Positions 1-42,355 are shown, counted from the first letter of the stretch. The stretch is 42,355 nt of DNA from a virus (IMGVR_UViG_3300031951_000385:1-42355); one strand, 5' to 3'. Translations and numbers: made by a program. The notes: a model not told the origin generated them from the letters alone.

Positions 1-35
1 TTGAGTTTGCCAGAAAGTCCGTTCTGATAACAAAT

Positions 36-344
36 ATGTCTCTCGCCGAAGCGATGGGCCAAGGAATCTTTTCGACTCACGAAGTCTTCAATGGCGATGG
101 AGGCTATATGATCATGGGAGTAAGGCCAAACTCTACCGCGCTAGCCGCGACCTACTCTGGCAAACGCATCCTCTGGTCTGAACTCGCATTGATCAAAGAC
201 GAAGACCTAGAACTCCATCACAAACTCCACGCTGTAGATTGCTCCGATGATCATATGTCTGATCTGGCTTGGACAAACCTCGTAGACCAAATCGAGGAGT
301 GGGTGAAGTGCGAGCGTGAAGAAATTGATTTGGATTATCGGTAA
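36..344 (+). CDS. hypothetical protein, possibly 5'-truncated
   Basis: Unrecognised protein of 102 aa if it starts at the ATG at 36. The frame stays open to the window edge and encodes a natural-looking extension, so the gene may begin before the window. The start at 36 has no Shine-Dalgarno sequence. No motif is recognised; the C-terminal half is acidic. The last two codons and the stop (Tyr-Arg-stop) lie inside a copy of the dispersed palindrome, an arrangement repeated at the gene ending at 6429. A promoter follows directly, so the gene ends the transcription unit before the replication operon. Confidence 0.55.
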   Translation: MSLAEAMGQGIFSTHEVFNGDGGYMIMGVRPNSTALAATYSGKRILWSELALIKDEDLELHHKLHAVDCSDDHMSDLAWTNLVDQIEEWVKCEREEIDLDYR

Positions 345-350
345 CGATAA
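335..350. repeat. dispersed palindrome, site 1
   Basis: TTATCGGTAACGATAA, one substitution from the consensus TTATCGTTAACGATAA. It supplies the stop codon of the upstream gene and ends 3 bp before the -35 box at 354, as expected of an operator or activator site. The same variant recurs at 33844. Confidence 0.85.
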
Positions 351-353
351 CTC

Positions 354-381
354 TTGACAAACTTAGACAATCTGATATGGT
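354..381 (+). promoter_or_regulatory. sigma70-like promoter of the replication operon
   Basis: TTGACA at 354-359, a 16-nt spacer, and TATGGT at 376-381 preceded by TG one base upstream (extended -10). The 16-nt spacer is shared by the candidates at 4997, 7744, 9390 and 18954. It drives the genes from 529 onwards through the structured leader. Confidence 0.7.
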
Positions 382-404
382 GGTCAATGTGTGAGAGATC
401 ACAC

Positions 405-528
405 CTCGGCGTAGGAACCGAGTAAGAGAAAATTAAATTAACAACAAAATATATGGCCCCTTTGCGGCGGTTAATTCCTACGCGTCTGTTGCCGCTTTTT
501 TCGCCGCCGCTAGGGGTCGCCTTTTTTT
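405..528 (+). promoter_or_regulatory. structured 5' leader with tandem terminator-like hairpins
   Basis: Hairpin A pairs CTCGG (405-409) with CCGAG (418-422). Its loop CGTAGGAA is fully complementary to TTCCTACG at 475-482; the match is 9 bp if flanking bases are counted. That second stretch is the loop of hairpin B, GCGGC (464-468) with GCCGC (491-495), followed by six T. Alternative hairpin C pairs 464-470 with 504-510 and CCCC (457-460) with GGGG (513-516). It is followed by seven T that end at the start codon. C also covers AGGGG, the only candidate ribosome-binding site of the gene at 529. A cis attenuator or loop-loop switch is plausible but inferred. Confidence 0.55.
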
Positions 529-1257
529 ATGACATACAATATCGATGAGTATTCCCATGTGGAGACTCTATGCGAAGGAACGCCAGAGAACTATCTGGTT
601 GGTTTAACGAAGCCGACAGTAGATAAGATTCTGGAGTCTGATAATCCATGTGATGCTTTAGCTCTCTACTCGTTTTACTGCTATGTCTCAAAGTGGCAGG
701 GTAACAATTCAGTCTATGCCGTCTCCGACTATTGCATGACTAAACTGAATATCGGTAGGGATAGGTTTCACAAAGCCAAGCAGACATTGATCGACTTGGA
801 ACTCATCGAGGACGATCCACGATACAATCACGAAAACAAACGAATGGGGAAATGGTATATTCGGGTTCGTCATATCTCTGGAGCAACCCTACGGAAAAGC
901 AACCCTGCTGAAAACCAACAGGGTTGGAAAACCGACCCCATTAACCAGAGACTAATAGATGAGATACCAGAGAATAATAAAGAGAAACCAGCAATTCGAT
1001 ACCAAACCAAAAAGGAAGCTGACGCTACAAGTTCAGTTCCGAAGAAACGGAAACCCAAACTCGTCGATGATTCCTTCATCGCTGAACTCAAGAAACTAAA
1101 TCCCACCAAAGATGTCGATGCCCAAGTCATCGCAGCGAAGAACTGGCTACTCGCCCACCCACCACGCCAGTTTACCCAACCATTCTTTTCTTCATGGATC
1201 AACCGAACTAAGCCCACGATTAATCCCGAAGAAAGCTGGAAACCAACCCTAATCTGA
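529..1257 (+). CDS. replication initiation-like protein with HTH domain
   Basis: A 242-aa protein. Residues about 30-120 resemble the winged-helix N-terminus of phage replication O/DnaD-like proteins: YSFYCYVSKWQGN, then a segment typical of a recognition helix around KLNIGRDRFHKAKQTLIDLELI. A charged Lys-rich linker (about 145-180) follows, then a C-terminal helical part. It lies directly before a DnaB-type helicase, the usual place for an initiator/loader, with a 5-nt gap. The start codon follows the T-run of a terminator-like hairpin and its AGGGG ribosome-binding site sits in that hairpin. The family assignment rests on pattern and context. Confidence 0.6.
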   Translation: MTYNIDEYSHVETLCEGTPENYLVGLTKPTVDKILESDNPCDALALYSFYCYVSKWQGNNSVYAVSDYCMTKLNIGRDRFHKAKQTLIDLELIEDDPRYNHENKRMGKWYIRVRHISGATLRKSNPAENQQGWKTDPINQRLIDEIPENNKEKPAIRYQTKKEADATSSVPKKRKPKLVDDSFIAELKKLNPTKDVDAQVIAAKNWLLAHPPRQFTQPFFSSWINRTKPTINPEESWKPTLI

Positions 1258-1262
1258 AACAC

Positions 1263-2543
1263 ATGAAACCCGCAAAGAAACCAACCTATAACTTCAAAGT
1301 CGTAACCACAATGAAAGATGTTCCTGTTCGATCATCGTCCGAGCAAGCCGCCTTGTCGCTGATGATGCAAGACCCAGACATCCTGACCAAGCAGAACTGG
1401 GATAGCTCGTATTTCGTCCTAGAAGCCCATAAAATCATTTTTGATGCCATAAAGGCTGTCCACAGCCGAGCGGGTAGGGCCGACGAGTTTATGGTCATTG
1501 CAGAGCTAGAGAATGCTGGTCTAAAAGAACTGGCTGGTGGAGATACTGCAATCTACGACATTCTCTCCTGTATCAGAATGGTTGCAGGGAAGGTCTGCCA
1601 AGACATCGCCGCCGATTACCGATATGAATTACGGAAAGCTAAAGCCTACCGCGATATGATCTCCTACTGGGAAGCCAACGAGCAGGACATCCGCCAAGGC
1701 CGAGGAAACCTAGAAGAGTTCTCGTTAACGATAAACGCAATCCAGTATGATGACTCCAAACCCAAACGGACAAAGAAGGAGATGCTCAACCAGATCATCG
1801 ACGAGATGGAAGGTAAGGCGAAGAAGGATTGCTACTCTACTGGCCTCATCATGCTAGACCGCAATATGGGTGGAGGAATGCACAAAGGTGAGATGATGAC
1901 CATCGCCGCTGAGACTGGTGGTGGTAAATCGATCCTCCTAGTCCAAGCTGTAGTAGCGAATCTGCTAGAAGGTAAATCTTGTCTATTCTTTTCACTAGAG
2001 ATGTCTGGTGAAGATATTTACCGCCGACTCGCCGCCAATATTGCAGGCGTTCCAGTCAGAGAGATGGAGGACTACAAGGTAAACTATGGAAGAGAATTGC
2101 CGGCAATTACAGAAGCACTCACTAAACTCTATTCCCTGCCAATCGAGGTGATCGACTTCATGCATGACATGGATTCCATCGAGTCTGAGATCGCAAGAGC
2201 AGCTAGCGAGAATCGTGCGGATGTAATTGCGGTAGACTACATCCAGATTCTGAATATGAATGACTCAGATAACAGAGAAACTGCTATCTCTGAGGCTGCT
2301 AGAAGGCTAAAAACCCTTGCTGCAAAGCATAAATCGGTGCTATTTACGGCCTCCCAAGTCAATGATGAGGGGCGTTTAAGGGAGTCAAGAGCCATTGGAA
2401 TGCACTCAGATCAGGTAGTCCAGATTGAGCATAAGAACGAAAAGAGCAGGATTATCGTCAAAAAGAACCGCCGTGGAGCTAGAAACTACACCATCCCTGT
2501 AGAGATGAAGGGTGATGTCAGTAGGTTTATTGAGGTGTTCTAA
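1263..2543 (+). CDS. DnaB-type replicative helicase
   Basis: A 426-aa protein. It has a DnaB N-terminal-like helical domain (about 25-150) and a RecA-fold ATPase domain. Walker A is ETGGGKS (about 217-223), the SLEMS stretch follows strand 2, Walker B is VIAVDYIQIL (about 322-331), the sensor is TASQ, and KKNRRGAR near residue 403 matches the DnaB arginine-finger region. The length is close to cellular DnaB. It would unwind DNA at the phage fork, loaded by the preceding protein. No primase or DNA polymerase is seen in the window. A copy of the palindrome (1719-1734) lies inside, encoding SLTI in the linker between the domains. Confidence 0.93.
   Translation: MKPAKKPTYNFKVVTTMKDVPVRSSSEQAALSLMMQDPDILTKQNWDSSYFVLEAHKIIFDAIKAVHSRAGRADEFMVIAELENAGLKELAGGDTAIYDILSCIRMVAGKVCQDIAADYRYELRKAKAYRDMISYWEANEQDIRQGRGNLEEFSLTINAIQYDDSKPKRTKKEMLNQIIDEMEGKAKKDCYSTGLIMLDRNMGGGMHKGEMMTIAAETGGGKSILLVQAVVANLLEGKSCLFFSLEMSGEDIYRRLAANIAGVPVREMEDYKVNYGRELPAITEALTKLYSLPIEVIDFMHDMDSIESEIARAASENRADVIAVDYIQILNMNDSDNRETAISEAARRLKTLAAKHKSVLFTASQVNDEGRLRESRAIGMHSDQVVQIEHKNEKSRIIVKKNRRGARNYTIPVEMKGDVSRFIEVF
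1719..1734. repeat. dispersed palindrome, intragenic in helicase
   Basis: TTCTCGTTAACGATAA, one substitution from consensus. It lies in the domain-linker codons of the DnaB-like gene. The same C-for-A variant recurs at 9543 and 10799. Confidence 0.85.
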
Positions 2544-2552
2544 ATATTTTTA

Positions 2553-2579
2553 TTGACATCCCATAATCTGAGGTATAGG
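2553..2579 (+). promoter_or_regulatory. candidate promoter, short spacer
   Basis: TTGACA at 2553-2558, then TATAGG at 2574-2579 after a 15-nt spacer. Transcription would start near 2586, only about 5 nt before the ATG at 2591, giving an almost leaderless message. The spacer is shorter than in the other candidates, so the call is tentative. Confidence 0.45.
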
Positions 2580-2590
2580 AAATGCATTCA

Positions 2591-2920
2591 ATGAACTCCA
2601 GAGCTAAAGGAGCAAGAGGTGAACGCCTGTGGCGAGATGAACTTCGCGCCCAAGGATTTACCGCCCGTCGAGGACAACAATTCTCTGGCTCTCCAGACTC
2701 GCCAGATGTTGTCTGTGAAGAACTAAAAGAACTTCATCAAGAAGTTAAGTTTGTCCAGAGCCTTAACCTTGACAAAGCCTGCGAACAAGCAGAAAGAGAT
2801 TCGCGTGGGAAGCGTTGGATCGTAGCCCACAAGAAAAACAACAAAGCGTGGAAGGTAACGATGTCGTCCGATACATTCTTCGCAATCCTCAGAGACGGCA
2901 TCGAAGGTATTAAACTATGA
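2591..2920 (+). CDS. PD-(D/E)XK family nuclease, Holliday-junction-resolvase-like
   Basis: A protein of 109 aa from the ATG at 2591; an in-frame ATG at 2582 would add three residues. The start at 2591 is preferred because AGGA is then correctly placed and MNSRAKGARGE is a natural N-terminus. Motifs fit small PDDEXK nucleases: N-terminal Lys-Gly-x-x-Gly-Glu, then SPDVVCEEL, then HQEVKF, where E and K would be the catalytic pair, followed by a helix with QAERD. The likely role is cutting branched DNA during replication, recombination or packaging. It overlaps the next gene by 4 nt. Confidence 0.65.
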   Translation: MNSRAKGARGERLWRDELRAQGFTARRGQQFSGSPDSPDVVCEELKELHQEVKFVQSLNLDKACEQAERDSRGKRWIVAHKKNNKAWKVTMSSDTFFAILRDGIEGIKL

Positions 2921-3102
2921 AAAAACCAACCACTAAAGCAGGAAAAGCGGCCAAAGTCGCTAAGGTCATGAAAGAATACAAGGCTGGTAAACTCAAAGCT
3001 GGCATCAACCCTAAAGGCCCAAAAAAGGCTCCTATGGCTAAAAGCCGCAAACAGGCTGTAGCTATCGCTCTATCTCAAGCTGGAATGTCTAAGAAGAAGT
3101 AA
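2917..3102 (+). CDS. small basic protein, DUF6496-like
   Basis: A 61-aa, strongly Lys-rich protein. Its C-terminus KSRKQAVAIALSQAGMSKKK resembles the DUF6496 family found in many phages. It may bind nucleic acid or be a minor virion component; neither is shown here. The start overlaps the preceding stop (ATGA) and the stop shares its last base with the next ATG, so the three genes are probably translationally coupled. Confidence 0.7.
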   Translation: MKKPTTKAGKAAKVAKVMKEYKAGKLKAGINPKGPKKAPMAKSRKQAVAIALSQAGMSKKK

Positions 3103-3344
3103 TGGAAAAGCGATTCGCAAAGGTAGTCAAGAACCCAAAGACTGGTAGGACTAAGACAGTCAAGTATGGGCAGGCTGGTAAAGCTAAAGACGGAGGAGAT
3201 CGTATTCGCCCCGGCACGGCCAAGGGCGATGCCTACTGCGCCCGTTCTGCTAAGATCAAAGGAGATTGGAAGTCTGATCCCAATTCTCCAAACAACCTTT
3301 CACGCCGCAAGTGGCGTTGCAAAGGAAGTAAGTCGATGAAATGA
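3102..3344 (+). CDS. small basic protein, DUF6321-like
   Basis: An 80-aa basic protein with the recognisable stretches RPGTAKGDAYCARSAKI and DPNSPNNLSRRKWRC. These are typical of small phage proteins often grouped as DUF6321. The two cysteines and the basic residues would allow nucleic-acid or metal contact. It is coupled to both neighbours by 1-4 nt overlaps. No function is known to me. Confidence 0.7.
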   Translation: MEKRFAKVVKNPKTGRTKTVKYGQAGKAKDGGDRIRPGTAKGDAYCARSAKIKGDWKSDPNSPNNLSRRKWRCKGSKSMK

Positions 3345-3886
3345 TCTTCTCCAAGATCGCGCCTTTACCTACGCACAGATATGTCTTGGTGGATTCCTAC
3401 TTCACACACAAAACTCCGTGTGGATTTGTTGAAGCAATGTGGGTCGGAGTCACAAGCATCCCCGGCAGAGCGTGGGGAATCAATATCATTCTTCGGGATG
3501 GTGGTGCTTTATATCGTAATCTCCCTCCTCATAGTATCGGATTTAATACTGAGAACTTTGGGTGGACTATTCAGCAAGCTCAACTTTGGGACTGCTACTC
3601 CTACCACTTCACCATCGTCCAAAGCCCAATCCTGCGAGGTCTGCGGATGCAAGCTAAAGTAAGGAACGAATACCACACAGGAGAATACCTATTCCATGTC
3701 ACCCATGTAGATGATGGGTGGTCAGACTCACCAGACCAAGATAAAGAGTTTTACTTTATCAAGCTAGACAATGGCAGGCTAACCATCCAGCCTACGAATA
3801 GAATCACATTCATAGATTCTAGTTTTATCGTTAACGATAATCTCCCAGAACTCAAACTAAGCGAAACCATATATTCCTGCGAATGA
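3341..3886 (+). CDS. hypothetical protein
   Basis: A 181-aa, probably all-beta protein rich in aromatic residues. No catalytic motif is recognised. No signal peptide or membrane segment is seen. It overlaps its neighbours by 4 nt on both sides. Near the C-terminus the residues SFIVNDN are encoded by a perfect copy of the dispersed palindrome. A 93-residue frame overlaps it (3381-3662) but lacks a plausible start context. Confidence 0.7.
   Translation: MIFSKIAPLPTHRYVLVDSYFTHKTPCGFVEAMWVGVTSIPGRAWGINIILRDGGALYRNLPPHSIGFNTENFGWTIQQAQLWDCYSYHFTIVQSPILRGLRMQAKVRNEYHTGEYLFHVTHVDDGWSDSPDQDKEFYFIKLDNGRLTIQPTNRITFIDSSFIVNDNLPELKLSETIYSCE
3825..3840. repeat. dispersed palindrome, perfect, intragenic
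   Basis: TTATCGTTAACGATAA, an exact consensus copy near the 3' end of the gene, 43 bp before the glycosyltransferase start. It is read in frame as Ile-Val-Asn-Asp. Confidence 0.9.
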
Positions 3887-4989
3887 GATTCCACATACTC
3901 GGCTTGCCGCACACAGTTTCAAGCAAAACATATAACGCCTGCGCCTATACCCAGAAGGTAGTCAAATTTGGAAAGATGATGACCGAGCGCGGCCATGAGG
4001 TCTTGCACTACGGACACGAAGATTCCGATCTACAATGCACAGAACATATCACAGTCTTAACCAACGAAGACTTTGAAAAGAGCTACGGAACGCATGACTG
4101 GAGAAGCAAATTCTTCAAGTTCAATACTGGCGACCATGCCTACCAAACCTTCTTCAAGAATGCCATCAAGGAAGTAGGGAAGAGGAAGCTCAAGAATGAT
4201 TTCATCCTGCCATTCTGGGGAAGCGGAGTCAGACCAATCTGTGACGCGCATCCCGATCTAATTTGTGTTGAGCCGGGGATAGGTTATGCTGGTGGACATT
4301 GGGCTAGGTTCAAAATCTTTGAATCCTATGCAATCTACCATGCCTACTGCGGACTCAAGAATGTAGGCCAATGCAATCAAGATTGGTATGAGGTAGTAAT
4401 CCCAAACTATTTCGATGTAGATGACTTTGACTACTGCGACCAGAAAGAAGATTACTTCTTGTATCTGGGCCGTGTATACAGCGGAAAAGGTGTAGATGTT
4501 GCTATCCAAGCCACCCAAATAGCAGGCAAAAAGCTAGTGATAGCAGGCCAAAAAGAGGATGGTTACAAGCTACCAGACCATGTTGAGTATGTCGGATACG
4601 CCGATGTTCCTACGAGAAAGAAGCTCATGTCTAAAGCTAAAGCCAGCTTCCTTGCTTCTATGTATGTCGAGCCATTCGGTGGGGTTCAAATCGAGAATCT
4701 TCTATCTGGAACTCCAACTATAACGACAGACTGGGGTAGTTTCGCGGAGAATAATATCCACGGAAAGACAGGTTATAGATGCAGGACTATGGGAGACTTC
4801 GTAGATGCCATCAATAACATCGACCAGATCAAGCCATACGATTGCAGAATGTTTGGAGAGAACTTCAGCCTAGAGAAAGTAGCTCCAATGTATGAGAAAT
4901 ATTTCGAGGATGTCCTAGATGTATACCAAGGAAAAGGGTGGTATGCCGAAGGTAATGGTCTATATGCCCTAGAGAAATATTATCCATAA
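3883..4989 (+). CDS. GT4-like glycosyltransferase
   Basis: A 368-aa GT-B fold enzyme. The N-terminal Rossmann half starts MRFHILGLPHTV. The C-terminal donor-binding half starts near residue 190 with YFLYLGRVYSGKGVDVAIQA, followed by LVIAGQ, VEYVGYA and the signature EPFGGVQIENLLSGTP (about 264-279), where the two Glu are the E-x7-E motif of retaining family 4 enzymes. It would transfer a sugar from a nucleotide donor; the acceptor is unknown (phage DNA base, host surface glycan or virion protein). It overlaps the preceding gene by 4 nt. Confidence 0.85.
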   Translation: MRFHILGLPHTVSSKTYNACAYTQKVVKFGKMMTERGHEVLHYGHEDSDLQCTEHITVLTNEDFEKSYGTHDWRSKFFKFNTGDHAYQTFFKNAIKEVGKRKLKNDFILPFWGSGVRPICDAHPDLICVEPGIGYAGGHWARFKIFESYAIYHAYCGLKNVGQCNQDWYEVVIPNYFDVDDFDYCDQKEDYFLYLGRVYSGKGVDVAIQATQIAGKKLVIAGQKEDGYKLPDHVEYVGYADVPTRKKLMSKAKASFLASMYVEPFGGVQIENLLSGTPTITTDWGSFAENNIHGKTGYRCRTMGDFVDAINNIDQIKPYDCRMFGENFSLEKVAPMYEKYFEDVLDVYQGKGWYAEGNGLYALEKYYP

Positions 4990-4996
4990 TATTCTC

Positions 4997-5024
4997 TTGA
5001 CATTATGACAATATGTAGTATTGT
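4997..5024 (+). promoter_or_regulatory. candidate promoter
   Basis: TTGACA at 4997-5002, a 16-nt spacer, TATTGT at 5019-5024. The predicted start near 5031 gives a leader of about 26 nt before the ATG at 5057. That leader contains CCTAT-AGCA-ATAGG, whose 3' arm overlaps the likely ribosome-binding site AGGTG. Confidence 0.6.
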
Positions 5025-5056
5025 TGATGGAACCTATAGCAATAGGTGAAACAACC

Positions 5057-5434
5057 ATGAAAAAACTAATAACACTACTACTAATTGCAGGACTCCAAGC
5101 CTGCTCCACAATAAGCAAAGAAACCTACACAGAGACTAGAACTCTGACCTACCCAAAAGGTGGCGAGCCGCACCTCAAGGAGATGTATCTGCGAGACGGG
5201 AAGCATCAGGAGCAGAATACATACATAGGGACAAATGAGCCTCAGCCAGTCACCCAACCCGCGCCAGAACCCTATATCAACGATGTAGACCTCATCGCGC
5301 CAGTCCCAGAGGTCAATAACTACCAAGCCTCCTATACACCACCAGAGCGTGAGAAGACACTAGATCAACTGATCCATGAGAATCTAATGCTCCAAGCCAA
5401 ACAAAGGAACGCATGGTTAAGAAGCCAAATGTAG
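5057..5434 (+). CDS. predicted lipoprotein
   Basis: A 125-aa protein. The N-terminus MKKLITLLLIAGLQACSTIS is a lipoprotein signal peptide with lipobox LQAC, so the mature protein should begin at a lipid-modified Cys and sit in a membrane. The remainder is Pro-rich and low complexity with a short C-terminal helix. The ATG at 5057 is chosen because it begins the signal peptide and follows AGGTG; an upstream TTG at 5021 would bury it. It lies far from the lysis cassette, so superinfection exclusion or host-envelope modification is as likely as lysis. Confidence 0.7.
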   Translation: MKKLITLLLIAGLQACSTISKETYTETRTLTYPKGGEPHLKEMYLRDGKHQEQNTYIGTNEPQPVTQPAPEPYINDVDLIAPVPEVNNYQASYTPPEREKTLDQLIHENLMLQAKQRNAWLRSQM

Positions 5435-5598
5435 AATATCCAAAGTGGTCTTGCCAAGAGTGCGGTAAGAAGCACGGAAAGAAACAAAAAGAAATATCAT
5501 GCTGGCATTACGGAAAGTGTGATGTCTGCCAATCAAATAAGAATGTCACAGAAGTAAGAGACTTCGGGCATTTCCCTAACTGGTTTAAATCTAAATAA
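5413..5598 (+). CDS. small zinc-ribbon protein
   Basis: A 61-aa protein with CQECGKKHG (Cys about 14 and 17), a Cys at about 30, and CDVC (about 35-38). These could form one zinc ribbon. It is rich in Lys. It starts inside the end of the lipoprotein gene (22-nt overlap) and its stop shares its last base with the ATG of the next gene. Likely a small nucleic-acid- or protein-binding factor; the function is not recognised. Confidence 0.65.
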   Translation: MVKKPNVEYPKWSCQECGKKHGKKQKEISCWHYGKCDVCQSNKNVTEVRDFGHFPNWFKSK

Positions 5599-5975
5599 TG
5601 TGTCCAAAATGCAACTCAACAAAAACAGGAATATACAACTCAAGAAAGAACGGAAAACATGGTGGGTCAGTATGGAGGAGAAGGCATTGCCTAAAGTGCT
5701 TCCACAACTGGTCAACAGTAGAAATAAGCCAGAAACACTACGATGAATTGACACTACAGGCCAATTTATCAGATACCTTAAAAACCCTTGAAAACACAGC
5801 TTCAAATATTATCGGAAAGGTTAAAGGAATTCTTCCCGAAGACGGAGATGCCAGTCATGTTTATGCTGATCTCGATGATAGTGATTGGGACGATATACAA
5901 CATCTACACGGCAAACAGTCCAGAAAAGCCCTACCTATGCCCAACCTGCGGCCAACCCACAGAAAAGAAACATGA
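5598..5975 (+). CDS. NrdR-like zinc-ribbon protein
   Basis: A 125-aa protein. The N-terminal 45 residues match the zinc ribbon of the NrdR repressor: MCPKCNSTKT, an Arg-rich stretch VWRRRHC, CLKC and a following STVEIS where NrdR has FTTFE. The NrdR ATP-cone is absent; instead there is a short helical and acidic tail. It may regulate transcription or bind DNA. Its 3' third is overlapped in another frame by a membrane/zinc-knuckle reading frame, and its stop overlaps the ATG at 5972, so the end of the frame is used for coupling. Confidence 0.65.
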   Translation: MCPKCNSTKTGIYNSRKNGKHGGSVWRRRHCLKCFHNWSTVEISQKHYDELTLQANLSDTLKTLENTASNIIGKVKGILPEDGDASHVYADLDDSDWDDIQHLHGKQSRKALPMPNLRPTHRKET

Positions 5976-5991
5976 GAGATATATTTTTTGA
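5857..5991 (+). CDS. overlapping small membrane protein with zinc knuckle (candidate)
   Basis: A 44-aa frame starting at the ATG at 5857, preceded by GGAG at good spacing; the frame is open upstream to an ATG at 5788. It encodes one hydrophobic segment (MFMLISMIVIGTIYNIYTA) followed by PYLCPTCGQPTEKK, a half zinc ribbon. This composition looks more protein-like than the opposing C-terminus of the 5598-5975 frame. Both may be expressed as overlapping genes; alternatively only one is real. Confidence 0.4.
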   Translation: MFMLISMIVIGTIYNIYTANSPEKPYLCPTCGQPTEKKHERYIF

Positions 5992-6061
5992 TGTTCTGAT
6001 CATGGCGATCATCTTCTACGCTATAACAATAATCATATACCACTACGGCCCGAACCAATGA
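5972..6061 (+). CDS. 29-aa membrane peptide
   Basis: A very short gene with a single hydrophobic helix (VLIMAIIFYAITIIIY). Its ATG overlaps the preceding stop and its stop overlaps the next ATG, ATGA at both ends, the coupling used throughout this region. A small inner-membrane peptide of unknown role. Confidence 0.5.
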   Translation: MRDIFFDVLIMAIIFYAITIIIYHYGPNQ

Positions 6062-6429
6062 GCGACACGCCAGAGACGGATGCGATTGTCAGAAACGCAG
6101 CGACAGCCGATCACCCACCAACTCGGCTTGCGGCCACGCTAACTGTGAAATGCGAAAAACTTGAACGCGAGCGCGACGAGGCGAGGGAGATAATAAAAAT
6201 TGTAGCACAAGATAAAGATAAAACCATTGAACAACTTATCGTAGAACGAGACTCTAACAGAAAAGCATTTGAAACCTTACAAGGTCTTTATTCTAATGAG
6301 ATTGCCAAGAATAGAAATTTAGAGCGAGACGAGGCGCGGGATGTATTGCGAGAAATCGCCGAAGCAAGCGGCTTCGACAACATAGGAAACTGGGCAAGGA
6401 ACAAAGCAAGAAACGCAATTTATCGTTAA
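6058..6429 (+). CDS. coiled-coil protein of unknown function
   Basis: A 123-aa protein. It begins MSDTPETDA, a start common in small phage proteins, followed by a long charged coiled coil (about 30-105, Glu/Arg/Lys heptads) and a helical C-terminus. No enzymatic motif. The last codons and the stop (Tyr-Arg-stop) are encoded by a perfect copy of the palindrome at 6420-6435. Confidence 0.65.
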   Translation: MSDTPETDAIVRNAATADHPPTRLAATLTVKCEKLERERDEAREIIKIVAQDKDKTIEQLIVERDSNRKAFETLQGLYSNEIAKNRNLERDEARDVLREIAEASGFDNIGNWARNKARNAIYR

Positions 6430-6435
6430 CGATAA
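6420..6435. repeat. dispersed palindrome, perfect, at gene junction
   Basis: TTATCGTTAACGATAA, exact. It supplies the stop codon of the coiled-coil gene and fills the space to the acetyltransferase start at 6439. Confidence 0.9.
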
Positions 6436-6438
6436 CCA

Positions 6439-6945
6439 ATGAACGATAAGCTAAAAGAAGCTATATTCCCATCCTCAGATTATCCAGTAAAAACAATAGT
6501 CGGGCGACATACCTATGGCCGACCAGAAATTATAGCATACAAGTCAGCCGAAAATTCAAAAATAGAAGTAGGATCATTCTGCTCAATAGCAAAAGGAGTC
6601 ACATTCATAATAGGAGGAAATCACTTCTATGAGAACTGGACAACATATCCAATGAACCTTCTCTTCACGGACAAGGAACTACCTTGGCATGAATACTCAA
6701 AAGGAGGAATAAAGATAGGTAACGATGTATGGATAGGGTATGGAGCCACAATACTAGACGGGGCTGAAATTGGAGACGGGGCGGTAATAGGAGCAAAAGC
6801 AGTAGTAGCTGGCAAAATACCTCCATGCTCTATAGCAGTAGGGAATCCAGCAAAAGTAATAAAACAAAGATTCAGTAATATTGATATATACCTTGAATCA
6901 AAATGGTGGGAATTATCGGACGAGGAAATTAAAAAACTAACATGA
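6439..6945 (+). CDS. CatB-like hexapeptide-repeat O-acetyltransferase
   Basis: A 168-aa left-handed beta-helix acyltransferase. Features are IEVGSFCSIAKGV, the loop GGNHFYENWTTYP, whose His is the likely catalytic base, repeats in IGNDVWIGYGATILDGAEIG, and the end motif AVGNPAKVIKQRF. It would transfer an acetyl group from acetyl-CoA to a sugar or small molecule. The nearby glycosyltransferase suggests sugar modification, but the substrate is unknown. It overlaps the next gene by 4 nt. The DNA is A-rich with many AGA and ATA codons compared with the helicase genes, so recent transfer is possible. Confidence 0.85.
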   Translation: MNDKLKEAIFPSSDYPVKTIVGRHTYGRPEIIAYKSAENSKIEVGSFCSIAKGVTFIIGGNHFYENWTTYPMNLLFTDKELPWHEYSKGGIKIGNDVWIGYGATILDGAEIGDGAVIGAKAVVAGKIPPCSIAVGNPAKVIKQRFSNIDIYLESKWWELSDEEIKKLT

Positions 6946-7334
6946 ACTGGGACGAATACGGAATAAGCCTAGCCCAAGTCGCCGCCCTCAAAAGCAAAGA
7001 CCCATGGCAAAAAGTCGGCGCCGCCATCCTAAGAGAGGATAACACAATAGGAGGTATAGGATACAACGGCTTCCCCCAAGGAGTAAAAGAAGACTGGGAG
7101 AACAGAGACGAAAGAAGATTACTTGTAGTCCACGCAGAACAAAACGCCCTCAGATACCTTAAACCGGGGGAAGGAAAGACACTCTACTCCACCCTCCTCC
7201 CCTGCAATGACTGCCTAAAAACAATAGCCGCCTACCAAATAAAGAGAGTCCTCTACAAAGACATCTACCTCCATGATTCCTCCTCCCTACTCACAGCTAA
7301 GAAACTAGGCATAGAACTAGTCCAATACGAATGA
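6942..7334 (+). CDS. dCMP deaminase-like cytidine deaminase
   Basis: A 130-aa zinc enzyme. It has the HAE motif (His about 64) with Glu as proton shuttle and PCNDC (Cys about 88 and 91) completing the zinc site. The N-terminal SKDPWQKVGAAI and GYNGFPQG match deoxycytidylate deaminases. It would convert dCMP to dUMP, feeding dTTP synthesis for phage DNA. No thymidylate synthase is seen in the window. It overlaps both neighbours by 4 nt. Confidence 0.88.
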   Translation: MNWDEYGISLAQVAALKSKDPWQKVGAAILREDNTIGGIGYNGFPQGVKEDWENRDERRLLVVHAEQNALRYLKPGEGKTLYSTLLPCNDCLKTIAAYQIKRVLYKDIYLHDSSSLLTAKKLGIELVQYE

Positions 7335-7519
7335 ACCAGAACCATAAATCCCGAATCGCCGACCTAATCGAGGAAGTCATCAAGGCATCCAAATCAGACA
7401 AGGAATCCCTAGATAGAATCCACTACCTAGGCCACATAGACAGAAGCCAGAAACAATACCGAGTCTACCTAACCTTCACAGAAGCCAAAGCACCAATATC
7501 AGACAGGAACCTAGACTAG
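7331..7519 (+). CDS. hypothetical small protein
   Basis: A 62-aa basic and helical protein with no recognised domain. The start overlaps the deaminase stop (ATGA). It is the last gene before a 418-nt non-coding region. Confidence 0.6.
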   Translation: MNQNHKSRIADLIEEVIKASKSDKESLDRIHYLGHIDRSQKQYRVYLTFTEAKAPISDRNLD

Positions 7520-7670
7520 GCAGCATACAAAAATATAAACACAAAAAGGTAGTTTCTCTCGTTGTCTGAGTGCTTCGCTCAACGATCAGCCAATCCTACA
7601 GAGGCTGCATAGGGGTCACCGCCACCGCCATCAGTCTCACGCAAGAAAGAGATTCCTTGCTTGACTACAG

Positions 7671-7688
7671 CTCACGCTCACGCTCACG
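7671..7688 (+). repeat. three tandem CTCACG hexamers
   Basis: Exact triple repeat followed by CGCGC and T-rich sequence, in the only long non-coding stretch of the left half. Iteron-like, but short. Confidence 0.6.
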
Positions 7689-7698
7689 CGCTTTTCTT

Positions 7699-7714
7699 TT
7701 ATCGTTCACGCTAA
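7699..7714. repeat. degenerate dispersed palindrome
   Basis: TTATCGTTCACGCTAA, two substitutions, both in the right arm. It lies about 30 bp upstream of the -35 box at 7744. Confidence 0.5.
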
Positions 7715-7743
7715 AAAAAATCAGGAAATAATTTGCGAAATAG

Positions 7744-7771
7744 TTGACGCGAAAGGGATTTCTGGTAGTAT
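7744..7771 (+). promoter_or_regulatory. promoter of the 238-aa gene
   Basis: TTGACG at 7744-7749, a 16-nt spacer, TAGTAT at 7766-7771. The leader is about 160 nt and structured. Palindrome variants flank it at 7699 and 7912, which would suit autoregulation. Confidence 0.65.
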
Positions 7772-7911
7772 TAATTCGTCACCGAGAAAGGTTCTCGCCT
7801 GTGACATTTGATATTTGAGAGTCTGATTTGTTCGCTTCATGTTTCGCATTCCGTTTTTCGGGCTGGAATTAATCCTGTGGAAACATAACACGAAAATCCG
7901 CATTCGTTGAA

Positions 7912-7928
7912 TTAGCGTTCAACGATAA
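7912..7928. repeat. dispersed palindrome, odd-length variant
   Basis: TTAGCGTTCAACGATAA, a 17-nt form with one extra central base, like the copies at 10117, 11722 and 12182. It ends 9 bp before the ATG at 7938 and overlaps a CGTTGAA/TTCAACG hairpin. Confidence 0.55.
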
Positions 7929-7937
7929 GTCTGGACA

Positions 7938-8654
7938 ATGGAAACTCGAAACATGAAAACAAAAGAGAAAAATGCTGTAGCCGTTAAAGCCACTAAGGTT
8001 GAAATTGTGCGTGAGGTTGGATCGATCGATTCAATGCTAACGCAGACTCGAAGCGGGTATATTCATGCAGACAAGAAACTGAATGATATACCAACGGCTG
8101 ATCTGGTTAATTATGCGGTTGAAAAACTCACAGCTGGCCAATCTGCTTTGCGCCAAGCTTGCTTGTTTACTGGTGCAATCTATAAGACCTGCACTGAAGA
8201 AAAGGCCAAGCTTTATGCTGACGGGTTGTCAGTGGCTTGGGGCGGAATGTCGAAGGATATTCTGTCTATCGGCAAAGCTTTGCCGGCTTTGGAATCAACT
8301 GGCTTGGCTCTGGCCAATGTGAAGGATTTGTATGGCCTGCGCGAAGTTAGAAAAATCCTATTGGGTGATGATAAGACGCAGACAAGTAAAGCCGTTGCTT
8401 TACTCAATGAGGGTAAAGCCCCACGCAAGGTTCGTGAGGCTGTCCTAGGAACCTCTAAAGGTGAAAAGGAACCTGCGCCAAAGGAAGAACCCGCCGAGAA
8501 GATAGAAGATAGCGCGCTTGTGATTGAAACGCAATTCATCAGACTGGCCGAGCGCGTTTCACTCATGATCGATCACGACGACAGAGTGAAGATCGCTTTG
8601 CAGATTTTCGCGAAGCTGAAGCTGGCTGGCTATGCATTGCAGAAGATGAAGTGA
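7938..8654 (+). CDS. unknown 238-aa protein, monocistronic; candidate regulator
   Basis: Not recognised. It is mostly helical: residues about 50-130 are a compact helical region, KALPALESTGLALANVKDLYGLREVRKIL and the following TSKAVALLNEGKAPRKVREAV could include a helix-turn-helix, then an acidic Pro/Glu/Lys linker (about 175-195) and a final helical domain. It has its own promoter, a structured leader and a terminator, and palindrome variants lie on both sides of its promoter. That makes it a candidate for the protein that reads the palindrome, by inference only. An internal ATG at codon 6 could also be the start. Confidence 0.7.
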   Translation: METRNMKTKEKNAVAVKATKVEIVREVGSIDSMLTQTRSGYIHADKKLNDIPTADLVNYAVEKLTAGQSALRQACLFTGAIYKTCTEEKAKLYADGLSVAWGGMSKDILSIGKALPALESTGLALANVKDLYGLREVRKILLGDDKTQTSKAVALLNEGKAPRKVREAVLGTSKGEKEPAPKEEPAEKIEDSALVIETQFIRLAERVSLMIDHDDRVKIALQIFAKLKLAGYALQKMK

Positions 8655-8665
8655 ACAAGAAAAAT

Positions 8666-8696
8666 GGGAGTGTCCTTCGGGATGCTCCCTTTTTTT
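8666..8696 (+). terminator. rho-independent terminator, probably bidirectional
   Basis: GGGAGTGTCC, a TTCG loop, GGATGCTCCC, then seven T. It follows the 238-aa gene by 11 nt. On the minus strand the same hairpin is followed by ATTTTTCTT, so it may also end the convergent gene at 8726. Confidence 0.9.
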
Positions 8697-8725
8697 GTGC
8701 CAAAATTTCCTGGCGATTTTACCTT

Positions 8726-9325
8726 TTAGGTTTCGACTAGCTCATCCTCATCCTGCTCTTCTTCGTTCTCGTTAACGATAGAATTTATGGGTCGCGTTTC
8801 CCCTTCCAATTCTTGATTGATATGTTTGGCCGTAACAAAACCTATCTCATCCTTCTCTGGCGGCGTTATGTGGAGAGAGATCATCGCATTCACGCTCATT
8901 GCCCGTTGGTTCTGAACTTCTTGCTGATCCAGTCCCAGCGTCCTCCTCGCAGTCTTGTCTAGCTCTGTGAGTAGTTCCAAGCGTTCCTTTTGTTCTTTTG
9001 TGCCTTTTAGTTTCTTTCTCTCATCAATCACTTTCCTCTCCTCTTCTAGCTGCTTCAGCATAAACCATAGATGCTGTTCGCTTTCCTCTCCCATCTTGTG
9101 GATTAGCTTTTTCTCTATTTTCGCTGATGCCTGCGTTCTGATTAGGTCGCGCTGCTTTGCCCATTTCTCTCTAACCATCACATTCCTAAAGTAAAACGGA
9201 GACAGCCCTTTGTATTGTGGGAGTTTTGTTATGTCTGCAACATCAAGCCCGGCCATGTAGTGTGATTTGATCTCCTCCCAATTCCACTTCTTTGGTCGGC
9301 CAATGTTTTCTGGGTTTCTATCCAT
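8726..9325 (-). CDS. terminase small subunit-like protein
   Basis: A 199-aa protein. The N-terminus IGRPKKWNWEEIKSHYMAG followed by ADITKLPQYKGLSPFYFRNV looks like the HTH DNA-recognition domain of small terminases, with REKWAKQRDLI after it. A long charged coiled coil (about 70-125) would serve oligomerisation, and the C-terminus is very acidic. Small terminases bind the packaging site and recruit the large subunit, which is not in this window. The gene stands alone on the minus strand between two plus-strand units. One palindrome lies in its 3' end (8766) and another just upstream of its start (9324). A regulator with similar architecture is the alternative. Confidence 0.5.
   Translation of the reverse strand: MDRNPENIGRPKKWNWEEIKSHYMAGLDVADITKLPQYKGLSPFYFRNVMVREKWAKQRDLIRTQASAKIEKKLIHKMGEESEQHLWFMLKQLEEERKVIDERKKLKGTKEQKERLELLTELDKTARRTLGLDQQEVQNQRAMSVNAMISLHITPPEKDEIGFVTAKHINQELEGETRPINSIVNENEEEQDEDELVET
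8766..8781. repeat. dispersed palindrome, intragenic
   Basis: TTCTCGTTAACGATAG, two edge substitutions, core TCGTTAACGA intact. It is read on the minus strand as Ile-Val-Asn-Glu. Confidence 0.75.
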
Positions 9326-9339
9326 ATCGTGGACGATAA
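9324..9339. repeat. dispersed palindrome variant at divergent start
   Basis: ATATCGTGGACGATAA: arms TATCGT/ACGATA intact, centre changed. It overlaps the first bases of the small-terminase-like gene and lies about 50 bp upstream of the plus-strand promoter at 9390. Confidence 0.6.
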
Positions 9340-9389
9340 TCTGTCCACATTTTCATGTCAAACTTTCTTCATAAATCCACAAATAAATG

Positions 9390-9417
9390 TTGACAGGAAA
9401 TATATATGTGGTATTAT
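9390..9417 (+). promoter_or_regulatory. strong sigma70-like promoter
   Basis: TTGACA at 9390-9395, a 16-nt spacer rich in A/T, TATTAT at 9412-9417: the best consensus match in the window. It drives the cassette region 9.6-15.6 kb. The AT-rich run 9398-9422 may also melt easily. Confidence 0.8.
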
Positions 9418-9496
9418 ATATATAGTCGATGGAGTAGTTCCATCTGACCATTGTTTCTTTTACATTTTAAATGTTTTCAGTTTCGGTTTTTCGTGG

Positions 9497-9528
9497 CCCC
9501 TGCCGCCTTTCTCTTTTGGCGGTGGGGG
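9497..9528 (+). promoter_or_regulatory. strong leader hairpin
   Basis: CCCCTGCCGCC (9497-9507) pairs along all 11 positions, with two G-U pairs, to GGCGGTGGGGG (9518-9528) around a pyrimidine loop. There is no T-run after it, so it is not a simple terminator. It starts the long leader of the first cassette. Confidence 0.6.
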
Positions 9529-9542
9529 TAATGCGGCGCAAG

Positions 9543-9558
9543 TTCTCGTTAACGATAA
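9543..9558. repeat. dispersed palindrome in the leader of the first cassette
   Basis: TTCTCGTTAACGATAA, one substitution. It sits at the apex of a stem formed by CGCAAGTT and AACTtgaTGCG, similar in layout to the paired-hairpin elements further down but without their conserved internal loop. Confidence 0.8.
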
Positions 9559-9619
9559 CTTGATGCGGTGACAAGCCCGTAAAGCATAACGCAAACGCAG
9601 AGTCACAACCACGAACAAT

Positions 9620-9862
9620 ATGATCACTAAAAAACTACTGAAGGATAGGTTAGAATACCTATGCAATATCACAGGCATTCGCCATGAGCTTTCCTGCCAG
9701 TCATTTGGCAATGGTAAAGGTTACAGCGTGATGCATGAAGGTCGCCATGTGATGACCTACGGCCATGTGCCTGCATCTGTTTTAGATGCCTGCCTCACAG
9801 CATATACAAAAGGTTATTATGCTTGCGCGGAACATCTTGCTCCACGGAGGTATCAAGCATGA
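9620..9862 (+). CDS. hypothetical protein
   Basis: An 80-aa protein of mixed alpha/beta type with several His and Cys residues and no recognised motif. It is the first gene behind the strong promoter at 9390 and has a leader of about 195 nt. There is no clear Shine-Dalgarno; CACGAACAAT before the ATG resembles the A-rich leader of the following cassettes. It overlaps the next gene by 4 nt. Confidence 0.65.
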   Translation: MITKKLLKDRLEYLCNITGIRHELSCQSFGNGKGYSVMHEGRHVMTYGHVPASVLDACLTAYTKGYYACAEHLAPRRYQA

Positions 9863-10098
9863 CCACCAAGGAAATCACAACAGAGAAGGGTAACACCTAT
9901 ATTTGTCCAGTCTTCACGGCTGATGAATATCAGGATATGACATTCGGCTTGTCTAATGAGGGATGGTGTCTCACCTGCGGCGAACTCGTCGATGGTGTGG
10001 AACCAGACGCTCGCAAGTATGAATGTGATTGCTGTGAGAAACGCACAGTCTATGGCTTGGAAGAGCTATTGATGATGGGCATCCTTCAAATTGAGTAA
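9859..10098 (+). CDS. zinc-ribbon protein
   Basis: A 79-aa protein when started at the ATG overlapping the previous stop (ATGA). WCLTCGEL and YECDCCEKR provide the four cysteines of a zinc ribbon in the middle. Unknown function. The paired-hairpin element begins 2 nt after its stop. Confidence 0.65.
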   Translation: MTTKEITTEKGNTYICPVFTADEYQDMTFGLSNEGWCLTCGELVDGVEPDARKYECDCCEKRTVYGLEELLMMGILQIE

Positions 10099-10100
10099 TT

Positions 10101-10177
10101 AGCCACTCTGCTCTGGTATCGTTTAACGATAGCAGGGCAGCAGGCTGACTACAACCAGTCAGTAAAACACGAAACAA
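10101..10177 (+). ncRNA. paired-hairpin intergenic element E1
   Basis: Hairpin 1: AGCC/GGCT (10101-10104 with 10143-10146), internal loop ACT/CA, CTGCTCTG/CAGGGCAG (10108-10115 with 10133-10140, including a U-G pair), apex a palindrome variant. Hairpin 2: CTGACT-ACAACC-AGTCAG, sharing two bases with the foot of hairpin 1. Then AAAACACGAAACAA and the next ATG. Both stems differ in sequence from the other copies but keep pairing. Confidence 0.75.
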
Positions 10178-10444
10178 ATGAACATATCAGAACTAAAGAA
10201 AATCTGCGAGGATGCAGAAGCGTATAGAAACCAAGTATGGCTGAACATTCAACTTCCAAATGATGAGAGAATTTCATTCAAGGTGAAAGATGACGCAAAG
10301 AGGACTGCAATCATGCACGCCTGCCGTAGAGGTGGGTTGTGGGCAGGATTTCAAACTCTTTGCAGAGGGGCAATAGGCAATGAAGACCATGCTGGTCGCA
10401 AAGAACCCTTTTGGGGAACAAAGAAAGAAAGCATCTTAAAATGA
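10178..10444 (+). CDS. hypothetical protein
   Basis: An 88-aa helical and basic protein with no recognised domain. It follows element E1 directly and has no Shine-Dalgarno. It overlaps the next gene by 4 nt. Confidence 0.6.
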   Translation: MNISELKKICEDAEAYRNQVWLNIQLPNDERISFKVKDDAKRTAIMHACRRGGLWAGFQTLCRGAIGNEDHAGRKEPFWGTKKESILK

Positions 10445-10785
10445 AAACACGCACACAAATCATTGATGAGGCATACCAAGCACTCTATGACGCATACTCA
10501 AAAGCGTTTGGAGACTGGTGGCTAAACTCTTCTGTGAGAACTTCAAGCTGGGGATTCGATATAGTAGAATACCAAGGCGAAGAGTTAATTCGGTCTACAG
10601 ATGGATATGTAGAGTTGAGAGTTGAACAAGTCAAAGTAATCGGAAGGAACTCTTGGAAGTATTCTGTATTCCAAGTATTTCCAGAAGATGTTGGAAAAGA
10701 ATATGAATTTGCTTACGGGCATAACATTTCCCGTGTTGCTGAAAAATTCATGGAGTTACAACTTCAAATGAAACTTGCAGAATAG
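10441..10785 (+). CDS. hypothetical protein
   Basis: A 114-aa protein started at the ATG overlapping the previous stop. N-terminal helices, then a beta-rich middle with several Trp and aromatic residues, then a C-terminal helix. No motif recognised. Element E2 begins within 3 nt of its stop. Confidence 0.65.
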   Translation: MKTRTQIIDEAYQALYDAYSKAFGDWWLNSSVRTSSWGFDIVEYQGEELIRSTDGYVELRVEQVKVIGRNSWKYSVFQVFPEDVGKEYEFAYGHNISRVAEKFMELQLQMKLAE

Positions 10786-10787
10786 TT

Positions 10788-10858
10788 AGACACTCCGCTT
10801 CTCGTTAACGATAACGGGGAGCGGCAGTCTGACATACAACCATGTCGGAAACACGAAA
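10788..10858 (+). ncRNA. paired-hairpin intergenic element E2
   Basis: Hairpin 1: AGAC/GTCT (10788-10791 with 10827-10830), loop ACT/CA, CCGCTTC/GGAGCGG (10795-10801 with 10818-10824), apex with TTCTCGTTAACGATAA (10799-10814, sharing its first bases with the stem). Hairpin 2: GACAT-ACAACC-ATGTC (10831-10846). Leader AAACACGAAA before the ATG. Confidence 0.75.
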
Positions 10859-11536
10859 ATGATAATACATGAAACGCAAGACATCGTAGCAATTGCTACT
10901 CGCAATTCGACCAATCGCAAGACTGGTCGCTCTGTCCAGATATGGATTCTTGATGCCACAATGCATCCTGTAGAGTCCAGACGCTCTGGGCATGACGCCG
11001 ACAACCAATGCAATGGATGCCCGTTCGCCTCCAATAATGGATGCTATGTGAACGCGAATCCTCTTGGTGCAATCTGGCGAGCCTATCAGCGGGGTTCATA
11101 TGAATACCTTCAGATGGGAACTCGCGAGTGGCATGACTTCTTCTCTGTCCCATTTGTCCGCTTCGGCGCATACGGCAATCCATCCCATCTCCCAGTCGAG
11201 ATGATCGATAGTATCGCCCGGCTCTCCAAGCGTATCACAGGATATTTCCATGATTGGCATCAAATGCCAGCACCACTTGCCAAGGCATATGGCCGCTACT
11301 TCATGGCTTCCTGTGAGCCTACCAATGTAGAGTATGCCAAGAACCTCGGCCTCCGCACATTCACTATTAGCGAGACTCCTCTCGTTAACGATATTGAATG
11401 CCTAGCAGATGCCAAGGGGCTTTCCTGCTCCGAGTGTGGGTTGTGTGACGGCAACAATCGCCGCTCATCCCTCCCATCCGTGTGGATCAATCCTCACGGC
11501 TATCAACTCAAGAAAGCTGTAGAAGTAGTCAAATGA
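10859..11536 (+). CDS. Cys-rich protein of unknown function
   Basis: A 225-aa protein. It has a KTGRSVQIWIL strand near the N-terminus, then CNGCPFASNNGCYVN (Cys about 51, 54 and 62), and near the C-terminus CSECGLC (about 190-196). The two Cys groups could bind zinc or an iron-sulfur cluster. Similar Cys-patterned proteins are common and uncharacterised in phages. A palindrome copy (11379-11394) encodes Leu-Val-Asn-Asp inside it. The gene follows element E2 and overlaps the next gene by 4 nt. Confidence 0.7.
   Translation: MIIHETQDIVAIATRNSTNRKTGRSVQIWILDATMHPVESRRSGHDADNQCNGCPFASNNGCYVNANPLGAIWRAYQRGSYEYLQMGTREWHDFFSVPFVRFGAYGNPSHLPVEMIDSIARLSKRITGYFHDWHQMPAPLAKAYGRYFMASCEPTNVEYAKNLGLRTFTISETPLVNDIECLADAKGLSCSECGLCDGNNRRSSLPSVWINPHGYQLKKAVEVVK
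11379..11394. repeat. dispersed palindrome, intragenic
   Basis: CTCTCGTTAACGATAT: core TCGTTAACGA intact, edges changed. It is inside the Cys-rich protein gene. Confidence 0.7.
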
Positions 11537-11709
11537 GAGAAGTAAAACGCTACAAACCATCCGCTCTCGCCTCACAGAAGTGGGTCGATGAGTGGGAAAA
11601 CCGCACAGACAAAGAAACCAATGATGCTCAAGACAAGTTCTTGTGGCTTCTATTGATTCTCATCGTGAACCTCGGCCTTGTCGCGCTGATGTTCGCACTC
11701 AAGTGGTAG
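11533..11709 (+). CDS. small membrane protein
   Basis: A 58-aa protein with a charged N-terminal half and one C-terminal membrane helix (LWLLLILIVNLGLVALMFAL). The ATG overlaps the preceding stop. Its stop TAG is the first base pairs of element E3. Confidence 0.65.
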   Translation: MREVKRYKPSALASQKWVDEWENRTDKETNDAQDKFLWLLLILIVNLGLVALMFALKW

Positions 11710-11787
11710 CAGACACTCTGGTTATCGTTAAACGATAGCCAGCAGTCTGCTTGCATGGTGCAAGTGGAAAACCAAACACGAAACAAA
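11708..11787 (+). ncRNA. paired-hairpin intergenic element E3
   Basis: Hairpin 1: AGCAGAC/GTCTGCT (11708-11714 with 11745-11751), loop ACT/CA, CTGG/CCAG (11718-11721 with 11739-11742), apex TTATCGTTAAACGATAG, an odd-length palindrome at 11722-11738. Hairpin 2: CTTGCA-TGG-TGCAAG (11750-11764). Leader CAAACACGAAACAAA before the ATG at 11788. The changed inner stem keeps pairing. Confidence 0.75.
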
Positions 11788-12165
11788 ATGAACACATACT
11801 ACATCAAACAAGACAACGGAGCATTCGCAGAGGTCACATTCTCTGATGGAATGTTAATCTCTATGGTCATAGAGAAGCATATCAAAGATGCCATATTCAA
11901 CGCTCACTCATTAATCAATTCGGCTATCGCTGATAAGGTAAATAAACTTTGCGATGAATTAAACATCAATGGCAAGATAAAAGAGCATCTTGGCTCAATG
12001 GAGCTTCACGAATTGGTTCATGAATCCGTAGCCAATGAGATTAATGACTATGATTATTCTGAGAAAATAGATAATTCATTAGATAACATAGACATTGACG
12101 AGATGGTATCCGAACGAGTCGAGGAGTATTTATCCAATACCTCTATCCAAGTCCGTATCAATTAG
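11788..12165 (+). CDS. hypothetical protein
   Basis: A 125-aa acidic and helical protein with no recognised domain. The start at 11788 is chosen because the leader motif ends there; an upstream GTG at 11755 would lie inside hairpin 2 of E3. It is a single-gene cassette between E3 and E4. Confidence 0.65.
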   Translation: MNTYYIKQDNGAFAEVTFSDGMLISMVIEKHIKDAIFNAHSLINSAIADKVNKLCDELNINGKIKEHLGSMELHELVHESVANEINDYDYSEKIDNSLDNIDIDEMVSERVEEYLSNTSIQVRIN

Positions 12166-12166
12166 T

Positions 12167-12246
12167 CAGACACACCGCTCATTATCGTATAACGATAGTG
12201 GGCGGTAGTCTGATAGCATGGTGCTATTAGTAAACACGAAACACAT
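12167..12246 (+). ncRNA. paired-hairpin intergenic element E4
   Basis: Hairpin 1: CAGAC/GTCTG (12167-12171 with 12208-12212), loop ACA/TA, CCGCTCA/TGGGCGG (12175-12181 with 12199-12205, one U-G pair), apex TTATCGTATAACGATAG (12182-12198). Hairpin 2: ATAGCA-TGG-TGCTAT (12213-12227). Leader AAACACGAAACACAT. Confidence 0.75.
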
Positions 12247-12681
12247 ATGAAAATAGATGATTACATTATCGACAAACTCAATGAAGAGTTTGAGTCAATT
12301 GACACCGAGGAAGCTACCAAGGATATGCTCGATGAGTCTTATCCTTTCATCAATCTAGGTGGCCCTTTCACCTATATGTCAGCTGGTCATGTGCTAGAGC
12401 ATTATGATCATTCTGCATTCCGCGAGGAGGTTAATAACTATACTGACCTCATGGTTAGAGATGGGCATTGGTATGAGTTCCAAAATAATTATTGGGGCAA
12501 GTCCGCCGAGCGTGTAGCAGATGAGTATCGCCTTGCTCTTCAGCATTGTGATCCATTCCAAGTCACAGGTGTCGAGCATCCCGGCTGGTATTACTACGAC
12601 AAGATGTCATTCTCGCAGGGCCCGTTCAATCATCCTTATGATTGCTACGATCATGCCCTAGATCAATACTACAAGATATGA
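12247..12681 (+). CDS. hypothetical protein
   Basis: A 144-aa acidic protein rich in Tyr, Trp and His. No catalytic motif is recognised. It overlaps the next gene by 4 nt. Confidence 0.65.
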   Translation: MKIDDYIIDKLNEEFESIDTEEATKDMLDESYPFINLGGPFTYMSAGHVLEHYDHSAFREEVNNYTDLMVRDGHWYEFQNNYWGKSAERVADEYRLALQHCDPFQVTGVEHPGWYYYDKMSFSQGPFNHPYDCYDHALDQYYKI

Positions 12682-12875
12682 ACAAGCCAGTAATAGATCG
12701 CCCAGAGATTCAAGGCATACTAGCTCAACTCAAGAGTCTTGATCGCGAAGGTTGGTGCTGTATGACCGATGGTTCATTTGATGATGAGGATGACTTAAGC
12801 GTCGAACTCACCATCACAGATTCCATCGCTTACATCCTTGGGAAAATACCACGCGTATCCAGCAGGAATCAATGA
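12678..12875 (+). CDS. hypothetical protein
   Basis: A 65-aa acidic protein (SFDDEDDLSVEL) starting at the ATG that overlaps the previous stop. No motif recognised. Element E5 begins 2 nt after its stop. Confidence 0.6.
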   Translation: MNKPVIDRPEIQGILAQLKSLDREGWCCMTDGSFDDEDDLSVELTITDSIAYILGKIPRVSSRNQ

Positions 12876-12876
12876 T

Positions 12877-12968
12877 CAGACACTCCGCTCATCCGAAAGG
12901 GTGGGCGGCAGTCTGGTTATCGTTGACGATAATCGGAAACCAAACGAAACAACAAACGAAACAAACAT
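12877..12968 (+). ncRNA. paired-hairpin intergenic element E5, rearranged
   Basis: Hairpin 1: CAGAC/GTCTG (12877-12881 with 12911-12915), loop ACT/CA, CCGCTCA/TGGGCGG (12885-12891 with 12902-12908), then TCC-GAAA-GGG. The apex is thus a GNRA tetraloop and not the palindrome. The palindrome TTATCGTTGACGATAA (12917-12932) takes the place of hairpin 2. An A-rich leader with two GAAACAA repeats follows to the ATG at 12969. Confidence 0.75.
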
Positions 12969-13190
12969 ATGACAACAATAATAGACACACAGGAAGGGTT
13001 GGAGATGTATAATCTTCTCCGACTCAAAAGCGCATTAAAGTTAGAAGTTGCAGGCATGAAGCATTCAAGCGGCAAGTCCGTGTATGCTCATGTCAAACGC
13101 CGATTCGGATTCAAAGGCTCGAAAGAGTCTGTCCTTCAGCAACTCATCAACTACATCAACACAACCTACGGAGTAGACTTCGTAAAATAA
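12969..13190 (+). CDS. hypothetical protein, possible DNA-binding
   Basis: A 73-aa basic and helical protein. The segment SGKSVYAHVKRRFGFKGSKESVLQQLINYI could fold as a small helical DNA-binding unit. Such short proteins sit near phage helicases, but the family is not identified. Confidence 0.6.
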   Translation: MTTIIDTQEGLEMYNLLRLKSALKLEVAGMKHSSGKSVYAHVKRRFGFKGSKESVLQQLINYINTTYGVDFVK

Positions 13191-13194
13191 AACT

Positions 13195-13335
13195 ATGAGC
13201 GCAACAGAAAGAACCCAACCAACCTGTCTTCCACCAGAGGCATACATCCGAATCATTCGCCACTGCGAAAACAATGTTCCGAAGTTTCGTTCTTCGGTTT
13301 ATCCAAAACCACAACCAACCAAAAAGACAAAATGA
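13195..13335 (+). CDS. 46-aa small protein
   Basis: A short frame filling the gap between its neighbours: it starts 4 nt after the previous stop and its TGA overlaps the next ATG (ATGA). It is basic and Pro-rich, with two Cys. No function recognised; support is from position and coupling. Confidence 0.5.
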   Translation: MSATERTQPTCLPPEAYIRIIRHCENNVPKFRSSVYPKPQPTKKTK

Positions 13336-13955
13336 AACAGACAACAATTCAAATCTATGTTGAAGAGGCTATTTGTGGCGCAACAGTATTCGCTACATCA
13401 CGCCGGACTAAATGGAGTGAGTATGGAGAAGCGATAAGCCTGCCTCTTCCAGAAGAAGAGAAGGCGTGGAAACTCATTGCTGGTGAGAATGCACAATGGG
13501 AAATTGGTAAATCCATTGAACCCAAAGAAGGGGAATTTGACGAATCGGAATGGTATAAAAACCTTTCCGAGCGCATCGAACGAGTTTGCGGAAATCGCAA
13601 ATTCAAATCCAAAGTGCGTGTCATTGATCGAGTCTCACAAGGTTATGCAGTCAAATGGTCAGTTACATTCTACTGGAATAAACCAACGGAAACTCCAAGC
13701 AAAGACACGCATGGAGTTTGGACTCTGAAAGAATACAAAGGCACTGCTCGGCGCGGAAAAGTCATAGATCAATTCGATGGCATCCTTGAATGCCTTGGAG
13801 ATGATCTTTACTGGAGACTTCCAGATGGTGAAGTTCCAGAAGGCTACGATGCGTTTCCAGACTACAATTCAGTCATCGTTTGCCAAACAATCGCAGAAGA
13901 AAAAGAAAACCCCATTTGGTGGGAATTTAAATTCAAACCTAAAAAGAAATCATAA
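13332..13955 (+). CDS. hypothetical protein
   Basis: A 207-aa protein, beta-rich, with many Trp and charged residues and no signal peptide or membrane segment. No family recognised. It is followed after 3 nt by the SNF2-like helicase, so a partner role is possible but unsupported. Confidence 0.65.
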   Translation: MKQTTIQIYVEEAICGATVFATSRRTKWSEYGEAISLPLPEEEKAWKLIAGENAQWEIGKSIEPKEGEFDESEWYKNLSERIERVCGNRKFKSKVRVIDRVSQGYAVKWSVTFYWNKPTETPSKDTHGVWTLKEYKGTARRGKVIDQFDGILECLGDDLYWRLPDGEVPEGYDAFPDYNSVIVCQTIAEEKENPIWWEFKFKPKKKS

Positions 13956-13958
13956 AAA

Positions 13959-15569
13959 ATGAACCTTCAAGCATTACTTGATACAGTTGACTTCAGTCAG
14001 CCAATGCGACTCCAGACCAAGCGTGGGTTGCGCCTTCTTCGGAAGGCGTCTCCCACTAAGGAGTTCTGGGAAATCTACAGGTCAGACAAGGAAGTGTTCT
14101 CATCCGAACTTCGGAAGCTAGGGATTCAAGTATCAGAATTCCGTGGTAATTGGGAACTTTCATGGTGGTCGAAGGATGATCTTTCCTTCCCTCCTATCCA
14201 TGACTTCTCTATCTCAGAGCAAAATGATGAGCCTATCGTTTACGATATGCCTCCTCTTTTTTGTCCAGATAACCTGTTTGAATACCAGACTACATCTGTT
14301 CAGCTTGGTCTTCGCTCGATGATGAAGTATAACCGCGCTCTTCTCGGTCATGGCACAGGCATGGGCAAGACGGCAATCGCTCTTGCTATCGCCCGTGAGC
14401 GTGGCCGTAAGGTCGCAGTCATCTGTCCAAAGCCAATCGTCACAGACTGGCATAGGATGGCGAAATACCTCGGCGTAGAAACGCATGAAGTATGTGGATG
14501 GGAATGGGTCAAGACTGGTAAGTCTAACATTGGTCGCTGGACAGATGATAAGAAGAAGGAATTCAAATATCTTCTGCCTCCAGATGTTGATCTCATCTTC
14601 GACGAGGTTCATCGCGGCAAAGGAATGGGAACACAGAACGCATACCTAGTTAGGGATGCAGTTGTTCAGAATGTCCCTTCCCTAGCATTATCGGCAACGA
14701 TAGCAGATGATCCTACCAAAATGTGGGCCATCGGCCAGTTCCTTGGCTTACACAGAGGTAGTGACTACTATCCCTTCCTGCACAGGAATGGGTGCGTAAA
14801 GACCCAATGGGGAATGCAGTTCCGTGGTGGAATGAAAGTCCTTCGTTCTCTTCACAAGAACATATTCCCTGATCGCGGTAATCGTCTCAAACCATCTGAT
14901 GTCGGTGATGCATTTCCAGAGACGCTCATCCATGCCAGAGCATTCGACATGGATAGTGCCAAGGAAATCGCTACCGAATACGACAAGCTACTGACTCGCA
15001 TCGAGGAACTGCGTATGCAGGAAAACTTCGCGGCCAATGTCCTAGCAGAGCAAACCAGAGCAAGACAAGCTATCGAGCTTCTCAAGGCTCCAGCGGTTTG
15101 TTCTCTTGCCAAGGACTTGATCGAGGAAGGCAACTCTGTCTTCATCGCAGTCAACTATGTCGAGACACTAAAGTTCATGCAGGAGGAACTCAAGACCAAA
15201 TGCACGATCCAAGGTGGTCAGAACGAACTCGTTCGCCGTGGCAATATCGATTCATTCCAGAACGATAAAGCCAGAGTAATCATAGGAATTATCCAAGCCT
15301 GCCGTGAAGGTCTTAACCTCCATGACTTGAATGGTGATCATCCTCGCGTTGCTCTCATCATGCCTACCTATTCAGTCTTCGATCTCAAGCAAGTCTTGGG
15401 TCGAGTTCACCGAGCAGGTGGTAAATCAAAATCAATCCAATACCTAGTCTACGCCGCTGGCGTTGATCTAGAAGAGGACATCTGCAATTCACTAGACAAG
15501 AAACTGAAACAAATGGATCAACTGATGGATGGAGAAGTAGACGCTTCCATCTCTCTAGTTGCCAAATAA
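13959..15569 (+). CDS. SNF2-like superfamily 2 helicase
   Basis: A 536-aa protein. Residues about 105-290 form the first RecA-like domain: Q-region LFEYQTTSVQLGL, Walker A GTGMGKTAIALA (about 131-142), CPKPIVTDW, DEVH box (about 215) and LSATI (motif III). The second domain has FIAVNYVET, VIIGIIQACREGLNLHD and motif VI VLGRVHRAGGKSKSI (about 475-489). It is an ATP-driven DNA translocase or remodeller, likely in phage replication or recombination. It is the last gene of the cassette region and ends at a strong terminator. Two weak palindrome variants (14233 and 14688) lie inside. Confidence 0.88.
   Translation: MNLQALLDTVDFSQPMRLQTKRGLRLLRKASPTKEFWEIYRSDKEVFSSELRKLGIQVSEFRGNWELSWWSKDDLSFPPIHDFSISEQNDEPIVYDMPPLFCPDNLFEYQTTSVQLGLRSMMKYNRALLGHGTGMGKTAIALAIARERGRKVAVICPKPIVTDWHRMAKYLGVETHEVCGWEWVKTGKSNIGRWTDDKKKEFKYLLPPDVDLIFDEVHRGKGMGTQNAYLVRDAVVQNVPSLALSATIADDPTKMWAIGQFLGLHRGSDYYPFLHRNGCVKTQWGMQFRGGMKVLRSLHKNIFPDRGNRLKPSDVGDAFPETLIHARAFDMDSAKEIATEYDKLLTRIEELRMQENFAANVLAEQTRARQAIELLKAPAVCSLAKDLIEEGNSVFIAVNYVETLKFMQEELKTKCTIQGGQNELVRRGNIDSFQNDKARVIIGIIQACREGLNLHDLNGDHPRVALIMPTYSVFDLKQVLGRVHRAGGKSKSIQYLVYAAGVDLEEDICNSLDKKLKQMDQLMDGEVDASISLVAK
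14233..14248. repeat. weak palindrome variant
   Basis: CTATCGTTTACGATAT: arms TATCGT and CGATA kept, one central change. Inside the helicase gene. Confidence 0.4.
14688..14703. repeat. weak palindrome variant
   Basis: TTATCGGCAACGATAG, three substitutions. It falls on the conserved helicase motif III codons, so chance is possible. Confidence 0.3.
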
Positions 15570-15574
15570 GAAAC

Positions 15575-15616
15575 GGGGCAGATTCACAGGTTAATTCCTG
15601 CGGTCTGCCCCTTTTT
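15575..15616 (+). terminator. bidirectional terminator between convergent operons
   Basis: GGGGCAGA (15575-15582) pairs with TCTGCCCC (15604-15611), with an inner CAGG-TTAATT-CCTG hairpin, then TTTTTCTTTT. On the minus strand it is followed by GTTTCTTATTT. The inner GGTTAATTCCT also occurs in leader hairpin B at 469-479. Confidence 0.9.
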
Positions 15617-15622
15617 CTTTTC

Positions 15623-15877
15623 TTATTCCTCCTTCTTTTCGTCGGGTGGTCGGCGTTCCATACCAACTCGGTAGTGCATGAACGCTAGGCCAAGATACTT
15701 GATCGCTTCCGATCCTTCTTGGTATCGCGCCCCTGTCCTCACTACCATCTGAGCGAGGAGGTTTGCCGTGCTGGCGAAGGCGTGAATTGCTTCATCCTTC
15801 TTTTCATCATTCGTTGTTGGGAACGAGAAGATCGTTTTAAGACTCTCGTTCAGTTCATTTGCTGGGTTGTTTTCCAT
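15623..15877 (-). CDS. hypothetical protein
   Basis: An 84-aa helical protein started at the ATG at 15877, which follows a good Shine-Dalgarno (GAGAGGAG) inside the end of the upstream gene. The longer frame from 15907 would begin within that gene and is rejected. The C-terminus is charged. Last gene of the minus operon; unknown function. Confidence 0.7.
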   Translation of the reverse strand: MENNPANELNESLKTIFSFPTTNDEKKDEAIHAFASTANLLAQMVVRTGARYQEGSEAIKYLGLAFMHYRVGMERRPPDEKKEE

Positions 15878-15879
15878 AA

Positions 15880-16851
15880 TTATTCTCCTCTCAAAAACTG
15901 CATCCACTCATTCTCCGCTGGATCAAACCAAGTTTTGCCTTGCAAGTCGATGAGTAATTGGTGTTCCTCAACTTCATCTGGAACTTGAGATACAACTTCA
16001 GAGTTAGACCAGTTCTCCACATTCAGAATGAGATAGCGGTGTGGTAGTGGTTTCATCTTGTCATCCTTGCCTTGAGCTTCACGGACTTTGCCGCGAACCT
16101 CTTGGCTAGATAGTTTCTCTGCCTTCGCGCATTCAAGTAGCTTCTGCATCTTGTCCTTGGACAGGTCGGCTGTAGCTACTTCAAGGTGGACTGTGAATGG
16201 AAGCATAGGGTCACGGGATTCGTGGCCCAAGACTCGGCAGGTGCGAGCGTAGTTGCTGACTGTGCTGTAGCTCTTCTTGAACTGGGCGCACAATTGATTA
16301 ACTACATTCTCATGGCCGGCATCTTCAAGTGCAACAACTGCATCACCGATGATCCATTGGCTTCCGCTTTCCAGAGTAAGACCGAAAGCAAATGCTTTGA
16401 CCCAGTCTTTAGCTTCTACATTACCTTTAGGGACGCAGCGTGTCATGCCGCCAAGGTCGAACTTCTGCGTGAAGGATGAGAGATCAAGACCCTCAGTCAC
16501 AGAGTTGACTAGCTCAAGGCTTTCATTCTCTGGATCAACTTCATTCTCTGTATCAAATACCTCAACATTATCGTTAACGATAGTCTCGGTGTTCTTGGAT
16601 TCAACAAGGTCAACGGCAGTCTCGTAGTCGAAGGCCAGCTTCTCGTAGAGTTCCGCGACCTCGTCGGCCACATTGTCTTCCAAGTATTGGTTCTTCTTTA
16701 CTTTGTCCCAAACTTTCTTGATCAAGGCATCTGTCATAGTGATCCCCTTCCACTCTTGTTGAGCAAAGGTTAACATCTGCTTGAGATAGTTGGCTTCGTT
16801 GACGAGTTGTCCCTCGTTGAGAGGGCTGAATAGTTCTAGTTTTTGTTTCAT
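15880..16851 (-). CDS. HTH protein, ParB/KorB-like DNA-binding candidate
   Basis: A 323-aa protein. The middle holds WIIGDAVVALEDAG followed by QFKKSYSTVSNYARTC, a helix-turn-helix, then a helical region PFTVHLEVATADLSKDKMQ and LSSQEVRGKVRE. This order (HTH, x-x-H-x-x-V, S-x-x-E-R) resembles the DNA-binding part of ParB/KorB-type and phage replication-associated HTH proteins. The N-terminus (about 1-150) is acidic and helical; the C-terminus is unassigned. A palindrome copy lies in its N-terminal coding part. It could act on such sites, but no direct evidence exists. Confidence 0.55.
   Translation of the reverse strand: MKQKLELFSPLNEGQLVNEANYLKQMLTFAQQEWKGITMTDALIKKVWDKVKKNQYLEDNVADEVAELYEKLAFDYETAVDLVESKNTETIVNDNVEVFDTENEVDPENESLELVNSVTEGLDLSSFTQKFDLGGMTRCVPKGNVEAKDWVKAFAFGLTLESGSQWIIGDAVVALEDAGHENVVNQLCAQFKKSYSTVSNYARTCRVLGHESRDPMLPFTVHLEVATADLSKDKMQKLLECAKAEKLSSQEVRGKVREAQGKDDKMKPLPHRYLILNVENWSNSEVVSQVPDEVEEHQLLIDLQGKTWFDPAENEWMQFLRGE
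16568..16583. repeat. dispersed palindrome, intragenic in HTH gene
   Basis: TTATCGTTAACGATAG, one edge substitution. It is read on the minus strand as Ile-Val-Asn-Asp-Asn in the acidic N-terminal part of the HTH protein. Confidence 0.85.
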
Positions 16852-17078
16852 GTGTTTATTGTGAATTTCATTAATGCTATGAGGACATTTCCTCTTGGTT
16901 GAACGCTGTAATCTTTTTCCAATGCAAGCCAGCGACTCACTTGCACGGCTCCGCTTCTTCCCTCTGAAATCTTTTCTCCATCGGGAAGGTAGCGGTTGAG
17001 GATGCGAGGCATATCCTTTATCAGAATACCCTCGATCCTCATGCGTTCTAAGACGCGCTCTATGACTTCATTTACCAC
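16848..17078 (-). CDS. small HTH-like protein
   Basis: A 76-aa protein with a GTG start overlapping the SSB-like stop by 7 nt; AGGA lies upstream at usable distance. The segment GAVQVSRWLALEKDYSVQPR followed by GNVLIALMKF resembles the recognition helix and last helix of Cro/CI-type HTH domains. It overlaps the next gene by 4 nt. A small regulator is plausible, and it is another candidate reader of the palindrome. Confidence 0.5.
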   Translation of the reverse strand: MVNEVIERVLERMRIEGILIKDMPRILNRYLPDGEKISEGRSGAVQVSRWLALEKDYSVQPRGNVLIALMKFTINT

Positions 17079-17869
17079 GGGATGTCATCCTGCACTTCTT
17101 CAAGTGGGCCGTCTAAATTAAGGTCGATTCCAGCTTGCTCGACACACTTGGAGAATGGGCATTCAAACCCCTTCTCTAGGTAGTGTTGAAACAACTTAGT
17201 CAAGGCAGGCTTGCCGACTGATCCCAAGGTTTTACCCTTCATCGAACCAGATGGAACGATTGCCGCGCCCCAGTCTTTAGGATCACAGACAGGAGCGGCA
17301 GGCTCGGACGCTACAGAGTAGACGATACCCTTCCTGTTGGATTCAATGAAGACTGACGCCACATAAGAGCGAAGAGTCTCTTCATCTGTAGCCCTGCCAG
17401 CGTAGGCATGGCGGACTAACCCATCGATGTAGAGATGCATCTCAACAATCTTATCAATGGCACTCTTGGGATCGCCAAACTCAGTCGGGCGTGTCTCGCG
17501 TGTCACACGGGGAGGTTCCTCGCTTTGTCCTTCGATCTCTACCTTGCCAGACCCAGTCACCTTGATGACATCGCGGTCAACATGACCATTCTTGCCATCG
17601 TAAGATTCATGGTCGAGAGTAACGCCATTCAGCCCATGCTTACTGCGGACTGATGAGAGGGCAATCACTCGGCCCTTCAAGGATTCTGGCTGAGTGTTAT
17701 TCCAGAACGACAGGCCGTAGGTTGTGCCGTCGATCTCGATCTCCCCACCTTGCTTAGTGAATTCGCCTTTAGGCCCGTTGAAGGTCTTGGCTTCCCATAG
17801 CTTCGTTACTTTACCAGTAACGCGCTTGATGATGTCTTTCTGTTCGATTCCGTCTAGTTGCTTACTCAT
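17072..17869 (-). CDS. ssDNA-binding protein-like
   Basis: A 265-aa protein started at the ATG within the end of the nuclease gene (8-nt overlap); the longer frame from 17950 overlaps that gene extensively. The N-terminal 100 residues are strand-rich (VTGKVTKLWEAKTF, GGEIEIDGTTYGLSFWN, GRVIALSSVRSKHG) and fit an OB fold. The C-terminus LEEVQDDIPW is an acidic tail with a tip like the DDIPF of bacterial SSB, which recruits replication partners. The middle is helical. Adjacent to a RecB-like nuclease, it probably coats ssDNA in recombination or replication. The OB assignment is by pattern. Confidence 0.6.
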   Translation of the reverse strand: MSKQLDGIEQKDIIKRVTGKVTKLWEAKTFNGPKGEFTKQGGEIEIDGTTYGLSFWNNTQPESLKGRVIALSSVRSKHGLNGVTLDHESYDGKNGHVDRDVIKVTGSGKVEIEGQSEEPPRVTRETRPTEFGDPKSAIDKIVEMHLYIDGLVRHAYAGRATDEETLRSYVASVFIESNRKGIVYSVASEPAAPVCDPKDWGAAIVPSGSMKGKTLGSVGKPALTKLFQHYLEKGFECPFSKCVEQAGIDLNLDGPLEEVQDDIPW

Positions 17870-18731
17870 GTGTTTGGTATTTGGTTTTGTAGTAGTGGCA
17901 GAATGGTGCGACAGAGCAGAACCGCTCGCATCGTATGTCACCACCCGCACGGGTTTCTATGCTATGCTTTGCTCCGTAGGATGGAAGAAGATTCTGTGCT
18001 TCCTCCATCGTGGAACAAACTTTTACTGCTCGCTTTCCACCATCTTTCTTGATGGCAAAGGTATCTGCTTTAGCCCACCGCTCTTCGGGTGAGCATTCTG
18101 TAATGTCATCGTCGAGCTTCTTGCCTGCGGCTTGATGCAAGGCGACTCGCTCAGTAGCGTAAGCGATGCACTCTGCTTCACTCCACAATGGGATGTCAAC
18201 GATGTGGACTGCACATTGAGGGTAATCTTTGTCAAACTCAGCCTTGCTCGACTGCCAGTCACGAAGGATGGCAACGATCTGACCTTTCTTGACTTCATAC
18301 CCATAGCCTCTCCAGAGCATGGCATTCAAGTTGATCTGCGCTTCCCACTCAGACTTGGTTCCAAGCATGAATGAGAAGACAGATGTCACCTTGAAGTCGG
18401 AGATGGTCTGACTCTCAGTCTCGTAGAGATCAGTCTGACCAGAGATAGTCCAGTCATTGATGCCCATGTAGAGTCGGCGTTCTGTCTGCTCTGTCTCGCC
18501 GCCTGCTAGTTCAAGGACTTTGTGGACTGACTGACCAAGTAGAGTCCAGACCCTGTCGGATGCGTCCTCTGTGATCTCTTCCCCATGCCGCTTGCGAAGC
18601 TGGAAGATTTTAGGTGGGCCGATCAAGCTAGTCACCGAGATGTCGAATGGCTTCGCCCCCGGTGTGTATCCATCATGGCTCAACGCACGAAACATTGGGG
18701 CTGGTAGCCCGTGATTGTTTGTGATCTTCAT
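17862..18731 (-). CDS. RecB/Cas4-like PD-(D/E)XK exonuclease
   Basis: A 289-aa protein. Nuclease motifs are LGQSVHKVLE (His70), SGQTDLYE (Asp101), ISDFKVTS (Asp112, Lys114) and EAQINLNAML (Gln132), the order seen in the RecB/Cas4 family (PF12705-like). Three C-terminal cysteines (268, 272 and 278) resemble the iron-sulfur Cys group of Cas4/AddB-type nucleases, but no fourth N-terminal Cys is obvious. It likely resects DNA ends for recombination together with the neighbouring SSB-like protein. The start overlaps the preceding stop by 4 nt. Confidence 0.82.
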   Translation of the reverse strand: MKITNNHGLPAPMFRALSHDGYTPGAKPFDISVTSLIGPPKIFQLRKRHGEEITEDASDRVWTLLGQSVHKVLELAGGETEQTERRLYMGINDWTISGQTDLYETESQTISDFKVTSVFSFMLGTKSEWEAQINLNAMLWRGYGYEVKKGQIVAILRDWQSSKAEFDKDYPQCAVHIVDIPLWSEAECIAYATERVALHQAAGKKLDDDITECSPEERWAKADTFAIKKDGGKRAVKVCSTMEEAQNLLPSYGAKHSIETRAGGDIRCERFCSVAPFCHYYKTKYQTHE

Positions 18732-18922
18732 TTGGCTTCGTATGTAGCAGAGATGATCTCGGCAACTCCACGGAGGTGCTTGGCGATCTTCTGAACTTCA
18801 TCACCAGACTTCAGTTCCCCCAATGCAAAGGTTCCAGCATTTGCTGTAGCCTCTACAAGGCGAAGGAAGATGTCGTCTTGGATGTTGTTTGTTTTGACTG
18901 CGGGTTTTTTTGGTTCGCTCAT
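18728..18922 (-). CDS. small protein, first gene of minus operon
   Basis: A 64-aa helical protein with no recognised domain. The start lies about 3 nt behind the predicted transcription start of the promoter at 18932-18959, so the message may be leaderless. It overlaps the nuclease gene by 4 nt. Confidence 0.65.
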   Translation of the reverse strand: MSEPKKPAVKTNNIQDDIFLRLVEATANAGTFALGELKSGDEVQKIAKHLRGVAEIISATYEAK

Positions 18923-18931
18923 AGGAATACC

Positions 18932-18959
18932 AAGATAACACTTCTGTTGTTTCTGTCAA
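18932..18959 (-). promoter_or_regulatory. promoter of the recombination operon
   Basis: On the minus strand TTGACA (18959-18954), a 16-nt spacer, TATCTT (18937-18932). A palindrome lies 12 bp upstream of the -35 box. Confidence 0.75.
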
Positions 18960-18970
18960 TAGTTTTATTT

Positions 18971-18986
18971 CTATCGTTAACGATAA
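18971..18986. repeat. dispersed palindrome upstream of promoter
   Basis: CTATCGTTAACGATAA, one edge substitution, placed between the late-operon terminator and the minus promoter at 18954. Confidence 0.9.
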
Positions 18987-19021
18987 AAGAAAAAGAGGGG
19001 CCGATTACTCAGCCCCCCTCT
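18986..19021 (-). terminator. terminator of the late structural operon
   Basis: Read on the minus strand: a GAGGGGGGC stem, loop TGAGTAATCG, GCCCCTC, then TTTTTCTTTT. It ends the long minus operon about 60 nt after the giant gene. Confidence 0.85.
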
Positions 19022-19082
19022 CACGAAACGAACACATGAAAACACCGACAACCAGAGTCGGTTCAACAAGGATACTCAGACA

Positions 19083-22000
19083 TTACTCCAAGTCAACTTC
19101 AATTCCTTTTTCAAATTCCAGATCCGCTTTCACAGACCTTCTGATCTGACCAATATTATTTGACAGGAATTCTTGAGCTTCATCATTAGGAAGATCATTG
19201 AGAGTTTCTTCGTTGTCGATGATCCACTCTTTCATCAACGGGCCTGCGATGCCAACGAACTCTCTCTGCTCGGCCTTGCTCATTTTAATATCATTGCTCC
19301 ACTTCAAACTTCCCTGCCACTTTGGAGGAGTAAGAGCGTTGCGATACATGATCTCAAATGCTGGGTCAGGAGTCTCAGATGAAGCAATACGGGCGACCAA
19401 TGACAATGCTCTGCGCCCCGGCCCGTTCTCTTCAATGATTGAATTGTATCGAGCAGGGTCACCAAAGTATCCTAGCTTCTTATCTAGGAATGCAGAACTT
19501 CCGGGGAATTCTTTTAATAGGTTTGTCACATAGACATCACCTTCCAGCTTCTCATCCGTTAGCATCTTCTGCATATCGCGCATGACGCCGGGAACTGCGA
19601 GACGAGAAATGATGTTAGTTGCGATGTTCTTACCAGCCGCTGGGATGTCTTGAGCTTCCTTGAGTTCGATCAGATCAGCAACACCAGTCAAGAATGATTG
19701 GTCTAGTGCAGCTACAAACCCAATAGCAAATGGAGCTACTGCTACAGTAATAGCAACCTCGACTGCATCGAGAGGAGTCTTCTCTTTCTTCTTCTCAAAC
19801 CTATCGTAGAACTCTGCAAGCATCGATCCAGTAGCGAGAGGAATGACGAGAGGAGTGTAAAGGTAGGATACATACTTATCTCCAACACGGATTGAGTAAG
19901 GAACTCCACCATTCTCTTTCCAGATTTTATTCTGCTCTGGGTCGGCTGGGCCAGTTGCGTAGAACTGGACGGGAGGACGCTCTTTCTGATCCTCATCATC
20001 ACCGCCAGTAAGCGCGGCAATGATTACAGGAACTGCCATAGCTGCGAATCCAATAGCTGACTTGATAGCAATATCAGCAGCCTTTTCTTCACGGCCCATG
20101 ATAAATGGACTCTTGAGAGCGGATGGTTTCAATTCAATCTTTCCTCTAAGTAGAGGAGAAAGTTTCACATTCGCCGCAAGACGAGCAATACCTACAGTCG
20201 GAAGGTAGTTAAGATTCTCGTTCAACACATTCGCAACGACATTGGAGAATGGAATGAACAACTGAGTAATCGGGCTGACTTGCAATAGCTTGTTAGCTAG
20301 GGATGCAATCGATCCAACCACCCCTACTGGAGTCTGTGAATAGATAGTCTCTAAGGCATCTTGCTCTGCCTTCAATCGATTATCTTCATCCAGTCTCTGC
20401 TGTGAATAGATTTCGTTAGCTCGGATGATGATCTCACGATTCTTCTCTTTGCCTTTGCTCTTGGAACTAGCGAGTTCCCTGATCGCTTGCTCCTTGGCTT
20501 GGTTGTATTGATCCTGTTGGAATGGAGCCGCACCAAAGGATGCCGCCCTTACTTCGTATGCGACTTCCCGCATGAATGAATCCGTAGCCCTCATCGTCCT
20601 CATCAATCCCCTTGGACTGATCGTAGCGAGTATAGCGTTTAACCATGCTGGAGAAGAATCAATCTTCCCATCACCAAAAGTAATAATATTGTAAACCCAC
20701 TTCGGAGTATTATTTGGATTAGCACCCTCAATAAGATTCGTCTTTGGATACTTCATCATCTTCTCATCTTGGATGCCTGATGGATTCAGACCTGTCTGCA
20801 TTGTGTATGCAAACGCATTCCTAGATGGGGCTTCTTTTCTGATAGTAGCATTGTAAAGCGCACGAAGCATTGGCCCAGTCGATTTACCTTTGGTATACAC
20901 AGACCAGACTGCCATGTTTCCAAGCAAGTTGAATGTGCTTCCAAGGAAGTTAACAACTTGAGTTCCAGCTTGTGAAAGCAAAGCAAAATACCAATAGCTA
21001 GAGAAGTAATCTCTGGCTGAGAATACTTGGTTTTCCAACATGAACCTTCCAAGTTTCTGCTCTTCGATAGAGCGAGTCACACCCTCTGGTAGTGCAGAGA
21101 TTCGATCTCCCCACTCACGGAGTTGGTTGGCTAACTCTGGATTCCATTCAAGGTATCCCTTACCAAAGTCATGAGTCTGTCGGAAGGCTTCGTAGACTCC
21201 GAACTCATCCAACTGACCCATGTTTGCCATCTCGATCAGCCTCTGGATGACTGTCCTCTGGTTGGCTTTCGCCTTGATCTTGTTGTTGGCTAGAGTTTCC
21301 TGCGCCCTCTTGATTGCCTGCTGTAAGTTATCACTCTTCTGGGCTTGGATAGCTTTCGCCATCTGCTCTTCGATATACTTTGAGAGTTCCTGTGAGGTAG
21401 CATCATCGAAGCCAAGTTCAGTAATGATCAGTTCGTTGAGCTTATCAAGGAATGCGCGCTGATCTGTAGCGGCTAGTTTCGTAAGACCCTTTAGAGTCTT
21501 TGCCAGCTGGAACCTATCTTCGGCAGTAGCGACCTTCTTCATCGCTTCCTTCTCAATCGTTCCGCCGATGATCCTGCCAGTCTCTTTGCTGATCTCAAAC
21601 CCAAGACTCTTCTTCACTTTCTTGGCTGTCTCGTTATCTAGGTAGGTCTGGACATCATCAACGAACTTATCAATCTGCTCGTTGGTTGCTCCGATGTTGG
21701 AGAGTTCTGCGCGGATGTGTGCCTTAACGGCAGACTGGGCCGCTGACCTGTTCTCTCCGATGTAGGTGATCAGATCATTAAACTTATAGTCAAGGAAGTC
21801 AGCAGAGTCTTTGATCGCTTGATTCCGCATGGCCTCACTCCATTGCCTGTCACCAAGCATGGAGAATAGTTCCTTGTAGTCGTTCTCAAATTGAGCCTTG
21901 TCTTGATACAGGCTACCGATCTTGGTCTTTAGCTCCGCAATGAATTGCTTGTAGGCTTTATCGTTACCGATAACTGACTTCACTTGGGCCAAGTATTTTC

Positions 22001-25000
22001 CTTCACGCTTCTTGGCTTCTTTAACTTTAGGTTCTCCTTCTTTGGCAGCTGCCTCTTTAGCGGTCTGCTTGGCTACCGCGCCGAAGGCTTGGTAGATGTA
22101 TTTGTAAACATTGTCAGGCGAGAAGTCTTTGCGATCCGCGCCAATCGACATGATAGCTTTAGCAGTCTCATCCACTACCATGTTGGCATACTTGTCGCCC
22201 TTGGTATCAAACATCGAGGCACAGAACTCCAAGACGATCTCCCTAGCCTTACGAGTCTTCTTCTTTGCTACGGCTTTCCTGATAGCATTGACTGCCGCTT
22301 GTGGATTCTTCTCTGCCTTTGTCTTGAGTTGAGAGATGCGAGACAGGACTTCTTTCAATGTGAATACATTGTCTACTGCCTTCCGTCGATCTCCACGGAC
22401 TACCTCAGCAAGCTGAGTAAAATCACCACGGATGATCGTATAGAGATCAGCAAGACCATCGATGATCTTAGATTTGTATGCGGCTACAGCAGTTCCTGCG
22501 CTACCGATCTGCCTTACGGCTTTAGCGGCGTTCAATGTCCTAGCACTAGCTTGCTGTTGATCCACGATCAGCTTTGCCAAGTTAGATTCCAAGTCCAAAG
22601 ACTTCAAAGCAATCGACTCACGATCTTTGATCGCGGCCTTTGACTCCATGATCTCTTCTCTGTAAGCAGGGAGCAATCTGTAGAGCAAAGGAATGATGCT
22701 TCCCTTTTCAGATTCACTCAATCCGTAACGATCAGATTGGTTAGCAACATCAGTTACCACCGAATAGAAATCCGCATCTGGATTCTTTGTGAAGAGTTTG
22801 TTGAGTGCCTTCGTTGCCTCTTCGTATGTGTTGCTGGTGTAAAGATTCGCGGCCCGTGAGTATGGGCTAACCAATGAAGATGGATAGGTCTTACCTTTCT
22901 GTGTAGTCCTAGAGACATATTCTTTGCCTGCTCTGCTACGCTTTGGTTGGAGTGTAGCGATCATGTCGTTTAACTCCTCAAGCATATCGTTGGTTATCCT
23001 TCTCTGCTCTGATACTACTCTTGGAGTAGGAGCGGCTCTAGCTATCAGGGGAGTAGTAACATCAAATCTCTGTGAGAGAGGGATTACATCTCCTGCGTCA
23101 TCGTAGGTTACTGGGTCTGCGGATTTGATTTGTGTTGGATTGAATGCCACAAAATCTTCTCGCGGGGTTAAATCTCCTCCAACATAATCTGCATCTGTGA
23201 TAGATTCTGAAATCAGAATACCATCATATCCTCTTTCGGCTAATTGCTTTCGCAACAATAATGGGTTCTTGAATATTTCTAAATCATCAAGTAATTCTTG
23301 AAAGGTAGGATAAACTTTTAGGTTTTTTAATTTTAAGAACGCCGAAACAACATTTGATTCCCCGTATGGTAATCCCGCTGCACGGAACGCATCTGCCACA
23401 GATTTATCAATAGTTCCTGCAAAGCCTTTAGCAATTTCCCTTCTTGCAGTAAACCATAATCCAAGCGGGCCTGTATCAGCTGGTATAATTTTTGCACCAC
23501 TTAGAATATCATTTATCCTATCTTCAAGAGTAAGTCTATAAGCCAATGAATCAACACTTCCATCGTCAATTTCAGGTAGCTTAAATGAATTGAATGGCCA
23601 TTTTTTAGTTCCATGCCAAACAGGCCCAACATTATACCCAGCCGCCTTCGCCGCCTCATCGACCATCCTCTGGGCAGTCTCCATATCCCCGCGCTCTACC
23701 GCTGCAAGGTATTCGGTGTCCATCTGTGGCGTTACACCTGCACGGGCGGAAATCCCAGATTCCCCCGGCTCTCTTTTAAGTCTAGGTGATCCTACAGTAA
23801 AGAACTTGAGCTTCTTCGCCCTGCTCTTCTGGGAAAGGTTCTGATACTCAGGTGTGTTTCTAACAAGCTGGGCCGCTTCCTCTGGTGAGTTGGCTTCGAC
23901 TACGATCTGCCTTTCACTTTTATTTTCACCATTCCTATCGAAGACTTCGATGTCTTGGACATATGGAGCAGCCTTGGCTACAATCTCACCTTCCGCTGGT
24001 GCGGCTTGTTCTGCTGGCGCAGCTTCCTCGGTTGGAGTTATCGTTAACGATACTTCACCTTTAGGCTGGGCAGCAGCGTAATCTTTAAACTCGTAGTTAG
24101 CTTCTCCCTTTACGATACCATACTCATCGAGGATAGCGTTGATGGAATCCTCCATCCGCTTAACTTCCTTGGTCGATGTTCCCTTGCCAAGGTAACGGGC
24201 GAGTGAGTTGCGGACAAACTTGAGTGCATTGAGGATCGAGTTCTTTAGTGAAGCAATAGCTCCCTTGTCAGCGTCCGAGAAGGCTTCGCGTTCTGCCGTC
24301 CTGATTGCATTCAAGTCTTCAGTAATCTGGCCTGTGCGAACTCTCTGGATGACCATTCGCATAAACTCCATCGAGAATCCAACATCATCCAATGTTCCTT
24401 TCTGATTAAGGTAGGCTTCAGATACCCCCGGCACAGCGTTAGGATTCGTCCTCTTTACTTCTTGGGCAATCTGACCGATTCGGCTAACGATGTATTGTTG
24501 CTCGGTCTGCTTGGGCTTTTTAAGAGCGGCATACTCATCCTGCAATGCCTGATACATGGAGAGGTGAATCATCTCCTCTTCCAGCTTCTTATCGGCAGCA
24601 CGGGACTCTTGGTCTAGTGCGGCATCTTTGCTAGCGGCCCGTTGCTCTCCCTTGATCGTAGTAGCGGTAAGTTGGTTTACATCTGGAAGGACAAGATACT
24701 TCTTACCATTAAAGAATGCTGCTCGGTAGGTTCCCGAATCAGCGACAACTTGTTTTTTGCCAGTCAGATTTCCGTAATCTTCAGAGGAAATAACTTCAGC
24801 GTTAATCCCAGCAAGGAAGCCTGCGTTCCTAGCGATGTTTGTGCGGATAGCATTCTTGAGCTTCTGCGCCCGTTTCCCTGCGACTCGGATGCCCTTGATA
24901 GCTTTATCAGTAGCTTTAACGAATGCCTGCAAGACTGGGCGGTCTGGATAGAAGGTTCCGAATGGAGTTCTCCGACCAGATGGAGGAAGTCCCATCTCCC

Positions 25001-27140
25001 TAGTAGGAGTGGTAGCTTGAGGCTCGACGCCTTGCTCAATAGCAGTCATCTCAGCCAGCTTGTTCTGCTCCGCGAAGATAGCTTTATTCACCCTGTCCTG
25101 CCCAGCGGTATCGTTCTCATCCAATGCATCGAACTCTTTGTTGAGTTCTTCGATGCGAGTATTGATCTGTTCTTTAGTTTCTGGCGCGGCCTCTGTAGGC
25201 GCGGCTTCTGTTGCAGGAGCGGGAGCAGCAGAAAGTTTAGCGAACTGCCCTTCCAATTGCGTGAGGTTGTCCTTCTTGGCCTTCAATGCCATGTCAGCCT
25301 GCTGACGCTCTGGTGTGCCAGTCTCAAACGCCTGTAGGCCCATCTCGTCGTTATCGATCTCCTCTTTAAGGTTATCGATCTCCGTGGACTTCTCCATCAT
25401 CTGGGCGGCTAACGCAGACTCTGGATCAGGAGCCAGTTCTTGCATGGCTTTGTCTGCCTCGGAGTCAATGTCATCCAATTCAGAACCAAGTTCATCACCT
25501 TGCTTCTGTTTCTGGTTAGTCTTCTTGACTCCCAGCATCTGGGTGAAGATAGAAGCCATGACACCAGCAGCCCCGCCTACCCCACCAGCGTAGACTGTTC
25601 CTTCAAAGATGTCTTGGTTAGGCTCATAGACATACTTCTTAACGAGGTTGCCGGCAATTTGCTGTGGCATCTCATTGAACAATGCTTCTTCAGTTCCTTC
25701 AATAACAGCTTGTGCTGCTTTATTAAGCCCTTTGTAGATTCGTGATTGCTGTGCAGGATCAAATCGCCCTATCCACTTCTGAAGTGGAGATACCAATTCC
25801 AATGGGGCTTGAGTCAGTCCTGTAAAAAGAGCGGCCTGTTTAGCCTGCTCGTCAGTAGCTCCGTTAGCCCTAGCTTCACTATATCCACCCCACGCAGAGT
25901 TCAGTCCGCTGAATGATAGTGTATTTGCTTTCTGGAAAAGGTCGATTGTTCTTGGGGCGTTTAACCCTAGCGATGCCCTTGCTGTATTCCCCAAAAGACC
26001 AGTTGCTATAGCAGAAGCAGTAAATCCAAGTCCGCTGGATACATCTCTACCGAATTGGGCAAGTTCTCCAACCTTGCGTGGGTCTTGACCCCTCTGCCTC
26101 ATTTGGTCAGCAAAGTCAGCAGCCGATACTAATGATTGCCCTGCGTTCTCAAAGCCTATTTCTTGCAACGCTAAACCAATTGGGCCGACAGTCCCTGACC
26201 CAATAGCTCCAGCGTATCCGTCCCATGCTCGACCAAAGATGTCGCTAACATTTTCAGAAAAGCCGGGAGTTGTCATCGCCCACTCTTCAGCGAGCTTCCT
26301 GACATCTTGGTTCTGCTTTAGCTTTTCTAGCTCTTGATTGTATGCTTCAGACCCGATCCCGATACGGCCAAGTTTAGCCTGCAAGAATCCAGGTGTAGTA
26401 ATTCCCTTTGTCGCGGCATACTCAAGGAAGTTATCGTTAACGATAATGTCATCGATCTGCTGGCGGAAATCAGCGACAGCTTTGAATGCGGCTTCTTGCC
26501 TAGTCTTAATTGGAACCTTGGTGATCTTTCCTTCTGGCCCAGTAACCCTTTCTTCCCCTAGTCCAGCTTCCATTTCAACCTCGACGCCACCCTTTTGAGT
26601 AACCAAATTACTCAAGAAGTTCATTTGGTTTGCTTCGTGCTTCTGTTGTGCTTCCTGTAATTTCTTAAGCTCATCACGAACAGCACTTGACTTGCTCATG
26701 TATTCGGAGAATGGAAGACTAGATGTAGCTTGAAGTTCTTTAGCCTTTTCTTTGATTAGTGAACCACGGGAATCAAGTGACATCCCATCTGGACTGATAG
26801 GCTCTGGAATAACTTTACCAGTAACTCCAATAGCCTCTGCCCTTCTTACCTCGACTGGCTTGCCTTCTTTATCTTCCATGAAGGTCTTTGTTTGCCCCGG
26901 CTCCAATGCCAGAATATCTGGGCCGCCGACCATCGGCTCTCCACCCACAGGAAGACCTTCGCCTCTATTAATAGCTTGGGGGACTTGACGGAGTTGTTCA
27001 ATCTTTTCTTGGTCACTACGGACTGAAGGCTCTATGTCCTTCATTCTATATTTTCTTATTGAACTAAATAAGGATTCATCTTCGGATGCTTGTGATTTTT
27101 TCCTATAAGCACCAATAGCCGCGAGTAGTTCATCTGCCAT
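19083..27140 (-). CDS. giant polyvalent virion protein with ADP-ribosyltransferase-like domain
   Basis: A 2685-aa protein, last gene of the late operon. Domains seen: a Gln/Glu-rich N-terminus; a region with EEEMIHLSMYQAL (about residue 859), a zincin-like helix lacking the first His of HExxH; an ART fold (about 1174-1340) starting VWHGT, then GLWFTARREIAKGFAG, FLKLKNLKVYP and DGILISES; long coiled coils (about 1500-2000); a segment LLSQAGTQVVNFLGSTFN (about 2050) shared by large polyvalent phage proteins; and hydrophobic stretches near residue 2370 and after it. Such proteins are thought to be ejected with DNA and to act early in the host. Three palindromes lie in the gene. Confidence 0.8.
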   Translation of the reverse strand: MADELLAAIGAYRKKSQASEDESLFSSIRKYRMKDIEPSVRSDQEKIEQLRQVPQAINRGEGLPVGGEPMVGGPDILALEPGQTKTFMEDKEGKPVEVRRAEAIGVTGKVIPEPISPDGMSLDSRGSLIKEKAKELQATSSLPFSEYMSKSSAVRDELKKLQEAQQKHEANQMNFLSNLVTQKGGVEVEMEAGLGEERVTGPEGKITKVPIKTRQEAAFKAVADFRQQIDDIIVNDNFLEYAATKGITTPGFLQAKLGRIGIGSEAYNQELEKLKQNQDVRKLAEEWAMTTPGFSENVSDIFGRAWDGYAGAIGSGTVGPIGLALQEIGFENAGQSLVSAADFADQMRQRGQDPRKVGELAQFGRDVSSGLGFTASAIATGLLGNTARASLGLNAPRTIDLFQKANTLSFSGLNSAWGGYSEARANGATDEQAKQAALFTGLTQAPLELVSPLQKWIGRFDPAQQSRIYKGLNKAAQAVIEGTEEALFNEMPQQIAGNLVKKYVYEPNQDIFEGTVYAGGVGGAAGVMASIFTQMLGVKKTNQKQKQGDELGSELDDIDSEADKAMQELAPDPESALAAQMMEKSTEIDNLKEEIDNDEMGLQAFETGTPERQQADMALKAKKDNLTQLEGQFAKLSAAPAPATEAAPTEAAPETKEQINTRIEELNKEFDALDENDTAGQDRVNKAIFAEQNKLAEMTAIEQGVEPQATTPTREMGLPPSGRRTPFGTFYPDRPVLQAFVKATDKAIKGIRVAGKRAQKLKNAIRTNIARNAGFLAGINAEVISSEDYGNLTGKKQVVADSGTYRAAFFNGKKYLVLPDVNQLTATTIKGEQRAASKDAALDQESRAADKKLEEEMIHLSMYQALQDEYAALKKPKQTEQQYIVSRIGQIAQEVKRTNPNAVPGVSEAYLNQKGTLDDVGFSMEFMRMVIQRVRTGQITEDLNAIRTAEREAFSDADKGAIASLKNSILNALKFVRNSLARYLGKGTSTKEVKRMEDSINAILDEYGIVKGEANYEFKDYAAAQPKGEVSLTITPTEEAAPAEQAAPAEGEIVAKAAPYVQDIEVFDRNGENKSERQIVVEANSPEEAAQLVRNTPEYQNLSQKSRAKKLKFFTVGSPRLKREPGESGISARAGVTPQMDTEYLAAVERGDMETAQRMVDEAAKAAGYNVGPVWHGTKKWPFNSFKLPEIDDGSVDSLAYRLTLEDRINDILSGAKIIPADTGPLGLWFTARREIAKGFAGTIDKSVADAFRAAGLPYGESNVVSAFLKLKNLKVYPTFQELLDDLEIFKNPLLLRKQLAERGYDGILISESITDADYVGGDLTPREDFVAFNPTQIKSADPVTYDDAGDVIPLSQRFDVTTPLIARAAPTPRVVSEQRRITNDMLEELNDMIATLQPKRSRAGKEYVSRTTQKGKTYPSSLVSPYSRAANLYTSNTYEEATKALNKLFTKNPDADFYSVVTDVANQSDRYGLSESEKGSIIPLLYRLLPAYREEIMESKAAIKDRESIALKSLDLESNLAKLIVDQQQASARTLNAAKAVRQIGSAGTAVAAYKSKIIDGLADLYTIIRGDFTQLAEVVRGDRRKAVDNVFTLKEVLSRISQLKTKAEKNPQAAVNAIRKAVAKKKTRKAREIVLEFCASMFDTKGDKYANMVVDETAKAIMSIGADRKDFSPDNVYKYIYQAFGAVAKQTAKEAAAKEGEPKVKEAKKREGKYLAQVKSVIGNDKAYKQFIAELKTKIGSLYQDKAQFENDYKELFSMLGDRQWSEAMRNQAIKDSADFLDYKFNDLITYIGENRSAAQSAVKAHIRAELSNIGATNEQIDKFVDDVQTYLDNETAKKVKKSLGFEISKETGRIIGGTIEKEAMKKVATAEDRFQLAKTLKGLTKLAATDQRAFLDKLNELIITELGFDDATSQELSKYIEEQMAKAIQAQKSDNLQQAIKRAQETLANNKIKAKANQRTVIQRLIEMANMGQLDEFGVYEAFRQTHDFGKGYLEWNPELANQLREWGDRISALPEGVTRSIEEQKLGRFMLENQVFSARDYFSSYWYFALLSQAGTQVVNFLGSTFNLLGNMAVWSVYTKGKSTGPMLRALYNATIRKEAPSRNAFAYTMQTGLNPSGIQDEKMMKYPKTNLIEGANPNNTPKWVYNIITFGDGKIDSSPAWLNAILATISPRGLMRTMRATDSFMREVAYEVRAASFGAAPFQQDQYNQAKEQAIRELASSKSKGKEKNREIIIRANEIYSQQRLDEDNRLKAEQDALETIYSQTPVGVVGSIASLANKLLQVSPITQLFIPFSNVVANVLNENLNYLPTVGIARLAANVKLSPLLRGKIELKPSALKSPFIMGREEKAADIAIKSAIGFAAMAVPVIIAALTGGDDEDQKERPPVQFYATGPADPEQNKIWKENGGVPYSIRVGDKYVSYLYTPLVIPLATGSMLAEFYDRFEKKKEKTPLDAVEVAITVAVAPFAIGFVAALDQSFLTGVADLIELKEAQDIPAAGKNIATNIISRLAVPGVMRDMQKMLTDEKLEGDVYVTNLLKEFPGSSAFLDKKLGYFGDPARYNSIIEENGPGRRALSLVARIASSETPDPAFEIMYRNALTPPKWQGSLKWSNDIKMSKAEQREFVGIAGPLMKEWIIDNEETLNDLPNDEAQEFLSNNIGQIRRSVKADLEFEKGIEVDLE
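21958..21973. repeat. dispersed palindrome, intragenic in giant gene
   Basis: TTATCGTTACCGATAA, one core substitution. It is read on the minus strand as Val-Ile-Gly-Asn-Asp. Confidence 0.75.
24038..24053. repeat. dispersed palindrome, intragenic in giant gene
   Basis: TTATCGTTAACGATAC, one edge substitution. It is read on the minus strand as Ser-Leu-Thr-Ile in a low-complexity linker before the ART domain. Confidence 0.85.
26431..26446. repeat. dispersed palindrome, perfect, intragenic in giant gene
   Basis: TTATCGTTAACGATAA, exact. It is read on the minus strand as Ile-Val-Asn-Asp-Asn. Confidence 0.9.
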
Positions 27141-27154
27141 GCTTATTATTTCTT

Positions 27155-28432
27155 TTAATTAGAAAGTTGTTTTACTCTCTGAGCAATTTGCTCATCAGTA
27201 GCATTAGGGCCAAGCTCCATAAAGGCTTGATCAATTAATTGATCTTGTGTTTTTTTCTTAGGTCTAAATATCGCTGGAGTTCCGCCAGCATCTTCTGAGG
27301 TAGCTGGAACAATTCCAGCAATAGTTTGGATTGCTAGGTATTGACCCTTAGTAATCTTTTTATCTTTCCCATCTTTTGTTGTAACTGTGAAGATAGGATT
27401 TTGATTTCTAGGATCAGCTTTTGAGTCAGTAGCCGACCTTAAAGCGTAAATATCTTGTCCGTAATCATTGAACAATGAAGTCATTGTTTTGTCCTTCATT
27501 GTTTCAATTGCAGATTCAACATTTTGTTTCGTTCCTGCTTCTTCTGGATTTGAGCTTCTCTTTGTAAAATTTTCTCGCGCTTCTGGAGCAGTCAATTTTG
27601 ATTGGCGACTAAGAAGTCCAGTTCCAGAAAGCGATGCTCCAGTTTCTTTCCATGATTCTTTTGGAACAGCAAAACCCTCAAATTCTGGCAGGTATTTTTC
27701 GAGTCCAGCAATTTTTACTACTTCGTATTGTTTTGGATTTACTTCAGCAACTCCATACGACATTGCAGCATTCCTTTGTTCATTTACAGGAAGGCTAGTT
27801 ACATCTTGAAAATTCTTTTGACCAGCAAGCTGTGCTGGAGTTGCCTGTGGTTGCGCTTCTTGTTGAGGAAGATTTGCTTCGGCCTGTTGGTCTAGCATCT
27901 CTTTTTGCGCCGCCGCTTGTTGCGCCATTTGTTCTGGAGTTCCTTGAAGCGGTTGTTGTTCTGGGAGCAGTTCCCCTTCTGGCATTCCTTCTGGCTGCCC
28001 ACCCTCTGCGAGAACATCTCCAGTTCCACCGAACCCATATGCGCTTGCATCTACTGCTGGCAATCCACCAGCTGTGCCTTGCCTTAATCCATATGAATAC
28101 CTCAATCTAGCATCTTCTGCTGTGCTTTGTGTTAACTTCATTCCAGCATCCAAAGCTGGAAGAATGTATGGGTTTTGTGTATAGGATGGATTGCTTATTA
28201 ATGGCAATAGTTTGGAATATGCCGCCGATGGATCACCTGATCCTGCATCACTCAAAGCAGCCTGCATCTGTTGTTGAATGACTGGTAGTTCTGCGGCAGC
28301 TTGCTTCTGATACTCGCGCATGGCTAGTTGCTGACCAACCTGCTGACCGAGGCGACCAAGATTCTCTGACAAGACAGACCAGCTTTGCGACTGCTGCTTG
28401 CCACCCTCCATTATCATTTCAGCGATGCTCAT
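27155..28432 (-). CDS. internal virion protein candidate
   Basis: A 425-aa protein very rich in Gln and Ala, with helical N-terminal repeats (GQQVGQQLAMREYQ) and a low-complexity middle (about 135-205). A more structured C-terminus ends in ELGPNATDEQIAQRVKQL. It lies directly before the giant protein and after another Ala-rich protein, the place of internal core or ejection proteins in podovirus late operons. No specific family is recognised. Confidence 0.6.
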   Translation of the reverse strand: MSIAEMIMEGGKQQSQSWSVLSENLGRLGQQVGQQLAMREYQKQAAAELPVIQQQMQAALSDAGSGDPSAAYSKLLPLISNPSYTQNPYILPALDAGMKLTQSTAEDARLRYSYGLRQGTAGGLPAVDASAYGFGGTGDVLAEGGQPEGMPEGELLPEQQPLQGTPEQMAQQAAAQKEMLDQQAEANLPQQEAQPQATPAQLAGQKNFQDVTSLPVNEQRNAAMSYGVAEVNPKQYEVVKIAGLEKYLPEFEGFAVPKESWKETGASLSGTGLLSRQSKLTAPEARENFTKRSSNPEEAGTKQNVESAIETMKDKTMTSLFNDYGQDIYALRSATDSKADPRNQNPIFTVTTKDGKDKKITKGQYLAIQTIAGIVPATSEDAGGTPAIFRPKKKTQDQLIDQAFMELGPNATDEQIAQRVKQLSN

Positions 28433-28438
28433 AAAGTT

Positions 28439-29440
28439 TTAAGCTCCAGTTCCCGATCCATAATCAAAGTTTCCAAAACCGGGTGACGCTCCCCCATAGG
28501 TTGCAGAACCATATGCTTTTGTATAATCAAATCCACCGGGAAACCCTCCTCCAGCACCTTTAGCAGTAGCGTATTGGCCGTATGCTCCAGCACCACTCAT
28601 CGCGGCACTAGAGGCAGCTTTAGCTATATCGCCAACTCCTTTCGCGTAAGTTGTGTCTCGCGCAAAATTTGCGGCGTTTAATTCCTGCTGTCTAGCGTAT
28701 TGCCTTTGACCCATTTGTTGCTGAGCCTCAGAGCCTCCGATTTGTGCGGTGTAAAGATCAGAAAGCATCTGCCTACGGGTATCAATCTTTTGCAGTCCTA
28801 CATTCGCTGCACCCATTCCGTATTGATATTGTAGTGCGCCGTATTTTGTTGGGTCTGCAATATATGAACTTGCAATGTTAGTCCATTGCCCCAAAAAATT
28901 CCCAGCCTGATTAATCGCTTCTCCTGCCGTTCGACCTATAGCTCTAAGGTAATCATACTGGCCGCGTTGTTGGATAGCTCCACGGCCAGCCATCGCTGGA
29001 TTAAATCCTGCTCCTTGGAGAAACGCTTGCTCGCGTCTTACGGCTCCAAGTTCAGCATCTGTTATTTGTCCAGCTAAACCTTGGCTGATATTTGCCATTG
29101 CTTGATTTCTGAGGGCTTCATATTGAGCCTCACCCCCAAATGCTTGCGCTCTCCTAAATTGAGATTCCTTTAACGCATCACGCTCCATTGCGGCATAGTC
29201 ATATTGTGGAGCATTGATTGCCGCTAGGTCTTGCTCTAATAGCTTCTGGCCTTTACCTAATTTCTTAATGGCTTTCTCTCTTGCTGCAAATGCCGCTCGT
29301 TCAGCTTGCGCTGCTTTCTTTCCAGCAGCCCCTTGAGCTTTAGCAGCTTTGTCGGCAGCAGATGCCTGCATTCCAGCAGAAACCGCAGCCCCGCCAACTG
29401 CAACAACTGTAGTTCCAATAGCAACAGCAGCCATACTCAT
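28439..29440 (-). CDS. internal virion protein, T7 gp14-like in character
   Basis: A 333-aa Ala/Gly-rich protein. It starts with a hydrophobic segment (AAVAIGTTVVAVGGAAVSAG), then a charged coiled coil (AAQAERAAFAAREKAIKKL), then a helical body, with a Gly/Tyr-rich C-terminus. An N-terminal membrane-active helix and Ala-rich coiled coil are typical of ejected core proteins. It overlaps the cupin gene by 4 nt. Confidence 0.6.
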   Translation of the reverse strand: MSMAAVAIGTTVVAVGGAAVSAGMQASAADKAAKAQGAAGKKAAQAERAAFAAREKAIKKLGKGQKLLEQDLAAINAPQYDYAAMERDALKESQFRRAQAFGGEAQYEALRNQAMANISQGLAGQITDAELGAVRREQAFLQGAGFNPAMAGRGAIQQRGQYDYLRAIGRTAGEAINQAGNFLGQWTNIASSYIADPTKYGALQYQYGMGAANVGLQKIDTRRQMLSDLYTAQIGGSEAQQQMGQRQYARQQELNAANFARDTTYAKGVGDIAKAASSAAMSGAGAYGQYATAKGAGGGFPGGFDYTKAYGSATYGGASPGFGNFDYGSGTGA

Positions 29441-29940
29441 AGTTCAATCTCCTTCAAAATCTTTTTATTGTGTCTCCAAGTTTGTATCCGTGGATTGTCA
29501 ATGTCAATCAATGGATTGTAATCTCTGCAAGTTACAGATTCAACTATTTCATCTGGATCAGTCAGATCAGTCACATGACAAGTAGCCCAAATAGTATCCT
29601 CATGCGCGAAAAGCATCCTGCGCGTTCCTGCTTCCGTGATCCCAGTATATGGAGCTTGGTATCTTTGGACAGGAACATCGTGATACCAAACAGAGACATC
29701 ACCCTTCATTACAAAGAACGGGTGAGTAGTTAGGTGCATCAATGTAGTTAGAAGAGTATCTTTCGGCATCAAGATTTCTCTGATATACATCCCCGGCGTG
29801 AACCTGTGGATCAATGGACATTCCCGTTGCGGGAAGTCCAGCATCGCCACTTCGCATTGATTCAAGAAGTCCTCTGGGTCTTTGTAACCTTGGACGCTTT
29901 GTGCATCAATCTTCTCTTGGATCGTTAGTGTCATGGCCAA
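29437..29940 (-). CDS. cupin-fold protein in the structural operon
   Basis: A 167-aa protein. The middle resembles a single cupin barrel: GMYIREILMPKDTLLTTLMH, HPFFVMKGDVSVWY, then GTRRMLFAHEDTIWATCHV. His residues in the first and second parts may bind metal. Similar small cupins occur among the tail/core genes of aquatic phages; whether it is a virion part or an enzyme is not clear. It overlaps both neighbours. Confidence 0.65.
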   Translation of the reverse strand: MAMTLTIQEKIDAQSVQGYKDPEDFLNQCEVAMLDFPQRECPLIHRFTPGMYIREILMPKDTLLTTLMHLTTHPFFVMKGDVSVWYHDVPVQRYQAPYTGITEAGTRRMLFAHEDTIWATCHVTDLTDPDEIVESVTCRDYNPLIDIDNPRIQTWRHNKKILKEIEL

Positions 29941-30902
29941 CTAGGTTGAAAGAAATAGTCATCCGCACTCGGTGAGCCAAGATAATTCCCAATTAAATTT
30001 TCGGGTCGCTGGAAGTTTGCAATACGAAGTGGTGCAGCAGTTGGGATTTCGTATCCTTCCATCTCTTTCTCCTGCTCTTGCACGGCCATTGAAAGATTTG
30101 CCATGAACTCCTGCGCCTTACGATTCTCACGCGAGTTCAATGCAAGAACCGCATAGATCATAGCGTCAGCATTAAACTCTACCAGTTCCTTTGGATCGGT
30201 TAGATCAAAGTATTTCTTGGATGCGTAAAGCGTAATGCACTCACAGGTTCTTGGAGCCTTGAACCTACGGAATGTCGGGTTGGCATCGTTAGGCTGGTAG
30301 ATAGCAATCAGAGTCTTTGCTTCCAATGCCGTGTCGTAGGCATATACCCGAATCCTGCCTTTAGTAATCGGCTTTGTTACTCCGCGAATTCCTTTTACAA
30401 GGAGATCGGATTTAGCCAGCGTTGGAGGATTGTCAGTAGTGACCTTAACCTTATGGTAGGTGTCATACTGGTCTTGAGCCTCAAACATCAACTCGACGCC
30501 GATGTCTTCAGTCTCCTCTGCCATCACGCCGATTTGGTATGGATGGGTAGTATAGTCTCGGAAGAGGACATGGAGTCCTCCTACCTCAACGATTCCCCTA
30601 TGGCATGATTGGTCTGCGTGGAGCGCATAAGAATCGGTTGCATTGAACCATTCGTCAGCCAAAGATGCTGGCCGATTTCCAATCCACGCTAGTTTGATTT
30701 GCTCATAGCGAGATGGAAGCGTGAAGCAATCGTTCACGCAGCAGATTTGGACATATTCTTCTTGCGAAGTCCACGCCTTCTTATTCCATAAAAGTCGTCG
30801 TGCTTGGTTTACAGCTTTAACGGCTCTGTCATACGAACAGACACCGCTATCACCAACGAAGCCCTTAACGACTTCTACCATCTCTTCGAGGGTATCAGCC
30901 AT
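29931..30902 (-). CDS. tail adaptor-like protein
   Basis: A 323-aa protein. The N-terminal 60 residues are helical with VNQARRLLWNKKAWTSQEEYV, a pattern often seen in podovirus adaptor (tail tubular A, gp11-like) proteins. The body is beta-rich and the C-terminal helix has NADAMIYAVLALNSRENRKAQEF. It likely links portal and tail nozzle. A perfect palindrome overlaps its start codon. Family assignment rests on pattern and position. Confidence 0.55.
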   Translation of the reverse strand: MADTLEEMVEVVKGFVGDSGVCSYDRAVKAVNQARRLLWNKKAWTSQEEYVQICCVNDCFTLPSRYEQIKLAWIGNRPASLADEWFNATDSYALHADQSCHRGIVEVGGLHVLFRDYTTHPYQIGVMAEETEDIGVELMFEAQDQYDTYHKVKVTTDNPPTLAKSDLLVKGIRGVTKPITKGRIRVYAYDTALEAKTLIAIYQPNDANPTFRRFKAPRTCECITLYASKKYFDLTDPKELVEFNADAMIYAVLALNSRENRKAQEFMANLSMAVQEQEKEMEGYEIPTAAPLRIANFQRPENLIGNYLGSPSADDYFFQPSWP

Positions 30903-30917
30903 TATCGTTAACGATAA
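30902..30917. repeat. dispersed palindrome, perfect, at gene junction
   Basis: TTATCGTTAACGATAA exact; with flanking bases the palindrome is 18 bp. It fills the space between the stop at 30918 and the start at 30902 and shares a base with the start codon. Confidence 0.92.
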
Positions 30918-31097
30918 TTATTGAGGGCCACCGAACTGATTGACCATTTTGCCAACAGTTGGAAGTGGTTTGCTGGAGAAGGGAGTAGGCTTCTTCGCGC
31001 CCAAATTGGGCAAATTCCCCATACCTTCACGGATGGTTCCACGGGTGCTTGCGCCGCCGCTAACGAGGCGAGGGTCTGTTCCTTTAAGAGGTGTCAT
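30918..31097 (-). CDS. 59-aa small structural-operon protein
   Basis: A short gene between the 169-aa and adaptor genes, rich in Gly, Pro, Thr and Lys (GTDPRLVSGGASTRGTIREG). Unstructured in appearance. It fills an otherwise empty 200-nt gap in frame with the local order and ends right at the palindrome. No function recognised. Confidence 0.55.
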   Translation of the reverse strand: MTPLKGTDPRLVSGGASTRGTIREGMGNLPNLGAKKPTPFSSKPLPTVGKMVNQFGGPQ

Positions 31098-31106
31098 ATT
31101 ATTAGT

Positions 31107-31616
31107 TTAGTTTGTGTGTGTAGCTGTCCATTGTAGCTGGGTAACGGTTGCCGGATTGTCGCTAACCAGAATGGTGAAGCCTGTTGTTGTTTGCCCGGTC
31201 TGCAAAATATATTTACCAGCCGCTGCTGATGTGGCTGTTCCTATTGGAGTGATAGATACTCCGTATGTCGCGCTAGGTAGCGCGGCGAAAGCGACATTGA
31301 TAGATGAAGTAATGGTATCAATCACTCCAGTCCGAACCGTAATGATCGGACGAGCGAGAAGCGCAGTAATGTTAGCCTCAATAGTAACGATGTCAGCTTG
31401 GATGTCGTTAACTTCGGTTTGGAGGTTAGATACATCAGTCGTAAGTTGCGCGATAGCCTCTGGGCTGAGATCGCTCAAGTCAGGAATGTTGACAGTTCCA
31501 TTAATCAGAACTGTGTCGATAAAAGTCTGGAAGATATTGCGCCAGTCTCCAGATGGACAGAAGTCATCTGGGACATTCGGAATAATAATTTGAGGATTTG
31601 AATCTTGATTATCCAT
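31107..31616 (-). CDS. probable tail-associated protein
   Basis: A 169-aa protein started at the ATG at 31616, which overlaps the nozzle-like stop by 8 nt; a further upstream start (31691) would overlap by 83 nt and is less likely. It has a central coiled coil (LTTDVSNLQTEVNDIQADIV) then a small beta domain with TYGVSITPIGT and GFTILVSDNPATVTQ, as in the C-terminal domains of fibre proteins. Likely a short trimeric fibre or appendage. Confidence 0.65.
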   Translation of the reverse strand: MDNQDSNPQIIIPNVPDDFCPSGDWRNIFQTFIDTVLINGTVNIPDLSDLSPEAIAQLTTDVSNLQTEVNDIQADIVTIEANITALLARPIITVRTGVIDTITSSINVAFAALPSATYGVSITPIGTATSAAAGKYILQTGQTTTGFTILVSDNPATVTQLQWTATHTN

Positions 31617-33612
31617 AAATACTGTAGTCCCAATATCTTTCGGGACAACAAATCTCGGCGCACTCTTGGTCGTCTTCTGGGCAATCACCAATCGGCGAGT
31701 CTTCGTTATTCTTGATGTTTGCCATTACCCGAACCCTATCGACTGTAGCCACACCAGTCAAGTTGATTTTTAGTTGGAATTCACTACCTTCCACCGCTGG
31801 GATTCCTGCGATGTCGTTGCACTCCGATGGGTCTGGAGTAGTAAACTTGTATCGCTTGTATTGATTCCCTCCGCGCCTTGGTGTGCAATCGTCAATCAAT
31901 GTTGGTGAACATGGGTTGCATCCGTAGGTAGTAGGAACCTTCAGTTCAGACCAACATGGGTTGCTATCAGACCTAAACTCCACTTGGCTATTCACCTCGC
32001 CGGGGATGTTACTCATCCACATTTCTCCACCAGTAATCTTCTTTCTGATGAACTTATTGGTCAGTCCGCTTTTGTTGAAGTCGTATCGTCCAGTAGTAAC
32101 GAAGCTCTTGATCTGACTCGTTCCTTGAGGCCCGTAGTCTTCTGACCTTTCATTCGTAATCTCGTATAGTCTATTACGCTCATCAGTATCAAAGCTGAAT
32201 CCAAAGCCGCGCTTCTGCCCATCAATGATAGCAGTCAGTAATTGAATTGGGCGGAATCCAGTCCAGAGTCCGTTCCAGCGGAAGGTAAGGTCAGCGTCTG
32301 GCGAGGGACTGGCGGTTTGATCCAAGTCGAGAACAACCATTCCCCTATTGTATCTGTGCAGCCCTTTGGCTTGGTTCTTTTTTGTCTGTGGCGCAACTGT
32401 GCTGATTAAGTAGTTGTTCACATACATAGTCGAAGCAAACTGCCTCAACCATTTCGTATCAAGATCAACCCACTTGTTCACTTCGCGGGAGAGCTTTCGC
32501 AATGAGAAGAATCTACCGAACTCAGATTGGCTATTAGAATAGAACGCCCAACCATCGTGCGAGCGGAACCATAGCTCAGAGTTTACTAGTGCTACATTGG
32601 AACTTGTGCATCCTCGGCCTAGTAGGGAGATGCGCTGGATGTTTGATGTATTCCACAATGTTCTAGGAATACTGACATCCATTGAGAAAGCTCCATTAGA
32701 TGTGAGGACTACGAGTTCACCTTGGCCGCGAAGGTTGCCGCCAATATACGGCATGACCTTCATCGCAGTAATCTCACCCATCATCGCTGGAGTTGAGAAC
32801 GCTCCACCTTCAGCCCAGTAGGTAATCTCTGTGAAGTTCTGGGTATTGGTAGTATCCGTGAAACCTGCTCCAAAGATAATGTCCGATGCGTAGATTTGAT
32901 TGTATTTGTCTGATACGAATACCCGTCCGAAGGCATACTCCATGATCGTCCCAATCGGCATCTGACCCTTGCCGGGGAATAGACGATAAGCAGGCATAGA
33001 TACAGTCCCGCTTCCAGTTGCTGTCCCAGTTGCTGTGAACTTGATACCAACTGTATTTGATGGCGCACCGATTAAGGTGTAATCCGTTGTCCCTACTGTA
33101 ACGATCTCGCAGTATGTATTAGCTGTGATTAGTGTGGCTGAAACCGCCCCGACCACGCCTCCCCATGCAATGGCGTATTGGTAGCCATTCTGGATATACA
33201 CCCGATCCTCCGCTTGGACGAACCATGTGTTCATCAAGCTGGCATCGTTCCAATCTGTCAGCCCCGGCAGGATGTATGCGTAGGCAACATTGTTAATGAT
33301 GTGAAGGAAGTAAATCTTCCCAGCAACAGAGATAATCAGCCCGTCTCCTATCGCGGCTTGGTTTACCTTCCTATATGGATAGACTCCTTGGAGGTTTCCT
33401 GTTTCAATATCGTTAACGATAGTCTCTGGTTGGTAATTACCAGCAACTATTCGGAGATTCCGAATACTTGGCCTAGTCTGGTTGATTCCCCCGCGAAAGG
33501 TGCGGTTGACCGACTCGGCTACATAGAACTCTGGAAGATAGGATGGGTGAGTATCGGCGTCTTGCGCTACGATACTTGTGAATCCATCGAATACTGATCC
33601 TTCTGCTGGCAT
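31609..33612 (-). CDS. tail nozzle-like protein
   Basis: A 667-aa beta-rich protein with repeated WVQAEDRVYIQNGYQYAIAWG- and ITYWAEGG-like strands that fit a beta-propeller, like podovirus nozzle (gp12/gp10-type) proteins. It lies between the fibre and adaptor genes. The C-terminus has Cys clusters (CNPCSP, DDC, CPEDDQECAEICC). A palindrome at 33407 encodes IVNDIE near the N-terminus. Confidence 0.6.
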   Translation of the reverse strand: MPAEGSVFDGFTSIVAQDADTHPSYLPEFYVAESVNRTFRGGINQTRPSIRNLRIVAGNYQPETIVNDIETGNLQGVYPYRKVNQAAIGDGLIISVAGKIYFLHIINNVAYAYILPGLTDWNDASLMNTWFVQAEDRVYIQNGYQYAIAWGGVVGAVSATLITANTYCEIVTVGTTDYTLIGAPSNTVGIKFTATGTATGSGTVSMPAYRLFPGKGQMPIGTIMEYAFGRVFVSDKYNQIYASDIIFGAGFTDTTNTQNFTEITYWAEGGAFSTPAMMGEITAMKVMPYIGGNLRGQGELVVLTSNGAFSMDVSIPRTLWNTSNIQRISLLGRGCTSSNVALVNSELWFRSHDGWAFYSNSQSEFGRFFSLRKLSREVNKWVDLDTKWLRQFASTMYVNNYLISTVAPQTKKNQAKGLHRYNRGMVVLDLDQTASPSPDADLTFRWNGLWTGFRPIQLLTAIIDGQKRGFGFSFDTDERNRLYEITNERSEDYGPQGTSQIKSFVTTGRYDFNKSGLTNKFIRKKITGGEMWMSNIPGEVNSQVEFRSDSNPCWSELKVPTTYGCNPCSPTLIDDCTPRRGGNQYKRYKFTTPDPSECNDIAGIPAVEGSEFQLKINLTGVATVDRVRVMANIKNNEDSPIGDCPEDDQECAEICCPERYWDYSIYG
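33407..33422. repeat. dispersed palindrome, intragenic
   Basis: ATATCGTTAACGATAG: the 14-bp core TATCGTTAACGATA is exact. Inside the nozzle-like gene. Confidence 0.85.
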
Positions 33613-34481
33613 TATGCGTTGACACTCTTGATTACGATAAAGCGCAATGTCAATGCTTCTGACAAACTTCCTGTTGTGATATTGCGGATTACGATATTGG
33701 CATTGCCTGCCGCTGGAGCCACCGCGAAGTTGTATGAACCAAGCGTTCCTCCAGATATGTGACTCACAACTACAATGTCCGTAGCCTCGATAACCGAATT
33801 GCTCAAGTTGAAGGTAACGGCAGTATCACCCGCGAGGGCCGCGTTATCGGTAACGATAACTCCAGTAGGACGATTGAGAGTAACAGCGTTTGTCTTTGCT
33901 CCTGCACCTTGAGTAACCGATCCACCAGCACCAGTATCATATCCAATTTTGGATGAGTTGCCAGTAGCAAGTATTGTGCTATTTGATGCAATTGTGCTAT
34001 TCACAATCAACGCACCAGTCATCGTGTCTCCAGCTTTATTTACTTTTAACGCATCGGCAGCATCAACATATTGTTTGGTTGTCGCTTGAAGATTTGCAGT
34101 TGGATTTGCGCCCAGAGTTACGCTTGCCGCCGAAACTACTCCAGTAGCAGTTACGCTTGCCGCATTAACTGCTCCAGTAGTAGTCAATGGTTGGCTGCCG
34201 AGGTTAACTGGGCCAGATTGCAGAACACTATTGAGCGTAGCGAACTCAAGCAGTCCTGTTGAATCTTTCCTCAAGACAGTTCCGCTTGCTCCGTTTGTCC
34301 AAGTCAGATTACCAGCACCATCGGTCTTCAAGACTTGTTGGGCAACTGGACTTTGAATTGTCTTCTGACAAGCAGCAGAGTCTTCTACTACCAAGCGTTT
34401 GCCATTGGCAGTTGTTTCAAGTGGTTCACACAACAACGGGTATTCCGAGTCGCATGGTGGGCATGGTGTGCAGTAGCTCAT
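33612..34481 (-). CDS. tail fibre protein
   Basis: A 289-aa protein. The N-terminus is Cys/Pro-rich (SYCTPCPPCDSEYPLLC). The middle carries the tail-fibre repeat ANLQATTKQYVDAADALKVN followed by AGDTMTGALIV. The C-terminal beta domain (KTNAVTLNRPTGVIVTDN onward) is typical of phage fibre tips. A palindrome at 33844 encodes VIVTDN in it. The start lies 1 nt after the stop of the 32-aa gene. Confidence 0.85.
   Translation of the reverse strand: MSYCTPCPPCDSEYPLLCEPLETTANGKRLVVEDSAACQKTIQSPVAQQVLKTDGAGNLTWTNGASGTVLRKDSTGLLEFATLNSVLQSGPVNLGSQPLTTTGAVNAASVTATGVVSAASVTLGANPTANLQATTKQYVDAADALKVNKAGDTMTGALIVNSTIASNSTILATGNSSKIGYDTGAGGSVTQGAGAKTNAVTLNRPTGVIVTDNAALAGDTAVTFNLSNSVIEATDIVVVSHISGGTLGSYNFAVAPAAGNANIVIRNITTGSLSEALTLRFIVIKSVNA
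33844..33859. repeat. dispersed palindrome, intragenic in tail fibre
   Basis: TTATCGGTAACGATAA, the same variant as site 1 at 335. Confidence 0.8.
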
Positions 34482-34482
34482 A

Positions 34483-34581
34483 TTAGTATTTTGTAATCCG
34501 ACCTTCTTTTTTTGCTTGCTCGTATTCTTCCTTCGTTACTTTGTTTTTAGCAAGGATTTCTTTGGCTTGTTCAGTTGTCAT
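34483..34581 (-). CDS. 32-aa small protein
   Basis: A short helical, charged peptide (MTTEQAKEILAKNKVTKEEY...) whose ATG overlaps the preceding stop (ATGA) and whose stop lies 1 nt before the fibre gene start. Position and coupling support it. Function unknown. Confidence 0.5.
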   Translation of the reverse strand: MTTEQAKEILAKNKVTKEEYEQAKKEGRITKY

Positions 34582-34886
34582 ATCCAAGGAAGTCCAATTG
34601 TTTTTGCTTCTTGACTTTGATTCAACTTTTCTTTTACTTGATTTTCAATTTCTTCTTTGTTTACCCCGTCTTCAAAACACCAACGAAGAACATCCTCTTC
34701 ACTCAACTGATTAAACTCAATAAATGAATTTGATGGTAGTGGAAATTTGGTTGTTCCAGAAATATAAGAATTTTTATTTAGTTCTTCAGCTTTACATAGC
34801 CAAGAAGCTTCAACAACAACATATAAATTATTTTCAATATTATCAATTGATTTCAATGCTTCAATCTTCCAAGTAATATTTATCAT
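34578..34886 (-). CDS. DUF7936-like small protein
   Basis: A 102-aa protein. It starts MINITWKIEAL, has a central YVVVEASWLCKA and FIEFNQLSEEDVLRWCF, and ends GLPWI, the layout of small conserved phage proteins found beside tail fibre genes. Possibly a fibre accessory or chaperone. The family name is from memory of the pattern. Confidence 0.6.
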   Translation of the reverse strand: MINITWKIEALKSIDNIENNLYVVVEASWLCKAEELNKNSYISGTTKFPLPSNSFIEFNQLSEEDVLRWCFEDGVNKEEIENQVKEKLNQSQEAKTIGLPWI

Positions 34887-34887
34887 A

Positions 34888-36654
34888 TTAAATAACTCCT
34901 CTTGTGTTTAAATCTGCAATCAAAGTTCCAAGAACATCTGCAAGTTCATCTACAGTAGTTGCGTTTGCATCATAAGTTCTATCAGTTGTAACATTTGAAA
35001 TTGTATATGTTCCGGTTGATGCGCCATAAGACCTTGCAACTTCAAACCATTTATTGCTAATAAAAAGTAATGTTAATGTGGAATTTGCTACTGGATTCCA
35101 ATTGCTTCCATCATTAAGAACAATTGTTGAATTACTTTCAATGGTTGTATTCCCGTTTGTAAACCTACAATGGATGACTTGACCTTGAATTCCATCAGTA
35201 AAGTTTGTGACAGATGTAGAAATAGTATTTCCTATTGAAAGAACATTACCAGTATTTACTGAAATTGTTGCTGCATTATTGTTTACGATAATAATACGAT
35301 TTATTCTTGGTGTAGTAGTTGTCCCAATATCTTGACCATGAAAATAAGTAGAGTTATTTGCATTTAATGGCGTGTTTGATCTAAAAATTTTCAAGCCAAA
35401 ATCATAAAATGGATAAGAGTATCCGTAACCATCACGATAGTTTTGCAGATAACCCCACGCGTTAGTGGCATCACTTTGTCGCACAACAAAACCAAAAGTT
35501 CCAGTTACACCATTTATTGTATTTGTAGCTGGAGGAGTTAAAGCGTAACTTGCAAAATCCATGCAAAGATTTATAAAAGCATTTCCAGTAACTGTATTTG
35601 CAGCACCAGTAGTAGAAATATCAACCGCTATACTGCAATTTTCAATGTTTGGATTTATAAATACATTCTGTCTACACAATTGACGCAATTCTAATCCACT
35701 AACCATAGGCCCAGTTTCACCTGTCCTTATTGCTATATTTAGGTTAATAAATGTTAGTCTTTGACATCCATCCAAAAGAATATTTTTTGCCCCAGTTGTT
35801 CCAAAAAGCCATATATCACTAATGCTAAAATTTGCAGATGTAGCGGTATTAGAACCGGGTGCTGAAGATAAAATTTGCAATCCACCATCTGTGGGATCAG
35901 TATAACTACGAGCCTCTAAAAAATTCAATTCACACCCGTTATTCCAACCTCGTATTTTTACTGCAACGGGTTGATTGTTAGCATCGACTGTTAGCTTAGT
36001 TAAACCAGCAGCGTGAACAAAAGAAAATCTATTATCTAAATTACTTGTGATAACTGCTTCGGTTGGGGCTGAACCTCCAATCCATTTAATTGTTGATATA
36101 CGAACGCCTTCACCACAAACAATAACGCCTTCTGGAATGTCTATATCTTGTGATACCCCATAAACACCTGCTGGTAAAAAGACTGTTCCACCTTCACCAA
36201 ATGGGGCGGTAAGCGGAGGGTTTAATATAGCATAAGCTATAGCATTTTTGATTGCAACAGTATCATCAGTTACCCCATCGCCAACCGCACCAAAATCTTT
36301 CACATTCACCACATCAGCAAACCGATTAGCCAATGTCCTTGCCGTAGTCGATCCAGTAGATAAAAATGGTGTGTTTTCGTTAAAATTAGTTGCAACATCC
36401 CAAGCAGTTCCATCCCAAACATACATTGTGTCATTTGTGGAATTAAAATACAAAGCTCCAACAATTAATGGATTCCCATTATTGTCAGTAGTTGGTGCTA
36501 CATCCTTTGCGCCAAGATATACTTGGCTGAATCCGTCTGAAGCATATTGAGCAATTCTTGCGTAGTATGCAGCTTTGTTGGCGATCTCGTTCATTGCTGC
36601 CTCACTTGGGCCGCATGGATTGCATTTAGAACTTCTGGAATTTCCGCAACTCAT
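34888..36654 (-). CDS. tailspike with pectate-lyase-like beta helix
   Basis: A 588-aa protein. The N-terminus is Cys-rich (MSCGNSRSSKCNPCGPSE), then a helical neck with YARIAQYASDG and VYLGAKDVAPTTDNNGNPL, typical of virion-attachment domains of podovirus fibres. VVNVKDFGAVGDGVTDDTVA (about 114-133) starts the pectate lyase 3-type beta helix. The C-terminus carries small beta repeats. It likely binds or cuts a host surface polysaccharide. The DNA is visibly more AT-rich than its neighbours, suggesting recent exchange. Confidence 0.85.
   Translation of the reverse strand: MSCGNSRSSKCNPCGPSEAAMNEIANKAAYYARIAQYASDGFSQVYLGAKDVAPTTDNNGNPLIVGALYFNSTNDTMYVWDGTAWDVATNFNENTPFLSTGSTTARTLANRFADVVNVKDFGAVGDGVTDDTVAIKNAIAYAILNPPLTAPFGEGGTVFLPAGVYGVSQDIDIPEGVIVCGEGVRISTIKWIGGSAPTEAVITSNLDNRFSFVHAAGLTKLTVDANNQPVAVKIRGWNNGCELNFLEARSYTDPTDGGLQILSSAPGSNTATSANFSISDIWLFGTTGAKNILLDGCQRLTFINLNIAIRTGETGPMVSGLELRQLCRQNVFINPNIENCSIAVDISTTGAANTVTGNAFINLCMDFASYALTPPATNTINGVTGTFGFVVRQSDATNAWGYLQNYRDGYGYSYPFYDFGLKIFRSNTPLNANNSTYFHGQDIGTTTTPRINRIIIVNNNAATISVNTGNVLSIGNTISTSVTNFTDGIQGQVIHCRFTNGNTTIESNSTIVLNDGSNWNPVANSTLTLLFISNKWFEVARSYGASTGTYTISNVTTDRTYDANATTVDELADVLGTLIADLNTRGVI
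35276..35291. repeat. degenerate palindrome
   Basis: TTATTGTTTACGATAA, two substitutions, inside the tailspike gene. It may be a chance AT-rich match. Confidence 0.35.
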
Positions 36655-36658
36655 AGTT

Positions 36659-36674
36659 TTATCGTTAACGATAG
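36659..36674. repeat. dispersed palindrome, intergenic
   Basis: TTATCGTTAACGATAG, one edge substitution, just upstream of the tailspike start in the 41-nt gap after the endolysin gene. Confidence 0.9.
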
Positions 36675-36695
36675 TTAGGGGTTAAGTCAAATGTT

Positions 36696-37277
36696 TTATT
36701 GGGTTTTTTGAAAATGCATGGCGTCCCGAAAAATCACCGCGCCGAGGTTGATCCATCCATGCTGCGCGAAGACCTCAATTACTTGTAGAGGCATCCGTGA
36801 TCTTGTAGGCCAGACTGTGTGTAGACCATTGTGATTAGCGTCTAGGTCTATTGCCGCTGCCCATGCGTGTTTGCTTGGCTCTGATCCTCCGCGCTGTGGT
36901 CGATTCACATAGCTTCCGAAGAACTTGTCAATGCCTGCCGCACTCCTTGAGTCTGGTGTCGGATAAATGTCTAGCAAGTCCTCAAAGATTTCCATGAGGC
37001 TTTCGGCGCACTTGGCGTGGATGGGAATCCCGCTGATCGTCTCTGGCCCGTCATACAGATACATCTTGTATGGAGGCTTGATTCGGACAATTGATACCTT
37101 CCCCGGCTCGCCGAAGAACTCTGTGCAGGCTTTTGTGCTAGGCTTTGGTGAGATAGGAGGATTGGGAGACATAACAGCAAGGTGCTTCTTTAGAGCAGCC
37201 ATACTCTTCGGCCCCCACCACCCGTCTGGCGTAACGCCAATACGGGCTTGCATACTCTCTATCTCGGCTCTAGTCAT
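36696..37277 (-). CDS. M15-family peptidase endolysin
   Basis: A 193-aa protein. The N-terminal PG-binding-type domain (MQARIGVTPDGWWGPKSMAALKKHL) is followed by a VanY-like M15 peptidase domain with the zinc ligands His137 and Asp144 (SKHAWAAAIDLD) and His188 (DAMHFQ). It would cleave peptide cross-links of peptidoglycan at lysis. The start overlaps the 57-aa holin candidate by 4 nt. Confidence 0.88.
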   Translation of the reverse strand: MTRAEIESMQARIGVTPDGWWGPKSMAALKKHLAVMSPNPPISPKPSTKACTEFFGEPGKVSIVRIKPPYKMYLYDGPETISGIPIHAKCAESLMEIFEDLLDIYPTPDSRSAAGIDKFFGSYVNRPQRGGSEPSKHAWAAAIDLDANHNGLHTVWPTRSRMPLQVIEVFAQHGWINLGAVIFRDAMHFQKTQ

Positions 37278-37447
37278 TTGCCTTTACGAAGGACATTGAT
37301 GAGTCCGACCAGCCCTAGCCCTGCGGCCAAGATTTGGTTTTGCAACTCTGGATCAAGTTTAACTCCAAGAGCAGTAGCTACTAGGATGATGCCGCGCCAT
37401 GTCGAGTTCTCTGACAAGCGTTCCAATACGATGTTTACGATTTTCAT
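37274..37447 (-). CDS. small holin candidate
   Basis: A 57-aa protein with LSENSTWRGIILVATALGV followed by QNQILAAGLGLVGLINVL, two hydrophobic segments with a short turn and a basic end. This resembles short holins that begin with an ERL-x-E-x-STW motif. It is coupled by ATGA overlaps to the lipoprotein before it and the endolysin after it. Confidence 0.65.
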   Translation of the reverse strand: MKIVNIVLERLSENSTWRGIILVATALGVKLDPELQNQILAAGLGLVGLINVLRKGK

Positions 37448-37671
37448 TTGTCTTTTATGGTTTTAGAGAATTGCTCAAATGCATATTTTACATTCGGGTC
37501 TTCTTTCTCTGTTTCTGTTTTGTTCTGTGGTTTTACTAGCGGAATATACGATACCGCCAATTTGAGTTGGACTGAACCAAGTTTGCCTTGATCTTTTCCA
37601 ATCGGCGGTATCGGTATATTTACGCAGGAGGAAAGTAGTATCGCCGCGATTATCGTTAACGATAGTTTCAT
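37444..37671 (-). CDS. lysis-cassette lipoprotein, spanin candidate
   Basis: A 75-aa protein with signal peptide MKLSLTIIAAILLSSC (lipobox LSSC), then IPIPPIGKD and a short charged tail. It lies between two holin candidates and so could be an outer-membrane spanin subunit. A palindrome (37650-37665) encodes its second to seventh codons, LSLTI. Confidence 0.6.
   Translation of the reverse strand: MKLSLTIIAAILLSSCVNIPIPPIGKDQGKLGSVQLKLAVSYIPLVKPQNKTETEKEDPNVKYAFEQFSKTIKDK
37650..37665. repeat. dispersed palindrome at lipoprotein start
   Basis: TTATCGTTAACGATAG, one edge substitution. It is the last copy noticed before the right end of the window. Confidence 0.9.
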
Positions 37672-37862
37672 TTTCTTTTATCTCTGTTCAGCTTTGCGAG
37701 CATGACATAGATCGAAACCCATGCCGCAATAATCGCACTAGCAGAAGCCAAGATTCGGAACCAAATATCTAACTCAGGCAACATAGAAATCATTACTGCA
37801 AACACGCTGTAGATCGTGCCAATATATCCTGTCCCAGTTGATAATCCGCTGTCAGAGTTCAT
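37668..37862 (-). CDS. holin-like membrane protein
   Basis: A 64-aa protein started at the ATG at 37862, 10 nt after the preceding stop; the longer frame would overlap the PATR gene. Two membrane helices (TIYSVFAVMISML and WFRILASASAIIAAWVSIYVML) and a basic C-terminus NRDKRK fit a class II holin. It overlaps the lipoprotein gene by 4 nt. Confidence 0.6.
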   Translation of the reverse strand: MNSDSGLSTGTGYIGTIYSVFAVMISMLPELDIWFRILASASAIIAAWVSIYVMLAKLNRDKRK

Positions 37863-37872
37863 AGGTTGATAA

Positions 37873-39009
37873 TCATACGATGGTGAGAGTTGAGTTTGAG
37901 TAATCGTAGGTGCCAGTTTTCCCGCCCGCATTGGTAAGGCTAATCGTCAGCCCTGTGGTGGCAGTCGAGCCGGGCAAGAAGCGGTAGGCCGCGCCGCTCG
38001 TAGGGGTCACATTTGCAAAATCAACGGTCAAAGAAGTCGGCGAGTAAGTGGCCGTTCCCGTGATGCCGCCAACTGCTTTGGCGACTTGGATCAATCCTGC
38101 CGAAATAGCTGTCGCCCCAGTGAAAGTATTTGCCCCATTAAGAACCAGCGTGCCAGAGCCTTGTTTCGTTAGCCCGCCGCTACCGCTGATCACGCCGGAG
38201 AGGGTTTGGTTGGCGTTCGCCCCGAAGATGAAGGTGCCGTTATTGGTGATGGCTCCGGCATAGGTCCCCCCGCCGAGGAGACCAGCCGCACCGATCTCCA
38301 GCGTTCCCGCATTGATGGTGGTCGCTCCCGTGTAGGTGTTGTTGCCGGTGAGGGTCAGAGTGCCGTTGCCGACTTTTGTAAATGCCAGCGTTCCTCCGAA
38401 AGTGTTATTTAATAGGATGCCACTGAAGGTGGAGTTTGTGCCCAGCGCTCCGACTTCGAGGGTGGTGTTAGTATTTGCAGCACTCACCTTGCCGTTGCCG
38501 CTCAATTCGCCGTATTTGACAAGACTCGCGGTGGTATAAACGAAGCTATTCGCATTTTGGTTGTTTACGACCCACTTGGCCGAGGAGCCGTCAAAAGTAG
38601 AGCCGGAGTTTGGATTGATTTGATAGAAGATATTATTGAAACCCGTATCCATGGTAACGGTGCCGTTGAACCCAGACATACTTACCGGCCTGAAAACGGG
38701 AACCGTGGTCACTCCTGCATTCGCCGCAGTGAGGTTCACCGTGCCATTTCCGGTGAGGTTGTTTGTGAATGTGAAAGCGAATGCACCATAATTGATCGTG
38801 AGCGCGCCCCCATTCACAGCGACGGTGCCAGTGCCAAGTCCGGTGGCTATGCTCGTCGTGACTATGCCATTATTGATCGTCGTGCCGCCGGAGTATGTGT
38901 TGGCGGCAGAAAGGTTCAGGGTGCCAAGGCCGTTCTTTATGAGTTCCGCGCCGGATGTGTCGGTAAATAATGGAGTTGTCCCAAGGTAGGCTTTTATGTA
39001 TGTGGACAT
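37873..39009 (-). CDS. autotransporter-type (PATR) repeat protein
   Basis: A 378-aa protein. It carries several passenger-associated beta-strand repeats of the form GNGTLTLTGNNTYTGATTIN, seen about residues 28-60, 210-245 and 280-310. The C-terminus has YRFLPGSTATTGLTISLTN. These repeats form beta-solenoids in bacterial surface proteins. There is no signal peptide or barrel, so it is probably a virion fibre or adhesin. The DNA is clearly more GC-rich than its neighbours, which suggests capture from a bacterial autotransporter gene. Its TAATG start overlaps the collagen-like gene. Confidence 0.7.
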   Translation of the reverse strand: MSTYIKAYLGTTPLFTDTSGAELIKNGLGTLNLSAANTYSGGTTINNGIVTTSIATGLGTGTVAVNGGALTINYGAFAFTFTNNLTGNGTVNLTAANAGVTTVPVFRPVSMSGFNGTVTMDTGFNNIFYQINPNSGSTFDGSSAKWVVNNQNANSFVYTTASLVKYGELSGNGKVSAANTNTTLEVGALGTNSTFSGILLNNTFGGTLAFTKVGNGTLTLTGNNTYTGATTINAGTLEIGAAGLLGGGTYAGAITNNGTFIFGANANQTLSGVISGSGGLTKQGSGTLVLNGANTFTGATAISAGLIQVAKAVGGITGTATYSPTSLTVDFANVTPTSGAAYRFLPGSTATTGLTISLTNAGGKTGTYDYSNSTLTIV

Positions 39010-39581
39010 TATTGCTTGATGAAATAAATTGTATTTGCGTCCTTAACCGGAATAGCATCGTATTCAGCTTGCGTCAAAGCACGAATAAAATTGACTACAG
39101 GGTTGTCAGTTGGGTTGTTTTGAACGACATTTGACGGGACAGAACCCGTTGCGCCAGTAGCCCCTTGAGTTCCAATTCCTGTTGCCCCTGTAGCCCCAAT
39201 ATTCCCGACCAATCCGGTTGCTCCTGTTGATCCCACATCTCCCTGTATACCTGTAGCCCCTGTGCTGCCTTGTGATCCAATAAGACCTGTGGCTCCAGTT
39301 GATCCTTCTGGGCCTTGAATTCCTTGGACTCCTTGTGGGCCAGTTGCTCCGATTATACCTTGAGTTCCTGTTGCTCCAGTCGCACCACTTGCACCTTCAA
39401 CGCCAGTAGCTCCAGCATTACCTGTTGCACCTGTAGCTCCAAGACCTGTGGCTCCTTGTTCTCCAGTTGCGCCTGTAGCTCCTATGGGGCCGCCAGACGG
39501 GCCTGTAGCTCCTGTAGCTCCAAAACCAGAATTTCCAGTATAATCGAATTTTCCTGTAAATGGATTGAATGTTAGCCCCAT
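39009..39581 (-). CDS. collagen-like tail fibre protein
   Basis: A 190-aa protein. A short N-terminal segment ([17 protein letters not shown]) is followed by about 40 Gly-x-y triplets dominated by GAT, then a C-terminal segment [18 protein letters not shown] that looks like a small trimerisation end. A collagen triple helix is expected. The nucleotide repeats are similar to those of the larger collagen-like gene, so recombination between the two is possible. Confidence 0.85.
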
Positions 39582-39604
39582 AAATTTAATTTATTAGTTT
39601 CTGT

Positions 39605-40027
39605 TTATATGGCAAGCTCATTATATGCTTCTGTTACAGTCTCGTTAAATCCAAATGGAGCATATCCCCAATCAGCTTTAGGTTCTGCGTTATTCACATA
39701 CTCTGCAAGAATTTGGTTTGTCCACGCTTTAACTGCGTTTAGTTTAGCAGATGATTTTCCTGCCGCTTGAAGTTGTGCTGTTAAGTCAAGTAGCGTGACT
39801 AATTGAGTTGGCCCGTAACCTTCTTTCTCTAACCAAGCATTTGCTGTATATGTTGGAGGAGAAGGAATAATCCAATATCCCGGCCCCCAAATTGCATCTG
39901 GTTCGGGTTGTGGTGGAGTAAGTGTATATTCACCAAGTTTAGGGTTGTCTGTAGATACCCAAAGATCAATCAATTCTTGGTCAATATCCTTACGATCAAA
40001 TGTAGTATTGTTGAAATAATTAGGCAT
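39605..40027 (-). CDS. hypothetical fibre-region protein
   Basis: A 140-aa protein with an aromatic and Pro-rich first half (GYWIIPSPPTYTANAW) and a helical second half (LVTLLDLTAQLQAAGKSS). No signal peptide. It lies between the fibre genes and overlaps the LamG gene by 8 nt. Likely a virion accessory protein. Confidence 0.6.
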   Translation of the reverse strand: MPNYFNNTTFDRKDIDQELIDLWVSTDNPKLGEYTLTPPQPEPDAIWGPGYWIIPSPPTYTANAWLEKEGYGPTQLVTLLDLTAQLQAAGKSSAKLNAVKAWTNQILAEYVNNAEPKADWGYAPFGFNETVTEAYNELAI

Positions 40028-40667
40028 ATACTCTTGGGTGGGTTGCTACAGTTGCGCCGTTGTTGTTGGTAATGGTCAATCCGCCTTTTGCATCGATGAG
40101 GTTGCGGACGAGGGGTGCGTAGAAGACGAGATTCTGCGGGCGGATTTTGTCGCAGGTCATGCCTTTGGCAAGGGAGGCAACTTCAACGGCGGTGAGTGCG
40201 GCGTTCCAGATACCGACTTCGGCGAGGCGGCCATCCAAATAACCTGATGGAGTGTTTGTCGCGTTGAAATATATACCAATGCCTATTCTGTTGAATGTTG
40301 CCGTTGATGAGTTGTTTACAGTATTTGTCGCTGAATTTCCTCCATCCAAATATACTGTCCTAAAATTATTTGCTGCAAATACAGCGGCCCCGTGTTGCCA
40401 TTGTCCTGTTACATATCCAGCAGTTGTGCGGGCTGCGTTAAATGTGTTTCCGCGAAAATCTGACGCAGCAACAGGATCGCCAGCGTCTACTCCTCGCGCA
40501 TCTAAAGCAAGTGTTGCTCCTGAGTTTCCGCTGGAAAGATTAACTAACGCATGAACACCATTCAAACTGTCGGGGTAAAACCACGCACAAATAGACAGCG
40601 GGAAAGAGCTTGTTGGGATTGAGGTCGTGTAAAGATACTGCGTAGTGCCGTTAAATTCGCAAGCCAT
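40020..40667 (-). CDS. LamG-like lectin-fold protein
   Basis: A 215-aa protein started at the ATG at 40667. It shows the concanavalin/LamG jellyroll pattern: FSLSICAWFYPDSL-like strand (SFPLSICAWFYPD), GQWQHGAAVF, RTVYLDGG, and GYLDGRLAEVGIWNAAL. Such domains bind glycans on fibres. It overlaps the preceding stop region by a few bases only. Confidence 0.8.
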   Translation of the reverse strand: MACEFNGTTQYLYTTSIPTSSFPLSICAWFYPDSLNGVHALVNLSSGNSGATLALDARGVDAGDPVAASDFRGNTFNAARTTAGYVTGQWQHGAAVFAANNFRTVYLDGGNSATNTVNNSSTATFNRIGIGIYFNATNTPSGYLDGRLAEVGIWNAALTAVEVASLAKGMTCDKIRPQNLVFYAPLVRNLIDAKGGLTITNNNGATVATHPRVYA

Positions 40668-40669
40668 AA

Positions 40670-42355
<1,686 letters not shown>

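Follow-up and report, generated by a model that had tools for sequence, protein, structure and literature searches.

Introduction

The early genes of phage T7 are separated by RNase III sites (e.g. R1.1), which are stems with an asymmetric internal loop and number several per genome. In cluster K mycobacteriophages, repeated inverted repeats of unknown function (SAS and ESAS) stand just before the starts of small non-structural genes (PMC3203893), and the promoter/stem-loop (PeSL) cassettes of T4-like phages are, as described second-hand in PMC4503421, small intercistronic elements at which gene cassettes are shuffled. The put RNA of phage HK022, of about 70 nt, is composed of two adjacent stem-loops with an internal bulge; it is found downstream of early promoters, twice per genome (PMC9378689). 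Translation-gated refolding of RNA is known from the MS2 lysis gene and from rpmI-rplT, where the fold hides the next start (reviewed in PMC12548453), and Chemla et al. (cited in PMC12548453) reportedly found coupling to be weaker where structure directly follows a stop codon.

Five elements (E1 to E5) in the window – the whole 42,355-nt stretch of viral DNA analyzed here (IMGVR_UViG_3300031951_000385) – can be set against these systems. The comparison with T7 RNase III sites is reasonable, given the stem, the asymmetric internal loop and several copies among early genes, but the element has in addition a fixed distance from the stop codon, a competing second hairpin and a conserved loop. Like SAS and ESAS, E1 to E5 are repeated inverted repeats just before the starts of small non-structural genes; unlike them, the element is a covarying RNA tied to the upstream stop, and the 13-bp SAS (GGGATAGGAGCCC) occurs only with three mismatches and at chance level (10 matches vs. 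7.6 expected), never within an element. With PeSL cassettes it shares small size, intercistronic position and cassette shuffling, but E1 to E5 have no plus-strand sigma70-like promoter and no terminator U-run. In their size (about 70 nt), two neighboring stem-loops and internal bulge, E1 to E5 are reminiscent of put RNA; they lie, however, between genes and not next to a promoter, and there are five. As with the MS2 lysis gene and rpmI-rplT, a ribosome on the upstream gene would alter the RNA fold downstream, but here the next start is open and two folds are balanced. Two further candidates were rejected: an integron attC site (RYYYAAC/GTTRRRY ends expected, CAGAC/GTCTG found; no tyrosine integrase among the subset of ORFs scanned) and a hammerhead (no CUGAUGA core on reading).

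Elements alternate with overlapping genes in one operon

Every gene junction between 9620 and 12969 is either an ATGA overlap (four cases) or an element (five cases), with E1 two genes into the operon and about 680 nt downstream of a promoter-like site (Table 1) that has counterparts in G001, G002, G003, G007 and L081. A sigma70-type scan of the plus strand found no promoter overlapping E1 to E5. Nor are these intrinsic terminators: their stems are followed by A-rich sequence with no U-run, and the scan that found none in E1 to E5 did detect a terminator at 8666-8689. Further upstream, the structure of the protein encoded at 8726-9325 is a helical N-terminal domain followed by a long helix, with no match in the PDB.

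Table 1. Positions of the elements, their parts and the surrounding operon in the window.
Feature	Position	Strand	Details
Probable operon promoter	9390..9417	+	TTGACA-16-TATTAT, TG before -10; best match in 7000-16500, 11/12
First two operon genes	9620..10098	+	80 and 79 aa; ATGA overlap at 9859; E1 after second stop
E1	10096..10177	+	covariance model score 52.1 bits
E1, 5' part			stop TAA 10096-10098; strand A TAGCC 10100-10104; loop ACT 10105-10107; inner hairpin 10108-10140
E1, 3' part			loop CA 10141-10142; strand B GGCTG 10143-10147; extended hairpin 2 10145-10162; leader; ATG 10178
E1-E2 cassette	10178..10785	+	genes of 88 and 114 aa; ATGA overlap at 10441
E2	10783..10858	+	covariance model score 50.3 bits
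E2, 5' part			stop TAG 10783-10785; strand A TAGAC 10787-10791; loop ACT 10792-10794; inner hairpin 10795-10824
E2, 3' part			loop CA; strand B GTCTG 10827-10831; extended hairpin 2 10829-10848; leader; ATG 10859
E2-E3 unit	10859..11709	+	225-aa protein (PHROG 2554, unknown function) and 58-aa gene; ATGA 11533
E3	11707..11787	+	covariance model score 65.8 bits
E3, 5' part			stop TAG 11707-11709; strand A CAGAC 11710-11714; loop ACT; inner hairpin 11718-11742
E3, 3' part			loop CA; strand B GTCTG 11745-11749; extended hairpin 2 11747-11767; leader; ATG 11788
E3-E4 unit	11788..12165	+	single 125-aa gene
E4	12163..12246	+	covariance model score 79.1 bits
E4, 5' part			stop TAG 12163-12165; strand A CAGAC 12167-12171; loop ACA 12172-12174; inner hairpin 12175-12205
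E4, 3' part			loop TA; strand B GTCTG 12208-12212; extended hairpin 2 12210-12230; leader; ATG 12247
E4-E5 unit	12247..12875	+	genes of 144 and 65 aa; ATGA overlap at 12678
E5	12873..12968	+	covariance model score 60.3 bits
E5, 5' part			stop TGA 12873-12875; strand A CAGAC 12877-12881; loop ACT; inner hairpin 12885-12908 with GAAA tip
E5, 3' part			loop CA; strand B GTCTG 12911-12915; extended hairpin 2 12913-12936; leader; ATG 12969

The original prediction placed five copies here, each with a 3x2 internal loop ACT/CA (ACA/TA in E4), an inner stem, a second hairpin, an A-rich leader and an ATG; base-by-base reading recovers all of these parts at the predicted positions. The leader alone needs amendment: AAACACGAAA is exact in E1 to E4, and E5 has AAACCAAACGAAAC instead. 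Folding energies, compared with those of dinucleotide shuffles, give z-scores of -5.7, -6.0, -5.0, -6.6 and -6.1 for E1 to E5, and for each copy none of 200 shuffles folds as well. A descriptor scan finds E1 to E5, all on the plus strand, plus three chance-like matches over both strands, while a shuffled window yields 0.6 matches per strand. A chance origin of E1 to E5 is excluded.

Covariation defines a conserved RNA class

The compensatory changes first noticed in the stems of E1 to E5 extend, as strong covariation, to a wider alignment of 24 elements, in which 93.6% of cells are paired (33-46% when the partner is slid), both sides change in 11 of 14 pairs, and two-sided cells number 50, as opposed to 13.1±2.9 after shuffling. 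U-G pairs had likewise been read as a sign of RNA: inner pairs 7-12 contain 37 G-U and no A-C, a bias that fits RNA read off the gene-sense strand. RNAalifold, unprompted, recovered the outer stem, the 3x2 loop and the inner stem. Among 43 distinct cores – a set selected for pairing, so that its paired percentages are biased and only the diversity of pair types is telling – inner pairs 2-6 each use four to six pair types, and the outer AGAC/GUCU is nearly fixed.

The internal loop, which may resemble the C-loop RNA motif (an asymmetric internal loop with its own set of base pairs), is most frequently 3x2 even when any loop up to 5x5 is permitted. ACU/CA (34 cases), ACA/UA (9) and AAG/UA (2) are joined by single instances of AUA/CA, ACA/CA, AUU/CA, ACU/AA and AUC/UA; in every loop seen, the first base is A and the last base is A. 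Outer stem and loop are far more conserved than the inner stem, in phages with almost no common proteins. Such conservation is what a binding site for a host or phage protein would show, whether translation repressor, antitermination factor or, as with the two adjacent stem-loops of put RNA (PMC9378689), RNA polymerase itself. Nevertheless, put sites are few and promoter-proximal whereas E1 to E5 are repeated between genes, no RNA-binding gene common to all carriers was found, and protein binding does not explain the stop-codon register described below; we consider it quite unlikely as the explanation.

Covariation, the G-U bias, the occurrence in related phages and the exchange of cassettes thus give strong support to the view that E1 to E5 are RNA structures between gene cassettes, and the five are members of a conserved RNA class. 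No Rfam family (4227 covariance models) matches the window at the gathering threshold, and at E<=10 a search of 10050-13000 gave one weak, irrelevant match; novelty is judged against Rfam and the open-access literature, and an earlier description in a subscription journal is possible. Whatever its mechanism, this is a covariation-supported RNA class absent from Rfam, in phages with barely related proteomes.

A separate DNA motif, TATCG-N4-CGATA, is present genome-wide, in coding and non-coding DNA, and forms many hairpin tips. Identity of this palindrome (TATCGTTAACGATA) with the RNA element was rejected because its copies occur throughout the genome at a fixed N4 spacing and because elements exist without it (G011, G012, G016, G018 and G019). 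The motif bears on a reading of the elements as DNA, i.e. as operators or recombination sites whose RNA fold is incidental: most tips carry variants of the palindrome, and genes are exchanged at the elements. This reading, already disfavored, is scarcely credible in the face of 37 G-U vs. no A-C pairs, a stop register on the sense strand, N3 and N5 spacings inside elements where the genome-wide copies have N4, and the palindrome-free elements just listed.

The outer stem is in register with the upstream stop codon

Of 55 distinct elements, 52 are preceded by a reading frame of at least 35 codons. In 43 of these the gap between the stop codon and the 5-bp outer stem is 1 nt (0 nt in three, 2 nt in two). 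The stops themselves are 28 TAA, 19 TAG and 5 TGA; since all three are used, the bases around the stop are not simply inherited. The closeness of each copy to a stop codon (3 nt or less) had been recognized, an understatement given gaps of 1, 1, 0, 1 and 1 nt in E1 to E5. The fixed distance, the competing pairing described below and the succession of ATGA overlaps and elements are features that the original prediction did not contain. In later-found phages either the stop lies 1 nt upstream of the stem or the UAG of strand A is itself the stop, the latter register having been seen with a search pattern that demanded TAG. A consequence of the 1-nt register is that the inner stem usually begins 9 nt 3' of the stop; toeprints put the front of a ribosome whose A site holds the stop codon at about this distance.

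Two mutually exclusive folds compete for one strand

Hairpin 2 begins inside the outer stem rather than after it: 46 of 50 elements, compared with 2.8% of shuffles, have a stem (5 bp or longer) whose first base is exactly the C of GU-CUG. The last three bases of the 3' strand of the outer stem (CUG) therefore have two conserved partners, strand A (YAG, just 3' of the stop, in 47/50) and strand C (YRG, at the foot of hairpin 2, in 46/48 by automatic count), and strand C varies only among letters that still pair with CUG. In three divergent elements all three strands are replaced together (G012, CTC/GAG/TTC; G011, TTC/GAG/CTC; L183, TGG/CCG/CGG). Many of the 50-55 elements are orthologous, so that these counts overstate independence, although several lineages agree. 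The description of the element as paired hairpins is correct in that two are present, but they are partly exclusive, CUG being common to both.

The computed energies of the two folds differ by a median of 0.1 kcal/mol (range -2.9 to 3.4; 46 of 48 within 3), values that are approximate, since the loop parameters are standard ones, the outer stem was set at 5 bp and the result depends on how the folds are drawn; in the unconstrained folds of E2 to E5 the outer stem is longer than those 5 bp. Only for E1 is the alternative the minimum-energy fold; there hairpin 2 lengthens and the outer stem is given up. Thus the two pairings are conserved, covarying, balanced in computed energy and mutually exclusive, as expected of a bistable RNA gated by translation. 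When the stop plus 9 nt is masked, all of E1 to E5 refold to the alternative at a cost of 1.8-5.8 kcal/mol. The downstream AUG is unpaired in both folds, neither of which has an obvious way of acting directly on initiation.

A start linked to the stop codon, together with two equally stable folds, suggests a resetting of the RNA, ahead of the next gene, by the ribosome that completes the upstream one. We tentatively favor, at a little under even confidence, a bistable intercistronic element that is reset by the terminating ribosome and separates translational units in a modular early operon. In state 1, strand A (YAGAC) would pair with strand B (GUCUG) to complete a hairpin (some 17-22 bp) interrupted by an A..A-type 3x2 internal loop; in state 2, the CUG of strand B would pair instead with strand C, whereupon hairpin 2 would grow to 6-10 bp and hairpin 1 would be left with its inner stem only. 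A ribosome with the stop in its A site would keep strand A and the adjoining loop strand in the mRNA channel, imposing state 2, and state 1 would be restored once ribosomes had gone. What points to the ribosome as the agent choosing the fold is the fixed register and the modeled refolding of the masked RNA; against a switch, the overlap may be conserved for the sake of folding or coaxial stacking instead. The A-rich unstructured leader would let the downstream unit initiate independently, and the element would insulate adjacent cassettes, with which the reported lowering of coupling by structure after a stop fits (Chemla et al., cited in PMC12548453). Its output would be RNase III cleavage, insulation, stability or protein binding. 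Less surely, the full state 1 hairpin may be the target of an RNase III-like nuclease or an RNA-binding protein, in which case translation of the upstream gene would control processing or stability.

RNase III processing may also be the whole explanation, as between T7 early genes, with the hairpin-2 overlap and the stop distance secondary; the intact hairpin would be cut in vivo, and each cassette mRNA so released would have its 3' end protected and its 5' leader free of structure. The full hairpin with its 3x2 loop spans 17-22 bp in nearly all elements and covaries, matching a T7-type site in its length (about two helical turns), asymmetric internal loop and place between genes, and there are three to six repeats per phage, between genes of one early-type operon behind a strong promoter-like site. 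Yet RNase III needs no conserved AGAC/GUCU stem, invariant loop A's or 1-nt stop spacing, and alone it leaves these features and the competing CUG pairing unexplained: we judge it unlikely, though deserving of real weight. It can be joined to the bistable element, since the length of the full hairpin suits RNase III and that of the isolated inner stem, mostly 10-15 bp, does not; a good substrate would then exist only in the untranslated state.

If the switch is real, it would be a common modular connector and compact genetic insulator that lets small early genes be swapped with every unit still expressed, its state indicating whether ribosomes are translating the gene upstream. It would offer a testable mechanism for phage early regions that are both compact and prone to shuffling.

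Elements recur in other phages and cassettes are exchanged between them

With the 225-aa protein encoded after E2 as query, 19 related loci were recovered from IMG/VR, and pattern scans for the outer stem and loop located elements in these and elsewhere. (A first pattern, GTGGCACCACG...CAGACACTC, gave many 25-nt matches to one recurrent unrelated sequence, which were left out; matches to AGACAAGC were mostly due to chance.) The covariance model built from 24 elements, run over the stored loci, finds five in the window and three to six per close relative, and also elements in G011, G012, L081, L183/G016, L206 and the L172/G019 group. Relationship to the window is slight in several of these: a glycosyltransferase and a deaminase are among the few genes that G011 and G012 (~68 kb) have in common with it, and L183/G016 (45.9 kb) has a different DNA polymerase and no protein matching those of the window at 1e-3. 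A later scan added L391, L395, L406, L375 and L435. Not every member of the wider clade carries the element, since it is absent from the helicase relatives L221, L222 and L224. A search of 50,697 phage records gave no match to the 3.9-kb region, and two scans of genome contigs gave no host or prophage. It is plausible, though we hold this broader claim with still more reserve than the switch itself, that the elements are a new, widespread class of stop-registered bistable RNA – a 'cistron separator' that takes its fold from the ribosome terminating on the gene before it – serving in largely unrelated phages as the standard joint at which early cassettes are inserted, exchanged or dropped while expression stays independent.

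Among relatives, genes between elements have been swapped, lost or relocated. The position after E1 is held by the fam9 and fam10 pair in the window and L011, directly by fam3 in four others (G001, G003, L010, L012), and elsewhere by fam23, fam12, fam25, fam27 or fam32; in L017 the fam9 and fam10 pair follows a different element, and in L016 the E1-E2 junction has shrunk to 51 nt. Such exchange and loss, and the reported effect of post-stop structure on coupling (Chemla et al., cited in PMC12548453), would fit a passive element, a stable hairpin after the stop that protects 3' ends or limits reinitiation and is spread with recombining cassettes. Neither the conserved loop nor the fixed 1-nt spacing nor the balance of the folds would be expected of a passive hairpin, and we think this reading very unlikely. 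In G001 an E1-type hairpin is followed by the leader and gene start that belong to E2 in the window, an arrangement consistent with recombination at the common leader.

A palindromic DNA motif and a co-occurring protein family

Exact copies of the palindrome TATCG-N4-CGATA number 17 in the window and 23–32 in each of four relatives, compared to genome-wide expectations of approximately zero. The half-sites are always separated by four nucleotides, and the sites lie in both coding and non-coding DNA, among genes of either orientation. Many hairpin tips of the intercistronic RNA elements are variants of this motif; five phages that carry elements (G011, G012, G016, G018 and G019) lack it. The palindrome looks like a binding site of the operator or stoperator type.

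The copy at 9325–9338 is overlapped by a promoter-like site (TTGACA-17-TATCGT) of the gene for a 199-aa protein, whose family is present in phages having the palindrome and was not found in those lacking it. The protein, a candidate regulator or small terminase, has no match in Pfam or PDB.

Features of the window and of one compared locus
Feature	Position	Strand	Remark
Palindrome, example copies	3826-3839, 6421-6434, 9325-9338, 16569-16582, 30903-30916, 36660-36673		
199-aa protein gene	8726-9325	-	predicted N-terminal domain of short helices, plus long helix
Twister-like leader	9525-9608	+	3' of promoter; sub-threshold type-P1 twister match
Leader counterpart	L145:19850-19948		
Glycosyltransferase gene	3883-4989	+	Synechococcus phage likeness
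Collagen-like tail fibre repeat arrays	39177-39521, 41143-42332		period 9 nt

A twister-like leader

The leader matches the type-P1 twister ribozyme below threshold (22.2 bits, E 0.008), as does that of the relative G003 (20.2 bits). Its core (UAAUGC, CAAGCCCG, GCAGAG) is almost unchanged across five relatives, while stem P1 of the ribozyme has no match in the leader. The ORF at 9329–9571 is probably spurious.

Likeness to other phages

The glycosyltransferase shares 72–75% identity with genes of Synechococcus phages (S-CAM7, ACG-2014f), whereas the E1–E5 region has no DNA match among known phages; other proteins tested showed less than 60% identity. In L221:6020-7540, from a helicase relative without elements, an intergenic word (CCCTCCGCA) was seen by eye to recur 3' of stop codons.
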